Shown piece by piece: positions 1 through 45,240 of a stretch of 45,240 nucleotides of DNA. The notes below the pieces were generated by a model that worked only from the letters and a program-made list of their open reading frames with translations, was not told the DNA's origin and ran no database searches. The translations under genes were made by a program, and so were the position numbers. How positions within the stretch are numbered: position 1 is the stretch's first letter; each line of letters opens with the position of its first letter. The stretch comes from Flavipsychrobacter stenotrophus (GTDB lineage Bacteria > Bacteroidota > Bacteroidia > Chitinophagales > Chitinophagaceae), in the NCBI GenBank assembly GCA_945902755.1, contig CAMDNC010000007.1, positions 1 to 45,240 on the forward strand, in the 5' to 3' direction.

Positions 1-1
1 C

Positions 2-493
2 CTTGGGGCTTATATCAACAAGGTTAGTGGTAGGAAAATGGTACTATGGAATGGTGCATGTATGGTGCATGAGATTTTTTCTTTAGAAAAAATATCGAAG
101 CTTAAAGCTCGACATTCTAGTGCTAAATTGATAGCACATCCTGAGTGTGAGGATGCTATATTAGGCATTGCTGATTTTATTGGGTCTACGACGGAGTTGT
201 TGAAATACACGCAAAATGCGAAAGTTGATACCTTTATAGTAGCTACTGAATCAGGTATTTTGCATAAAATGATTGAACTATCTCCTAATAAAACCTTTAT
301 CGCCGCTCCACCAGATAATGCTTGTGCGTGTAATGAATGCCCTCACATGAAAAGGAACTCGTTAGAAAAGATTTACAATTGTTTAAAATACGAGCAACCA
401 GAAATAGTAATGGATGAAGAGTTGAGGCTGGCAGCGAAGAAACCAATAGATAGAATGATGGAGATAAGTATCAGCGCAGGGCTGGTAGGATGA
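2..493 (+). CDS. nadA: Quinolinate synthase A, C-terminal part (truncated by window start)
   Basis: Open frame from base 2 (LGAYINKVSGRKMVLWNGACMVHEIF...AHPEC...GSTTELLKYT...FIVATESGILHKM...CACNECPHMKRNSLEKI); conserved NadA motifs and Cys residues. Confidence 0.95.
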   Translation, partial: LGAYINKVSGRKMVLWNGACMVHEIFSLEKISKLKARHSSAKLIAHPECEDAILGIADFIGSTTELLKYTQNAKVDTFIVATESGILHKMIELSPNKTFIAAPPDNACACNECPHMKRNSLEKIYNCLKYEQPEIVMDEELRLAAKKPIDRMMEISISAGLVG

Positions 494-594
494 AGAAATT
501 AAATTGTGTTAAGAATTTACTTCATGTGGAGTTAATTTTTGTTTATTTTATAAAATAGTTCTAAATTGTCAAACCAAATTAAAAATTTATTTTT

Positions 595-2559
595 ATGAAG
601 CAAGTGATTACGCTAAAAAATCTGCTTTTGGCTACATGTATAGCTGGAGCAAGTATTGCTAATGGTCAGGTTCAGCCATTGGCATTTGGACCTTTCCCTT
701 ACGGTACAGGTACGTCTGATCCAAATTGGTATGCAGATTACGTAGGGTTGCGTTTTGTGGTGAATAGTCCTGCCGCTGTAGCAGGTCAAAAAATTTACAC
801 TTTTGCATTCTCAGGTGGTACACCATGGGGTGGTGCTGTAACTACACCAATTATTAATGAGCAGATTTGTATGCCACCTCTGGGCGGTGATACTCTAGCA
901 TCTACTCTTGCTCCTGGTTCTATGACCGGCAAAATCGGTTATGTTTATCGTGGTGGTGGTATCGAGTTCGTTTGTAAAGCGCAACAGGTTCAAAACGCTG
1001 GAGCGATTGCGTGTGTTATAGTGAACAATATAAACGGCGGTCCTGTAGGAATGGGTGCTGGTACGGTTTGCTCTGCTGCGGGTATTACTATACCTGTGTT
1101 TATGATTTCTAAAGAAGATGGTGATGCTATAGGCGCGCTATACAGAGGTGGTGACACAGCACGTTTAACTATTACTCCATGGGGTTTAAGTCTTGCTAAT
1201 GATGCAGGTTTTGTGCCTGGTGGTATTGCAGGATGGCATAACTATGCTATACCTTCTAATCAATTGGGTGCAAGTGGAAATCCTTTCCCATATAAGATGG
1301 TTGATGGTGCATTCATTGCAAACTATGGTACAAACGATTTGTCTGGAGTTAACGTAACAAGTACTACAACATTTACTCCATCTGAAACTAGCGTTCCGGC
1401 TACGCAGCATACTAACACCGTGACGCTTTCTTCATTCCCTGCACTTGACTCGGTATATGCCATGTTTGATGATGCAGAGTATGATTTATCTGCTACCGGA
1501 AAAGGTCGGTTCGATGTGACTTATAATATTACACATTCTGTAGCTGATGCATACCCTGCCGATAACAGCCTTACTACTTCGTTCTACGTTACTGATAGCT
1601 TGTATTCTAAAGGTCGTTATGATATGGTTAACAATGCGCCAGTTAGAACAATCGGTTATTCGTTTAATGCTGGTGGAGATTTCTTGTGGGGACCGATGTA
1701 CTATGTTAGAAACGGTGGTACATCTATTTCTCGTGTGCAGTATTCATTGTCGACTAATACTGCTGGTCCGCTAGGTACACCTGCCAACATTTATCTCTTT
1801 AAATGGGCTGATGGTACAGGTGGTCAACCTGCTGATAGTGTTCTTCAGAATGGTGAGTTGACTTTGGCTTCTTTGGGTGTTCACAATTTCGATGGTGTTA
1901 ACGATACATCTGGCGCGTTATTGAATTTCTCTGGCATGGGCGATCCAGCGTCTGGTAACCCTACGACCATATATTTAGATGCTAATAGTTGGTATTATTT
2001 AGCTGTTGGTGTACCAGGTTCACACTTTCTTGGTGCTGATGGTATAGTGCACCCTTATCCACGTATCTATGGCCGTTTCCAGCTTAACAACAGCAATCTT
2101 GACTATACTAGTTTGGTGAATACTTCGACTGATGATATCATTGCCACTCCAACTGGTGCTAATACACCTACACCAAGTACTTTTGTTAGCTTTGTTAATT
2201 CTGTAGATTCATTTAACTTCAGCAGTACACGTGGTCTTATACCTGCAGTTGCAATGATTGCTAACAACAGTCCGGTTAGTGTAAATAACGCTCCAATTGT
2301 AACTGACACAAAGGTTTCATTGTTCCCAAATCCTGCTAAAGACGTTATGAATGTTTCTGTAGAATTAGAGAACACTTCTAAATTAGTGACTTTCACCATT
2401 ATAGATGGTCTTGGAAGATTTGTAAGTAAAGAAGTATACAATAATGTGAAAACAGGTAATTTCTCTGTTAACACTTCTAAACTGACTCCTGGTAATTACT
2501 TCTTTGTAATGAATACAGATTCTAAAGCAGTATCGAGGAATTTCGTTATTGCTAAGTAA
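595..2559 (+). CDS. Secreted protein with PA (protease-associated)-like domain and type IX secretion C-terminal sorting domain
   Basis: N-terminal signal peptide; PA-like stretch (GKIGYVYRGGGIEFVCKAQQVQNAGAIACVIVNN...ITIPVFMISKEDGDAI); C-terminal Por_Secre_tail-like SLFPNPAKDVMNVSVE...GNYFFVMNTDSKAVSRNFVIAK. Confidence 0.8.
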   Translation: MKQVITLKNLLLATCIAGASIANGQVQPLAFGPFPYGTGTSDPNWYADYVGLRFVVNSPAAVAGQKIYTFAFSGGTPWGGAVTTPIINEQICMPPLGGDTLASTLAPGSMTGKIGYVYRGGGIEFVCKAQQVQNAGAIACVIVNNINGGPVGMGAGTVCSAAGITIPVFMISKEDGDAIGALYRGGDTARLTITPWGLSLANDAGFVPGGIAGWHNYAIPSNQLGASGNPFPYKMVDGAFIANYGTNDLSGVNVTSTTTFTPSETSVPATQHTNTVTLSSFPALDSVYAMFDDAEYDLSATGKGRFDVTYNITHSVADAYPADNSLTTSFYVTDSLYSKGRYDMVNNAPVRTIGYSFNAGGDFLWGPMYYVRNGGTSISRVQYSLSTNTAGPLGTPANIYLFKWADGTGGQPADSVLQNGELTLASLGVHNFDGVNDTSGALLNFSGMGDPASGNPTTIYLDANSWYYLAVGVPGSHFLGADGIVHPYPRIYGRFQLNNSNLDYTSLVNTSTDDIIATPTGANTPTPSTFVSFVNSVDSFNFSSTRGLIPAVAMIANNSPVSVNNAPIVTDTKVSLFPNPAKDVMNVSVELENTSKLVTFTIIDGLGRFVSKEVYNNVKTGNFSVNTSKLTPGNYFFVMNTDSKAVSRNFVIAK

Positions 2560-2580
2560 TATCAACTGGTGTTTTTGTAA

Positions 2581-2612
2581 AGAGCAGCTAATTTTGGCTG
2601 CTCTTTTTTTTT
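2581..2612 (+). terminator. Rho-independent terminator
   Basis: agagcagc-taatttt-ggctgctct followed by a T tract, directly after the T9SS cargo gene. Confidence 0.85.
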
Positions 2613-2803
2613 ACACCTGTTTGTCAAAATGTAGTAAGAATTGTTTTTAATTGTAAGGTAGATATCGTTTTGGGTAAAAATCCAATGTTCGATTATGATA
2701 CTGGATGTAGTCGACAAAATGGACTTGTACGGTGGGATGTACAATAGGTATTTGATGATTAGCGTGTGGTATTGTTTAATGAATACTGTAACAGGATGCT
2801 CCT

Positions 2804-3436
2804 TTATTTGATACGATATCCTACACCGAAGTTTATACCTATTGGTCTGATGCCATTTTCAGGAATAATGTGTATTGACTGAGATATTTGGAGGTCAGGT
2901 GTAATGTCATAAATTATTCCCTGAGTAAAGATAATGTTGATGTATTTCAGTCCGTTAGTTAACCTTCTATCGTCGTTATTTAAGTCTGGGGTAGGTGAAC
3001 TATTATTGTTATAGAATTGGATACCTGTTCCTATATATGGCCTTAACCTTTTACGTTCATTTTGTAACTGATACTGAATACTAAGTGGTATTGAATTGGT
3101 TAAGGGGCTAGTTAAACTTATTGTTTTGTTCTGGCGACCATCATTACTGAGTATTTTGTCAATATCCCTAAAACTTAGTCCAGTTTCTAATCTTAACCTT
3201 GTGGTAAGTGTCATTCTGAAGAGAATCCTATTGGTTGTTTCTTCAGCAATTAGTGTTTTGTTAGTTAATGCTGGGTTATTTTTCTTATAAAGAGTATGGA
3301 TCTGGCGTTCGAAACCAATGGTGAGCTTATGACTTATTCTTGTAAGATTGCTTCTATCATAACCCTGTCCATAGCAATTACTTCCAACTATTGTAGTTGT
3401 TGCAAGTAAAGCAGTCAAGGTTATTTTTCTAATCAT
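2804..3436 (-). CDS. Outer-membrane beta-barrel family protein (uncharacterised)
   Basis: Signal peptide, alternating hydrophobic strands, C-terminal ...GINFGVGYRIK. Confidence 0.55.
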   Translation of the reverse strand: MIRKITLTALLATTTIVGSNCYGQGYDRSNLTRISHKLTIGFERQIHTLYKKNNPALTNKTLIAEETTNRILFRMTLTTRLRLETGLSFRDIDKILSNDGRQNKTISLTSPLTNSIPLSIQYQLQNERKRLRPYIGTGIQFYNNNSSPTPDLNNDDRRLTNGLKYINIIFTQGIIYDITPDLQISQSIHIIPENGIRPIGINFGVGYRIK

Positions 3437-3503
3437 TTGGTTTCGTTTCTTATAACGTGTAAATGTATATTATATTGTTAAAAGAAGGAAATTTTTCATT
3501 GTT

Positions 3504-3519
3504 GTTTCACGTGGAACAT
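3504..3519. promoter_or_regulatory. parS-like centromere site (ParB/Spo0J box)
   Basis: TGTTTCACGTGGAACA; reverse complement TGTTCCACGTGAAACA matches the known parS consensus TGTTNCACGTGAAACA. Confidence 0.85.
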
Positions 3520-3622
3520 CTATATGCTAGTATAAGCATTCTCTATTGGTTTATTGTTGTACAAATCTTGTGCCAAAAGTTTTTTATAATGATTACAAAT
3601 TCTTGTTGTAATTTTTGCTACG

Positions 3623-3630
3623 TATCTTTG
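3623..3630 (+). promoter_or_regulatory. Bacteroidetes-type -7 element (TAnnTTTG) immediately upstream of mnmG
   Basis: TATCTTTG ending 4 nt before the ATG at 3635; possible -33 TTG at 3603-3605 (17-nt spacer). Confidence 0.45.
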
Positions 3631-3634
3631 CCTT

Positions 3635-5503
3635 ATGTTTCCAGTATACGATGTTATTGTTGTAGGAGCAGGGCATGCGGGTTGCGAGGCCGCTGCTGCT
3701 GCTGCTAATATGGGGTCGAAGGTTTTGCTTGTAACAATGAATATGCAGACTATTGCCCAAATGAGTTGTAACCCTGCAATGGGAGGTATAGCAAAAGGTC
3801 AGATTGTACGTGAGATTGATGCTTTGGGTGGCTACAGCGGCATAGTTAGTGATAGGAGCACAATACAGTTTAGAATGCTTAACAAATCCAAGGGTCCTGG
3901 TATGTGGAGTCCTCGTACTCAGAATGATAGGATGTTGTTTGCTAGTACGTGGAGAGAGATGTTGGAGAATACTTCTAATGTTGATTTTTGGCAAGATATG
4001 GTGAAGGGATTAATTGTTTCACGTGGAACAATTGAAGGAGTAGTAACTGGAATGGGTCAAGAGATACGTGCAAAAAGTGTAGTGCTTACAAATGGCACCT
4101 TTCTGAATGGGGTTATACACGTAGGAGAGAAGCAGTTTGGTGGTGGTAGAATGGGAGAAAAAGGCGCCACTGGTATAACAGAACAACTGGTGGAACTGGG
4201 TTTTGAAACAGACAGACTTAAAACTGGTACACCACCAAGGGTAGATGGAAGGAGTCTGGACTACTCTAAGATGGAAATACAAGATGGTGATGATGAAGTA
4301 GTAGGATTCTCTTACTTGCCAATAGATAAAATAAAGCCTAAACAACAAAGGTGCTGCTGGATAACGTACACCAATCAGGAAGTACATGATATACTAAAGA
4401 CTGGTTTTGATCAGTCACCTATGTATCAGGGCAGGATAAAAGGAAGTGGACCTAGGTATTGTCCAAGTATAGAAGATAAAATAAGCAGGTTTGCTGAAAG
4501 AGAAAGGCACCAATTGTTTGTAGAACCTGAAGGATGGAACACAGTAGAGATATACGTGAATGGTTTTAGTACATCATTGCCAGAAGAGGTACAATTCAAA
4601 GCTTTAAAACTTGTACCAGGTTTTGAAAATTGCAAGTTTTTCAGACCAGGTTATGCAATAGAGTACGATTATTTTCCACCAACGCAGTTGAAATTCACAC
4701 TTGAAACGAAACTAATAAAGAATCTATTCTTTGCTGGACAGATAAATGGAACGACAGGCTATGAGGAAGCAGCTTGTCAGGGGTTGATGGCAGGTATTAA
4801 TGCATCTAGAGCGGCACACGAACAAGAACCATTGGTGTTGAAACGCAGCGATGCTTACATAGGTGTATTAATAGACGACCTGATAAATAAGGGTACCGAT
4901 GAACCATACAGAATGTTTACAAGTAGAGCAGAATACAGAACTCTTCTTAGACAAGATAATGCTGATTTCAGACTTACAGAGCTAGGATACAAAATAGGAT
5001 TAGCAAGTAAGGAAAGGTTCGAGTTGATGCAAAGCAAGAAAGAAAAGGTAAAAGCAATAAGAAAAGTACTCGGTGATTTTTCTGTCGACATGGAATCAGC
5101 TAACACATTTCTGATGGAAAACAGTTCAACTGCCCTGATAGAGAAAACAAAAGCACTAAAGTTACTACTCAGACCAGGAATAGGTCTAAAAGAGATGATG
5201 GTTGCAATACCTGCACTTGCTGATGCTATAAACGAGCAAGACCCATTAATACTAGAACAAGTAGAAATACAGACTAAATATGAAGTGTACATTGAAAAAG
5301 AACAAGAGCTGGTATTAAAGATGGCGAATCTGGAAGATTTATTGATACCAGATAGTTTTGATTATGAAAAGCTTTCTTCAATATCTTCTGAAGCAAGACA
5401 AAAACTACAGAAGATTAGGCCGGCTACATTAGGCCAAGCCAGCCGAATAAGCGGCGTAAATCCAAGCGATGTGCAGATTCTTATGGTGTACATGGGTAGG
5501 TAG
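3635..5503 (+). CDS. mnmG: tRNA uridine-5-carboxymethylaminomethyl(34) synthesis enzyme MnmG (GidA)
   Basis: YDVIVVGAGHAGCEAAAAAANMGSKVLLVTMN, CNPAMGGIAKGQIVREIDALGG, FAGQINGTTGYEEAACQGLMAGINA, full length 622 aa. Confidence 0.98.
   Translation: MFPVYDVIVVGAGHAGCEAAAAAANMGSKVLLVTMNMQTIAQMSCNPAMGGIAKGQIVREIDALGGYSGIVSDRSTIQFRMLNKSKGPGMWSPRTQNDRMLFASTWREMLENTSNVDFWQDMVKGLIVSRGTIEGVVTGMGQEIRAKSVVLTNGTFLNGVIHVGEKQFGGGRMGEKGATGITEQLVELGFETDRLKTGTPPRVDGRSLDYSKMEIQDGDDEVVGFSYLPIDKIKPKQQRCCWITYTNQEVHDILKTGFDQSPMYQGRIKGSGPRYCPSIEDKISRFAERERHQLFVEPEGWNTVEIYVNGFSTSLPEEVQFKALKLVPGFENCKFFRPGYAIEYDYFPPTQLKFTLETKLIKNLFFAGQINGTTGYEEAACQGLMAGINASRAAHEQEPLVLKRSDAYIGVLIDDLINKGTDEPYRMFTSRAEYRTLLRQDNADFRLTELGYKIGLASKERFELMQSKKEKVKAIRKVLGDFSVDMESANTFLMENSSTALIEKTKALKLLLRPGIGLKEMMVAIPALADAINEQDPLILEQVEIQTKYEVYIEKEQELVLKMANLEDLLIPDSFDYEKLSSISSEARQKLQKIRPATLGQASRISGVNPSDVQILMVYMGR
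4015..4030. promoter_or_regulatory. Second parS-like site, inside mnmG
   Basis: TGTTTCACGTGGAACA, identical 16-mer to 3504..3519. Confidence 0.85.
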
Positions 5504-5546
5504 AAGACAGCATGAACATAGATAGAATAATTAATTAGCTTCATAG

Positions 5547-5996
5547 ATGATAGATCCAGCTATTCTTTATTATTGTAAATATCAGGAAAGGTGTCATTAC
5601 GAGGTAAGGAATAAGTTGTATGAACTTGGGTTCTCAACAATTACGGTTGATGACCAAATAGCTGAACTAATAGCTGCCGATCTATTGAATGAGGAAAGGT
5701 TTGCTATAAGTTTTGCGAGAGGAAAATGGAGAATGCTTCACTGGGGCAGAAATAAGATACGGCAACATTTGAAAATTAGGAACGTATCGGAGTATTGTAT
5801 AAAAAGGGCTTTGCAAGAAATACCTGAAGGTGATTACCAAAGTATGCTAGAACAACTTACAATAAAGAAATGGAATGAGTTGAGAACAGAGAAGAGTAAG
5901 CAGACGAAAAAGGCGAAAGTTTATCGATACATGCTCCAGAAAGGCTTCGAGCAAGAATTGGTGTTAAGTTTTATAGCAGCATGTGAAAAAAAATAG
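5547..5996 (+). CDS. recX: Regulatory protein RecX
   Basis: Length and composition of RecX: CHYEVRNKLYELG, LIAADLLNEERFAISFARGKWRMLHWGRNKIRQHLKIRNVS, YRYMLQKGFE. Confidence 0.85.
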   Translation: MIDPAILYYCKYQERCHYEVRNKLYELGFSTITVDDQIAELIAADLLNEERFAISFARGKWRMLHWGRNKIRQHLKIRNVSEYCIKRALQEIPEGDYQSMLEQLTIKKWNELRTEKSKQTKKAKVYRYMLQKGFEQELVLSFIAACEKK

Positions 5997-6339
5997 GTAG
6001 GGGAAACTGCTCATTTCTGCCAGCTAATTTTATCTAGCTAGTTGGTGGGTGACGATTATTAAATAAAACTGATTTTTAGAAAAATTGGTGAAAACAGCTA
6101 AAAAGGGATATAAAAAACAGCTAAAATTGGCTTAAAGGCCGAGAATTGAATATTTTTAATAGAGCCCTATCACACCTCGTATAGCTAATTCCTAGAGCCT
6201 TTAATTTTTGTATAAATGCCGCTAGAAAAATGGTTTATGTTAAATAATGTATAATATATCATTTGTACCCTATTAAGGCACGAATTAGCCAACATAGCGT
6301 TATTTTTGTGAAAACCGTTTTACCTAAATATTGAAGGGG

Positions 6340-7923
6340 ATGAATTTCAGAAACACAGTTGTTGCATTCATATTTTTTTTGTTTGCTATGCAGCAATCTG
6401 CGGCACAAGAGTCATATAACGACCGAGCGAAAAAGTATATAAAACAATATGCATCTTATGCCATAGCAGATCAGCGAGTGTCTGGTGTGCCCGCTGCTAT
6501 TACGTTAGGTCAAGGAATATTAGAAACAGAAGCTGGCATAAGTGAGTTGGTGACACAAGCGAATAATCACTTCGGGATAAAGTGTAAAAATGGCTGGCAA
6601 GGACCGTCATTTTTGCACACGGACGATGCTAAGGATGAATGTTTTAAAAAATATAAAAATGCACTAGAGTCTTACAACGATCATTCTGCTCATTTGCACC
6701 GTAACCCTAGATATAGTATATTATTTAGTTATTCAGTTACAGATTATGCTCGTTGGGCTCACGGACTCAAAAAATGTGGGTATGCTACAAACCCAAGATA
6801 TGCCTATCAATTGATAAAAATCATAGAAGAGTTCAGGTTGCAGGAGTATACCTATGCCGCAGCAGATAGTTTATCTGATTTAACAGGGATAGAGGCAATA
6901 GCTGATGGTAATACAAATAATGTTTTGCAAGAAAAAGATGCAGTAACTGCCAGTAAGCAAAAAACAATAGAAACGCCACCATCGGGTACAAATCCTCAAG
7001 AAACCACACCGCAACCAACACCAATCAAAGACACAGTAATAATTGTACACAGCCATAGCTACGAAGGAGCAGCTGGCAATGTTGATAATAATACTGATAC
7101 CAACATTAACAATGGGTCTGAGTCATTGTCTATGTACCCAGCAGAAGAACCATTAGGAATAGAAGGGGCAATTGTAACCGTAAATGGATTGAAAGCGATT
7201 ACTGCCAAAAAGGGCGACGCATTGTTGCAGTATGCAATAAAACACAAAATACGGTATGCACAACTTTTGGAAATAAATGACCTGAATGATGAAGCGTTAC
7301 CATTTGACTCTTATATATATCTGGAGAAAAAGAATAGTGTTGGTCAAAAAGATAAACACATAGTGAAATTTGGAGAAACATTATTAATGATTTCACAGGT
7401 TGAAGGCATACAACTTAAAAAACTTGCTGCACTTAATTTGCTGAATACTTACGAACAACCTGTAGTTGGTGCAATTTTGGAACTAAAGAATACTGCAACT
7501 TCTAAACCTATAGTAGAAGACTATAAAGAAAAGCCGATACCAGTGCTAGAAAACACCACAGTGAGCAAAACAGAAGAAGTAAGTTTTGGGATGTCTTTTG
7601 AGGCACCAACCGAGAATGCTAAAAAAGTTGCTATCGAGAAAACATACGAGGAATTAAAAAAGGAATCAGAAGAAAATACACCTGTAGTAGAAGCAACTGG
7701 ACCAATTACTACCAAGGGAAATGATAAAAAGGATTTTATTCAATCAATAGAGAAGGATCAACCACAAAGAAAAGGTAGTATTCAATACCATGTGGTGAAA
7801 AAAGGAGAAACAGCTTTTTCCATTGCTAAACGTAATGACGTGACTGTGGAACAAATAGAAAAATGGAATTCGATAAAAGCTAGTAAACTTAAAGCCGGAC
7901 AAAAGATAATAGTCAAGAAATAA
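6340..7923 (+). CDS. Glucosaminidase (GH73-like) with C-terminal LysM repeats
   Basis: Signal peptide; SGVPAAITLGQGILETEAGISELVTQANNHFGIKCKNGWQGPSF...NPRYAYQLIKIIEEF; LysM at C-terminus (YHVVKKGETAFSIAKRNDVTVEQIEKWNSIKASKLKAGQKIIV). ATG at 6340 chosen over TTG at 6331. Confidence 0.88.
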   Translation: MNFRNTVVAFIFFLFAMQQSAAQESYNDRAKKYIKQYASYAIADQRVSGVPAAITLGQGILETEAGISELVTQANNHFGIKCKNGWQGPSFLHTDDAKDECFKKYKNALESYNDHSAHLHRNPRYSILFSYSVTDYARWAHGLKKCGYATNPRYAYQLIKIIEEFRLQEYTYAAADSLSDLTGIEAIADGNTNNVLQEKDAVTASKQKTIETPPSGTNPQETTPQPTPIKDTVIIVHSHSYEGAAGNVDNNTDTNINNGSESLSMYPAEEPLGIEGAIVTVNGLKAITAKKGDALLQYAIKHKIRYAQLLEINDLNDEALPFDSYIYLEKKNSVGQKDKHIVKFGETLLMISQVEGIQLKKLAALNLLNTYEQPVVGAILELKNTATSKPIVEDYKEKPIPVLENTTVSKTEEVSFGMSFEAPTENAKKVAIEKTYEELKKESEENTPVVEATGPITTKGNDKKDFIQSIEKDQPQRKGSIQYHVVKKGETAFSIAKRNDVTVEQIEKWNSIKASKLKAGQKIIVKK

Positions 7924-7931
7924 AGAGCACT

Positions 7932-8468
7932 ATGGAAAGAATAAAAATATTGGACAAAAGTTTTGTTCCATTTATAAGCAAAGAAGAAATAAGTAGCAGG
8001 ATAGCCGAAGTGGGTGCGATGATAAACAAGGACTATGAAGGCAAACAAGTATTGTTAATAGCGATCCTCAATGGTTCTTTTGTATTTGCTGCAGATTTGT
8101 TTCGCACACTTACCATCGATGCAGCTATTTCTTTTGTGAAACTAGCATCATATAAAGGCACCACATCTACTGGCAACGTAATAACTGCTATAGGTATGGA
8201 AGAAAGGCTGAATGACAGGCATATAATTATAGTAGAAGATATCATTGACACGGGCAAAACATTAAGTGCATTTATGCCTGAAATCTATCAGAGAGATCCA
8301 GCATCCGTGAAAATAGCTACTTTCCTCTCCAAACCAGATGCGCTGCAATACAAGGATATAAAAGCAGACTATGTAGCCTTCGAAATAGAAAACAAATTTG
8401 TTGTGGGATATGGCCTTGACTATGATGGTTATGGAAGAAACATTCCCAGTCTTATGGTTTTAGAATAA
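7932..8468 (+). CDS. hpt: Hypoxanthine phosphoribosyltransferase
   Basis: LLIAILNGSFVFAADLFRTL, IIIVEDIIDTGKTLSAF (PRPP loop), FVVGYGLDYDGYGRNIPSLMVL. Confidence 0.95.
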   Translation: MERIKILDKSFVPFISKEEISSRIAEVGAMINKDYEGKQVLLIAILNGSFVFAADLFRTLTIDAAISFVKLASYKGTTSTGNVITAIGMEERLNDRHIIIVEDIIDTGKTLSAFMPEIYQRDPASVKIATFLSKPDALQYKDIKADYVAFEIENKFVVGYGLDYDGYGRNIPSLMVLE

Positions 8469-8488
8469 TAGGAATTATATAATCCTTG

Positions 8489-10549
8489 CTAGCTGATTTT
8501 TCCCCAGTGTGATTGTTTGTTTTTCTCAGACAAAGCATAACGCAGAGGTTGGTTTTGGGGCTTTGTGAGTGCAGGATCGTCAGATAATAATTGCAGTGCT
8601 GCTACTCTGGTTTCCTCTAATATGTCACTATCTTGGACAATATCTGCAAGTTTAAATTTCATTAATCCACTTTGTTTGGTACCATACATATCACCGGGTC
8701 CGCGCATAGCAAGGTCTTCTTCAGCTATCTTGAAACCGTCGGTGGTAGATACCATTATCTGAATCCGTTTGTAGCTTTCTTCTGATATTTTATTACCAGT
8801 AAGAAGAATACAATACGATTGTTCAGCACCTCGCCCCACCCTACCTCTTAGCTGGTGCATTTGGGATAAACCAAAGCGCTCTGCACTTTCTATAAGCATT
8901 ACTGATGCATTAGGAACGTTAACACCCACCTCAATTACAGTAGTGGCAACTAAAACATTTGCCTCACCTTTTACAAATCGTTGCATATTGCGTTCACGCT
9001 CATCACCGTCTTGCCTGCCATGTACCATAGCTATCCGGTATTTATTTTCATTGAACCATATTTTCACTTGTTCGTAACCAGCCATCAGACTTTCATAATC
9101 CATTTTTTCAGACTCTTCAATAAGAGGGTAAACGATATATGCTTGTCGTCCTTTGTCTACCTCCTTTCTCAAAAACTCCATTACTCTGGTTCTGTGGCTG
9201 TCTTTGCTTGCAATGGTTTTTATAGGTTGTCGGCCCGGAGGCAGCTCGTCTATTACAGACACTTCTAGGTCGCCATACATGGTCATGGCCAGCGTGCGTG
9301 GAATAGGAGTAGCTGTCATTACAAGTATATGGGGAGGCATTTCATTTTTTTTCCACAGTCTTGCTCTCTGACCCACACCAAACCTATGCTGCTCATCTAT
9401 AACAGCCAAACCTAGATTTTTAAACTGTACATTATCTTCTAGTAGGGCATGGGTACCCACTACAATTCTCAAGGAGCCATCAGCAAGTTCTTGCAATATT
9501 TCTTTTCTTATCTTTCCTTTTACATTGCCCGTCAATAACTTTACAGCTATTCCCATCTCGCTCAGCAGTTCTGCTATGCTATAAAAGTGTTGTTGCGACA
9601 ATATCTCTGTAGGAGCCATTATACATGCCTGAAAACCGTTGTCGAGCGCCAAAAGCATAGACATAAGTGCCACAATAGTTTTGCCGCTACCTACATCGCC
9701 TTGTAGCAGTCTGTTCATTTGTTTCCCAGTGCCAGTATCTTGTCTTATCTCACGTAATACCCGTTTTTGTGCATTAGTTAATTGAAAAGGGAGATGATCA
9801 TTAAAAAACTCGTTAAACAAATCTCCCACCTTACTGAAGTGCCAACCTTGTTGTGCGGTATGTTGCAGTCTTAACCTGCCTATTTGCAATTGTGAGAGGA
9901 ATAGCTCTTCCCATTTCATTCGGTGACGGGCAATGTATTCATGCTCTTCGGAGTCAGGGTAATGTATCCATTTTAGAGCCTGAAATCTGCCACAAAGGGT
10001 GTATTTATTACGAATATCTGCCGACAAAACCTCAATTACATCTGTTTGTTGAATTTTTTCAAATAGAGCTTGTGTAAGTTTTGCAAACGAACGATTGGTA
10101 ATTCCTCTCACTCTCAGTTTTTCAGTAGTGGAGTAAACAGGTTGCCTTCCGGGAATAGCAGTTTCTGCAGTCCAAGGTTCAATTTCAGGATGAGCAATAT
10201 TTATTATTCCATTAAAAACATTTAGTTTACCATAGACAATATATCTAGTGTTTTCTTTCAGTGATTTTTTCATCCACTGTGCACCCTGAAACCACAATAG
10301 TTCTATTCTACCTGTTTCGTCGTATATAGTAGCTATCAATCTTTTTTTTCTGCCCTCCCCATCCTCTGTAATGTTTACAAGTGTACCAGCAATTTGCACA
10401 CTATCACTTTTAGGGTCAATAAACCCTATTCTGGTTATTTGTGATCTGTCGGCATATCTGTAAGGATAGTGATACAGCAAGTCTTCGAAGGTGCTAATCT
10501 CTAACTCAGAGCGGAGGAGTTCGCCTCTTTGCGGCCCCACCCCTCTCAA
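8489..10549 (-). CDS. recG: ATP-dependent DNA helicase RecG (listed start is a TTG; true start probably further upstream)
   Basis: Wedge/OB domain, LLQGDVGSGKTIVALMSMLLAL, VIDEQHRFGVGQR, LVMTATPIPRTLAMTMYGDL, QLRGRVGRGAEQSYCILLT, MRGPGDMYGTKQSG. Confidence 0.96.
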   Translation of the reverse strand: MRGVGPQRGELLRSELEISTFEDLLYHYPYRYADRSQITRIGFIDPKSDSVQIAGTLVNITEDGEGRKKRLIATIYDETGRIELLWFQGAQWMKKSLKENTRYIVYGKLNVFNGIINIAHPEIEPWTAETAIPGRQPVYSTTEKLRVRGITNRSFAKLTQALFEKIQQTDVIEVLSADIRNKYTLCGRFQALKWIHYPDSEEHEYIARHRMKWEELFLSQLQIGRLRLQHTAQQGWHFSKVGDLFNEFFNDHLPFQLTNAQKRVLREIRQDTGTGKQMNRLLQGDVGSGKTIVALMSMLLALDNGFQACIMAPTEILSQQHFYSIAELLSEMGIAVKLLTGNVKGKIRKEILQELADGSLRIVVGTHALLEDNVQFKNLGLAVIDEQHRFGVGQRARLWKKNEMPPHILVMTATPIPRTLAMTMYGDLEVSVIDELPPGRQPIKTIASKDSHRTRVMEFLRKEVDKGRQAYIVYPLIEESEKMDYESLMAGYEQVKIWFNENKYRIAMVHGRQDGDERERNMQRFVKGEANVLVATTVIEVGVNVPNASVMLIESAERFGLSQMHQLRGRVGRGAEQSYCILLTGNKISEESYKRIQIMVSTTDGFKIAEEDLAMRGPGDMYGTKQSGLMKFKLADIVQDSDILEETRVAALQLLSDDPALTKPQNQPLRYALSEKNKQSHWGKIS

Positions 10550-10595
10550 ATATTCTATAGGCGAATCAAGTATGTATTGTATCTGGCTGATAGCA

Positions 10596-10603
10596 CAAAA
10601 ATA
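10596..10603 (-). promoter_or_regulatory. Candidate -7 element for recG
   Basis: Minus strand TATTTTTG with an upstream TTG about 23 nt away; it lies between the SGNH gene terminator and recG. Confidence 0.35.
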
Positions 10604-10671
10604 ACTGATAAAAATAGAAACATAATCAACGTACTAGGTAGAAAAAACGAACACCTAGAAAAAGAAGGCTT

Positions 10672-10703
10672 AAAAAAAAGCCCCACAGTAATCTGCAGGG
10701 CTA
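10672..10703 (-). terminator. Rho-independent terminator of the SGNH gene
   Basis: Minus strand AGCCCTGCAG-atta-CTGTGGGGCT followed by TTTTTTTT (10-bp stem with two GU pairs). Confidence 0.85.
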
Positions 10704-10726
10704 AAAATAAGAAGATTAAAAAAACA

Positions 10727-12097
10727 CTATGGGAACTTGATACCAGGATATTTGTTAGCATCAGTTTGTGGAATCGTAGACTTGTAATATGCATTGATAG
10801 CTTTGATGATATGGTTGGCCACAAGAGCATTTCCACGAGCATTAAGATGTATGCCATCTAGCGAAAAAGCACCACCAGAGATATATTCAGTAGAATAGGT
10901 GATACCATTGTAAGCCATACCAGTTGACAAAGTTTTCATGAAAGAGTTAATGTCTACATAAGCAAGCTTGCGCAATTTACACTCTTGTTCAATATAAGCA
11001 TTAAAACTCTTGATAGTGTTTCTTATGTTCTGCAATTCATCCGTAGTTAGGACGTACTCTTTCGGAATAGGTTTGGTGCTACCCCAACCAGCACATTTTA
11101 TAGAGTCGCGTGGCACGGTCATCAATATTAGCTCACCAGGTACGGCCTGACGGGTTTGATCGTCATTGTCTTTGATTATATAATAATTATATCCCTGCAA
11201 AAACACCTTGTCAAAAGATAGAGTAGAATACAACGCTTGCAGGGTATCTGCATAGCTCTGACGATCTATGTATAAACCATTTGCTGGCACCGTGTTGAAG
11301 TAAGGAAGTGCGCTAACATCAGGTATATTTATAAGAGCACCTTTCGCTGAAGTGCTACTCACAGCCTTCAATATACTATCGTATGCACTGGTAAACACAG
11401 AAGTAGGAGTAATGTCGTTCGAATTGTAAATGTTTAAAGTAACAGGTAATGCATTTCCAGTACCATCACCCTGACCACCGGCAACCGCATAGCCCAGTAC
11501 GTCAGTTACACCAAGCCATACCGTAAAGAAAGTTGGTCCAAGATTATATACTCTTGAATACAACTCATCTAAAGGACGCTGAGCTGGATTATAATAAAAG
11601 CGTTGTGCATATTTATTGAGACCAGCATAACCTGATACTAAGTAATCAGCAACTCGGATTCTAGGTATAGAAATGTTATTGATCTGTGCGTTGTTTATCG
11701 GATTGATGTACTTCCAACTGCCATTAGAATCAAGGGGCAAAGTGGTAGTAACAGGGGCCAAGGAAACAGAGCCATCGCAATAAGTCGTGGTTCCTAATAC
11801 CAATTTTGGTTCAGGGTATCCGTTATCTCCTGTAACTAAAGGTTGTATAAATGGACCATTGGCTCCAAAACCATCTTCTATAGTTTCAAATTGCTCAAAT
11901 AGCCTTTGGGGGTATGAATTCAACTGACCAGAGACAGTCAAGCTTCTGTCAGCATAACCTGAGCTGTATGAACAACCTACAGCCAAATAGTTTGTAAAGA
12001 CAGCTTCACCAGCAGTAGAAGGTGTTGTAACATCTGCACTGGGCTTGCAAGAGGCAAACAGTATTGCCGCAACACCAATGGTATATAATTTTTTCAT
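10727..12097 (-). CDS. SGNH/GDSL-type hydrolase-family lipoprotein
   Basis: Lipobox MKKLYTIGVAAILFASC; block I NYLAVGCSYSSGYADRS; block III-like FFTVWLGVTDVLGYA; block V SLDGIHLNARGNALVANHIIKAI. ATG at 12097 preferred over TTG at 12115. Confidence 0.75.
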   Translation of the reverse strand: MKKLYTIGVAAILFASCKPSADVTTPSTAGEAVFTNYLAVGCSYSSGYADRSLTVSGQLNSYPQRLFEQFETIEDGFGANGPFIQPLVTGDNGYPEPKLVLGTTTYCDGSVSLAPVTTTLPLDSNGSWKYINPINNAQINNISIPRIRVADYLVSGYAGLNKYAQRFYYNPAQRPLDELYSRVYNLGPTFFTVWLGVTDVLGYAVAGGQGDGTGNALPVTLNIYNSNDITPTSVFTSAYDSILKAVSSTSAKGALINIPDVSALPYFNTVPANGLYIDRQSYADTLQALYSTLSFDKVFLQGYNYYIIKDNDDQTRQAVPGELILMTVPRDSIKCAGWGSTKPIPKEYVLTTDELQNIRNTIKSFNAYIEQECKLRKLAYVDINSFMKTLSTGMAYNGITYSTEYISGGAFSLDGIHLNARGNALVANHIIKAINAYYKSTIPQTDANKYPGIKFP

Positions 12098-12120
12098 CTT
12101 GCTCGTTTTATTCAATTTTT

Positions 12121-13365
12121 TTAGAAACTATAATACAATCCTATGCCAGGCGCAGCGGCGGTTGTTTTGTATACTCCACCGAAGCCTGCATGATCATAGT
12201 TGCCTTGACGTTTTACAGAGTTTACTCCTTCAAATGCAGCCATTATTGTAAGTCCGGGGAGAGGTTTAACCGTTATACCGCAGCTTAATACCACTCTGTC
12301 TGCATCTGGTAAATCAGGAGAAACAGATCCATTAGTTACTGGCGTAGGGTCATAAGCGGCACCGCCCATCAGGGCTACGGTGTTGCTTATTTTGTAGCAA
12401 ATACCAAAACGAGGAGTGAAGGTGTTACGATACTTGCGTGGTGCACGCACATTGTTAAGAGAGGTAGTAGTTTGCGCAAAATCAAAACGAAGTGTGTCGA
12501 AAGAATTCCAACCTGTATAGTTGAAATCCAACTGAAGCGTTATATCGTTTAATCTCCAGCCAAATCCTATTGTTGCTACTCCAGGCAAAGGTAGACGAGA
12601 GCTGAACTTTGTGTTAGGAAAAGAATCTCTAAGAGAAGTTGGAACTCTGAAGTCAGCAGACCCAGCGCTTACATCCATATTAACCTGAGAGCGGTAAGTT
12701 AAACCCACTTGGAAATTTTCTCTCAGTTTCATTTGCGCACCTATGTTGAACCCTACTCCTGTAGCTGTACCATGCAAATGTGCTTGACCATCGTCAATGT
12801 CAGCACCCTGAGCACCATGTACAGGTAATGCCTGTCTAAAGTCTACACTGCCAGCACCGAAAACAAAGCCTGCACCCACAGAAAGCCATTCGTTGGCACG
12901 ATAGCTAACGGTCGGTTGAAAAAAAACAGTTTTCAAGTCAATGGACTGTACAATGTACTTTCCTAGCCAGTTATTATCCCATTTCAGTCCTGCTCCAAAT
13001 GGAGTGTAGATACCCAATCCTAACGCCAAACGGCTGTCTTCGTTGAGGCGACCACCTATATACAGATTGAAAGGTGTAAAAGTCTGAGATACGCTTTGTT
13101 CATTAGCAGATGTTACACCAGAGTTGTCGCGATTGCCAAAAGCGGTCGATGGCATCAGAAACATCGTACTGCCGTATATCTGCACACCTTTTAGCCTTGC
13201 TAGACCTCCAGGATTGTAAAAAATAGTTGAAGCATCCCAGGGCCAAGCTGCACCTGAGCCGCCCATAGCTACCTGCCTCAATCCCTGAAGATTGAGCTGA
13301 TAACCAGCACCAAAAGAGGTCATTGCAGACAATAACAATGATGCCGTTATTACATGTTTCTTCAT
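12121..13365 (-). CDS. OmpP1/FadL-family outer-membrane transporter
   Basis: GYQLNLQGLRQVAMGGSGAAWPWDASTIFYNPGGLARLKG and beta-barrel repeats; start at MKKHVITASLLL (13365). Confidence 0.88.
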   Translation of the reverse strand: MKKHVITASLLLSAMTSFGAGYQLNLQGLRQVAMGGSGAAWPWDASTIFYNPGGLARLKGVQIYGSTMFLMPSTAFGNRDNSGVTSANEQSVSQTFTPFNLYIGGRLNEDSRLALGLGIYTPFGAGLKWDNNWLGKYIVQSIDLKTVFFQPTVSYRANEWLSVGAGFVFGAGSVDFRQALPVHGAQGADIDDGQAHLHGTATGVGFNIGAQMKLRENFQVGLTYRSQVNMDVSAGSADFRVPTSLRDSFPNTKFSSRLPLPGVATIGFGWRLNDITLQLDFNYTGWNSFDTLRFDFAQTTTSLNNVRAPRKYRNTFTPRFGICYKISNTVALMGGAAYDPTPVTNGSVSPDLPDADRVVLSCGITVKPLPGLTIMAAFEGVNSVKRQGNYDHAGFGGVYKTTAAAPGIGLYYSF

Positions 13366-13485
13366 AATTCTTGTGTTAAAAATTCGTTGAATCTGAACGC
13401 ACAGTTTTAATAATCGGGTATTAAGGTATACTGAAATATCTATAAATACAAATACCTCCGAAAAAAACCACTGCAAATATACGTT

Positions 13486-14181
13486 TTAAGATATAGCAAT
13501 ACCAATGGTAGCGATGCTTATTTTTACATTTTGTGCCCCCAATAGCACATTTGCGCAAGCTTCGATGGTGGCACCAGTCGTCAAAACATCGTCTAGGATT
13601 AGTATGTGTTTGCCAAGGAGCGGTGTTGTATCAGCAAGCAAAAAAGCCCCCATCATATTGTCTGCTCGTTCTGCTCTTGTTTTAGTTGTTTGGCTTTCGG
13701 TTTTCTTTACGCGTATTAGCGAAACAGTATCTACTTTTTTTCCTAAAGCTGCAGCTAATATTGCACTTTGGTTATAACCACGTTCATGCAATCGGGAGGG
13801 ATGTAGTGGTACAGGAATAACTATATCAATATCGTTTAGCCACCCTCCATGCTTTAGAGTTGCGGCTAATCTTGCACCTAGATATTTACCATTTTGTATT
13901 TGTCCTCTGTATTTTAGCCCATGCAATAAATGCTGCAAAAGACCATCTTCAGTGAAGTAGGCTAGGGATGTAGCTTTTACAAACGGCACTCTACCTGCAA
14001 AACGCATTGCTGTTTCATTGTTATCGGTGTAGTGATAATTGGTTTCGGGTAGCAAAGTAGCGCAGCCCATGCACAATACATGCTCACCACTTACCAAAGG
14101 GTTAGAACACCCTTCACATAAATCAGGATAAAAAAGGTGAACAAATCCGTTTCGAAGTTCTTTTAGTGAAATGAAACTCAT
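13486..14181 (-). CDS. comF: ComF-family phosphoribosyltransferase
   Basis: Zinc-finger CEGC...CMGC; DIVIPVPLHPSRLHERGYNQSAILAAAL; HILILDDVLTTGATIEACANVL. Confidence 0.93.
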   Translation of the reverse strand: MSFISLKELRNGFVHLFYPDLCEGCSNPLVSGEHVLCMGCATLLPETNYHYTDNNETAMRFAGRVPFVKATSLAYFTEDGLLQHLLHGLKYRGQIQNGKYLGARLAATLKHGGWLNDIDIVIPVPLHPSRLHERGYNQSAILAAALGKKVDTVSLIRVKKTESQTTKTRAERADNMMGAFLLADTTPLLGKHILILDDVLTTGATIEACANVLLGAQNVKISIATIGIAIS

Positions 14182-14207
14182 AGATAGAAATGGCAGTGTT
14201 CCACCAA

Positions 14208-14939
14208 TTATTTAGATACAGAACCTTGAAAAAGCTTCAGGAAATACTTTGTTTCTTCCTCCGCTAGAATCATTTCTCCATCCTGACACCTGATAACCTT
14301 AAGTGTACGAGGTGATTTACCGTCGCAGTTAAGCGATTGGCCCCCTCCGAGTTCTTTGATAAACCAAGATGGATTATTATCTGGATCTGTTCCGCTATAT
14401 ATGAAGCCTTGTTTGCCATCTGTCGAAGCCCCGGTTACATAAACTGACCGGATGTTTCTTGACATATCAATGGTTCCCGGAGCGGTGCGTTTATAGACAG
14501 TCCATTTACCTATCATTTCATCTATATTATTAATAGGTCGTGTTGAGTCTTCTTTTTTTATAACAATTGTTTTTACCACGTCCGAGAGATCGGGAGCAAG
14601 TTGAATAATTCCTTTGTTATTGGTAAGCACAAGTAGGTTAGATTTTCTGGTAACGACTTTATACCTAGAGTAGCCCATATCTAATATACTATCTTCGCTT
14701 ACAGTATAGCTACCTTCATATACGAAACCATTTCGATGACGATAGGAAAATGAATCATTTACAGAAAAGGTCATAAATAGAGTATCAGAAAAAGGCTGTA
14801 TAGTGCTGTCTAAAGACATTCTTACTACTTCTTTCCATCTGCTGGGAACAATCAATTTTTGTTTTTTTTTGTCGAAGCAGGAGGCAGTTGCCGGTAGCAA
14901 AACGAGCAGAACGGGAATATAATATTTAGTTAAACTCAT
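14208..14939 (-). CDS. Hypothetical lipoprotein/secreted protein
   Basis: N-terminal MSLTKYYIPVLLVLLPATASC resembles a lipoprotein signal; no confident family. Confidence 0.55.
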   Translation of the reverse strand: MSLTKYYIPVLLVLLPATASCFDKKKQKLIVPSRWKEVVRMSLDSTIQPFSDTLFMTFSVNDSFSYRHRNGFVYEGSYTVSEDSILDMGYSRYKVVTRKSNLLVLTNNKGIIQLAPDLSDVVKTIVIKKEDSTRPINNIDEMIGKWTVYKRTAPGTIDMSRNIRSVYVTGASTDGKQGFIYSGTDPDNNPSWFIKELGGGQSLNCDGKSPRTLKVIRCQDGEMILAEEETKYFLKLFQGSVSK

Positions 14940-15081
14940 GATGCACAAATGTAGGAAATATGACCCATCGCTATATCTCATAAAAAATTATTATTCTTTA
15001 CCAAACTTAATATTCCACAGCGAAAGTCAATATTCTTAATTTTACCTGAGTCAGCAAACATTGCATAAAAAAATTTACAAG

Positions 15082-15864
15082 ATGCCATCTTTACCCATTT
15101 ACGTAACGCTCATACAATCTGATATAGTATGGGAAGACAAGCAGACTAATCTCGAACAATACCAACAGCTTATTGCCAGGACAACTACCGTTCGACACGT
15201 AGTAGTATTGCCTGAAATGTTTAGTACAGGTTTTAGTATGTCTCCTGAGTTGCTAGCCGAGCCCATGGATGGACCTACTATTGGATGGATGAAGAAGATA
15301 GCAAGCCAACACAGATGTATACTAACAGGGAGCCTTATAATAGAAGACAATGGGAAATATTATAACCGAATGCTTTGGGTGCAGCCAGATGGTAAAGTAG
15401 CACACTATGATAAAAGACATTTGTTTGGCTTTGCTAGTGAAGACCACCACTATGCGTCAGGTACATCAAGAGTAATTACACAGGTTAATGGCTGGCGTTT
15501 CAATCTGATGGTTTGTTATGATCTTCGTTTTCCTGTATGGTCACGCAATCAGGGAGAGGAGTATGACGTACTCATCTATGTAGCCAATTGGCCCGAACAG
15601 CGCAGCATGGCATGGAAAACACTATTGCAAGCACGCGCAATAGAAAATCAATGCTACGTAATAGGAGTGAACAGAATAGGTAAAGATCCTAAAGGGAATA
15701 ATTACTCTGGCGACAGTAGTGTATTCGGTCCATCGGGAGAGACTCTTTGGCAACAGTCTCATTCACAGGATGTACATACTGTAGCACTAAATGCCGAGGT
15801 CTTAACAAAAGTCCGTCAAAACTATCCCTTTCTTAAAGATGCTGATACGTTTCTGATGTTGTAA
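15082..15864 (+). CDS. Carbon-nitrogen hydrolase (nitrilase superfamily, YafV/omega-amidase-like)
   Basis: Catalytic Glu in VVLPEMFSTGFSM, Lys in YDKRHLFGF, Cys in LMVCYDLRFPVWSR. ATG at 15082 preferred over TTG at 15061. Confidence 0.9.
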   Translation: MPSLPIYVTLIQSDIVWEDKQTNLEQYQQLIARTTTVRHVVVLPEMFSTGFSMSPELLAEPMDGPTIGWMKKIASQHRCILTGSLIIEDNGKYYNRMLWVQPDGKVAHYDKRHLFGFASEDHHYASGTSRVITQVNGWRFNLMVCYDLRFPVWSRNQGEEYDVLIYVANWPEQRSMAWKTLLQARAIENQCYVIGVNRIGKDPKGNNYSGDSSVFGPSGETLWQQSHSQDVHTVALNAEVLTKVRQNYPFLKDADTFLML

Positions 15865-15960
15865 ATAACCACAGGTAAATACTCTTGTACTAGTGAGTAA
15901 TGAGTTGCCGAGCGGAAAATGCTATAAGTTTTCATTATAACGCTATTAGGATACACGATG

Positions 15961-15989
15961 GCATTTATTAGCTTTTAGCTAATAAATGC
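15961..15989. repeat. Perfect 13-bp inverted repeat with 3-nt loop
   Basis: GCATTTATTAGCT-ttt-AGCTAATAAATGC. Confidence 0.9.
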
Positions 15990-16059
15990 AGCTGTTTTAG
16001 TGTAATAACCACCTCTCCGCCATTTACTGCTCGAGATTTTGCATCAAAGTAATGTTAAC

Positions 16060-16084
16060 TTGTTGTAACCAACTCGTACAACAA
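16060..16084. repeat. Perfect 8-bp inverted repeat directly upstream of the -24/-12 element
   Basis: TTGTTGTA-accaactcg-TACAACAA. Confidence 0.85.
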
Positions 16085-16090
16085 AACCAC

Positions 16091-16106
16091 TTGGCACAGC
16101 TTTTGC
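16091..16106 (+). promoter_or_regulatory. Sigma-54 (RpoN)-type -24/-12 promoter
   Basis: TTGGCACAGCTTTTGC; GG and GC separated by exactly 10 nt; matches TTGGCACR-N4-TTGC. Confidence 0.7.
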
Positions 16107-16131
16107 GTATGTATAATAAAATTCGTTTGTT

Positions 16132-16320
16132 ATGAAAAAGAGAGCAGTGATTTACTTCAGCAAAAACAAAGCATTAAAGATTCTAGAAAGCCCGTTGTCT
16201 GCTGACCTGAAAACGTTACTAAGTGCAACGTTTGCATTGTCACACAGTAGAGTGGTAAAAAGCCACATTCAAAATACGCTTATGCAACTGGAAAAGCCAA
16301 CTTACAAATTGACAGCTTAA
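16132..16320 (+). CDS. Small 62-aa hypothetical protein
   Basis: ORF MKKRAVIYFSKNKALKILESPLSADLKTLLSATFALSHSRVVKSHIQNTLMQLEKPTYKLTA, between the predicted promoter and a good terminator. Confidence 0.65.
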   Translation: MKKRAVIYFSKNKALKILESPLSADLKTLLSATFALSHSRVVKSHIQNTLMQLEKPTYKLTA

Positions 16321-16388
16321 TAATTGCAATTCGACTGTCTCCAGTTGTTTATATATATCGTGTGTGTTTGATTTGTGAAATGAGGAGG

Positions 16389-16427
16389 AACACAGCATAA
16401 AGGAGTAGTTTGTGCTGTGTTTTTTTC
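16389..16427 (+). terminator. Rho-independent terminator after the 62-aa ORF
   Basis: AACACAGCA...TGCTGTGTT followed by a T tract. Confidence 0.85.
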
Positions 16428-16558
16428 ATTTAAAATATTGTGTCTAAAGTTCATTGGTTTTGGATTTTACGTACATTTGATTCCCACAAAACAAAAAATT
16501 AATCCATTTTTTAGGAAGAATCGTTTGCTTTTTCAAAGATTCTTAACATTTTTTGATT

Positions 16559-16589
16559 TTTGGCTTCATTTTTGCTGTAGGTATGTTTG
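16559..16589 (+). promoter_or_regulatory. Bacteroidetes housekeeping-type promoter (-33 TTTG, N19, -7 TATGTTTG)
   Basis: TTTG 16559-16562, 19-nt spacer, TATGTTTG 16582-16589, upstream of the 16632 CDS. Confidence 0.65.
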
Positions 16590-16631
16590 AGTGTTATAAT
16601 GAAGAGTGAGGTTGTTTATTTTTATAAGAGC

Positions 16632-17030
16632 ATGAAAAAAATTATTTTATTTGTAACTAGTTGTACTTTGTTTTTCTTTACGGTGCAAGCACAGACATCC
16701 CGTCCTCCGATGGAAGAGGTTGTTAATGCTATTAAAAATAACCGTATTGAAGATATGTCGAAGTATTTCGACAACATTGTTCCAGTTACTATCAACAATA
16801 ATCAAACCATCTACAGCCGTAACCAGGCAGAAGCTGTTCTAAAGGATTTTTTCGAACGAAATATTCCAAAAGATTTTTTGATAATGGATAATGGTTCTCC
16901 GAATACAACATCCAAATTCATTATCGGAAGTTTAATAACACCTAGCGGGAACAAATACAATGTATACATCCTGATGAAACAAAAAGACAATAGCTTCTTC
17001 CTTCAAGAAATCAGAATAAATAGAGAATAA
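16632..17030 (+). CDS. Secreted DUF4783-like protein
   Basis: Signal peptide MKKIILFVTSCTLFFFTVQAQT; small NTF2-like body (VNAIKNNRIEDMSKYFDNIVPVTI...QAEAVLKDFFERN). Start after the predicted promoter. Confidence 0.65.
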   Translation: MKKIILFVTSCTLFFFTVQAQTSRPPMEEVVNAIKNNRIEDMSKYFDNIVPVTINNNQTIYSRNQAEAVLKDFFERNIPKDFLIMDNGSPNTTSKFIIGSLITPSGNKYNVYILMKQKDNSFFLQEIRINRE

Positions 17031-17057
17031 CCGATATTTTTTATCGGTTATTTTTTT
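17028..17057 (+). terminator. Rho-independent terminator
   Basis: TAACCGATA-ttttt-TATCGGTTA-TTTTTTT overlapping the stop codon. Confidence 0.85.
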
Positions 17058-17251
17058 GCATTGTCTTTGTCTTTTTTTCAATAAGCGAAGCAATTTTTAG
17101 TAAAAAAGACAATGCTGAAATTATCGCAGATAAGAAAGTTTATCTTTCTGCAGAGTCGACAAACTGAATTTAATTTTAATACGGGTCAATTTATTTCGGA
17201 AACGAAGCATTTTAGTGATTCTCGCCGATACTTTTCTAATTTTGACCCACG

Positions 17252-18160
17252 ATGAGGTATCTGGTTTTTTTAACAACAATTTTGTTTTCTCTGTCAAGTA
17301 GGGCGCAGTACAGGATTTTTACAGGTAGAGTAATAGATGGTCAGCGTAAAGGCATACCATTTGCTGTAGTAGAGGTAAAGGACAAACACCAAGGCGTTTA
17401 TTGCGATGAAAATGGTTTTTTCTCTTTTAGTGGGGATGCCACCTTTTTAAACACTTTGGTGGTATCGTGCATGGGATACGAAAGAAAAGAAATCAATACA
17501 GACATTCTCCCACTCAGCGATTCGTTAATAATAGAATTAAAAACAAAAGTAGCCAACCTAAAAGAGGTGTCAATAACCAGCAAAAAAGGCATACCCAAAC
17601 AGGCAACACTAGGCAAAAACCGACGTCAACTGAGTTACACTGGCGATTGCTACCGATACTATGGTTCTGAAACGGCAATTCGCCTTATGGCAGATACTAC
17701 ACAGAGTGGAGGAACACTAAATGCAATTTATGTTTTCATTACTGACGAAGGGGACTTTAATACCCGTTTCAGAGTACACGTATATAGGTGGGACACACTA
17801 CCAAAAAACGAGATTACAGATTCAAACCTTATAGTACAAGCTACTGAAGGAAACACTTGGGTTAAAATTGATGTAAGCAAGAAAAAAATACCTGTAGGCA
17901 AAGGATTATTCGTATCGGTGGAGTGGATATCTGGTTTTGGCAATACAAGACAGTCACTTCAATCTGCCAAAAACCCAGAGGTTATCAACTATAATGGTCA
18001 AGTTCTAGGTCTAACTAGTGACTACGGCAAGCCATCACGTACTTATAGTCGAAGTCCATTCACCAAAAAGTGGATTTATTATGATGCTGCTGAAGCCCAG
18101 CGAAAGGGAGGATATTTTCTCAACCCCATGATTTATTGCACTTATACTTATATAGACTAA
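17252..18160 (+). CDS. Carboxypeptidase-regulatory-like (CarboxypepD_reg) domain secreted protein
   Basis: Signal peptide; YRIFTGRVIDGQRKGIPFAVVEVKDKHQGVYCDENGFFSF...LVVSCMGYERKEI. Confidence 0.75.
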   Translation: MRYLVFLTTILFSLSSRAQYRIFTGRVIDGQRKGIPFAVVEVKDKHQGVYCDENGFFSFSGDATFLNTLVVSCMGYERKEINTDILPLSDSLIIELKTKVANLKEVSITSKKGIPKQATLGKNRRQLSYTGDCYRYYGSETAIRLMADTTQSGGTLNAIYVFITDEGDFNTRFRVHVYRWDTLPKNEITDSNLIVQATEGNTWVKIDVSKKKIPVGKGLFVSVEWISGFGNTRQSLQSAKNPEVINYNGQVLGLTSDYGKPSRTYSRSPFTKKWIYYDAAEAQRKGGYFLNPMIYCTYTYID

Positions 18161-18336
18161 AGATATTGCTTACTAAAGCCTAATGATAATCATTGTTGGT
18201 TGCCACAATTATGCTTACATTGCCACTTGTACTGATTGCGGACACCATTTTGTTAAAAAACGCACAGTAATATATTTATGGTAATCCCTGCGGGAATACC
18301 AGTTTTATTTTTTAATCGAATTTTATAGTTTATTTT

Positions 18337-19725
18337 ATGTCACGTAATGTTACAATACAAGGAGCAGGTCTGGTAGGTGCTCTCCTTGCAATAATTCTGC
18401 GTAAGCGCGGTTATGAAGTATCTGTTTATGAGCGCCGTCAAGATATGCGTCTTGCGTCTGCTTATGCGGGCAAGTCTATTAATCTAGCAATGAGTGCTCG
18501 TGGTTGGAAGGCATTAGATCTTGCTGGTTTGCGGTCAGAAATTGCACCCATAGCCATTCCTATGTATGGTCGCTATCTACATCAGGCAGACGGACAAACA
18601 GCTTTTCAGCCCTACAGTAGAAACAATGAGGCTATATACTCTGTTAGCCGTGGTGATCTAAATAAAAAATTGATTTCTCTTGCCGAGTCATCTGGCGCAA
18701 ACATACATTTCAATCATCGCTGCACCCATGTAGATGTACCCACCAATACTATACATATGGTGCATGGCGACGAAGAAAAAACTGTTCAAGCAGATATACT
18801 ATTTGGTGCAGATGGTGCTTTTTCTGCACTACGAAATAGTTACACACATATGAATAGGGTAAATTGCGATCAGCATTATCTTGAATATGGATACAAAGAA
18901 CTAACTATTGTACCAGATGCATCAGGCAATTGGCAGATGGAAAAAGAAGCATTACATATTTGGCCAAGAGGCAAGTATATGATGATAGCACTCCCTAACA
19001 CAGATGGAACATTCACTTGCACTTTGTTTATGCCGTATGAGGGAGACGTGGCGTTCGGCAAACTTAACACAGAGCAAGATGTCCATCAACTTTTCGATAC
19101 ACAGTTTGCTGATGCAAAAGCTATGATGCCAGGGCTTATCGAAGATTTTTTTACAAATCCCACATCTTCATTGGTTACCACCCACATTTTCCCGTGGCAT
19201 TATCAAGATAAGAGTGCGATTATAGGAGATGCAGCACACGCCATCGTACCATTTTATGGACAGGGCATGAATGCTGGTTTTGAAGATTGCACAGTGCTGG
19301 CAGGGTTGCTTGACGAAGCAGCACAAAAGGGTGCAATAGACTGGGCAACTATTTTGCCTGAGTACCAGCGCCTACGTAAACCCAATGGCGACGCAGTTGG
19401 AGCATTAGCATTGGCTAACTTTATAGAAATGAGGGATAAAGTAGCTGACCCTCGTTTTTTGGAACGCAAAAAAATAGAAAAAGAACTTGGTACTCGCTAT
19501 CCAGAAAGATTCATTTCGGTATACGAAATGGTCTCTTTTAGCCACATACCATACAACACAGCTATTCAGTGTATACAAGCACAGGATAGCCTTTTGGAGC
19601 AAATAATGAGCGAAGGTGATTTTTTTGCTAATGTTGAAAAAAGTAGCTTTTGCGATACGCTGAGTACTTGGCTCACAGCATATCACGAAGCAATACAACA
19701 ATTGGATTTTGGGAATGAAGCTTGA
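18337..19725 (+). CDS. kmo: Kynurenine 3-monooxygenase (FAD-dependent)
   Basis: VTIQGAGLVGALLAIILRKRGYEVSVYERR, GKSINLAMSARGWKALDLAGL, IIGDAAHAIVPFYGQGMNAGFEDC. Confidence 0.92.
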   Translation: MSRNVTIQGAGLVGALLAIILRKRGYEVSVYERRQDMRLASAYAGKSINLAMSARGWKALDLAGLRSEIAPIAIPMYGRYLHQADGQTAFQPYSRNNEAIYSVSRGDLNKKLISLAESSGANIHFNHRCTHVDVPTNTIHMVHGDEEKTVQADILFGADGAFSALRNSYTHMNRVNCDQHYLEYGYKELTIVPDASGNWQMEKEALHIWPRGKYMMIALPNTDGTFTCTLFMPYEGDVAFGKLNTEQDVHQLFDTQFADAKAMMPGLIEDFFTNPTSSLVTTHIFPWHYQDKSAIIGDAAHAIVPFYGQGMNAGFEDCTVLAGLLDEAAQKGAIDWATILPEYQRLRKPNGDAVGALALANFIEMRDKVADPRFLERKKIEKELGTRYPERFISVYEMVSFSHIPYNTAIQCIQAQDSLLEQIMSEGDFFANVEKSSFCDTLSTWLTAYHEAIQQLDFGNEA

Positions 19726-21427
19726 TAAGAGATGGACAGTTAAGGTCGCAGATGAAGCAGTAGTCGACAAGCTATATAATGAGTTGCAGGTGCAACCGGC
19801 TATATGCAGGTTGTTGGCGGTGCGCGGGATAAAAGACTATGAGAGCGCCAGGCTATTTTTTCGTCCTGAGCTCGCCCACCTACACGACCCATTCTTAATG
19901 AAAGGAATGAAAAAGGCTGTAGAGCGCATTACAGAGGCTATAGAATGGCACGAGCGGATATTGGTATATGGTGATTACGACGTTGATGGCACTACTGCGG
20001 TATCGCTTGTCTACAGCTTCCTTCGAAAAAATTACAATGGTGAATTAGCCTATTATATTCCGCATCGCTATCGCGAGGGATATGGTATATCCAGACAAGG
20101 TATCGACTATGCACATGCCAACGGATATACGTTGATGATAACATTGGATTGTGGAATAAAATCAATGGAGATGATTACTTATGCTCAGTCGTTGGGCATA
20201 GAGGTTATAGTATGCGATCACCACTTACCCGATGCACATTTGCCACCTGCATTTGCTATCCTCAACCCTAAACAGAAAGACTGCCCCTATCCTTTCAAAG
20301 AATTGAGTGGATGTGGCATTGGGTTTAAGCTAGTAACAGCACTTGCCATACATTGGAAGCTGCCACTTGAAAACGTCTATACATATCTCGATCTTGTTGC
20401 TACCAGTATCGCCGCAGACATTGTGCCTATAGATGGAGAAAATAGAATACTGGCGCATTATGGTGTAAAACAAATCAATGAATGTCCATGTTTGGCTATT
20501 GCTACACTCAAGGAGTTGGGCGGAGTACAACGATCTTTGTGTATATCAGATTTGGTTTTTGTAATTGGACCTAGAGTTAACGCGGCTGGTCGCATGGACG
20601 ATGCAAGAAAAGCTGTCGAATTTTTTATTGAGTGTGACCCAGATAAAGTTCCTGGCCTTGCAGCTGCACTTCACTCTGACAATGATGATCGAAAAGAAGT
20701 AGATAAAAGCATAACCGAAGAAGCGCTGGCAATATTGAATGATGACAAAAACGCCAGGCTGAAAAAATCCACAGTGCTATTCAGATCCCATTGGCACAAA
20801 GGAGTAGTGGGCATTGTAGCATCTCGCCTTATAGACCATTATTACCGACCTACTATTGTACTTACATCTGCAAACGGCAAAGCTACTGGTTCAGCTAGGT
20901 CGGTATCAGGGTTCAATATTTATGAGGCCATACATGAGTGCAGAGATATTTTGGAAAATTATGGAGGCCATTTCTTTGCCGCAGGTATGACGCTCGATGA
21001 AACTAAAGTTGATGAGTTTATTGAAAGGTTTGAACAAGCTGTGTCAACAAAAATTACTGCGGAGCAACAAATTCCCGAAATAGAAATCGACGCAGAGATA
21101 CCCTTGACGTTGGTTAAGCCAGCGTTCTTTAATCTTTTAAGGCAATTTGAACCATTTGGGCCAGCAAATATGAAACCTGTGTTTCTTACCAAGGGTCTTT
21201 ACGATTATCAGGGTTCTTCTATCGTAGTAAAAGACCAGCACTTAAGAATTGTAGCGCACCAGCGCAACGGTGCTATTATTGAAGGTATCGGTTTTGGTTT
21301 AGGAGATAAGTATGAACTAGTAAGAAACGGACCGTTTGACATGGTTTATAACATAGAAGAAAACGAACACAACGGTAATACCCGTCTTCAAGTAAGAGTA
21401 GTAGACATTAAAAAGTCGGTTAGCTAA
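19715..21427 (+). CDS. recJ: Single-stranded-DNA-specific exonuclease RecJ
   Basis: ILVYGDYDVDGTTAVSLVYSFL, VIVCDHHLPDAHLPPAFAILNPKQKDCPYPFKELSGCGIGFKL, GPRVNAAGRMDDA, GGHFFAAGMTL. ATG at 19715; overlaps the kmo stop. Confidence 0.96.
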   Translation: MKLDKRWTVKVADEAVVDKLYNELQVQPAICRLLAVRGIKDYESARLFFRPELAHLHDPFLMKGMKKAVERITEAIEWHERILVYGDYDVDGTTAVSLVYSFLRKNYNGELAYYIPHRYREGYGISRQGIDYAHANGYTLMITLDCGIKSMEMITYAQSLGIEVIVCDHHLPDAHLPPAFAILNPKQKDCPYPFKELSGCGIGFKLVTALAIHWKLPLENVYTYLDLVATSIAADIVPIDGENRILAHYGVKQINECPCLAIATLKELGGVQRSLCISDLVFVIGPRVNAAGRMDDARKAVEFFIECDPDKVPGLAAALHSDNDDRKEVDKSITEEALAILNDDKNARLKKSTVLFRSHWHKGVVGIVASRLIDHYYRPTIVLTSANGKATGSARSVSGFNIYEAIHECRDILENYGGHFFAAGMTLDETKVDEFIERFEQAVSTKITAEQQIPEIEIDAEIPLTLVKPAFFNLLRQFEPFGPANMKPVFLTKGLYDYQGSSIVVKDQHLRIVAHQRNGAIIEGIGFGLGDKYELVRNGPFDMVYNIEENEHNGNTRLQVRVVDIKKSVS

Positions 21428-21441
21428 TTCAGCTAACCGAC
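21415..21441. terminator. Bidirectional hairpin terminator between convergent recJ and manC
   Basis: GTCGGTTAGCT-aattc-AGCTAACCGAC, perfect 11-bp stem; T5 on the minus strand. The recJ stop lies inside the stem-loop. Confidence 0.75.
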
Positions 21442-21471
21442 GGTTATTTAAAAGGAATGTATAGTCGATTT

Positions 21472-22557
21472 CTAGAGATACTTATCTCCCATATTCCGTT
21501 TCACTTCTGCCACATACTCCTTTATTTGCTGTTCTCTGTTACGCTCACATATCAATAGTACATCAGGAGTGTCAATAACTATAAATTTTTCTAACCCCTG
21601 TAGCACTACTAGTTTATCATTAGGGGCCTTTACCATACATTCGGTGGCGTCTATTACCATCACATTTTTTCCAAGCACTGCGTTGCCCAAGTAGTCTTTT
21701 TCACAATTGTCATATGCTGACTCCCATGTACCAAGGTCGCACCAACCGAAGTAAGCAGGGATTACATAAACGTTTCGAGCCTTTTCCATTATTCCATAGT
21801 CAATAGATATGTTGGTACAGTGCGGATATAGGCGCACAATGGCATCGTGCTCAGCAGGAGTATTGTACTGCTCTGTGGCCTGCAGAAACACTTCGTGCAT
21901 CTCAGGCAGGTAGTTTTTAAGAGCCTCCATTATGGTTTGCACGTTCCATACAAATATTCCCGAGTTCCAAAGAAAATCACCACTTTTAAGGAATGTTCTT
22001 GCCAATTCCAAAGGAGGTTTTTCGGTAAAGGTTTTCACCCGATAGATCTTGTCTATTTCCTGCTCTACGTCATACTGTATGTATCCGTATCCAGTATCAG
22101 GGCGCGTTGGTTTGATACCAAGCGTTAGTAATGATTTGTGTTTAGATACAAATTCCAGAGCCTCATGGGCACTGCGCTCAAAGGCGTGTTCGTCCATAAT
22201 AAGGTGGTCTGCGGGCGACATGATAATGTTCGCATCTGGATTTAGAGCCATTATTTTATGTGCAAAATAGGCCGCGCAAGGAGCTGTATTCTTTCTGGAT
22301 GGTTCACTTATTATGTTGGCATCATTTATTTCGGGAATTTGCTCTCGGAGTGTATCCATATACTGCTCATTAGTAATGAAGTAGATGTTTTCCTTTGGGC
22401 ATATATGTTTAAATCGGTTGTACGTCCATTGTATTAGGGACTTGCCGGTACCTAAAAGGTCCAAGAATTGTTTAGGAAGGTTCGTACGACTCTCAGGCCA
22501 AAATCTGCTGCCTATACCTCCGGCCATTATGGCTACGTAATTGTTTTGAATGTTCAT
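21472..22557 (-). CDS. manC: Mannose-1-phosphate guanylyltransferase
   Basis: YVAIMAGGIGSRFWPESRTNLPKQFLDLLGTGKSLIQWTYNRF, SPADHLIMDE, TFTEKPPLELARTFLKSGDFLWNSGIFVW. Confidence 0.93.
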   Translation of the reverse strand: MNIQNNYVAIMAGGIGSRFWPESRTNLPKQFLDLLGTGKSLIQWTYNRFKHICPKENIYFITNEQYMDTLREQIPEINDANIISEPSRKNTAPCAAYFAHKIMALNPDANIIMSPADHLIMDEHAFERSAHEALEFVSKHKSLLTLGIKPTRPDTGYGYIQYDVEQEIDKIYRVKTFTEKPPLELARTFLKSGDFLWNSGIFVWNVQTIMEALKNYLPEMHEVFLQATEQYNTPAEHDAIVRLYPHCTNISIDYGIMEKARNVYVIPAYFGWCDLGTWESAYDNCEKDYLGNAVLGKNVMVIDATECMVKAPNDKLVVLQGLEKFIVIDTPDVLLICERNREQQIKEYVAEVKRNMGDKYL

Positions 22558-22697
22558 TGCTGTTTTTCAATCAGTGTGTGGTAGACCTGCTTTATATGCT
22601 GCAGTAAATACCCTTTACCAATAACTTTTAACGGGTTTGTTTACAGATAAAATGAAATATAAAATTAGCACTTTTTCGGCTTATATACCATTTATGC

Positions 22698-22722
22698 AAA
22701 CGGCGACCATTGGTCGCCGTTT
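22698..22722 (-). terminator. Perfect hairpin downstream of nfu (no strong T tract)
   Basis: AAACGGCGACC-att-GGTCGCCGTTT. Confidence 0.5.
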
Positions 22723-22743
22723 AAAATGCTATAAGAAGATGTA

Positions 22744-23334
22744 TTATTCTGCTTCTGCAACTACTTCTTTTACTTCTGGTATCATGCGCTTCATCATGCC
22801 TTCAATTCCTGTTTTTAAAGTTATCATCGACGATGGACAACCAGAACAAGAACCTTGCAACATCAACTTTACAGTACCATTGTCAAAACCTTTGAAGCTA
22901 ATAGCGCCACCATCCATTTCTACGGCTGGTTTCACATAGTTTTCCAATAATTCTTTAATGCGCACCACAACATCAGTATCATCAGCACTTGCTATATTAC
23001 TTTCTTTAGGCGCTACAATTTGGTCTTCGTTTATTACAGCTTTGCCTTCTTCCAAATATTCTTTCAAAAACTGTCTAACAGACGGGATTACATCATCCCA
23101 GTTAGTTTCAGCTGTTTTAGAGAGCGTCACAAAATTGCTGGCAATAAATACGCTTCTTATAAAAGGAAATGCAAATAGTTCTTTTGCCAAAGGAGAAGGA
23201 CCAGCTGCAGACTCATCAGGAAAATCTATGCTTTTTCCTGGGTAAAGAAGTTTGTTAGCTACAAACTTCATAGTTTCAGGGTTGGGCGTCATCTCAGTAT
23301 ATATGCTCACTATTGTGTTTCCTGTTTTTAGCAT
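22744..23334 (-). CDS. nfu: NifU-like Fe-S cluster scaffold protein
   Basis: MTPNPETMKFVANKLLYPG (Nfu N domain); VKPAVEMDGGAISFKGFDNGTVKLMLQGSCSGCPSSMITLKTGIEGMMKRMIPEV (CxxC). ATG at 23334 preferred because a -7 element overlaps the GTG at 23352. Confidence 0.93.
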   Translation of the reverse strand: MLKTGNTIVSIYTEMTPNPETMKFVANKLLYPGKSIDFPDESAAGPSPLAKELFAFPFIRSVFIASNFVTLSKTAETNWDDVIPSVRQFLKEYLEEGKAVINEDQIVAPKESNIASADDTDVVVRIKELLENYVKPAVEMDGGAISFKGFDNGTVKLMLQGSCSGCPSSMITLKTGIEGMMKRMIPEVKEVVAEAE

Positions 23335-23351
23335 GATTGTGTTATTTGCCA

Positions 23352-23359
23352 CAAAAATA
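23352..23359 (-). promoter_or_regulatory. -7 element (TATTTTTG) of the nfu promoter
   Basis: Minus strand TATTTTTG 18 nt upstream of the ATG at 23334. Confidence 0.45.
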
Positions 23360-23388
23360 CTGAAATAATACCGTACCCAGAATTGTAA

Positions 23389-23418
23389 ATACTGATACTA
23401 ATAGTGAGGATACTGATA
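23389..23418. repeat. Two direct repeats ATACTGATA with 21-bp period
   Basis: ATACTGATA at 23389-23397 and 23410-23418, upstream of the nfu -7 element. Confidence 0.8.
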
Positions 23419-23434
23419 ATAAGTATTAGCCCAA

Positions 23435-23467
23435 ATAAAAGCACCCACTGTGTTTGTTCAGTGGGTG
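23435..23467 (-). terminator. Rho-independent terminator of the kinase-RapZ fusion gene
   Basis: Minus strand CACCCACTG-aacaaaca-CAGTGGGTG followed by CTTTTATT. Confidence 0.75.
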
Positions 23468-23491
23468 ATGCTTAAAAAAACATGGAAACAT

Positions 23492-24973
23492 TTAATCGGT
23501 AGTATCGTCGCTGAAGACCCATTTTTTTTCGTTTAAGTGGGAAACAGTAACATTAATGTTGTACCGGGTTTTGAGGTGTGTGGCCAGCTGATTGGCAGCG
23601 TATACAGACCTATGTTGACCACCTGTGCAACCAAAGGAAACGCTGAGCTGCTCAAAACCTCTCGCAATATAGTCTTCGACATTAATTGCTACCAAAGCGT
23701 AAACATGATTCATGAAGTCGGGCATTTTGGTTTCTCGCTCCAAGAATTGACGTACTAATTCTTCGTTGCCAGTAAGATGTTTGTATGCCGCATATCTTCC
23801 CGGGTTCAGTATTCCACGACAGTCAAAAACGAATCCTCCACCATGAGGGCTTGCTGTTTTAGGAACACCCCCCTTGTATGAAAAGCTGCATATATGCACT
23901 TCTAGTCTAGGTTCTTTTTCTGCACCCACTGTTGCATACTTGTCTTGCATCTCTTTCGACGATACTTTTTCTAGTAGCGAACGCAATTCCGGGTAGGCCG
24001 GTGTCTGAGGATGGTTAGACAAAAAAGAGTCAAGATTTTTTAAGGCTGGGCCAATGCTAGTCAAAAAGTGAGCTTTGTGTTGCAGTAATCCCCTGAATCC
24101 ATAAGACCCCAGCACTTGCAATAAGCGAACTAATACAAACTGTACATAACCCCGTCTGAAGTGAATTTCATCCATTCTAGGCACGTGAAGGTCGGCAAGA
24201 CTGCTGATGTAGCCATTGAGCAAGTCTTCTTTCCAAGCTTCTGGTAGCTGGGCTTTAGCTTGCCAGAGCAGAGATGCCAAATCATATTGCGGAGGCCCTT
24301 GCATACAACCCTGATAGTCGATGAAGTAAATTTTGCCATCATACACCATTATATTTCTACTTTGAAAATCGCGAAACATAAGAGTTTGTGGTTGCACTCT
24401 ACCCAAGTCTTTGCTGAGCAATTCCATTTCGCTTATCAGCAACGATCGGTCATAGGGTATGTTTTGTAAGTCAGCAAAATAGTACTTGAAGTACAAAAGA
24501 TCAGACATGATTGCCTTTTCATCAAACTGTTTTGAAGCAAAACATTGTTTGTAGTCAGCTTCTCTGCCGGCTACCCATTGTAGTTTGGCTAGTTGTGTTA
24601 GCGATTTGTGGTAAAGTTTACGATTGGCTTCTGTAAAACCATCTTTTGTAATCAAGTCGAACAGAGAAGTATTGCCAAGGTCCTGCTGCAGGTAAGCTCT
24701 TCGGTCTTTGTTTATGGCAAAGATCTCCGGCACGTTTACCTGATGTTTGCGCAGCAGTTCAGTGAAATAAAAAAAAGTGTTGTTTTCAGCTATATTGGTG
24801 TTGTAGGTACCTATAGCTGTCACCTTTCCAGCGGTTAGACGATAATATCTTCTGTCTGAACCAGATACGGCAAGTGCTTCTATTGATTCAGGCGCTGTCT
24901 CAAAATGTTCCTCAAAAAGCTTTTCAAGAATAACAGTAACCTGTACGGTGGTTTTATTAGGAGTCATGTTCAT
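23492..24973 (-). CDS. AmgK-like aminoglycoside/sugar phosphotransferase fused to RapZ C-terminal domain
   Basis: N-terminal APH/AmgK-like fold (LMFRDFQSRNIMVYDGKIYFIDYQGCMQGPPQYDLASLLWQAK); C-terminal RapZ_C (HICSFSYKGGVPK...FVFDCRGILNPGRYAAYKHLTGNEELVRQFLE...LSVSFGCTGGQHRSVYAANQLATHL). No Walker A motif seen. Confidence 0.88.
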   Translation of the reverse strand: MNMTPNKTTVQVTVILEKLFEEHFETAPESIEALAVSGSDRRYYRLTAGKVTAIGTYNTNIAENNTFFYFTELLRKHQVNVPEIFAINKDRRAYLQQDLGNTSLFDLITKDGFTEANRKLYHKSLTQLAKLQWVAGREADYKQCFASKQFDEKAIMSDLLYFKYYFADLQNIPYDRSLLISEMELLSKDLGRVQPQTLMFRDFQSRNIMVYDGKIYFIDYQGCMQGPPQYDLASLLWQAKAQLPEAWKEDLLNGYISSLADLHVPRMDEIHFRRGYVQFVLVRLLQVLGSYGFRGLLQHKAHFLTSIGPALKNLDSFLSNHPQTPAYPELRSLLEKVSSKEMQDKYATVGAEKEPRLEVHICSFSYKGGVPKTASPHGGGFVFDCRGILNPGRYAAYKHLTGNEELVRQFLERETKMPDFMNHVYALVAINVEDYIARGFEQLSVSFGCTGGQHRSVYAANQLATHLKTRYNINVTVSHLNEKKWVFSDDTTD

Positions 24974-25463
24974 TTTTAGGATAATCAAATATTATTACTT
25001 TTCTTTTCGATACGGGGAAATCTTCCCATTTTTCAGCCTCGAACGAAGCGGCAACAACACCGCACGTAGGCATATTATTGGTAAAAAAGTTGGGAGAAAG
25101 CTGATTAACGAACTCAGTTATTCCCGGATTATGAGCTACAATTAATACTGATTTTATGCTGTTTTTCACACCATAAAGGACTTCTTCTAGCGCTGATGGT
25201 AAACAATGGTACAATTTGTCCTCCCAACGTATCAAAGCTACATCATAGCCCAATTGTTTGGCAATGTAAGTAGCGGTTTCTTTTGTTCTTACTGCCGTGC
25301 TTGCAATTATCAGCTGGGGTATAAGACCAGCTTTTTTAAGGCGTGCGCCCATCTCTGGCGCATCTTTCTTGCCTCGCTCATTTAGAGGTCGCTCAAAATC
25401 GCTTTGAGCAGGGTTAGCCCAGCTGGATTTTGCATGCCTTATCATTATCAATGTCCGGTTCAT
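24957..25463 (-). CDS. SixA-like histidine phosphatase
   Basis: TLIMIRHAKSSWANPAQSDFERPLNERGKKDAPEMGARL; VLIVAHNPGITEFVNQL. Overlaps the start of the downstream kinase-RapZ gene. Confidence 0.88.
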   Translation of the reverse strand: MNRTLIMIRHAKSSWANPAQSDFERPLNERGKKDAPEMGARLKKAGLIPQLIIASTAVRTKETATYIAKQLGYDVALIRWEDKLYHCLPSALEEVLYGVKNSIKSVLIVAHNPGITEFVNQLSPNFFTNNMPTCGVVAASFEAEKWEDFPVSKRKVIIFDYPKNEHDS

Positions 25464-25575
25464 ATTGCACTTTCACACTAGCGCACAGCAAAATGTAGAC
25501 TATAAAATTATGGCTAGCGGCTGTTATTTAATTTAAAAATGCAAATTACGCAAAAACCAGCTACAAGCGGATAGG

Positions 25576-25953
25576 CTAACTTTCTTCGCCATACAAGTCT
25601 CGTTCTAGTATTTCCATACTAATAATATCGATGGCTTCTATCATTTTAGGTGTTACGTTCAGTAGAGTATCTGTTTCACTTTCTTTTAACGATGCCAACA
25701 CTTTCCCTTTTACGCCAGTAAACACCAAAGATCTTCCCATTGAGTAACATTCTTCATGCATTTCTACCAAGCTTTGCTTTGCATTCTCTTCTATAGTTGT
25801 ACAATTATGAAAGTCAACAATAAAGTTCTGACTGCCGCTTTGTCTCATTTTCTCAAAAGTTGCGCGTAAATCCTCTGTCATATTTGCTGTTATCGTTTCT
25901 GTTTCGGGAGTAATAACCGAAAAGGTGTCTCTGGTATCAATTTTGAAGTCCAT
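25576..25953 (-). CDS. STAS-domain (anti-sigma factor antagonist-like) protein
   Basis: Size and pattern: FSVITPETETITANMTEDLRATFEKM...NFIVDFHNCTTIEENAKQSLVEMHEECYSMGRSLVFTGV. Confidence 0.6.
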   Translation of the reverse strand: MDFKIDTRDTFSVITPETETITANMTEDLRATFEKMRQSGSQNFIVDFHNCTTIEENAKQSLVEMHEECYSMGRSLVFTGVKGKVLASLKESETDTLLNVTPKMIEAIDIISMEILERDLYGEES

Positions 25954-26240
25954 TATGCTGCAGTTTTACTGTTGTTAAAGAATCTAATAGCAACAACCAA
26001 CCAAAAGACCACTTTGTATCGTAAGTGCTTCAAAGGAGAGGTTGTCACAGCGTAGGTGTTGATAAGGGATGTTCATCTTAAAAATAAACAATCCTGCATA
26101 TTTACCGCATTTTTTTTGCTAGTAGTGTGAAGGCAAAGTTAATATGCCAAAATACATACTATAAACGATGTGTCTATAACAATTGGCAATACTTCAGTTC
26201 TTATTTAATCACTAACTTTATTCAAAAATCAGGACTATTC

Positions 26241-28793
26241 ATGGATTCAAATTTCTCGCCAAAAGTCAAAGAGATCATTTCGTATAGCAGGGAGGAAGCA
26301 CTGAGGCTCGGTAATGATTTTATAGGTACAGAGCACTTGTTGCTTGGTCTCATTCGTGAGGGCGACGGCATGGCGCTAAAGGTCCTACAAAGTATGCAGG
26401 TCGATCTTTTCGAGCTTCGAAAAGAACTAGAAAGTGCTATCAAAGACAAAAACAGTAAACCCTTACTTAATATTAACAGTTTGCCGCTTACTAAGCAAGC
26501 CGAAAAGGTAATACGCATCACCGTACTAGAGGCTAAAGCTCTCAAAAGTACTACAGTAGAAACAGAGCATCTCATGCTATCTATTCTTAAAAACAAAGAA
26601 AATGTAGCAACTCAGATTTTAGGTAATCTGGATGTAGATTATGAACGTTTTAAAGGAGAACTAAGCATTTTGCAAGGTGGTAGCCCAACAAGCGACTACA
26701 ACGATCCAGGTTCAGAAGATTTTGAAGACGATGAAGAGCGTAAACAACAATACCAGCAGCGCAAACCAGCTACCGGCAACACAAAATCTAAAACACCTGT
26801 ACTTGACAATTTCGGAAGAGATATAACCAAATTTGCAGAGTTGGGCAATCTTGACCCAATAGTAGGGAGAGAAGAAGAAATAGAACGGGTATCGCAGATA
26901 TTGTCTAGACGTAAAAAGAACAATCCCATACTTATAGGAGAGCCTGGCGTGGGTAAAACGGCAATAGTAGAAGGATTGGCATTACGTATTGTACAAAGGA
27001 AAGTATCCAGAGTGCTATTCGACAAACGAGTAATCAGTTTGGACCTTGCCGCACTTGTAGCTGGTACTAAATACCGTGGCCAGTTTGAAGAACGTATGAA
27101 AGCCATAATGAACGAACTGGAAAAAAACAGGGATGTCATTCTATTTATCGACGAGATTCATACAATCGTTGGTGCTGGTGGCGCGTCAGGTTCGCTCGAT
27201 GCGTCTAACATCTTTAAACCAGCACTTGCTCGCGGCGATCTCCAATGCATTGGTGCGTCAACACTAGACGAATATCGCATGTACATAGAGAAGGATGGTG
27301 CTCTCGACCGACGTTTTCAGAAAGTACTAATTGAACCACCAAGCGTTGAAGAAACGATAATTATACTGAATAATATACGCTCTAAATACGAAGACTTTCA
27401 CAATGTAATATATGATGCTGAGTCTATAGAAGCTTGTGTAAAACTTAGTGATAGATACATGACTGATAGGTTGCTGCCTGACAAAGCCATTGATGTGATG
27501 GACGAAGCAGGAGCAAGGGTTCACCTTAAGAATATTAATGTGCCACAGAGCATATTGGATTTGGAGAAACAAATAGAAGATATAAAACAAGAGAAAAATA
27601 AAGTCGTAAAAAGTCAACGATTTGAAGAAGCTGCTGCACTGCGGGATCGAGAGAAAAGATTGGGTGAAGAGCTAGAGCGCGCCAAAGCCGAGTGGGAGGA
27701 AGAAGCAAAGCACAAACGGTTCCCAATCAATGAAGAAGCCATAGCTGAGGTAATAAGCATGATGACTGGCATTCCTGTTATGAGGATGGTAGAAGCAGAA
27801 AGTAACAAGTTGCGCAGAATGGGCGACGACTTGCAGGGTGCTGTTGTGGGACAGGATGATGCAATAAACAAAATAGTGAAAGCTATTCAACGGAACAGAG
27901 TAGGTCTTAAAGATCCTCGAAAACCAATCGGGTCTTTCATTTTTTTAGGTCCTACTGGCGTAGGTAAAACCGAATTAGCTAGAGCATTAGCTCGTTACAT
28001 GTTTGATGGGGAAGATGCTCTGATAAGGGTAGACATGAGTGAATACATGGAAAAGTTCTCGCTTAGCCGTCTGATAGGTGCTCCTCCTGGTTATGTGGGA
28101 TACGAAGAAGGTGGACAGCTTACCGAAAAAGTAAGACGGAAACCATACTCTGTTGTTTTGCTCGATGAAATAGAAAAGGCTCACCCAGATATCTTCAATA
28201 TCATGTTGCAGGTGTTAGACGACGGTCAGCTTACCGATGGACTGGGCAGAAAAGTAGATTTTAAGAATACACTTATCATCATGACGTCCAACATTGGTGC
28301 TCGTCAGCTCAAAGACTTTGGTACAGGGGTTGGTTTTGCCACAACAGCTAAAACAACAAGTACAGAAGAAACGAGCCGAGGAGTCATAGAAAAAGCACTG
28401 AAACGCACATTTTCTCCTGAGTTTCTGAATCGTATTGATGATGTCGTTATTTTCAACTCGCTAGACGAATCTAATATCGCTCAGATCATTGATATTATCA
28501 TGAAAGATGTTCTGAAACGCCTAAATGCTTTGGGCTTTACATTGCAATTAACGGATAGTGCAAAAAAGTTCATAGCCGAAAAAGGATACGACCAGCAATT
28601 CGGTGCTCGTCCGCTGCACAGGGCTATACAGAAATACTTAGAAGATCCGCTAGCAGAAGAAATATTAAACCACAGAATAAAGTCGGGAGATACTGTAGCT
28701 GCTGAATATAACGAAACAGAAAAGAAAATAGTTTTCGACATTAATCATGCGCCTACAGTAGCAGAAATAGAGAAACCACTAGACGGACAATAA
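26241..28793 (+). CDS. clpC: ATP-dependent Clp protease ATP-binding subunit ClpC
   Basis: Clp_N repeats ([33 protein letters not shown]), two AAA+ modules ([30 protein letters not shown]), UVR-like linker. ATG at 26241 preferred over GTG at 26127. Confidence 0.95.
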
Positions 28794-28817
28794 ATAAAGA
28801 TGGTTTATACTACAAAC

Positions 28818-28848
28818 AAATAAACCGCAACGTGAGTTGCGGTTTATT
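28818..28848 (+). terminator. Rho-independent terminator of clpC
   Basis: ATAAACCGCAA-cgtgag-TTGCGGTTTAT then TCGTTT. Confidence 0.7.
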
Positions 28849-28969
28849 CGTTTAAAACAGCATAAGGTTCATTTGTTTTATACCTTATCGCCAACAACAG
28901 GTTCATAATTGATGTACTAACACTAAAAAAAATTCAGCGGTACTGCATAGCTTTGCACACAAGACGATT

Positions 28970-30634
28970 ATGCCTAAAATTCCATTCTGGATATTTATAA
29001 TTATAGCCATTATTTACATCTCTGCTGTGAGGGTAGACACTATGGATGTTGACGCATCTCAATATGCCGAGATCAGCCGGGAAATGATGGAAAGTGGTAG
29101 CTATCTTCAAATATTCGACCGAGGCGTAGACTACCTCGATAAGCCACCATTGCATTTTTGGCTAAGTGCCATATCTATGCGCTGCTTTGGTGTGGGCAAT
29201 TTTGCATATAAGCTACCATCCCTTTTATTTGCATTGTGGTCTCTATTTGCAACTTGGCGGTTGGGCAGGTTATTATACAATGACATTACAGGCAGAATGG
29301 CTGCTCTTATTCTTGGTACATGTCAGGGCTTGTTCCTTATTACCAACGACGTCCGTTGTGATACCATTCTCATGAGTTGTGTTATCTCATCGATTTGGCT
29401 CATTCAGGAGTGGGTTGTTAGCCGAAAGGTGCCGTACCTATTATTGGGTAGCGCAGCAATTGCCTGCGGTATGATGACCAAGGGTCCTGTTGCTCTTATG
29501 GTTCCCGGGTTTTGTTTTGTCACTGATTGGATTTTTCGTCGTCAATGGCAAAACTTTCTAACTCCGGCATTTATACCTGCACTCGTAGTTATTGCCATAA
29601 TGCTCATTCCAATGAGTATTGGTCTTTATCAGCAATTCGACCTCCAACCTCAAAAAGTAATTAACGGAACTACTGGTGTTTCTGGTTTGCGTTTTTTTTA
29701 TTGGTCACAAAGCTTTGGTAGGCTAACAGGCGAGAGCCCGTGGAATAACGGCGCAAAACTTGACTTTCTTTTACTCAATATGCTGTGGTCGTTTTTGCCT
29801 TGGATATTTTTGTTTCTTACCGCTCTCGTCATAAGCACTACTGCACTTATCAGTCAACGTTTACGTCTGGCAGCCGGTCAGGAGTTGATAACGTATGGAG
29901 GTTTTATATTGGCATACCTCACTTTGGGTTCTTCGGCTTATCAGCTACCACACTACATTTTTGTGGTTTTTCCTCTTGCAGCAATCCTTACTGCAAATCT
30001 TTTGTATAAAATGGTTGTAGAAGGAAGTTACCCAGCGCTTTTGAGCTTTATGGTTTCAGCACACACAGTGTTTTCATTTTTGTTGCTTATTGCTGTCGGT
30101 ATTCTAATTATAATCGTTTTCCCTGCAGGCACTATCGTAACTTTGCTATGGGCATTTTGTTTAGTAGGTTGGCTATACCTTGCATTCAGCGGTAAGTTCA
30201 AAAAGTCTAGCCTATTGTGGTTGCCATCAGTAGCAATAATTATTGTTAATCTGTTTCTTACCAATTGGTTTTACTATCCACTTTTAGGATACCAGGTGGG
30301 GTCTCAACTGGGCAGGTTTATGCACCATGCGAATATAGACCCAGCAACGGTAATTATATACAAACCAGAAGATCCATTAAATGCGTTGCATTTTTATGCG
30401 AATGGCCCAATACCCGGTACCGATACTTCGGTAGCACTTAACAGAAAGTATGTGCTAACTATGAATAAAGGCTATAAAAGCCTCAAAGAACAGAGTTATC
30501 ATTTTAGCATCATTAAACAAGGGGTATACTTCAAGGTTAGTGAATTAACAATTCCATTTCTTAATCCCGCGTCGAGGAGTAGTGAAGTAAACAATTATTA
30601 TTTGCTAATAATTACTTCACGCGGATCTCAATAA
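28970..30634 (+). CDS. Glycosyltransferase family 39 / ArnT-like membrane protein
   Basis: MDVDASQYAEISREMMESGSYLQIFDRGVDYLDKPPLHFWLSAI with multiple TM helices. TAGCTTTG -7-like element at 28948-28955. Confidence 0.85.
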   Translation: MPKIPFWIFIIIAIIYISAVRVDTMDVDASQYAEISREMMESGSYLQIFDRGVDYLDKPPLHFWLSAISMRCFGVGNFAYKLPSLLFALWSLFATWRLGRLLYNDITGRMAALILGTCQGLFLITNDVRCDTILMSCVISSIWLIQEWVVSRKVPYLLLGSAAIACGMMTKGPVALMVPGFCFVTDWIFRRQWQNFLTPAFIPALVVIAIMLIPMSIGLYQQFDLQPQKVINGTTGVSGLRFFYWSQSFGRLTGESPWNNGAKLDFLLLNMLWSFLPWIFLFLTALVISTTALISQRLRLAAGQELITYGGFILAYLTLGSSAYQLPHYIFVVFPLAAILTANLLYKMVVEGSYPALLSFMVSAHTVFSFLLLIAVGILIIIVFPAGTIVTLLWAFCLVGWLYLAFSGKFKKSSLLWLPSVAIIIVNLFLTNWFYYPLLGYQVGSQLGRFMHHANIDPATVIIYKPEDPLNALHFYANGPIPGTDTSVALNRKYVLTMNKGYKSLKEQSYHFSIIKQGVYFKVSELTIPFLNPASRSSEVNNYYLLIITSRGSQ

Positions 30635-30637
30635 GGA

Positions 30638-32404
30638 TCACCTTCGCTTGTTTTTTGCTGGAATAGTTACTACAGCAGGAGAAGAGTTTGGACCCGTTAT
30701 ACCCCGAATAGTTATTGCACAAAGACTGTACGTGGTAGTGGTGCCAGGCTCCACACTTTCTATAATATGTGCTTTAACTGTCTTTCCCAAAATGTTTTCA
30801 TCTGCTATCAATACTCCATCTGCATACAACCTGTAGCCTAGCAAATCCGCAACATCAGGGTAAACCCACATCAAGTATACTTTGCTTCCGTCAGTTACAT
30901 TTTTGATGAAAGTTGGAGCCGGTAACTCTAAACTTAATGATTTAGCAACGACAGTATCACTGGGTTCGCTTTCCATGCCGCTCAGGCTTACAGCGCGTAC
31001 AAAAAAATGATAGTCAGCCGCAAGACCTGATTCGGCTATATGTGTAAAAGACGTAGTACCAACGGGCAAGGTGTCTGCAAGTACATAATAGCGGCGAGAC
31101 GTTGGGTTATATGAATATACCTTGTAACGTTTTGTGACCACATCTCCATTCATTATGCTATCCCATTTTAAACGCATAACAAAATTTTTATGTTCGATGC
31201 CGCCAACAACTTGTATATTAAGTGGTTTAGGTGGGTCTATCATCGGAAAGTAACTATACAGCATTTCAACTCCAGATACAGAAGTGCGATCATGATATAG
31301 AGCGACGACACGCATTCTTATTTTGCTACTGACCGACGATCCTGTTTTGTCTATAAAAGTTCTTGTAGAAGGTGATAGTAATTCAGATACACGTTTATAT
31401 CCATCAGGCATATTGTCTTTCTCTACATAAAAGCCTTTCAAGTAATGCTCTTCTTCTAGAGGAAAGGACCAATTTATAGTTATGCCATCTTTAAAGTAGT
31501 ATCCTGATGATAAAACACTTGTAACAACGGCTTTTTTGTACTCCTCAGGGTGTTGAGACGGTTCGTAAGTATAAGACTTTATTATACCTTCTATACCAAA
31601 AAGTGTTTGTGCACTGATACTATATTGATCGGCAGTAAACGCATTAGCAGAGGCATCATTCCAGAAATAGTCAGATAAATGTGCAGCATCAATGCTAACT
31701 ATTGGACTTTCGTTAAGCCTGATACCTTTTTTATAAATGTTGAAGCCAGCAACGTAATTGCTTTTTACTTTTTTTTCATCTGCAGCCCAAATGATTTTTA
31801 TGCCTTTTTTCCCATTTCCAGCCTGTGAAGTTATTTCTTTTATCACATTCAAATCAGGTATTTCACCATAATTCCACGTCACACTAGCTAACATCATATC
31901 ATTTGCATGCGAAAAAACAGCGTACTCATAGTCGGTTTTTTGTGAAAGAGTATGGTCGACGTACCCAAAACCACACATGACCGAAATGTCAAAATCTTGA
32001 CCTGCCATGTATATGATATCCATGATATCCTTATCGCTCTGCTTCCACTTACTTAAGAAACTTTGATAGTCATATTCCTTTAGTTTTCCAATCTTAATCA
32101 AGTCCTTTAGTTTGTTCTGAATTCTAGTAGCTTCGGTATTGTCTTTTTCAAATATGGTAAGCGACTTCTTTAAAGCTATTCCGGGTAGCAATGGTTCTGT
32201 GTTCAGTTTCACCCAATCACCTATTCCATCTTTGCGTTTGATGTCAAATCCAGTAAAGTCTGAAGGTATACTATTCATAAACCACACCAACTTCACTGTT
32301 TTACCATCAGGGCTTTGTGCAAGTAAATTTGTGGTCGCACTTTGCCCGAGGCAAACAGTATAATGTGCTAAGACAGCACAAAAGGAAATAAAAAACGTTT
32401 TCAT
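30638..32404 (-). CDS. Secreted fibronectin type III repeat protein
   Basis: Signal peptide; repeated FN3-like segments (APTFIKNVTDGSKVYLMWVYPDVADLLGYRLYADGVLI; PKPLNIQVVGGIEHKNFVMRLKWD). Confidence 0.7.
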   Translation of the reverse strand: MKTFFISFCAVLAHYTVCLGQSATTNLLAQSPDGKTVKLVWFMNSIPSDFTGFDIKRKDGIGDWVKLNTEPLLPGIALKKSLTIFEKDNTEATRIQNKLKDLIKIGKLKEYDYQSFLSKWKQSDKDIMDIIYMAGQDFDISVMCGFGYVDHTLSQKTDYEYAVFSHANDMMLASVTWNYGEIPDLNVIKEITSQAGNGKKGIKIIWAADEKKVKSNYVAGFNIYKKGIRLNESPIVSIDAAHLSDYFWNDASANAFTADQYSISAQTLFGIEGIIKSYTYEPSQHPEEYKKAVVTSVLSSGYYFKDGITINWSFPLEEEHYLKGFYVEKDNMPDGYKRVSELLSPSTRTFIDKTGSSVSSKIRMRVVALYHDRTSVSGVEMLYSYFPMIDPPKPLNIQVVGGIEHKNFVMRLKWDSIMNGDVVTKRYKVYSYNPTSRRYYVLADTLPVGTTSFTHIAESGLAADYHFFVRAVSLSGMESEPSDTVVAKSLSLELPAPTFIKNVTDGSKVYLMWVYPDVADLLGYRLYADGVLIADENILGKTVKAHIIESVEPGTTTTYSLCAITIRGITGPNSSPAVVTIPAKNKRR

Positions 32405-32446
32405 AAAGGATGAATAATGGTCATGTAAAAGTACAATATTTTAATA

Positions 32447-32469
32447 CCAGACAGTAATTTATTGTCTGG
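32447..32469. repeat. Inverted repeat upstream of the FN3 gene / downstream of the SNF2 gene
   Basis: CCAGACA-gtaatttat-TGTCTGG. Confidence 0.7.
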
Positions 32470-32567
32470 CATTAACCTGATTATGATCAGAAACAAACTA
32501 CAGGCATGTAAGTACAATGTTTTCAGCATTTTACACATTCAATACAGTTCCATTTCTTTAGAGTTGC

Positions 32568-35500
32568 TTAACTGAACAGGAAGGCGATATCGTCCTTTGT
32601 CAATCGCTTCATAAACGCATTGTCATCGCTCACAAGTTCATTTGCAAGGTTACGTTTGCGTTCTTGCAGTTGCAGCATTTTTTCTTCTAGTGTGTCTTTA
32701 CAAATAAGCCTGTATGCAAAAATATTTTTGGTCTGCCCTATACGGTGTGTCCTGTCTATTGCTTGTTGTTCCACCGCAGGGTTCCACCATGGATCTACAA
32801 TGTATACATAGTCTGCAGCGGTAAGGTTAAGGCCAATACCACCAGCTTTGAGCGAAATTAAAAACACCCTACAATCTGGGTTGTTCTGAAACTCTTGAAT
32901 TGCACGCTCTCTCTCTGCCGATGTGCTGCTTCCATCAAAGTAGACATGGCTTATATCTTCTTTGTTCAGTTTTTCTTTGATAAGTGCCAGCATTCCCAAA
33001 AACTGTGAGAAGATTAGGACCTTATGATCACCGACATTTTCAGTTATTTCTCTGCTCAGCTCATCCAGCTTTACCGAGTAGTTGTGAAAACGTTCTTCTT
33101 CGTTCAGTATGGCCGGCGAGTCGCATATTTGTCTGAGGCGGGTCAGCCCTTGCAATATGTGCATTTGTGAGCGCTCCATACCTCGCTCTTCTATCATACC
33201 CAATATCTGAGACCTGTAGGTATTGCGATAGGCATCGTATATTTTACGTTGCTCTGTGCCCATTTCGCAGTATAGTATTGTTTCTGTTTTTTCAGGTAGG
33301 TCTTTGGCTACTTGTTCTTTAGTGCGGCGAAGCAAGAATGGGCGGGTTAACTTGCGCAATTGTTGTTTCACCTCATCTTCCATAAACTTATCTATGGGCG
33401 TGGCAAACTCACTCATAAAAAACTCTCGACTACCTAGCATGCCTGGGTTCAGGAAGTTCATTTGGGCATATAGGTCAAATGTATTATTCTGAACAGGTGT
33501 ACCACTCAGCGCCAGTCTGTTTTTACAGTTGAGAAGCAATGATGCTTTGGCCACCTGTGATTGTGGGTTTTTTATAGATTGCGATTCGTCAAGCACCACA
33601 TAGTCAAACTCAATATCACGAAGCCCTTTTATATCACTTCGCATTGTCCCATATGTGGTTATAATAACGTCCGTGCCTTTGTAAGATAAAGGCGAAGGAT
33701 TTCTTTTAGGTCCATGATGTATCACATGCGTTAGCTCCGGGGTAAACTTTTTTATCTCGTTTTCCCAGTTATACATCAATGTGGTAGGGCAAACAACTAG
33801 GAAGGTAGCATCGGGATGCAGGTTTTTGTAATGTTGAAAGTATGCTAAAGTTTGAACGGTCTTACCCAAACCCATATCATCTGCTAGAATACCCCCCCAG
33901 CCAGCCTCATTCAGGAAAATGAGCCACTGAAAACCAGCCAACTGATAGGGCCGTAGCGTGGCTGCCAGATGTTCTGGTGGCACTACAAGACTATAATCAG
34001 TGCTAAGAATGTTCTCTAGCTTTTCTCTTTTAAGTTCTAGTTCTTCATGTAGGGTGTCTTCGTCTATCTCTGACAACAATTCGTCTAGCACACTGAAGTG
34101 AAATTTCTTCAAACGTACTTTGTTTCCCTTTGTTTCTCCCATTTTCAAGAGCAACCCATACTTTTTGAGCCATTCATCTGGCAATAGCCCTATTGAGCCA
34201 TCTCCCAGTCGAACAAAGTTCTGACGTTGCGCCAATGCTTTTTTAACCTCTATTATTGATACCGACTGATCTCCGAAGGTAAGCTCTACCGATGCATCAA
34301 ACCAGTCTATACCACTACTTACCTGTATCTGTGTTTGCGGTTTGTGAACATTCACACGCAGATTTTTGAGCCCCTCAAAACCCATCATTTCCACACCGTG
34401 TTCGCGCATTAGTTCGTTAAACCTGAAAAACCAATTATTGGCAAGAACCGATGTACCAGGTAGGTGAAAGAAACCTTCTCTTTTGTTGTGTTGTATGTCT
34501 GTATGCAATGTCATTAACAAGTCTAGAAATTCTTGTTCTGCTACTTCATTGCGCTTCATTATCGTTACTATGCCGTTCTGCGGTTGTATTACATCCCCAA
34601 AGTAGCCCGGTTTTATTTCCAGATTACCGTACAAATACATTGGCTGCAATACCAACGTTTGCTCACGCTCGTAAAGGTAAACTCTATATCCAGGCTTGGA
34701 CTGAAGAATATGTTCTACCAGCTCTTCAGAAAAGTGTACATGCACTAAATTGCTCCACTTCATTAGCTTTTCGCTCAGAAATGATTCCCATTTGTTTGAA
34801 TCTATGGCCAAAACCCCATCAGGTAGAAGTTGTTCTGCCAGTTGCACCTCCTGTATACTACCTAGAGCATACACGCAATTGTCGTGCAATAGCATAGCAG
34901 CATTTACTATTTCTACACTTTTATGTGGAATTGCCTTAGAGTCGATATTCCACTCCAGATACACTTTGTATTTCTTGCCCACTTTCTGAGCCACAAGTTG
35001 GGGATGAGCAGCTCTGCCAGAAAAAGATACTGGCTCTAATGATTTTGACGACAGAGGTTTACCTTTCTTTTTAAGGTATAGAAAAGGGTGGGCAGAATAG
35101 CGGTCTGCTAGTTTTTGGTACTTTGGCAGCAAGTATTCCCAAGCCTGCTCTCGCACCTCATTTTGTGGTATATCTTTTAGAACACTTTCATAGTCGTGCA
35201 AAAAGTCGCCGAAAGGCAAAGTTTTTTTCAAATATTTCAGCAGTTCTTCGGGCAGAAACTTACGCACTACAGGAAGAAGGTCCCGGTCTTCTGTCATAAA
35301 CCTAGTCGGGTTTACATATTGGCTGAGTTCTAGCTTTTCTATGTTGCCTGTCAGTGATCTGCCATCTTCACTAGCCAGACTAGCTATTAGTATCACTTCC
35401 ACAAAAGGGAAAGAGCTGATATTTGTATCTACGACCACACCCAATCTCAGTTCTTCTTTTGGTATTGCTACTGCAGAAGTAGCTGTTACCACAGCAGTAG

Positions 35501-36320
35501 TCAACTGTTCTTTGGCTGTTGGTTTACTATCTACTTTTTTTATAGAAGAGTCCAGTACCCTAAGGAAAGGCTTGTTGTTTTCATATGTAAACTCAAACTT
35601 ACCTTTAAGATCGTCCTTCAGTGAGTAGCCATATTGCTCCAGCAGTTTATTCTTTTGTACATCCCAGTTTTGCACCGACTGGAAGTGCTGTGCGCCATGC
35701 GCACGTAGCACTTGCAAAAACAATGCAGCCTTGTGCATACACAACGGATGCGATTTCTCGTTACAGCCGCAGGAGGTATCAAAATAGCGTTCTTCGTTTT
35801 GTTTAATGGTTACATGATAGGTTGCGTCATCTTCAGGCATATCTGCCTCTATACTACCATTTTTGTTGGTCACTATAGTTGCTCTGCCCGAGTTTGCCAG
35901 TCTCTCAGCACGCTCTAGAGCTTCAGCTTCGGTAAACAGTTGCAGCATTTGCCTATTCACCTGTCGCATGCGTACAACAGTATGTTTCTGGTCATATTCT
36001 ATACTCACGTTTTCAAAGAAACCGCTTTGCAATATATCATTCAGTTGAAAAAGCCCCGCGACTTCATGCCTGCATATCTCACCCAGATTATAAGGGCATT
36101 GGCAACGCACAGTCATTTCCTTAGGCTGCAGGTACTTATTGATAGTAACAGTGTAATAATTCTGGTACAGATCATTACGCACCCTGAAGCGCACCTGCTC
36201 TAGCAAATGGTCTACATCCAGCATTTGTACGCCCGATGTATAAAAAATTTTCTTCCCACGCCGAATGACCTCTTCGGTACCATGGTTGTAAACGTGTCTT
36301 AGTATTGGTGGTAATGACAT
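32568..36320 (-). CDS. SNF2-family DEAD/DEAH helicase with N-terminal SWIM zinc finger(s)
   Basis: SWIM VRCQCPYNLGEICRHEVAGL; LADDMGLGKTVQTLAYFQHY; VVLDESQSIKNPQSQVAKA; VFLISLKAGGIGLNLTAADYVYIVDPWWNPAVEQQAIDRTHRIGQT. Confidence 0.94.
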   Translation of the reverse strand: MSLPPILRHVYNHGTEEVIRRGKKIFYTSGVQMLDVDHLLEQVRFRVRNDLYQNYYTVTINKYLQPKEMTVRCQCPYNLGEICRHEVAGLFQLNDILQSGFFENVSIEYDQKHTVVRMRQVNRQMLQLFTEAEALERAERLANSGRATIVTNKNGSIEADMPEDDATYHVTIKQNEERYFDTSCGCNEKSHPLCMHKAALFLQVLRAHGAQHFQSVQNWDVQKNKLLEQYGYSLKDDLKGKFEFTYENNKPFLRVLDSSIKKVDSKPTAKEQLTTAVVTATSAVAIPKEELRLGVVVDTNISSFPFVEVILIASLASEDGRSLTGNIEKLELSQYVNPTRFMTEDRDLLPVVRKFLPEELLKYLKKTLPFGDFLHDYESVLKDIPQNEVREQAWEYLLPKYQKLADRYSAHPFLYLKKKGKPLSSKSLEPVSFSGRAAHPQLVAQKVGKKYKVYLEWNIDSKAIPHKSVEIVNAAMLLHDNCVYALGSIQEVQLAEQLLPDGVLAIDSNKWESFLSEKLMKWSNLVHVHFSEELVEHILQSKPGYRVYLYEREQTLVLQPMYLYGNLEIKPGYFGDVIQPQNGIVTIMKRNEVAEQEFLDLLMTLHTDIQHNKREGFFHLPGTSVLANNWFFRFNELMREHGVEMMGFEGLKNLRVNVHKPQTQIQVSSGIDWFDASVELTFGDQSVSIIEVKKALAQRQNFVRLGDGSIGLLPDEWLKKYGLLLKMGETKGNKVRLKKFHFSVLDELLSEIDEDTLHEELELKREKLENILSTDYSLVVPPEHLAATLRPYQLAGFQWLIFLNEAGWGGILADDMGLGKTVQTLAYFQHYKNLHPDATFLVVCPTTLMYNWENEIKKFTPELTHVIHHGPKRNPSPLSYKGTDVIITTYGTMRSDIKGLRDIEFDYVVLDESQSIKNPQSQVAKASLLLNCKNRLALSGTPVQNNTFDLYAQMNFLNPGMLGSREFFMSEFATPIDKFMEDEVKQQLRKLTRPFLLRRTKEQVAKDLPEKTETILYCEMGTEQRKIYDAYRNTYRSQILGMIEERGMERSQMHILQGLTRLRQICDSPAILNEEERFHNYSVKLDELSREITENVGDHKVLIFSQFLGMLALIKEKLNKEDISHVYFDGSSTSAERERAIQEFQNNPDCRVFLISLKAGGIGLNLTAADYVYIVDPWWNPAVEQQAIDRTHRIGQTKNIFAYRLICKDTLEEKMLQLQERKRNLANELVSDDNAFMKRLTKDDIAFLFS

Positions 36321-36691
36321 TTATCCTTGCTCCGGTTCAAAAAAGGCAATCTACAAAAGTACCGAAAAAAGCCCAATGGAAGATAAAGGTTGTCATATTA
36401 ATATGTAAACTTTTGAAAGGAGCAAACCATTTTTCATTTTGTCAACAAAACCTATCTTTCGATAGTCGAAAAGGTTCTATTAAAAAATGACACATGCAAA
36501 AACAAGCCATACCGATGTCTTACGCTAAATCAAGCCCATAGGCTTTGGCTGAAAGGGTATATTTTCACTTTTTGCATTTTTACAACAGTAATAAAAAGCC
36601 CCATCATTGGAATTATTGTATTTTTCGGTCGCAAAAAGATAAAGTTACATGTAACAGTTGCATGTTGCTATATCACTATTTACCGAAATCT

Positions 36692-39600
36692 ATGACCCAC
36701 CGCATTTTACATGGTACACATCGCCCCGACCTGTTGCAAGAAGAAACGCTTGCAACTATCTTTTGTGCCACAGCCCAGCGGTTTCCTCAAAAAACAGCAC
36801 TACTATTCAACGAGAGCAGTGTCACATATGCCCAGCTAAATTGCTGGAGCGATGCCATGGCTGCGTATCTTATACAACTTGGTATTGCCCCTGGCGAAAG
36901 TGTAGGGGTGTGGTGGCCAAGAGGAGCAGCGCTACATGCAGCCATTCTGGGAATAGTAAAAGCTGGCGCCGCTTACGTGCCGCTCGACTATGAAATGCCA
37001 ACCGATAGAGTAGCGAGTGTGCTGCAAGAGGTAGGAGCAGTTGCCTATATTAGCGACCGAGAACTGCCCTTATCTTGCCCGGCTGTCAGGGTGGTAAACA
37101 TACCAGATGAGGGTGCCATAATACCTACCCAAAAAGGTCCATCACCAGACCACACAGCTTACGTGCTTTATACATCTGGTAGTACTGGCAAGCCCAAGGG
37201 TATACCTATCTCACATAGGCAGATTTGCCACTTGGTGCGTGCTGAGAATAGTATACTGCAGATAACCGCAGATGACAAAGTATATCAGGGCTTTTCAGTA
37301 TCCTTCGATATGTGGTGCGAGGAAAGTTGGATTGCCTACTTGGTAGGAGCCACACTTTGGGTAGCTGATGCACCCACTGCAAAATCAATTGATGAACTAG
37401 CTGAGATCTTACGTCAAAACACTATAACTGTGCTGCATGCAGTGCCCAGCTTATTGGCGGTGATGGACGACGACATACCTTCTCTTAGGCTTGTAAATGC
37501 AGGTGGAGAAGCGTGTACTACTCAGGTGCTAGACCGGTGGTCTGCGCCTCCTAGGTTGTTTTACAATACTTATGGCCCCACCGAAACCACAGTAACTGCA
37601 ACTATCGCTGAGCTTAAACCCGGCGAAAAAATAACTATAGGAGTACCATTACCCAATTACTCGCTCGCTGTAGTGGACGAACTTCTCAACCCGCTACCTA
37701 TTGGCGAACGTGGCGAGTTGGTAATATCTGGTCCTGGCGTGTGTGATGGTTATATAAACAGACCAGAACTTACCACCACTAAATTTGTATCAAAGCCTCA
37801 ATCGTTGCTCCAAATGTCGGGCGACCGAATTTACCGCACCGGCGATGCTGCAGTAATAAACGAAGATGGTAGCATTGACTTTCAAGGCAGATTTGACGAC
37901 CAGGTCAAGTTACGTGGATACCGTATAGAACTAGGCGAAATAGAAAACAGAATTGCTACCCTACGGGATATAACAGCAGCAGTAGTAGCGATAAAAAAAG
38001 ATATTAACGGACAAGACCACCTAGCGGCTTATGTAGTATGCGACGACCCAGTAAGTATGAATCAACAGCACATTCGCGAGGAGCTTGCAAAGGTATTGCC
38101 CCCATACATGGTGCCGGGTGTCATCATGCAACTGCCCGAAATGCCCCGCTTGCCCAGCGGCAAAATAGACCGAAAATCGCTGCCAGTACCCTCTATGTTG
38201 ATGGAAAACATAGCTCCGATTGCCGATGAAGTGATTGATATAGAAACATCTATTGGTGATCGAACAATTGTAGTGCTAAAACGTTTTTTCCCAAACCGAA
38301 CTATTACGCTCGACAATGATTTTTTTACAGATCTTGGTGGGCATTCATTGCTGGCCGCAGCTGTAGTATCTGGCTTGCGAAGAGATGCCGCCATACCACA
38401 AGCCTCGCTTAAAGACCTCTACTTGCATCGGCCGCTGAGCAACGTAGTAGCCCACTGGGAGGAAAAAAAAACAGATACCCCCAAAGCGAAAAGAGTATTC
38501 AACCACATACCAAAGGCTCGTTATTATATTTGCTGGGTAGCACAAACAGTTTCTTTGTTACTAATGTATGGGCTGTTTGCCGTACAGATATTTTTCCCCT
38601 ATCTGGGATATTATATCGTTAAGGAAGAATACAATAATATTCCCTACGCCATTGCCGCAGCGCTCTTTCTCTTTCTGCTCATTCCGCCATTTTTTGCACT
38701 AAGTAGTGTAGTAATCAAGTGGTTAGTTATCGGTCGCATGAAGGAAGGCGATTATCCGCTATGGGGAAGCTATTATTTTCGGTGGTGGTTTGTCAAAACC
38801 ATGCAGCGCTTGCTGCCATCTCAATTTCTAAATGGCACCCCCCTTTACAATGGTTACTTGAGAAGACTGGGAATGAAGGTGGCTAAAGATGCCCAACTAG
38901 GCTCTATGACAGTAGGTGCCGAAGATCTAGTTACTATTGGTAGCGACGTGAGCATTAGTTCTCAAACCGTACTCAACAATGCTTTTGTTGAAGATGGATT
39001 GCTAAAGTTGCGTCGCATTCAATTGGGAGACCATGCCTATATAGGTAGCAGTGCAGTTATAGCTGGTGGGGCTAACATAGAGCCTTGGGGCGAATTGCAA
39101 GACCTGAGCTACCTTCAGGCTGGCAAAACCATAAAATCAAGGGAGGTATGGCAAGGCAGCCCAGCTGTACTTAAAGAAACCAAAGCTTCACAAGACCTGC
39201 CTCAACCGTTACCGGTCAGTAATACCACCCGCAGGGCATATTCACTATTGTTCCTACTATCGTTGCTTATATTCCCGGTTGTAGTATTGCTACCATTGTT
39301 GCCCACAGTCATTATCATACACAATCTCGATAACTCCACCCCAGATTACGACTTTAGTTACCTAACCGTCACCCCTTCATTAGCCCTCAGCTACATCTTA
39401 CTGTTTACACTTACGACAATACTGCTTACCAGGCTACTGCAGCGGGGCATAAAGCCGGGGAAGTACCCTATTTACAGCTTGTTTTATGTCCGCAAGTGGT
39501 TTGCCGACCAGCTCATGTCGCTATCGCTTATAGTGCTACACCCAATGTATGCCACTGTTTACGTATCACTACTTTTCAGAGCGCTGGGTGCCAAGGTGGG

Positions 39601-40630
39601 CAGCAATACAGAGATATCTACTGCTAGCAGTGTTACTCACCCATTGCTAGAAATTGGTAAAGATGCCTTTGTAGCCGATGCAGTTACTTTGGGCGAGAGC
39701 GATGTGCGCGCACAACAACTAATATTAGACCGTACTACCATTGGCGACAATAGTTTTGTGGGCAATAGCGCCCTCATACCTCAAGGTTACACTCTGCCCA
39801 CACGCATGTTGATAGGTGTGCTATCCACCCCTCCCAGCAAAGAGCAACTAGTAGCAAGCGATGCCAAGGATTGGTTTGGCTCACCTGCCATACCGTTACC
39901 CCGTAGGCAGGAGAGCCGTGCTTTTGCTGCTACCGAAACCCTTCGTCCCACGCCATCAAAAGTCTTGGGTAGGAGTATTGTAGAGTTTGTTCGAATTATT
40001 TTGCCCGAGACTACCATTCTCATATGCAGCATATTGTTCATCGCTTATTCACACAATCTCGTCGTAGATAAGCCATGGTGGCGTACAGTTATAGAGCTGC
40101 CACTTTACTACCTGTTTTTTATGGGTGGTCCCGCACTGCTGGTTACGGTGCTGCTGAAGTGGCTGGCTGTGGGGCGCTACGTGCCAGAGCAAAAACCCAT
40201 GTGGTCGCTTCGTGTATGGCTTAGTGAGGCTGTTACCTCAACGTACGAGTCGTTAGCGGTTCCGTTTCTCCTCGATTTCACAAAGGGTACTCCATGGTTA
40301 CCGTTCTTGCTTCGCCTCTTTGGAGTAAAAACCGGAAAACGGGTTTGGATGAACACAACCGACATCACAGAACACGATATGGTTACCATAGGCGATGATA
40401 CAGCAATGAACGAAGATTGTGGTCCACAAACACATCTATTTGAAGACAGGGTAATGAAAGTTGGTAAAATAAAAATTGGCAAGCGATGCAGCATAGGTGC
40501 ACGCAGCATTATACTTTACGACAGCGAAACAGGTGATGATGTAAACATTGATGCGCTATCGCTGGTCATGAAAGGCGAAAGCTTACAACCCGACACACAA
40601 TGGATAGGTAGCCCAATAAGATCAACTTAA
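36692..40630 (+). CDS. Pls/PosA-like single-module NRPS: adenylation domain, PCP, and three TM/left-handed-beta-helix terminal modules
   Basis: A-domain YVLYTSGSTGKPKGIPISH, YNTYGPTETTV, GDRIYRTGDAA, RGYRIELGEIENRI, PSGKIDRKSLP; PCP DNDFFTDLGGHSLLAAAV; three repeats of paired TM helices plus hexapeptide-like segments. ATG at 36692 preferred over TTG at 36545. Confidence 0.88.
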   Translation: MTHRILHGTHRPDLLQEETLATIFCATAQRFPQKTALLFNESSVTYAQLNCWSDAMAAYLIQLGIAPGESVGVWWPRGAALHAAILGIVKAGAAYVPLDYEMPTDRVASVLQEVGAVAYISDRELPLSCPAVRVVNIPDEGAIIPTQKGPSPDHTAYVLYTSGSTGKPKGIPISHRQICHLVRAENSILQITADDKVYQGFSVSFDMWCEESWIAYLVGATLWVADAPTAKSIDELAEILRQNTITVLHAVPSLLAVMDDDIPSLRLVNAGGEACTTQVLDRWSAPPRLFYNTYGPTETTVTATIAELKPGEKITIGVPLPNYSLAVVDELLNPLPIGERGELVISGPGVCDGYINRPELTTTKFVSKPQSLLQMSGDRIYRTGDAAVINEDGSIDFQGRFDDQVKLRGYRIELGEIENRIATLRDITAAVVAIKKDINGQDHLAAYVVCDDPVSMNQQHIREELAKVLPPYMVPGVIMQLPEMPRLPSGKIDRKSLPVPSMLMENIAPIADEVIDIETSIGDRTIVVLKRFFPNRTITLDNDFFTDLGGHSLLAAAVVSGLRRDAAIPQASLKDLYLHRPLSNVVAHWEEKKTDTPKAKRVFNHIPKARYYICWVAQTVSLLLMYGLFAVQIFFPYLGYYIVKEEYNNIPYAIAAALFLFLLIPPFFALSSVVIKWLVIGRMKEGDYPLWGSYYFRWWFVKTMQRLLPSQFLNGTPLYNGYLRRLGMKVAKDAQLGSMTVGAEDLVTIGSDVSISSQTVLNNAFVEDGLLKLRRIQLGDHAYIGSSAVIAGGANIEPWGELQDLSYLQAGKTIKSREVWQGSPAVLKETKASQDLPQPLPVSNTTRRAYSLLFLLSLLIFPVVVLLPLLPTVIIIHNLDNSTPDYDFSYLTVTPSLALSYILLFTLTTILLTRLLQRGIKPGKYPIYSLFYVRKWFADQLMSLSLIVLHPMYATVYVSLLFRALGAKVGSNTEISTASSVTHPLLEIGKDAFVADAVTLGESDVRAQQLILDRTTIGDNSFVGNSALIPQGYTLPTRMLIGVLSTPPSKEQLVASDAKDWFGSPAIPLPRRQESRAFAATETLRPTPSKVLGRSIVEFVRIILPETTILICSILFIAYSHNLVVDKPWWRTVIELPLYYLFFMGGPALLVTVLLKWLAVGRYVPEQKPMWSLRVWLSEAVTSTYESLAVPFLLDFTKGTPWLPFLLRLFGVKTGKRVWMNTTDITEHDMVTIGDDTAMNEDCGPQTHLFEDRVMKVGKIKIGKRCSIGARSIILYDSETGDDVNIDALSLVMKGESLQPDTQWIGSPIRST

Positions 40631-40716
40631 ATTAACTTGGTGATTGTAAAAATTATTTAGTTCCATTATAACATCGGGTTCTAAATACTTGTTAGGTGAA
40701 AAAAGAGTTTTAGTTT

Positions 40717-41130
40717 TTATTTTTTCCCGTTCAGCAATTTATCAATACCATCTGAACTGGTGATAAATCGGAAAGTACTTAAATGTTTTTTTTCATCTAA
40801 ATTCAAACTGGTGGTTTTTTCACCTACTATCGAATACTTTGTTTTGAATACTGCCAAGCCGGGGTTTGAGTCCTCAGAATCTATACCCACATATTCATAC
40901 GACAGTAACTTTCCATATTTTTCATGTAACGATTCCACCACTTCCTTATTCCACGATCGTTTTATACTTCCTATATAAGGCGCATCAGAAGGCCACATGT
41001 TAATAATGCTATCGCCCTGTTTGTTATTATAAAACTTCATAAACCTGCTCATTGCATGTTCATGATCGGTTTGGGTTTGCGAAACCCCCATGCTAGGTAC
41101 TATCAAGAAAATAAAAAGGAGATTTTTCAC
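40717..41130 (-). CDS. Small secreted hypothetical protein (DUF3887-like), GTG start
   Basis: N-terminal signal peptide MKNLLFIFLIVPSMGVSQTQ; body of NTF2-like length. Confidence 0.5.
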   Translation of the reverse strand: MKNLLFIFLIVPSMGVSQTQTDHEHAMSRFMKFYNNKQGDSIINMWPSDAPYIGSIKRSWNKEVVESLHEKYGKLLSYEYVGIDSEDSNPGLAVFKTKYSIVGEKTTSLNLDEKKHLSTFRFITSSDGIDKLLNGKK

Positions 41131-41222
41131 ACGTTAAATATAGGAAAAATAGAGATTTGCTGGAATAAATAGAATAGGGTAGAAAAACAAACTCATCTAC
41201 TCAATAAAATATTCAAAACTAG

Positions 41223-41254
41223 CAAAAAAAAAGACCTTGATTGCTCAAAGTCTT
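41223..41254 (-). terminator. Terminator downstream of the tRNA
   Basis: Minus strand AAGACTTTGA-gcaa-TCAAGGTCTT followed by T9. Confidence 0.75.
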
Positions 41255-41265
41255 ACCTGTTTCTG

Positions 41266-41339
41266 TGGTCCCACTCGGGTTTGAACCAAGGACCCCCTGA
41301 TTATGAGTCAGGTGCTCTAACCAGCTGAGCTATAGGACC
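41266..41339 (-). tRNA. tRNA with CAT anticodon (elongator Met or Ile2 before lysidine modification)
   Basis: GGTCCTATAGCTCAGCTGGTTAGAGCACCTGACTCATAATCAGGGGGTCCTTGGTTCAAACCCGAGTGGGACCA; cloverleaf intact, CCA not encoded. Confidence 0.95.
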
Positions 41340-41369
41340 TATGACGAATAACCGTCACTAAAAGGAGTG

Positions 41370-41377
41370 CAAATGTA
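41370..41377 (-). promoter_or_regulatory. -7 element (TACATTTG) of the tRNA gene
   Basis: Minus strand TACATTTG 30 nt upstream of the tRNA 5' end. Confidence 0.45.
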
Positions 41378-41484
41378 GCGCAATTTCTCAGAAAAAAAAA
41401 TAAATTTAGCACAAAACTCAATATCCTCAAGGCTACGAATGTACAAAAAGGATATGGTATACAACACCATAAAAAGAACAAGGA

Positions 41485-41511
41485 TTGATAGGGGGTAATG
41501 GCTTATTTTTG
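41485..41511 (+). promoter_or_regulatory. Candidate paaZ promoter (TTG-N16-TATTTTTG)
   Basis: TTG 41485-41487 and TATTTTTG 41504-41511, upstream of the ATG at 41542. Confidence 0.4.
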
Positions 41512-41541
41512 AAATTGAAAAGATAACAACCAAATATACTT

Positions 41542-43596
41542 ATGTCTGTAACACAACTTGAAAACTATGCTGCCGGCAGATGGGTGGGTGGCAATAATGA
41601 AGGCGAAGTGCTGCACAATGCAGTGACAGGTGCAGCTATATATACCGCCAGTAGCGGAGGGCTAAACTTTGCTGAAATGATGCACTATGCCCGCACGGTG
41701 GGCGGACCAGCACTGCGGAAATTGACGTTTCAGGAGCGAGGCAGAATGCTGAAAGCGCTGGCTATGTACCTCATGGAGCGCAAAGAATTTTTCTACACTA
41801 TCAGTGCCTACACCGGTGCTACCCGTGCCGATTCTTGGGTAGATATAGAAGGGGGTATTGGTAATCTATTTGCTTATGCCAGTCTGCGTCGTCAGTTTCC
41901 AGACGAGCGTTTCTATGTAGATGGCGATGCTGCCAAACTGTCGAAGAACAATACATTTATAGGGCATCACATCATGGTGCCAAGAGAGGGTGTAGCTATA
42001 CACATCAATGCATTCAACTTTCCGGTATGGGGAATGCTGGAGAAAATTGCGGTTAATTTGTTGGCTGGTGTACCTGCCATTGTTAAGCCCGCTACGCTTA
42101 CTTCATTCCTTACCGAGGCGGTGTTCAGAGAAATAATAAAATCGGGTATTCTGCCAGAGGGGTCGTTGCAGTTGATATGCGGCTCGGCAAGGGGCATATT
42201 GGACAGTGTAGAAACTATGGATGTAGTGACCTTTACGGGGTCGGCGAGTACAGGTAGAATGCTGAAATCGCACCCTCGCATATTGTCGGAGGCGGTATCG
42301 TTTAATATGGAGGCTGATTCGCTCAACTGTTGCATTCTGGGTATGGACGTCTATCCGGGCATGGCTGAGTTTGACATTTTTATCAAAGAAGTAGTGCGCG
42401 AGGTTACTACAAAAGCAGGACAGAAGTGCACTGCCATCAGGCGTATAATAGTACCAGCCGACAGGGTAGAAGATGTGCAGATAGCACTGGGCAAACGCCT
42501 GCAAACAACCACTATAGGCGACCCTAGCCTAAAAGAGGTACGTATGGGCCCACTGGCAGGTATAAGCCAGCGCAATGAAGTACGTGAAAAGGTGCAGCAA
42601 CTAGCTGCTACACAGCAGATAGTGATAGGCAATATGGAGCACTTTGAGGTATTAGGGGCAGATAAAGAAAAGGGCGCTTTTCTGCCTCCAGTCATATTCC
42701 TCAACAATAATCCATTTGTAAACACCGACTGCCATAATATTGAAGCTTTCGGTCCGGTATCTACCATAATTCCCTACGCTACTACCGACGATGCCATAAC
42801 ATTGGCTCGTATGGGTCTAGGGTCATTAGTATGCTCAGTTATTACACAAGACGATGAAATAGCTAAAGAAATAGTACTTGGCACAGCTACAATGCATGGC
42901 AGAATACTTATACTCAATGCCGATTGTGCCAAGGAAAGTACTGGTCATGGATCACCCATGCCACTACTAGTACATGGTGGTCCTGGACGAGCAGGAGGTG
43001 GAGAGGAAATGGGAGGCAAGCGGGGTGTATTGCATTATCTGCAGCGCACAGCCATTCAGGGGTCACCTACTACCATTACCCGCATCACCAATGTGTATCA
43101 GCAGGGAGGCAAACAACACGAAACAGATATACACCCCTTTAAAAAACATTTTGAAGACCTGCAAATAGGAGAAACACTCACCACAGCCAAACATACAGTA
43201 AGCGAGGCAGACATCACCAACTTTGCCAATGTAAGCGGCGACAACTTCTATGCCCATATGGATGCTACATCGCTAGAGGGCACCATATTTGAGCGTAGGG
43301 TAGCACATGGTTATTTTGTGCTGTCTAAAGCTGCCGGTTTGTTTGTAGATGCAAAGAAGGGTCCGGTATTGCTCAACTATGGCATAGATGAAGCAAGGTT
43401 TACCAAACCTGTTTACCCAGGTATGACTATAGGTGTGCGCCTGACAGTAAAAGAAAAAACAGCTCAGGAAAAACGTACTCCAGAAGATATAACAAAAGGG
43501 ATAGTAAAATGGCTGGTAGATGTATATGACGAAACAGGCGAAACAGTAGCGATTGCTACCATTCTAACCATGGTGCGGATGAAAAACCAAGACTAA
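41542..43596 (+). CDS. paaZ: PaaZ-type bifunctional aldehyde dehydrogenase / MaoC-like enoyl-CoA hydratase
   Basis: ALDH domain (HINAFNFPVWGMLEKIAVNLLAGVPAIVKPA, TFTGSASTGRML, AGQKCTAIRRI) plus C-terminal MaoC-like domain (KHTVSEADITNFANVSGDNFYAHMD...RVAHGYFVLS). Confidence 0.92.
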   Translation: MSVTQLENYAAGRWVGGNNEGEVLHNAVTGAAIYTASSGGLNFAEMMHYARTVGGPALRKLTFQERGRMLKALAMYLMERKEFFYTISAYTGATRADSWVDIEGGIGNLFAYASLRRQFPDERFYVDGDAAKLSKNNTFIGHHIMVPREGVAIHINAFNFPVWGMLEKIAVNLLAGVPAIVKPATLTSFLTEAVFREIIKSGILPEGSLQLICGSARGILDSVETMDVVTFTGSASTGRMLKSHPRILSEAVSFNMEADSLNCCILGMDVYPGMAEFDIFIKEVVREVTTKAGQKCTAIRRIIVPADRVEDVQIALGKRLQTTTIGDPSLKEVRMGPLAGISQRNEVREKVQQLAATQQIVIGNMEHFEVLGADKEKGAFLPPVIFLNNNPFVNTDCHNIEAFGPVSTIIPYATTDDAITLARMGLGSLVCSVITQDDEIAKEIVLGTATMHGRILILNADCAKESTGHGSPMPLLVHGGPGRAGGGEEMGGKRGVLHYLQRTAIQGSPTTITRITNVYQQGGKQHETDIHPFKKHFEDLQIGETLTTAKHTVSEADITNFANVSGDNFYAHMDATSLEGTIFERRVAHGYFVLSKAAGLFVDAKKGPVLLNYGIDEARFTKPVYPGMTIGVRLTVKEKTAQEKRTPEDITKGIVKWLVDVYDETGETVAIATILTMVRMKNQD

Positions 43597-43620
43597 AATA
43601 AACAGTAACTGTAGTTAAAA

Positions 43621-43655
43621 AACAAAGCCACCGCAATATTTGAGGTGGCTTTGTT
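43621..43655. terminator. Bidirectional terminator between convergent paaZ and msrB
   Basis: AACAAAGCCACC...GGTGGCTTTGTT, perfect 12-bp stem. Confidence 0.8.
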
Positions 43656-43674
43656 GCTATTATCGGATCTAGTA

Positions 43675-44193
43675 TTATTTATCTTCTTCAAAATCCAATA
43701 CCGCAGAATTCATACAGTATCTTTTGTAAGTAGGTGCAGGACCGTCGTCGAATATATGCCCTAAGTGCGAGTCGCATCTTCCACATTCTACTTCTATCCT
43801 AGACATTCCATGTGAATCATCTTGCAGGTAATTCACACTATTTTTTCTAATTGTTTCAAAAAAGCTTGGCCATCCGCAAGAGCTTGCAAACTTGGCCGTA
43901 GACTTAAACAAAGGGTTGCCACACACTGCACAATAATATGTGCCCTTTACATCTGTTTTCCAGTATTTCCCGCTGAAAGCATACTCAGTACCCTGCTCGC
44001 GTGCAATGCGGTAAACACCATCAGGCAATATTTTTTTCCACTCACTTTCGGGCACATTCAGTTTTTTGGTCTCTGTGCGAGAATAATACGGATTTTTGCT
44101 TTTATCTGTCATGGTTGTATTGTTTTGCGCTGTGCTACACTGTGCCAGCAACATTAGGCTGGCGATGGCTGTAACAAAAATTGAAGATCTCAT
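43675..44193 (-). CDS. msrB: Peptide-methionine (R)-S-oxide reductase, lipoprotein form
   Basis: YYCAVCGNPLFKSTAKFASSCGWPSFFE, ECGRCDSHLGHIFDDGPAPTYKRYCMNSAVLDF; N-terminal LMLLAQC lipobox. Confidence 0.94.
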   Translation of the reverse strand: MRSSIFVTAIASLMLLAQCSTAQNNTTMTDKSKNPYYSRTETKKLNVPESEWKKILPDGVYRIAREQGTEYAFSGKYWKTDVKGTYYCAVCGNPLFKSTAKFASSCGWPSFFETIRKNSVNYLQDDSHGMSRIEVECGRCDSHLGHIFDDGPAPTYKRYCMNSAVLDFEEDK

Positions 44194-44351
44194 AATTATT
44201 TTTGGTTTAGTAAAGATAAACGGAACGTAGGTAGGATTGGTTTGTTAGCAATTGTTAATTTATATGCTGCTATAGACATCTGGTAATGAAGATGATACCA
44301 TCAACAAGCCATACATAGGTGTTGATTGTGTAGCTTTATCCTTTTTTTATT

Positions 44352-45240
44352 ATGCTACCTACAGTTTCTATATTTTGGTTTCGCCGCGATCTGCGCCTTA
44401 GCGACAATGCAGGTCTTTATCATGCACTTAAGGCTGGCATACCAGTACTGCCCATATTTATATTTGATACCGAAATACTGAATAAGCTACACGAAAAAAA
44501 GGATAAAAGAGTAACCTTCATTCACAACGCACTTGCTCATATGCATCAGCAATTAGTGGCAATGGGCAGCACACTATTGGTGATGAATGGCAGACCGCTA
44601 GACTGTTACCAGCTACTAACAGAGAGGTATGATATTAAAGCCGTGTATACCAACCATGATTATGAGCCATATGCCTTGGGCAGAGATAGAGAGATAGGAG
44701 TAATGCTGCAAGAGAAAGGAGTAGAAATACATACGTTCAAAGACCAGGTAATTTTTGAACGTAGCGAAGTAGTAAAAGATAACGGAGAACCTTATACAGT
44801 ATACACTCCCTACAGCAAAAAGTGGAAAGCTAAACTGAATGATTTTTATCTAAAGCCCTACCCTACCCATAAATACATGGGCAACTTCTATCAATGCGAG
44901 CAATTACCTATGCCCACATTACCAGATATTGGCTTTGTACCAACAGATCCAGGCACGCTTCCCACTGCGCTAGACGAAACTATTGCCATACATTACGATA
45001 AAACCCGTGATTATCCGGCTGTGAACGGCACTACCCGTCTTGGTGTGCATTTACGATTTGGTACTGTAAGCGTACGCCAATTGGCATCGCAAGCAATGGA
45101 ATTAAATCCTGTACTGCTCAATGAATTGGTGTGGCGCGAATTTTACATGGCTATACTGTGGCACTACCCACATGTGGTAAACGGAGCCTTCAAAAAAGAA
45201 TATGATAATATAGTTTGGCGCAATAATGAGCATGAATTTG
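44352..45240 (+). CDS. Deoxyribodipyrimidine photolyase/cryptochrome family, N-terminal part (truncated by window end)
   Basis: VSIFWFRRDLRLSDNAGLYHALKAGIPVLPIFIFD, YTPYSKKW, LGVHLRFGTVSVRQLA, LVWREFYMAILWHYPHVV. Not in the ORF track because no stop is reached. Confidence 0.93.
   Translation, partial: MLPTVSIFWFRRDLRLSDNAGLYHALKAGIPVLPIFIFDTEILNKLHEKKDKRVTFIHNALAHMHQQLVAMGSTLLVMNGRPLDCYQLLTERYDIKAVYTNHDYEPYALGRDREIGVMLQEKGVEIHTFKDQVIFERSEVVKDNGEPYTVYTPYSKKWKAKLNDFYLKPYPTHKYMGNFYQCEQLPMPTLPDIGFVPTDPGTLPTALDETIAIHYDKTRDYPAVNGTTRLGVHLRFGTVSVRQLASQAMELNPVLLNELVWREFYMAILWHYPHVVNGAFKKEYDNIVWRNNEHEF

Follow-up and report, generated by a model that had tools for sequence, protein, structure and literature searches.

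Two identical 16-mers lying upstream of and within the mnmG (gidA) gene are very probably parS sites of a chromosomal ParABS system, forming a centromere-like cluster beside the replication origin that is anchored at mnmG and whose internal copy is maintained by selection on the DNA itself. This reading was derived from sequence comparison of the window, the whole stretch of 45,240 nt that was analyzed and that forms the start of contig C7 of a 266-contig assembly, with genomes of the same family and phylum. The identity of the 16-mers as parS is almost certain because the genome encodes a parA-parB operon and its ParB retains the two residues that determine specificity. Features of the locus are collected in Table 1.

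Table 1. Features of the mnmG region in the window, with positions counted from its first nucleotide.
Feature	Position	Strand	Remarks
Divergent 210-aa ORF	2804-3436	-	Function unassigned
Intergenic region between divergent ORF and mnmG	3437-3634	.	Contains site 1
Putative parS site 1, TGTTCCACGTGAAACA	3503-3518	-	Intergenic, upstream of mnmG
mnmG (gidA), tRNA uridine-5-carboxymethylaminomethyl(34) synthesis enzyme	3635-5503	+	Hosts site 2; PF01134 541 bits, TIGR00136 851 bits
Putative parS site 2, TGTTCCACGTGAAACA	4015-4030	-	Inside mnmG, +380
recX-like gene	5547-5996	+	3' of mnmG (context); RecX_HTH1-3

The two 16-mers and the ParB of the genome

A preliminary description had placed the copies of TGTTTCACGTGGAACA at 3504-3519 and 4015-4030, 511 bp apart; the second position was correct, while the first copy lies at 3503-3518, ending 117 bp before the mnmG start codon, and the spacing is 512 bp. 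The reverse complement TGTTCCACGTGAAACA matched the ParB consensus TGTTNCACGTGAAACA exactly, bearing out the proposed fit to ParB (Spo0J) sites. Allowing up to two mismatches, the window displayed four strand-wise hits compared to 0.14 expected by chance and none of 100 shuffled windows reached four, such that a chance origin, already held to be improbable, was rejected. Throughout the genome (3,519,299 bp, 266 contigs) the two 16-mers were the sole matches at one mismatch or fewer, i.e., two clustered copies rather than copies dispersed over the contigs, and the same scan with a reversed control pattern gave no match. Pfam and NCBIfam profile searches with the divergent 210-aa ORF returned no match. 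Elsewhere in the window, genes were identified for a protein carrying a PA domain and a type IX secretion sorting tail (595-2559) and an aldehyde dehydrogenase-MaoC fusion (41542-43596).

The genome encodes a ParB (L283:11568-12476) that contains all three ParB domains (ParB_N, HTH_ParB, and ParB_C) and matches solved chromosomal ParBs, with a ParA-type ATPase gene directly upstream in the same operon. In addition, parB was found in all 133 good genomes of the family. As stated previously, neither parAB nor dnaA occurs in the window; they were located on contigs C81 (15.4 kb) and C209, respectively. The suggestion that parAB neighbors mnmG did not hold for this lineage, in which the operon adjoins a gene that we take from its sequence to be dapB, on a contig devoid of parS.

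Specificity for parS is conferred by the residue pair R173 and G201, for which the paralogue Noc has Q and R (PMC7383237). The equivalent ParB positions, assigned by their spacing to Q162, N178, and R204 in the HTH sequence with the numbering of the same study, were R and G, the parS-type pair. Noc-binding sites (NBS), recognized by a ParB paralogue, resemble the parS palindrome but differ at positions 1 and 6 and are scattered over the chromosome (PMC7383237). The present sites are two and clustered and the ParB carries R and G rather than Q and R; assignment as NBS was therefore rejected.

Anchoring of the sites at mnmG and the origin

In genomes throughout the phylum, the parS cluster is tied to mnmG. 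Within the family, 50 of 150 genomes contained the exact 16-mer, at 77 distinct sites. Of these, 76 shared a contig with mnmG and lay in the gene or no more than 2.2 kb upstream of it; the lone exception was on another contig of a 790-contig assembly in which the mnmG contig breaks inside the gene. The 14-bp core GTTYCACGTGRAAC was matched in 104 of the 150 genomes and in 97 of 130 fetched family mnmG loci, 90 of them with a core site within 1.5 kb upstream of the gene. Between -1000 and +500, a site with at most two mismatches was identified in 20 of the 33 core-less loci (0/660 shuffles) and no site even at two mismatches in the other 13 of the 130, and six altered control patterns gave no match in 210 mnmG loci. 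The same link was observed in Algoriphagus, Roseivirga, Pedobacter, Mucilaginibacter, Flavobacterium, Winogradskyella, Chryseobacterium, Terrimonas, and Chitinophaga. In a phylum sample, TGTTCCACGTGAAACA occurred in 41 of 148 genomes and within 2.2 kb of mnmG in 37 of these, the four exceptions being on other contigs (three) or 25 kb from mnmG (one).

The relatives resemble the present genome in having few sites in one cluster (here two, 512 bp apart). A single parS site is often sufficient (PMC7022226; PMC4368675), in agreement with the genomes that have one copy. The plainest explanation for the anchoring at mnmG is that an origin-adjacent position was simply retained; a regulatory link is conceivable, though unsupported.

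Variations in cluster architecture were also recorded. Nine core sites were found within about 2 kb upstream of mnmG in G004 (a Terrimonas ferruginea contig), G016, and G117, compared to one or two in most relatives. Nine Flavobacteriaceae loci (L150, L160, L161, L162, L163, L165, L167, L173, and L178) had parS cores on both sides of mnmG, upstream at about -25 to -75 and at about +1875 to +1950, just past the stop codon. In Flavobacterium sp. MC2016-06 (L170), four copies of the near-parS sequence TGTTCCACATGGAACA were placed at -666, -550, -433, and -315 relative to mnmG, with a spacing of approximately 117 bp, between six canonical sites and the gene. Two loci labeled as the proteobacteria Azovibrio restrictus (L105, JANLJF010000048.1) and Limnohabitans (L175, JASGCW010000006.1) encoded a Bacteroidota-like MnmG and these records are thus probably mislabeled or contaminated. 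Finally, mnmG of one single-contig genome (G109:C1:5559915-5561779) was split into two overlapping frames by either a frameshift or a sequencing error.

Origin position was mapped in complete relatives from sampled 20-kb stretches, with tiled sequence used for the minima. In the complete genomes G116 and G023, GC skew changed from negative to positive at the sites with the reverse turn on the far side of the chromosome. Their cumulative GC-skew minima lay at 187.5 and 640.7 kb compared to parS at 180.2 and 631.4 kb, respectively, and this distance of about 7 and 9 kb indicates that the sites mark the origin, supporting the earlier suggestion that the window may be origin-proximal. LGM1 (CP075895.1), a closer relative with a complete genome, had core sites at 152.6-153.9 kb only. 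Its skew is clean over most of the chromosome but mixed from about 3.15 Mb through to 0.21 Mb, too noisy there for fine origin mapping, and parS at 153 kb is consistent with the skew turn without being precisely at it. The GC skew of the window itself, covering 45,240 nt of a 266-contig genome, displayed neither a minimum nor a turn, and no DnaA-box cluster was found adjoining the sites.

The proximity of parAB to parS and the origin that is usual, although not defining, was not observed in the six complete relatives (G116, G023, G119, G117, G019, and G056), as parB was 0.72, 0.74, 1.3, 1.8, 1.8, and 3.3 Mb from parS, respectively. The corresponding distances for dnaA were 0.43, 1.43, 1.76, 0.75, 1.94, and 2.99 Mb. 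A study of gut bacteria, Bacteroidota among them, independently places parS clusters at skew-defined origins, and in some of its species dnaA lies elsewhere (PMC10197239).

The intragenic site at codons 128-132

On the plus strand, the internal site corresponds to mnmG codons 128-132 (GTT TCA CGT GGA ACA) encoding V-S-R-G-T. Internal sites in the family genomes occurred only at +380 (24 genomes) and +1595 (two genomes), and with the inclusion of named relatives, 28 distinct carriers had the +380 site at the same codon position. The cultured Edaphocola aurantiacus is one of the carriers and has three further sites upstream of the gene. All 28 carriers have V-[SP]-R-[GE]-T as residues 128-132; none of the remaining 181 rows in the 210-row MnmG alignment has this peptide, and turns such as K-D-G-R occupy its place. 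The rarer site at +1595 (L233/L112 from G083 and L253 from G033) is a second fixed intragenic parS, encoding V-P-R-E-T, and the two related genomes that carry it also have the +380 site.

Comparison of the codons across related mnmG genes identified 128-132 as the five lowest-entropy columns among 230 degenerate codon columns in the carriers. The median entropy of the degenerate columns was 1.85 bits, while codons 128-131 each used one codon for the majority residue, which was seen in no other column. Given the encoded residues and the codon usage of each gene, the exact V-S-R-G codons had a median probability of 0.0016 per gene. The entropy test selects carriers by their DNA and a selection by peptide was added as a check, in which all 29 rows chosen by peptide (one being a duplicate genome) contained the parS DNA. 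In addition, the exchanges of S to P and G to E fall on the two tolerant bases of parS (Y at position 5 and R at position 12). The five least variable codons together with substitutions confined to tolerant bases argue that the DNA site is conserved and not the protein. The codon patterns consequently indicate that the internal site is kept by selection on DNA and that V-[SP]-R-[GE]-T is imposed by it, the reverse of the coding constraint earlier supposed to maintain this copy. Alignments with solved MnmG structures show little conservation of residues 128-132, suggesting that the stretch was probably a permissive surface turn.

Mapped onto an MnmG tree built without the site columns and including 27 carriers, the +380 trait required five changes compared to 25 for shuffled labels. 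One supported clade held 23 of the 27 carriers and two further pairs fell outside, while L280 and L282 are long branches whose placement is unsure. Losses inside the carrier clade were identified for L041, L043, and the L050/L051 pair and coincided with loss of the peptide. As the carriers are related, the codon evidence does not represent 28 independent events. Outside the family, a search of the remaining genomes among 396 from the phylum and 399 from the order found no in-frame +380 pattern.

The four nested genomes that lost the site are the observation favoring the view that the internal copy is a decaying relic of an ancestral function and that the upstream copy alone works. This is very unlikely, since the 28 carriers lack synonymous drift in the site although other codons of mnmG vary freely, and the assemblies of G021, G012, and G114 have no core match other than the +380 site. 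It is more improbable still that the palindrome is a transcription factor operator regulating mnmG with no role in segregation. One copy does end a short way ahead of the mnmG start codon, and many mnmG loci have upstream sites; however, the sequence is the exact ParB consensus, occurs at the GC-skew turn in a family with ParB in every good genome, and is found inside mnmG, 3' of it in Flavobacteriaceae, up to 2.2 kb upstream, and in clusters of as many as nine. The least credible proposal, a mere by-product of a conserved MnmG peptide VSRGT, agrees with the site being in frame and nearly all carriers encoding the same peptide, but is contradicted by site-less relatives with quite different residues at this position, by the single codons and their low probability, by S/P and G/E coinciding with the parS-tolerant positions, by VPRET recurring at +1595 in two genomes, and by no clade orthologue having been seen with V-S-R-G-T in other codons.

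Comparison with known systems and significance

The preferred reading, parS sites with a DNA-selected internal copy, places the locus alongside the ParB-parS systems of Bacillus subtilis (Spo0J), Pseudomonas aeruginosa, and Caulobacter, with which it shares the 16-bp palindrome, few clustered sites near the origin, a parA-parB operon, and a ParB with parS-type residues. In model systems, parS is the nucleation point for ParB, which then spreads as a CTP clamp and loads SMC, with ParA moving it (reviewed in PMC7333895). By analogy, ParB from the distant parAB operon would load at both sites, slide outward as a CTP clamp, and recruit SMC, and ParA would move ParB such that the origin region segregates first.

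Sites for parS, also within genes, are already known and 9 of the 10 parS sites of P. aeruginosa are in coding sequences (PMC4368675). Unlike in the model ParABS systems, parAB and dnaA lie at a great distance from the sites, and one intragenic site keeps its codon position in about 20 genera and sets five amino acids of its host enzyme. The gut Bacteroidota clusters are similar in their skew-defined origin and in dnaA being an unreliable origin marker; the available portion of that study makes no mention of an mnmG anchor or an intragenic site (PMC10197239), compared to both being identified here over several hundred genomes. In a literature search that did not extend to the parS survey of Livny 2007, no report was found of parS being anchored at mnmG throughout a phylum while parAB and dnaA lie apart, nor of an intragenic parS at a fixed codon position setting the host peptide.

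A doubtful extension is that in this clade the centromere has partly moved into an enzyme gene, with the internal copy as the only canonical site of some species, and that ParB loading in mnmG ties expression of the enzyme to origin segregation. If true, this tie would explain the anchoring at mnmG throughout the phylum. A synonymous change of the five codons would abolish the site and leave the protein intact, making its function directly testable. The fixed intragenic site is a clear example from nature of a DNA-binding site that dictates part of a protein sequence, and it bears on why parS positions persist over long evolution. The mnmG-parS link provides a simple means of recognizing the origin in fragmented Bacteroidota genomes, in which dnaA and parAB mislead.
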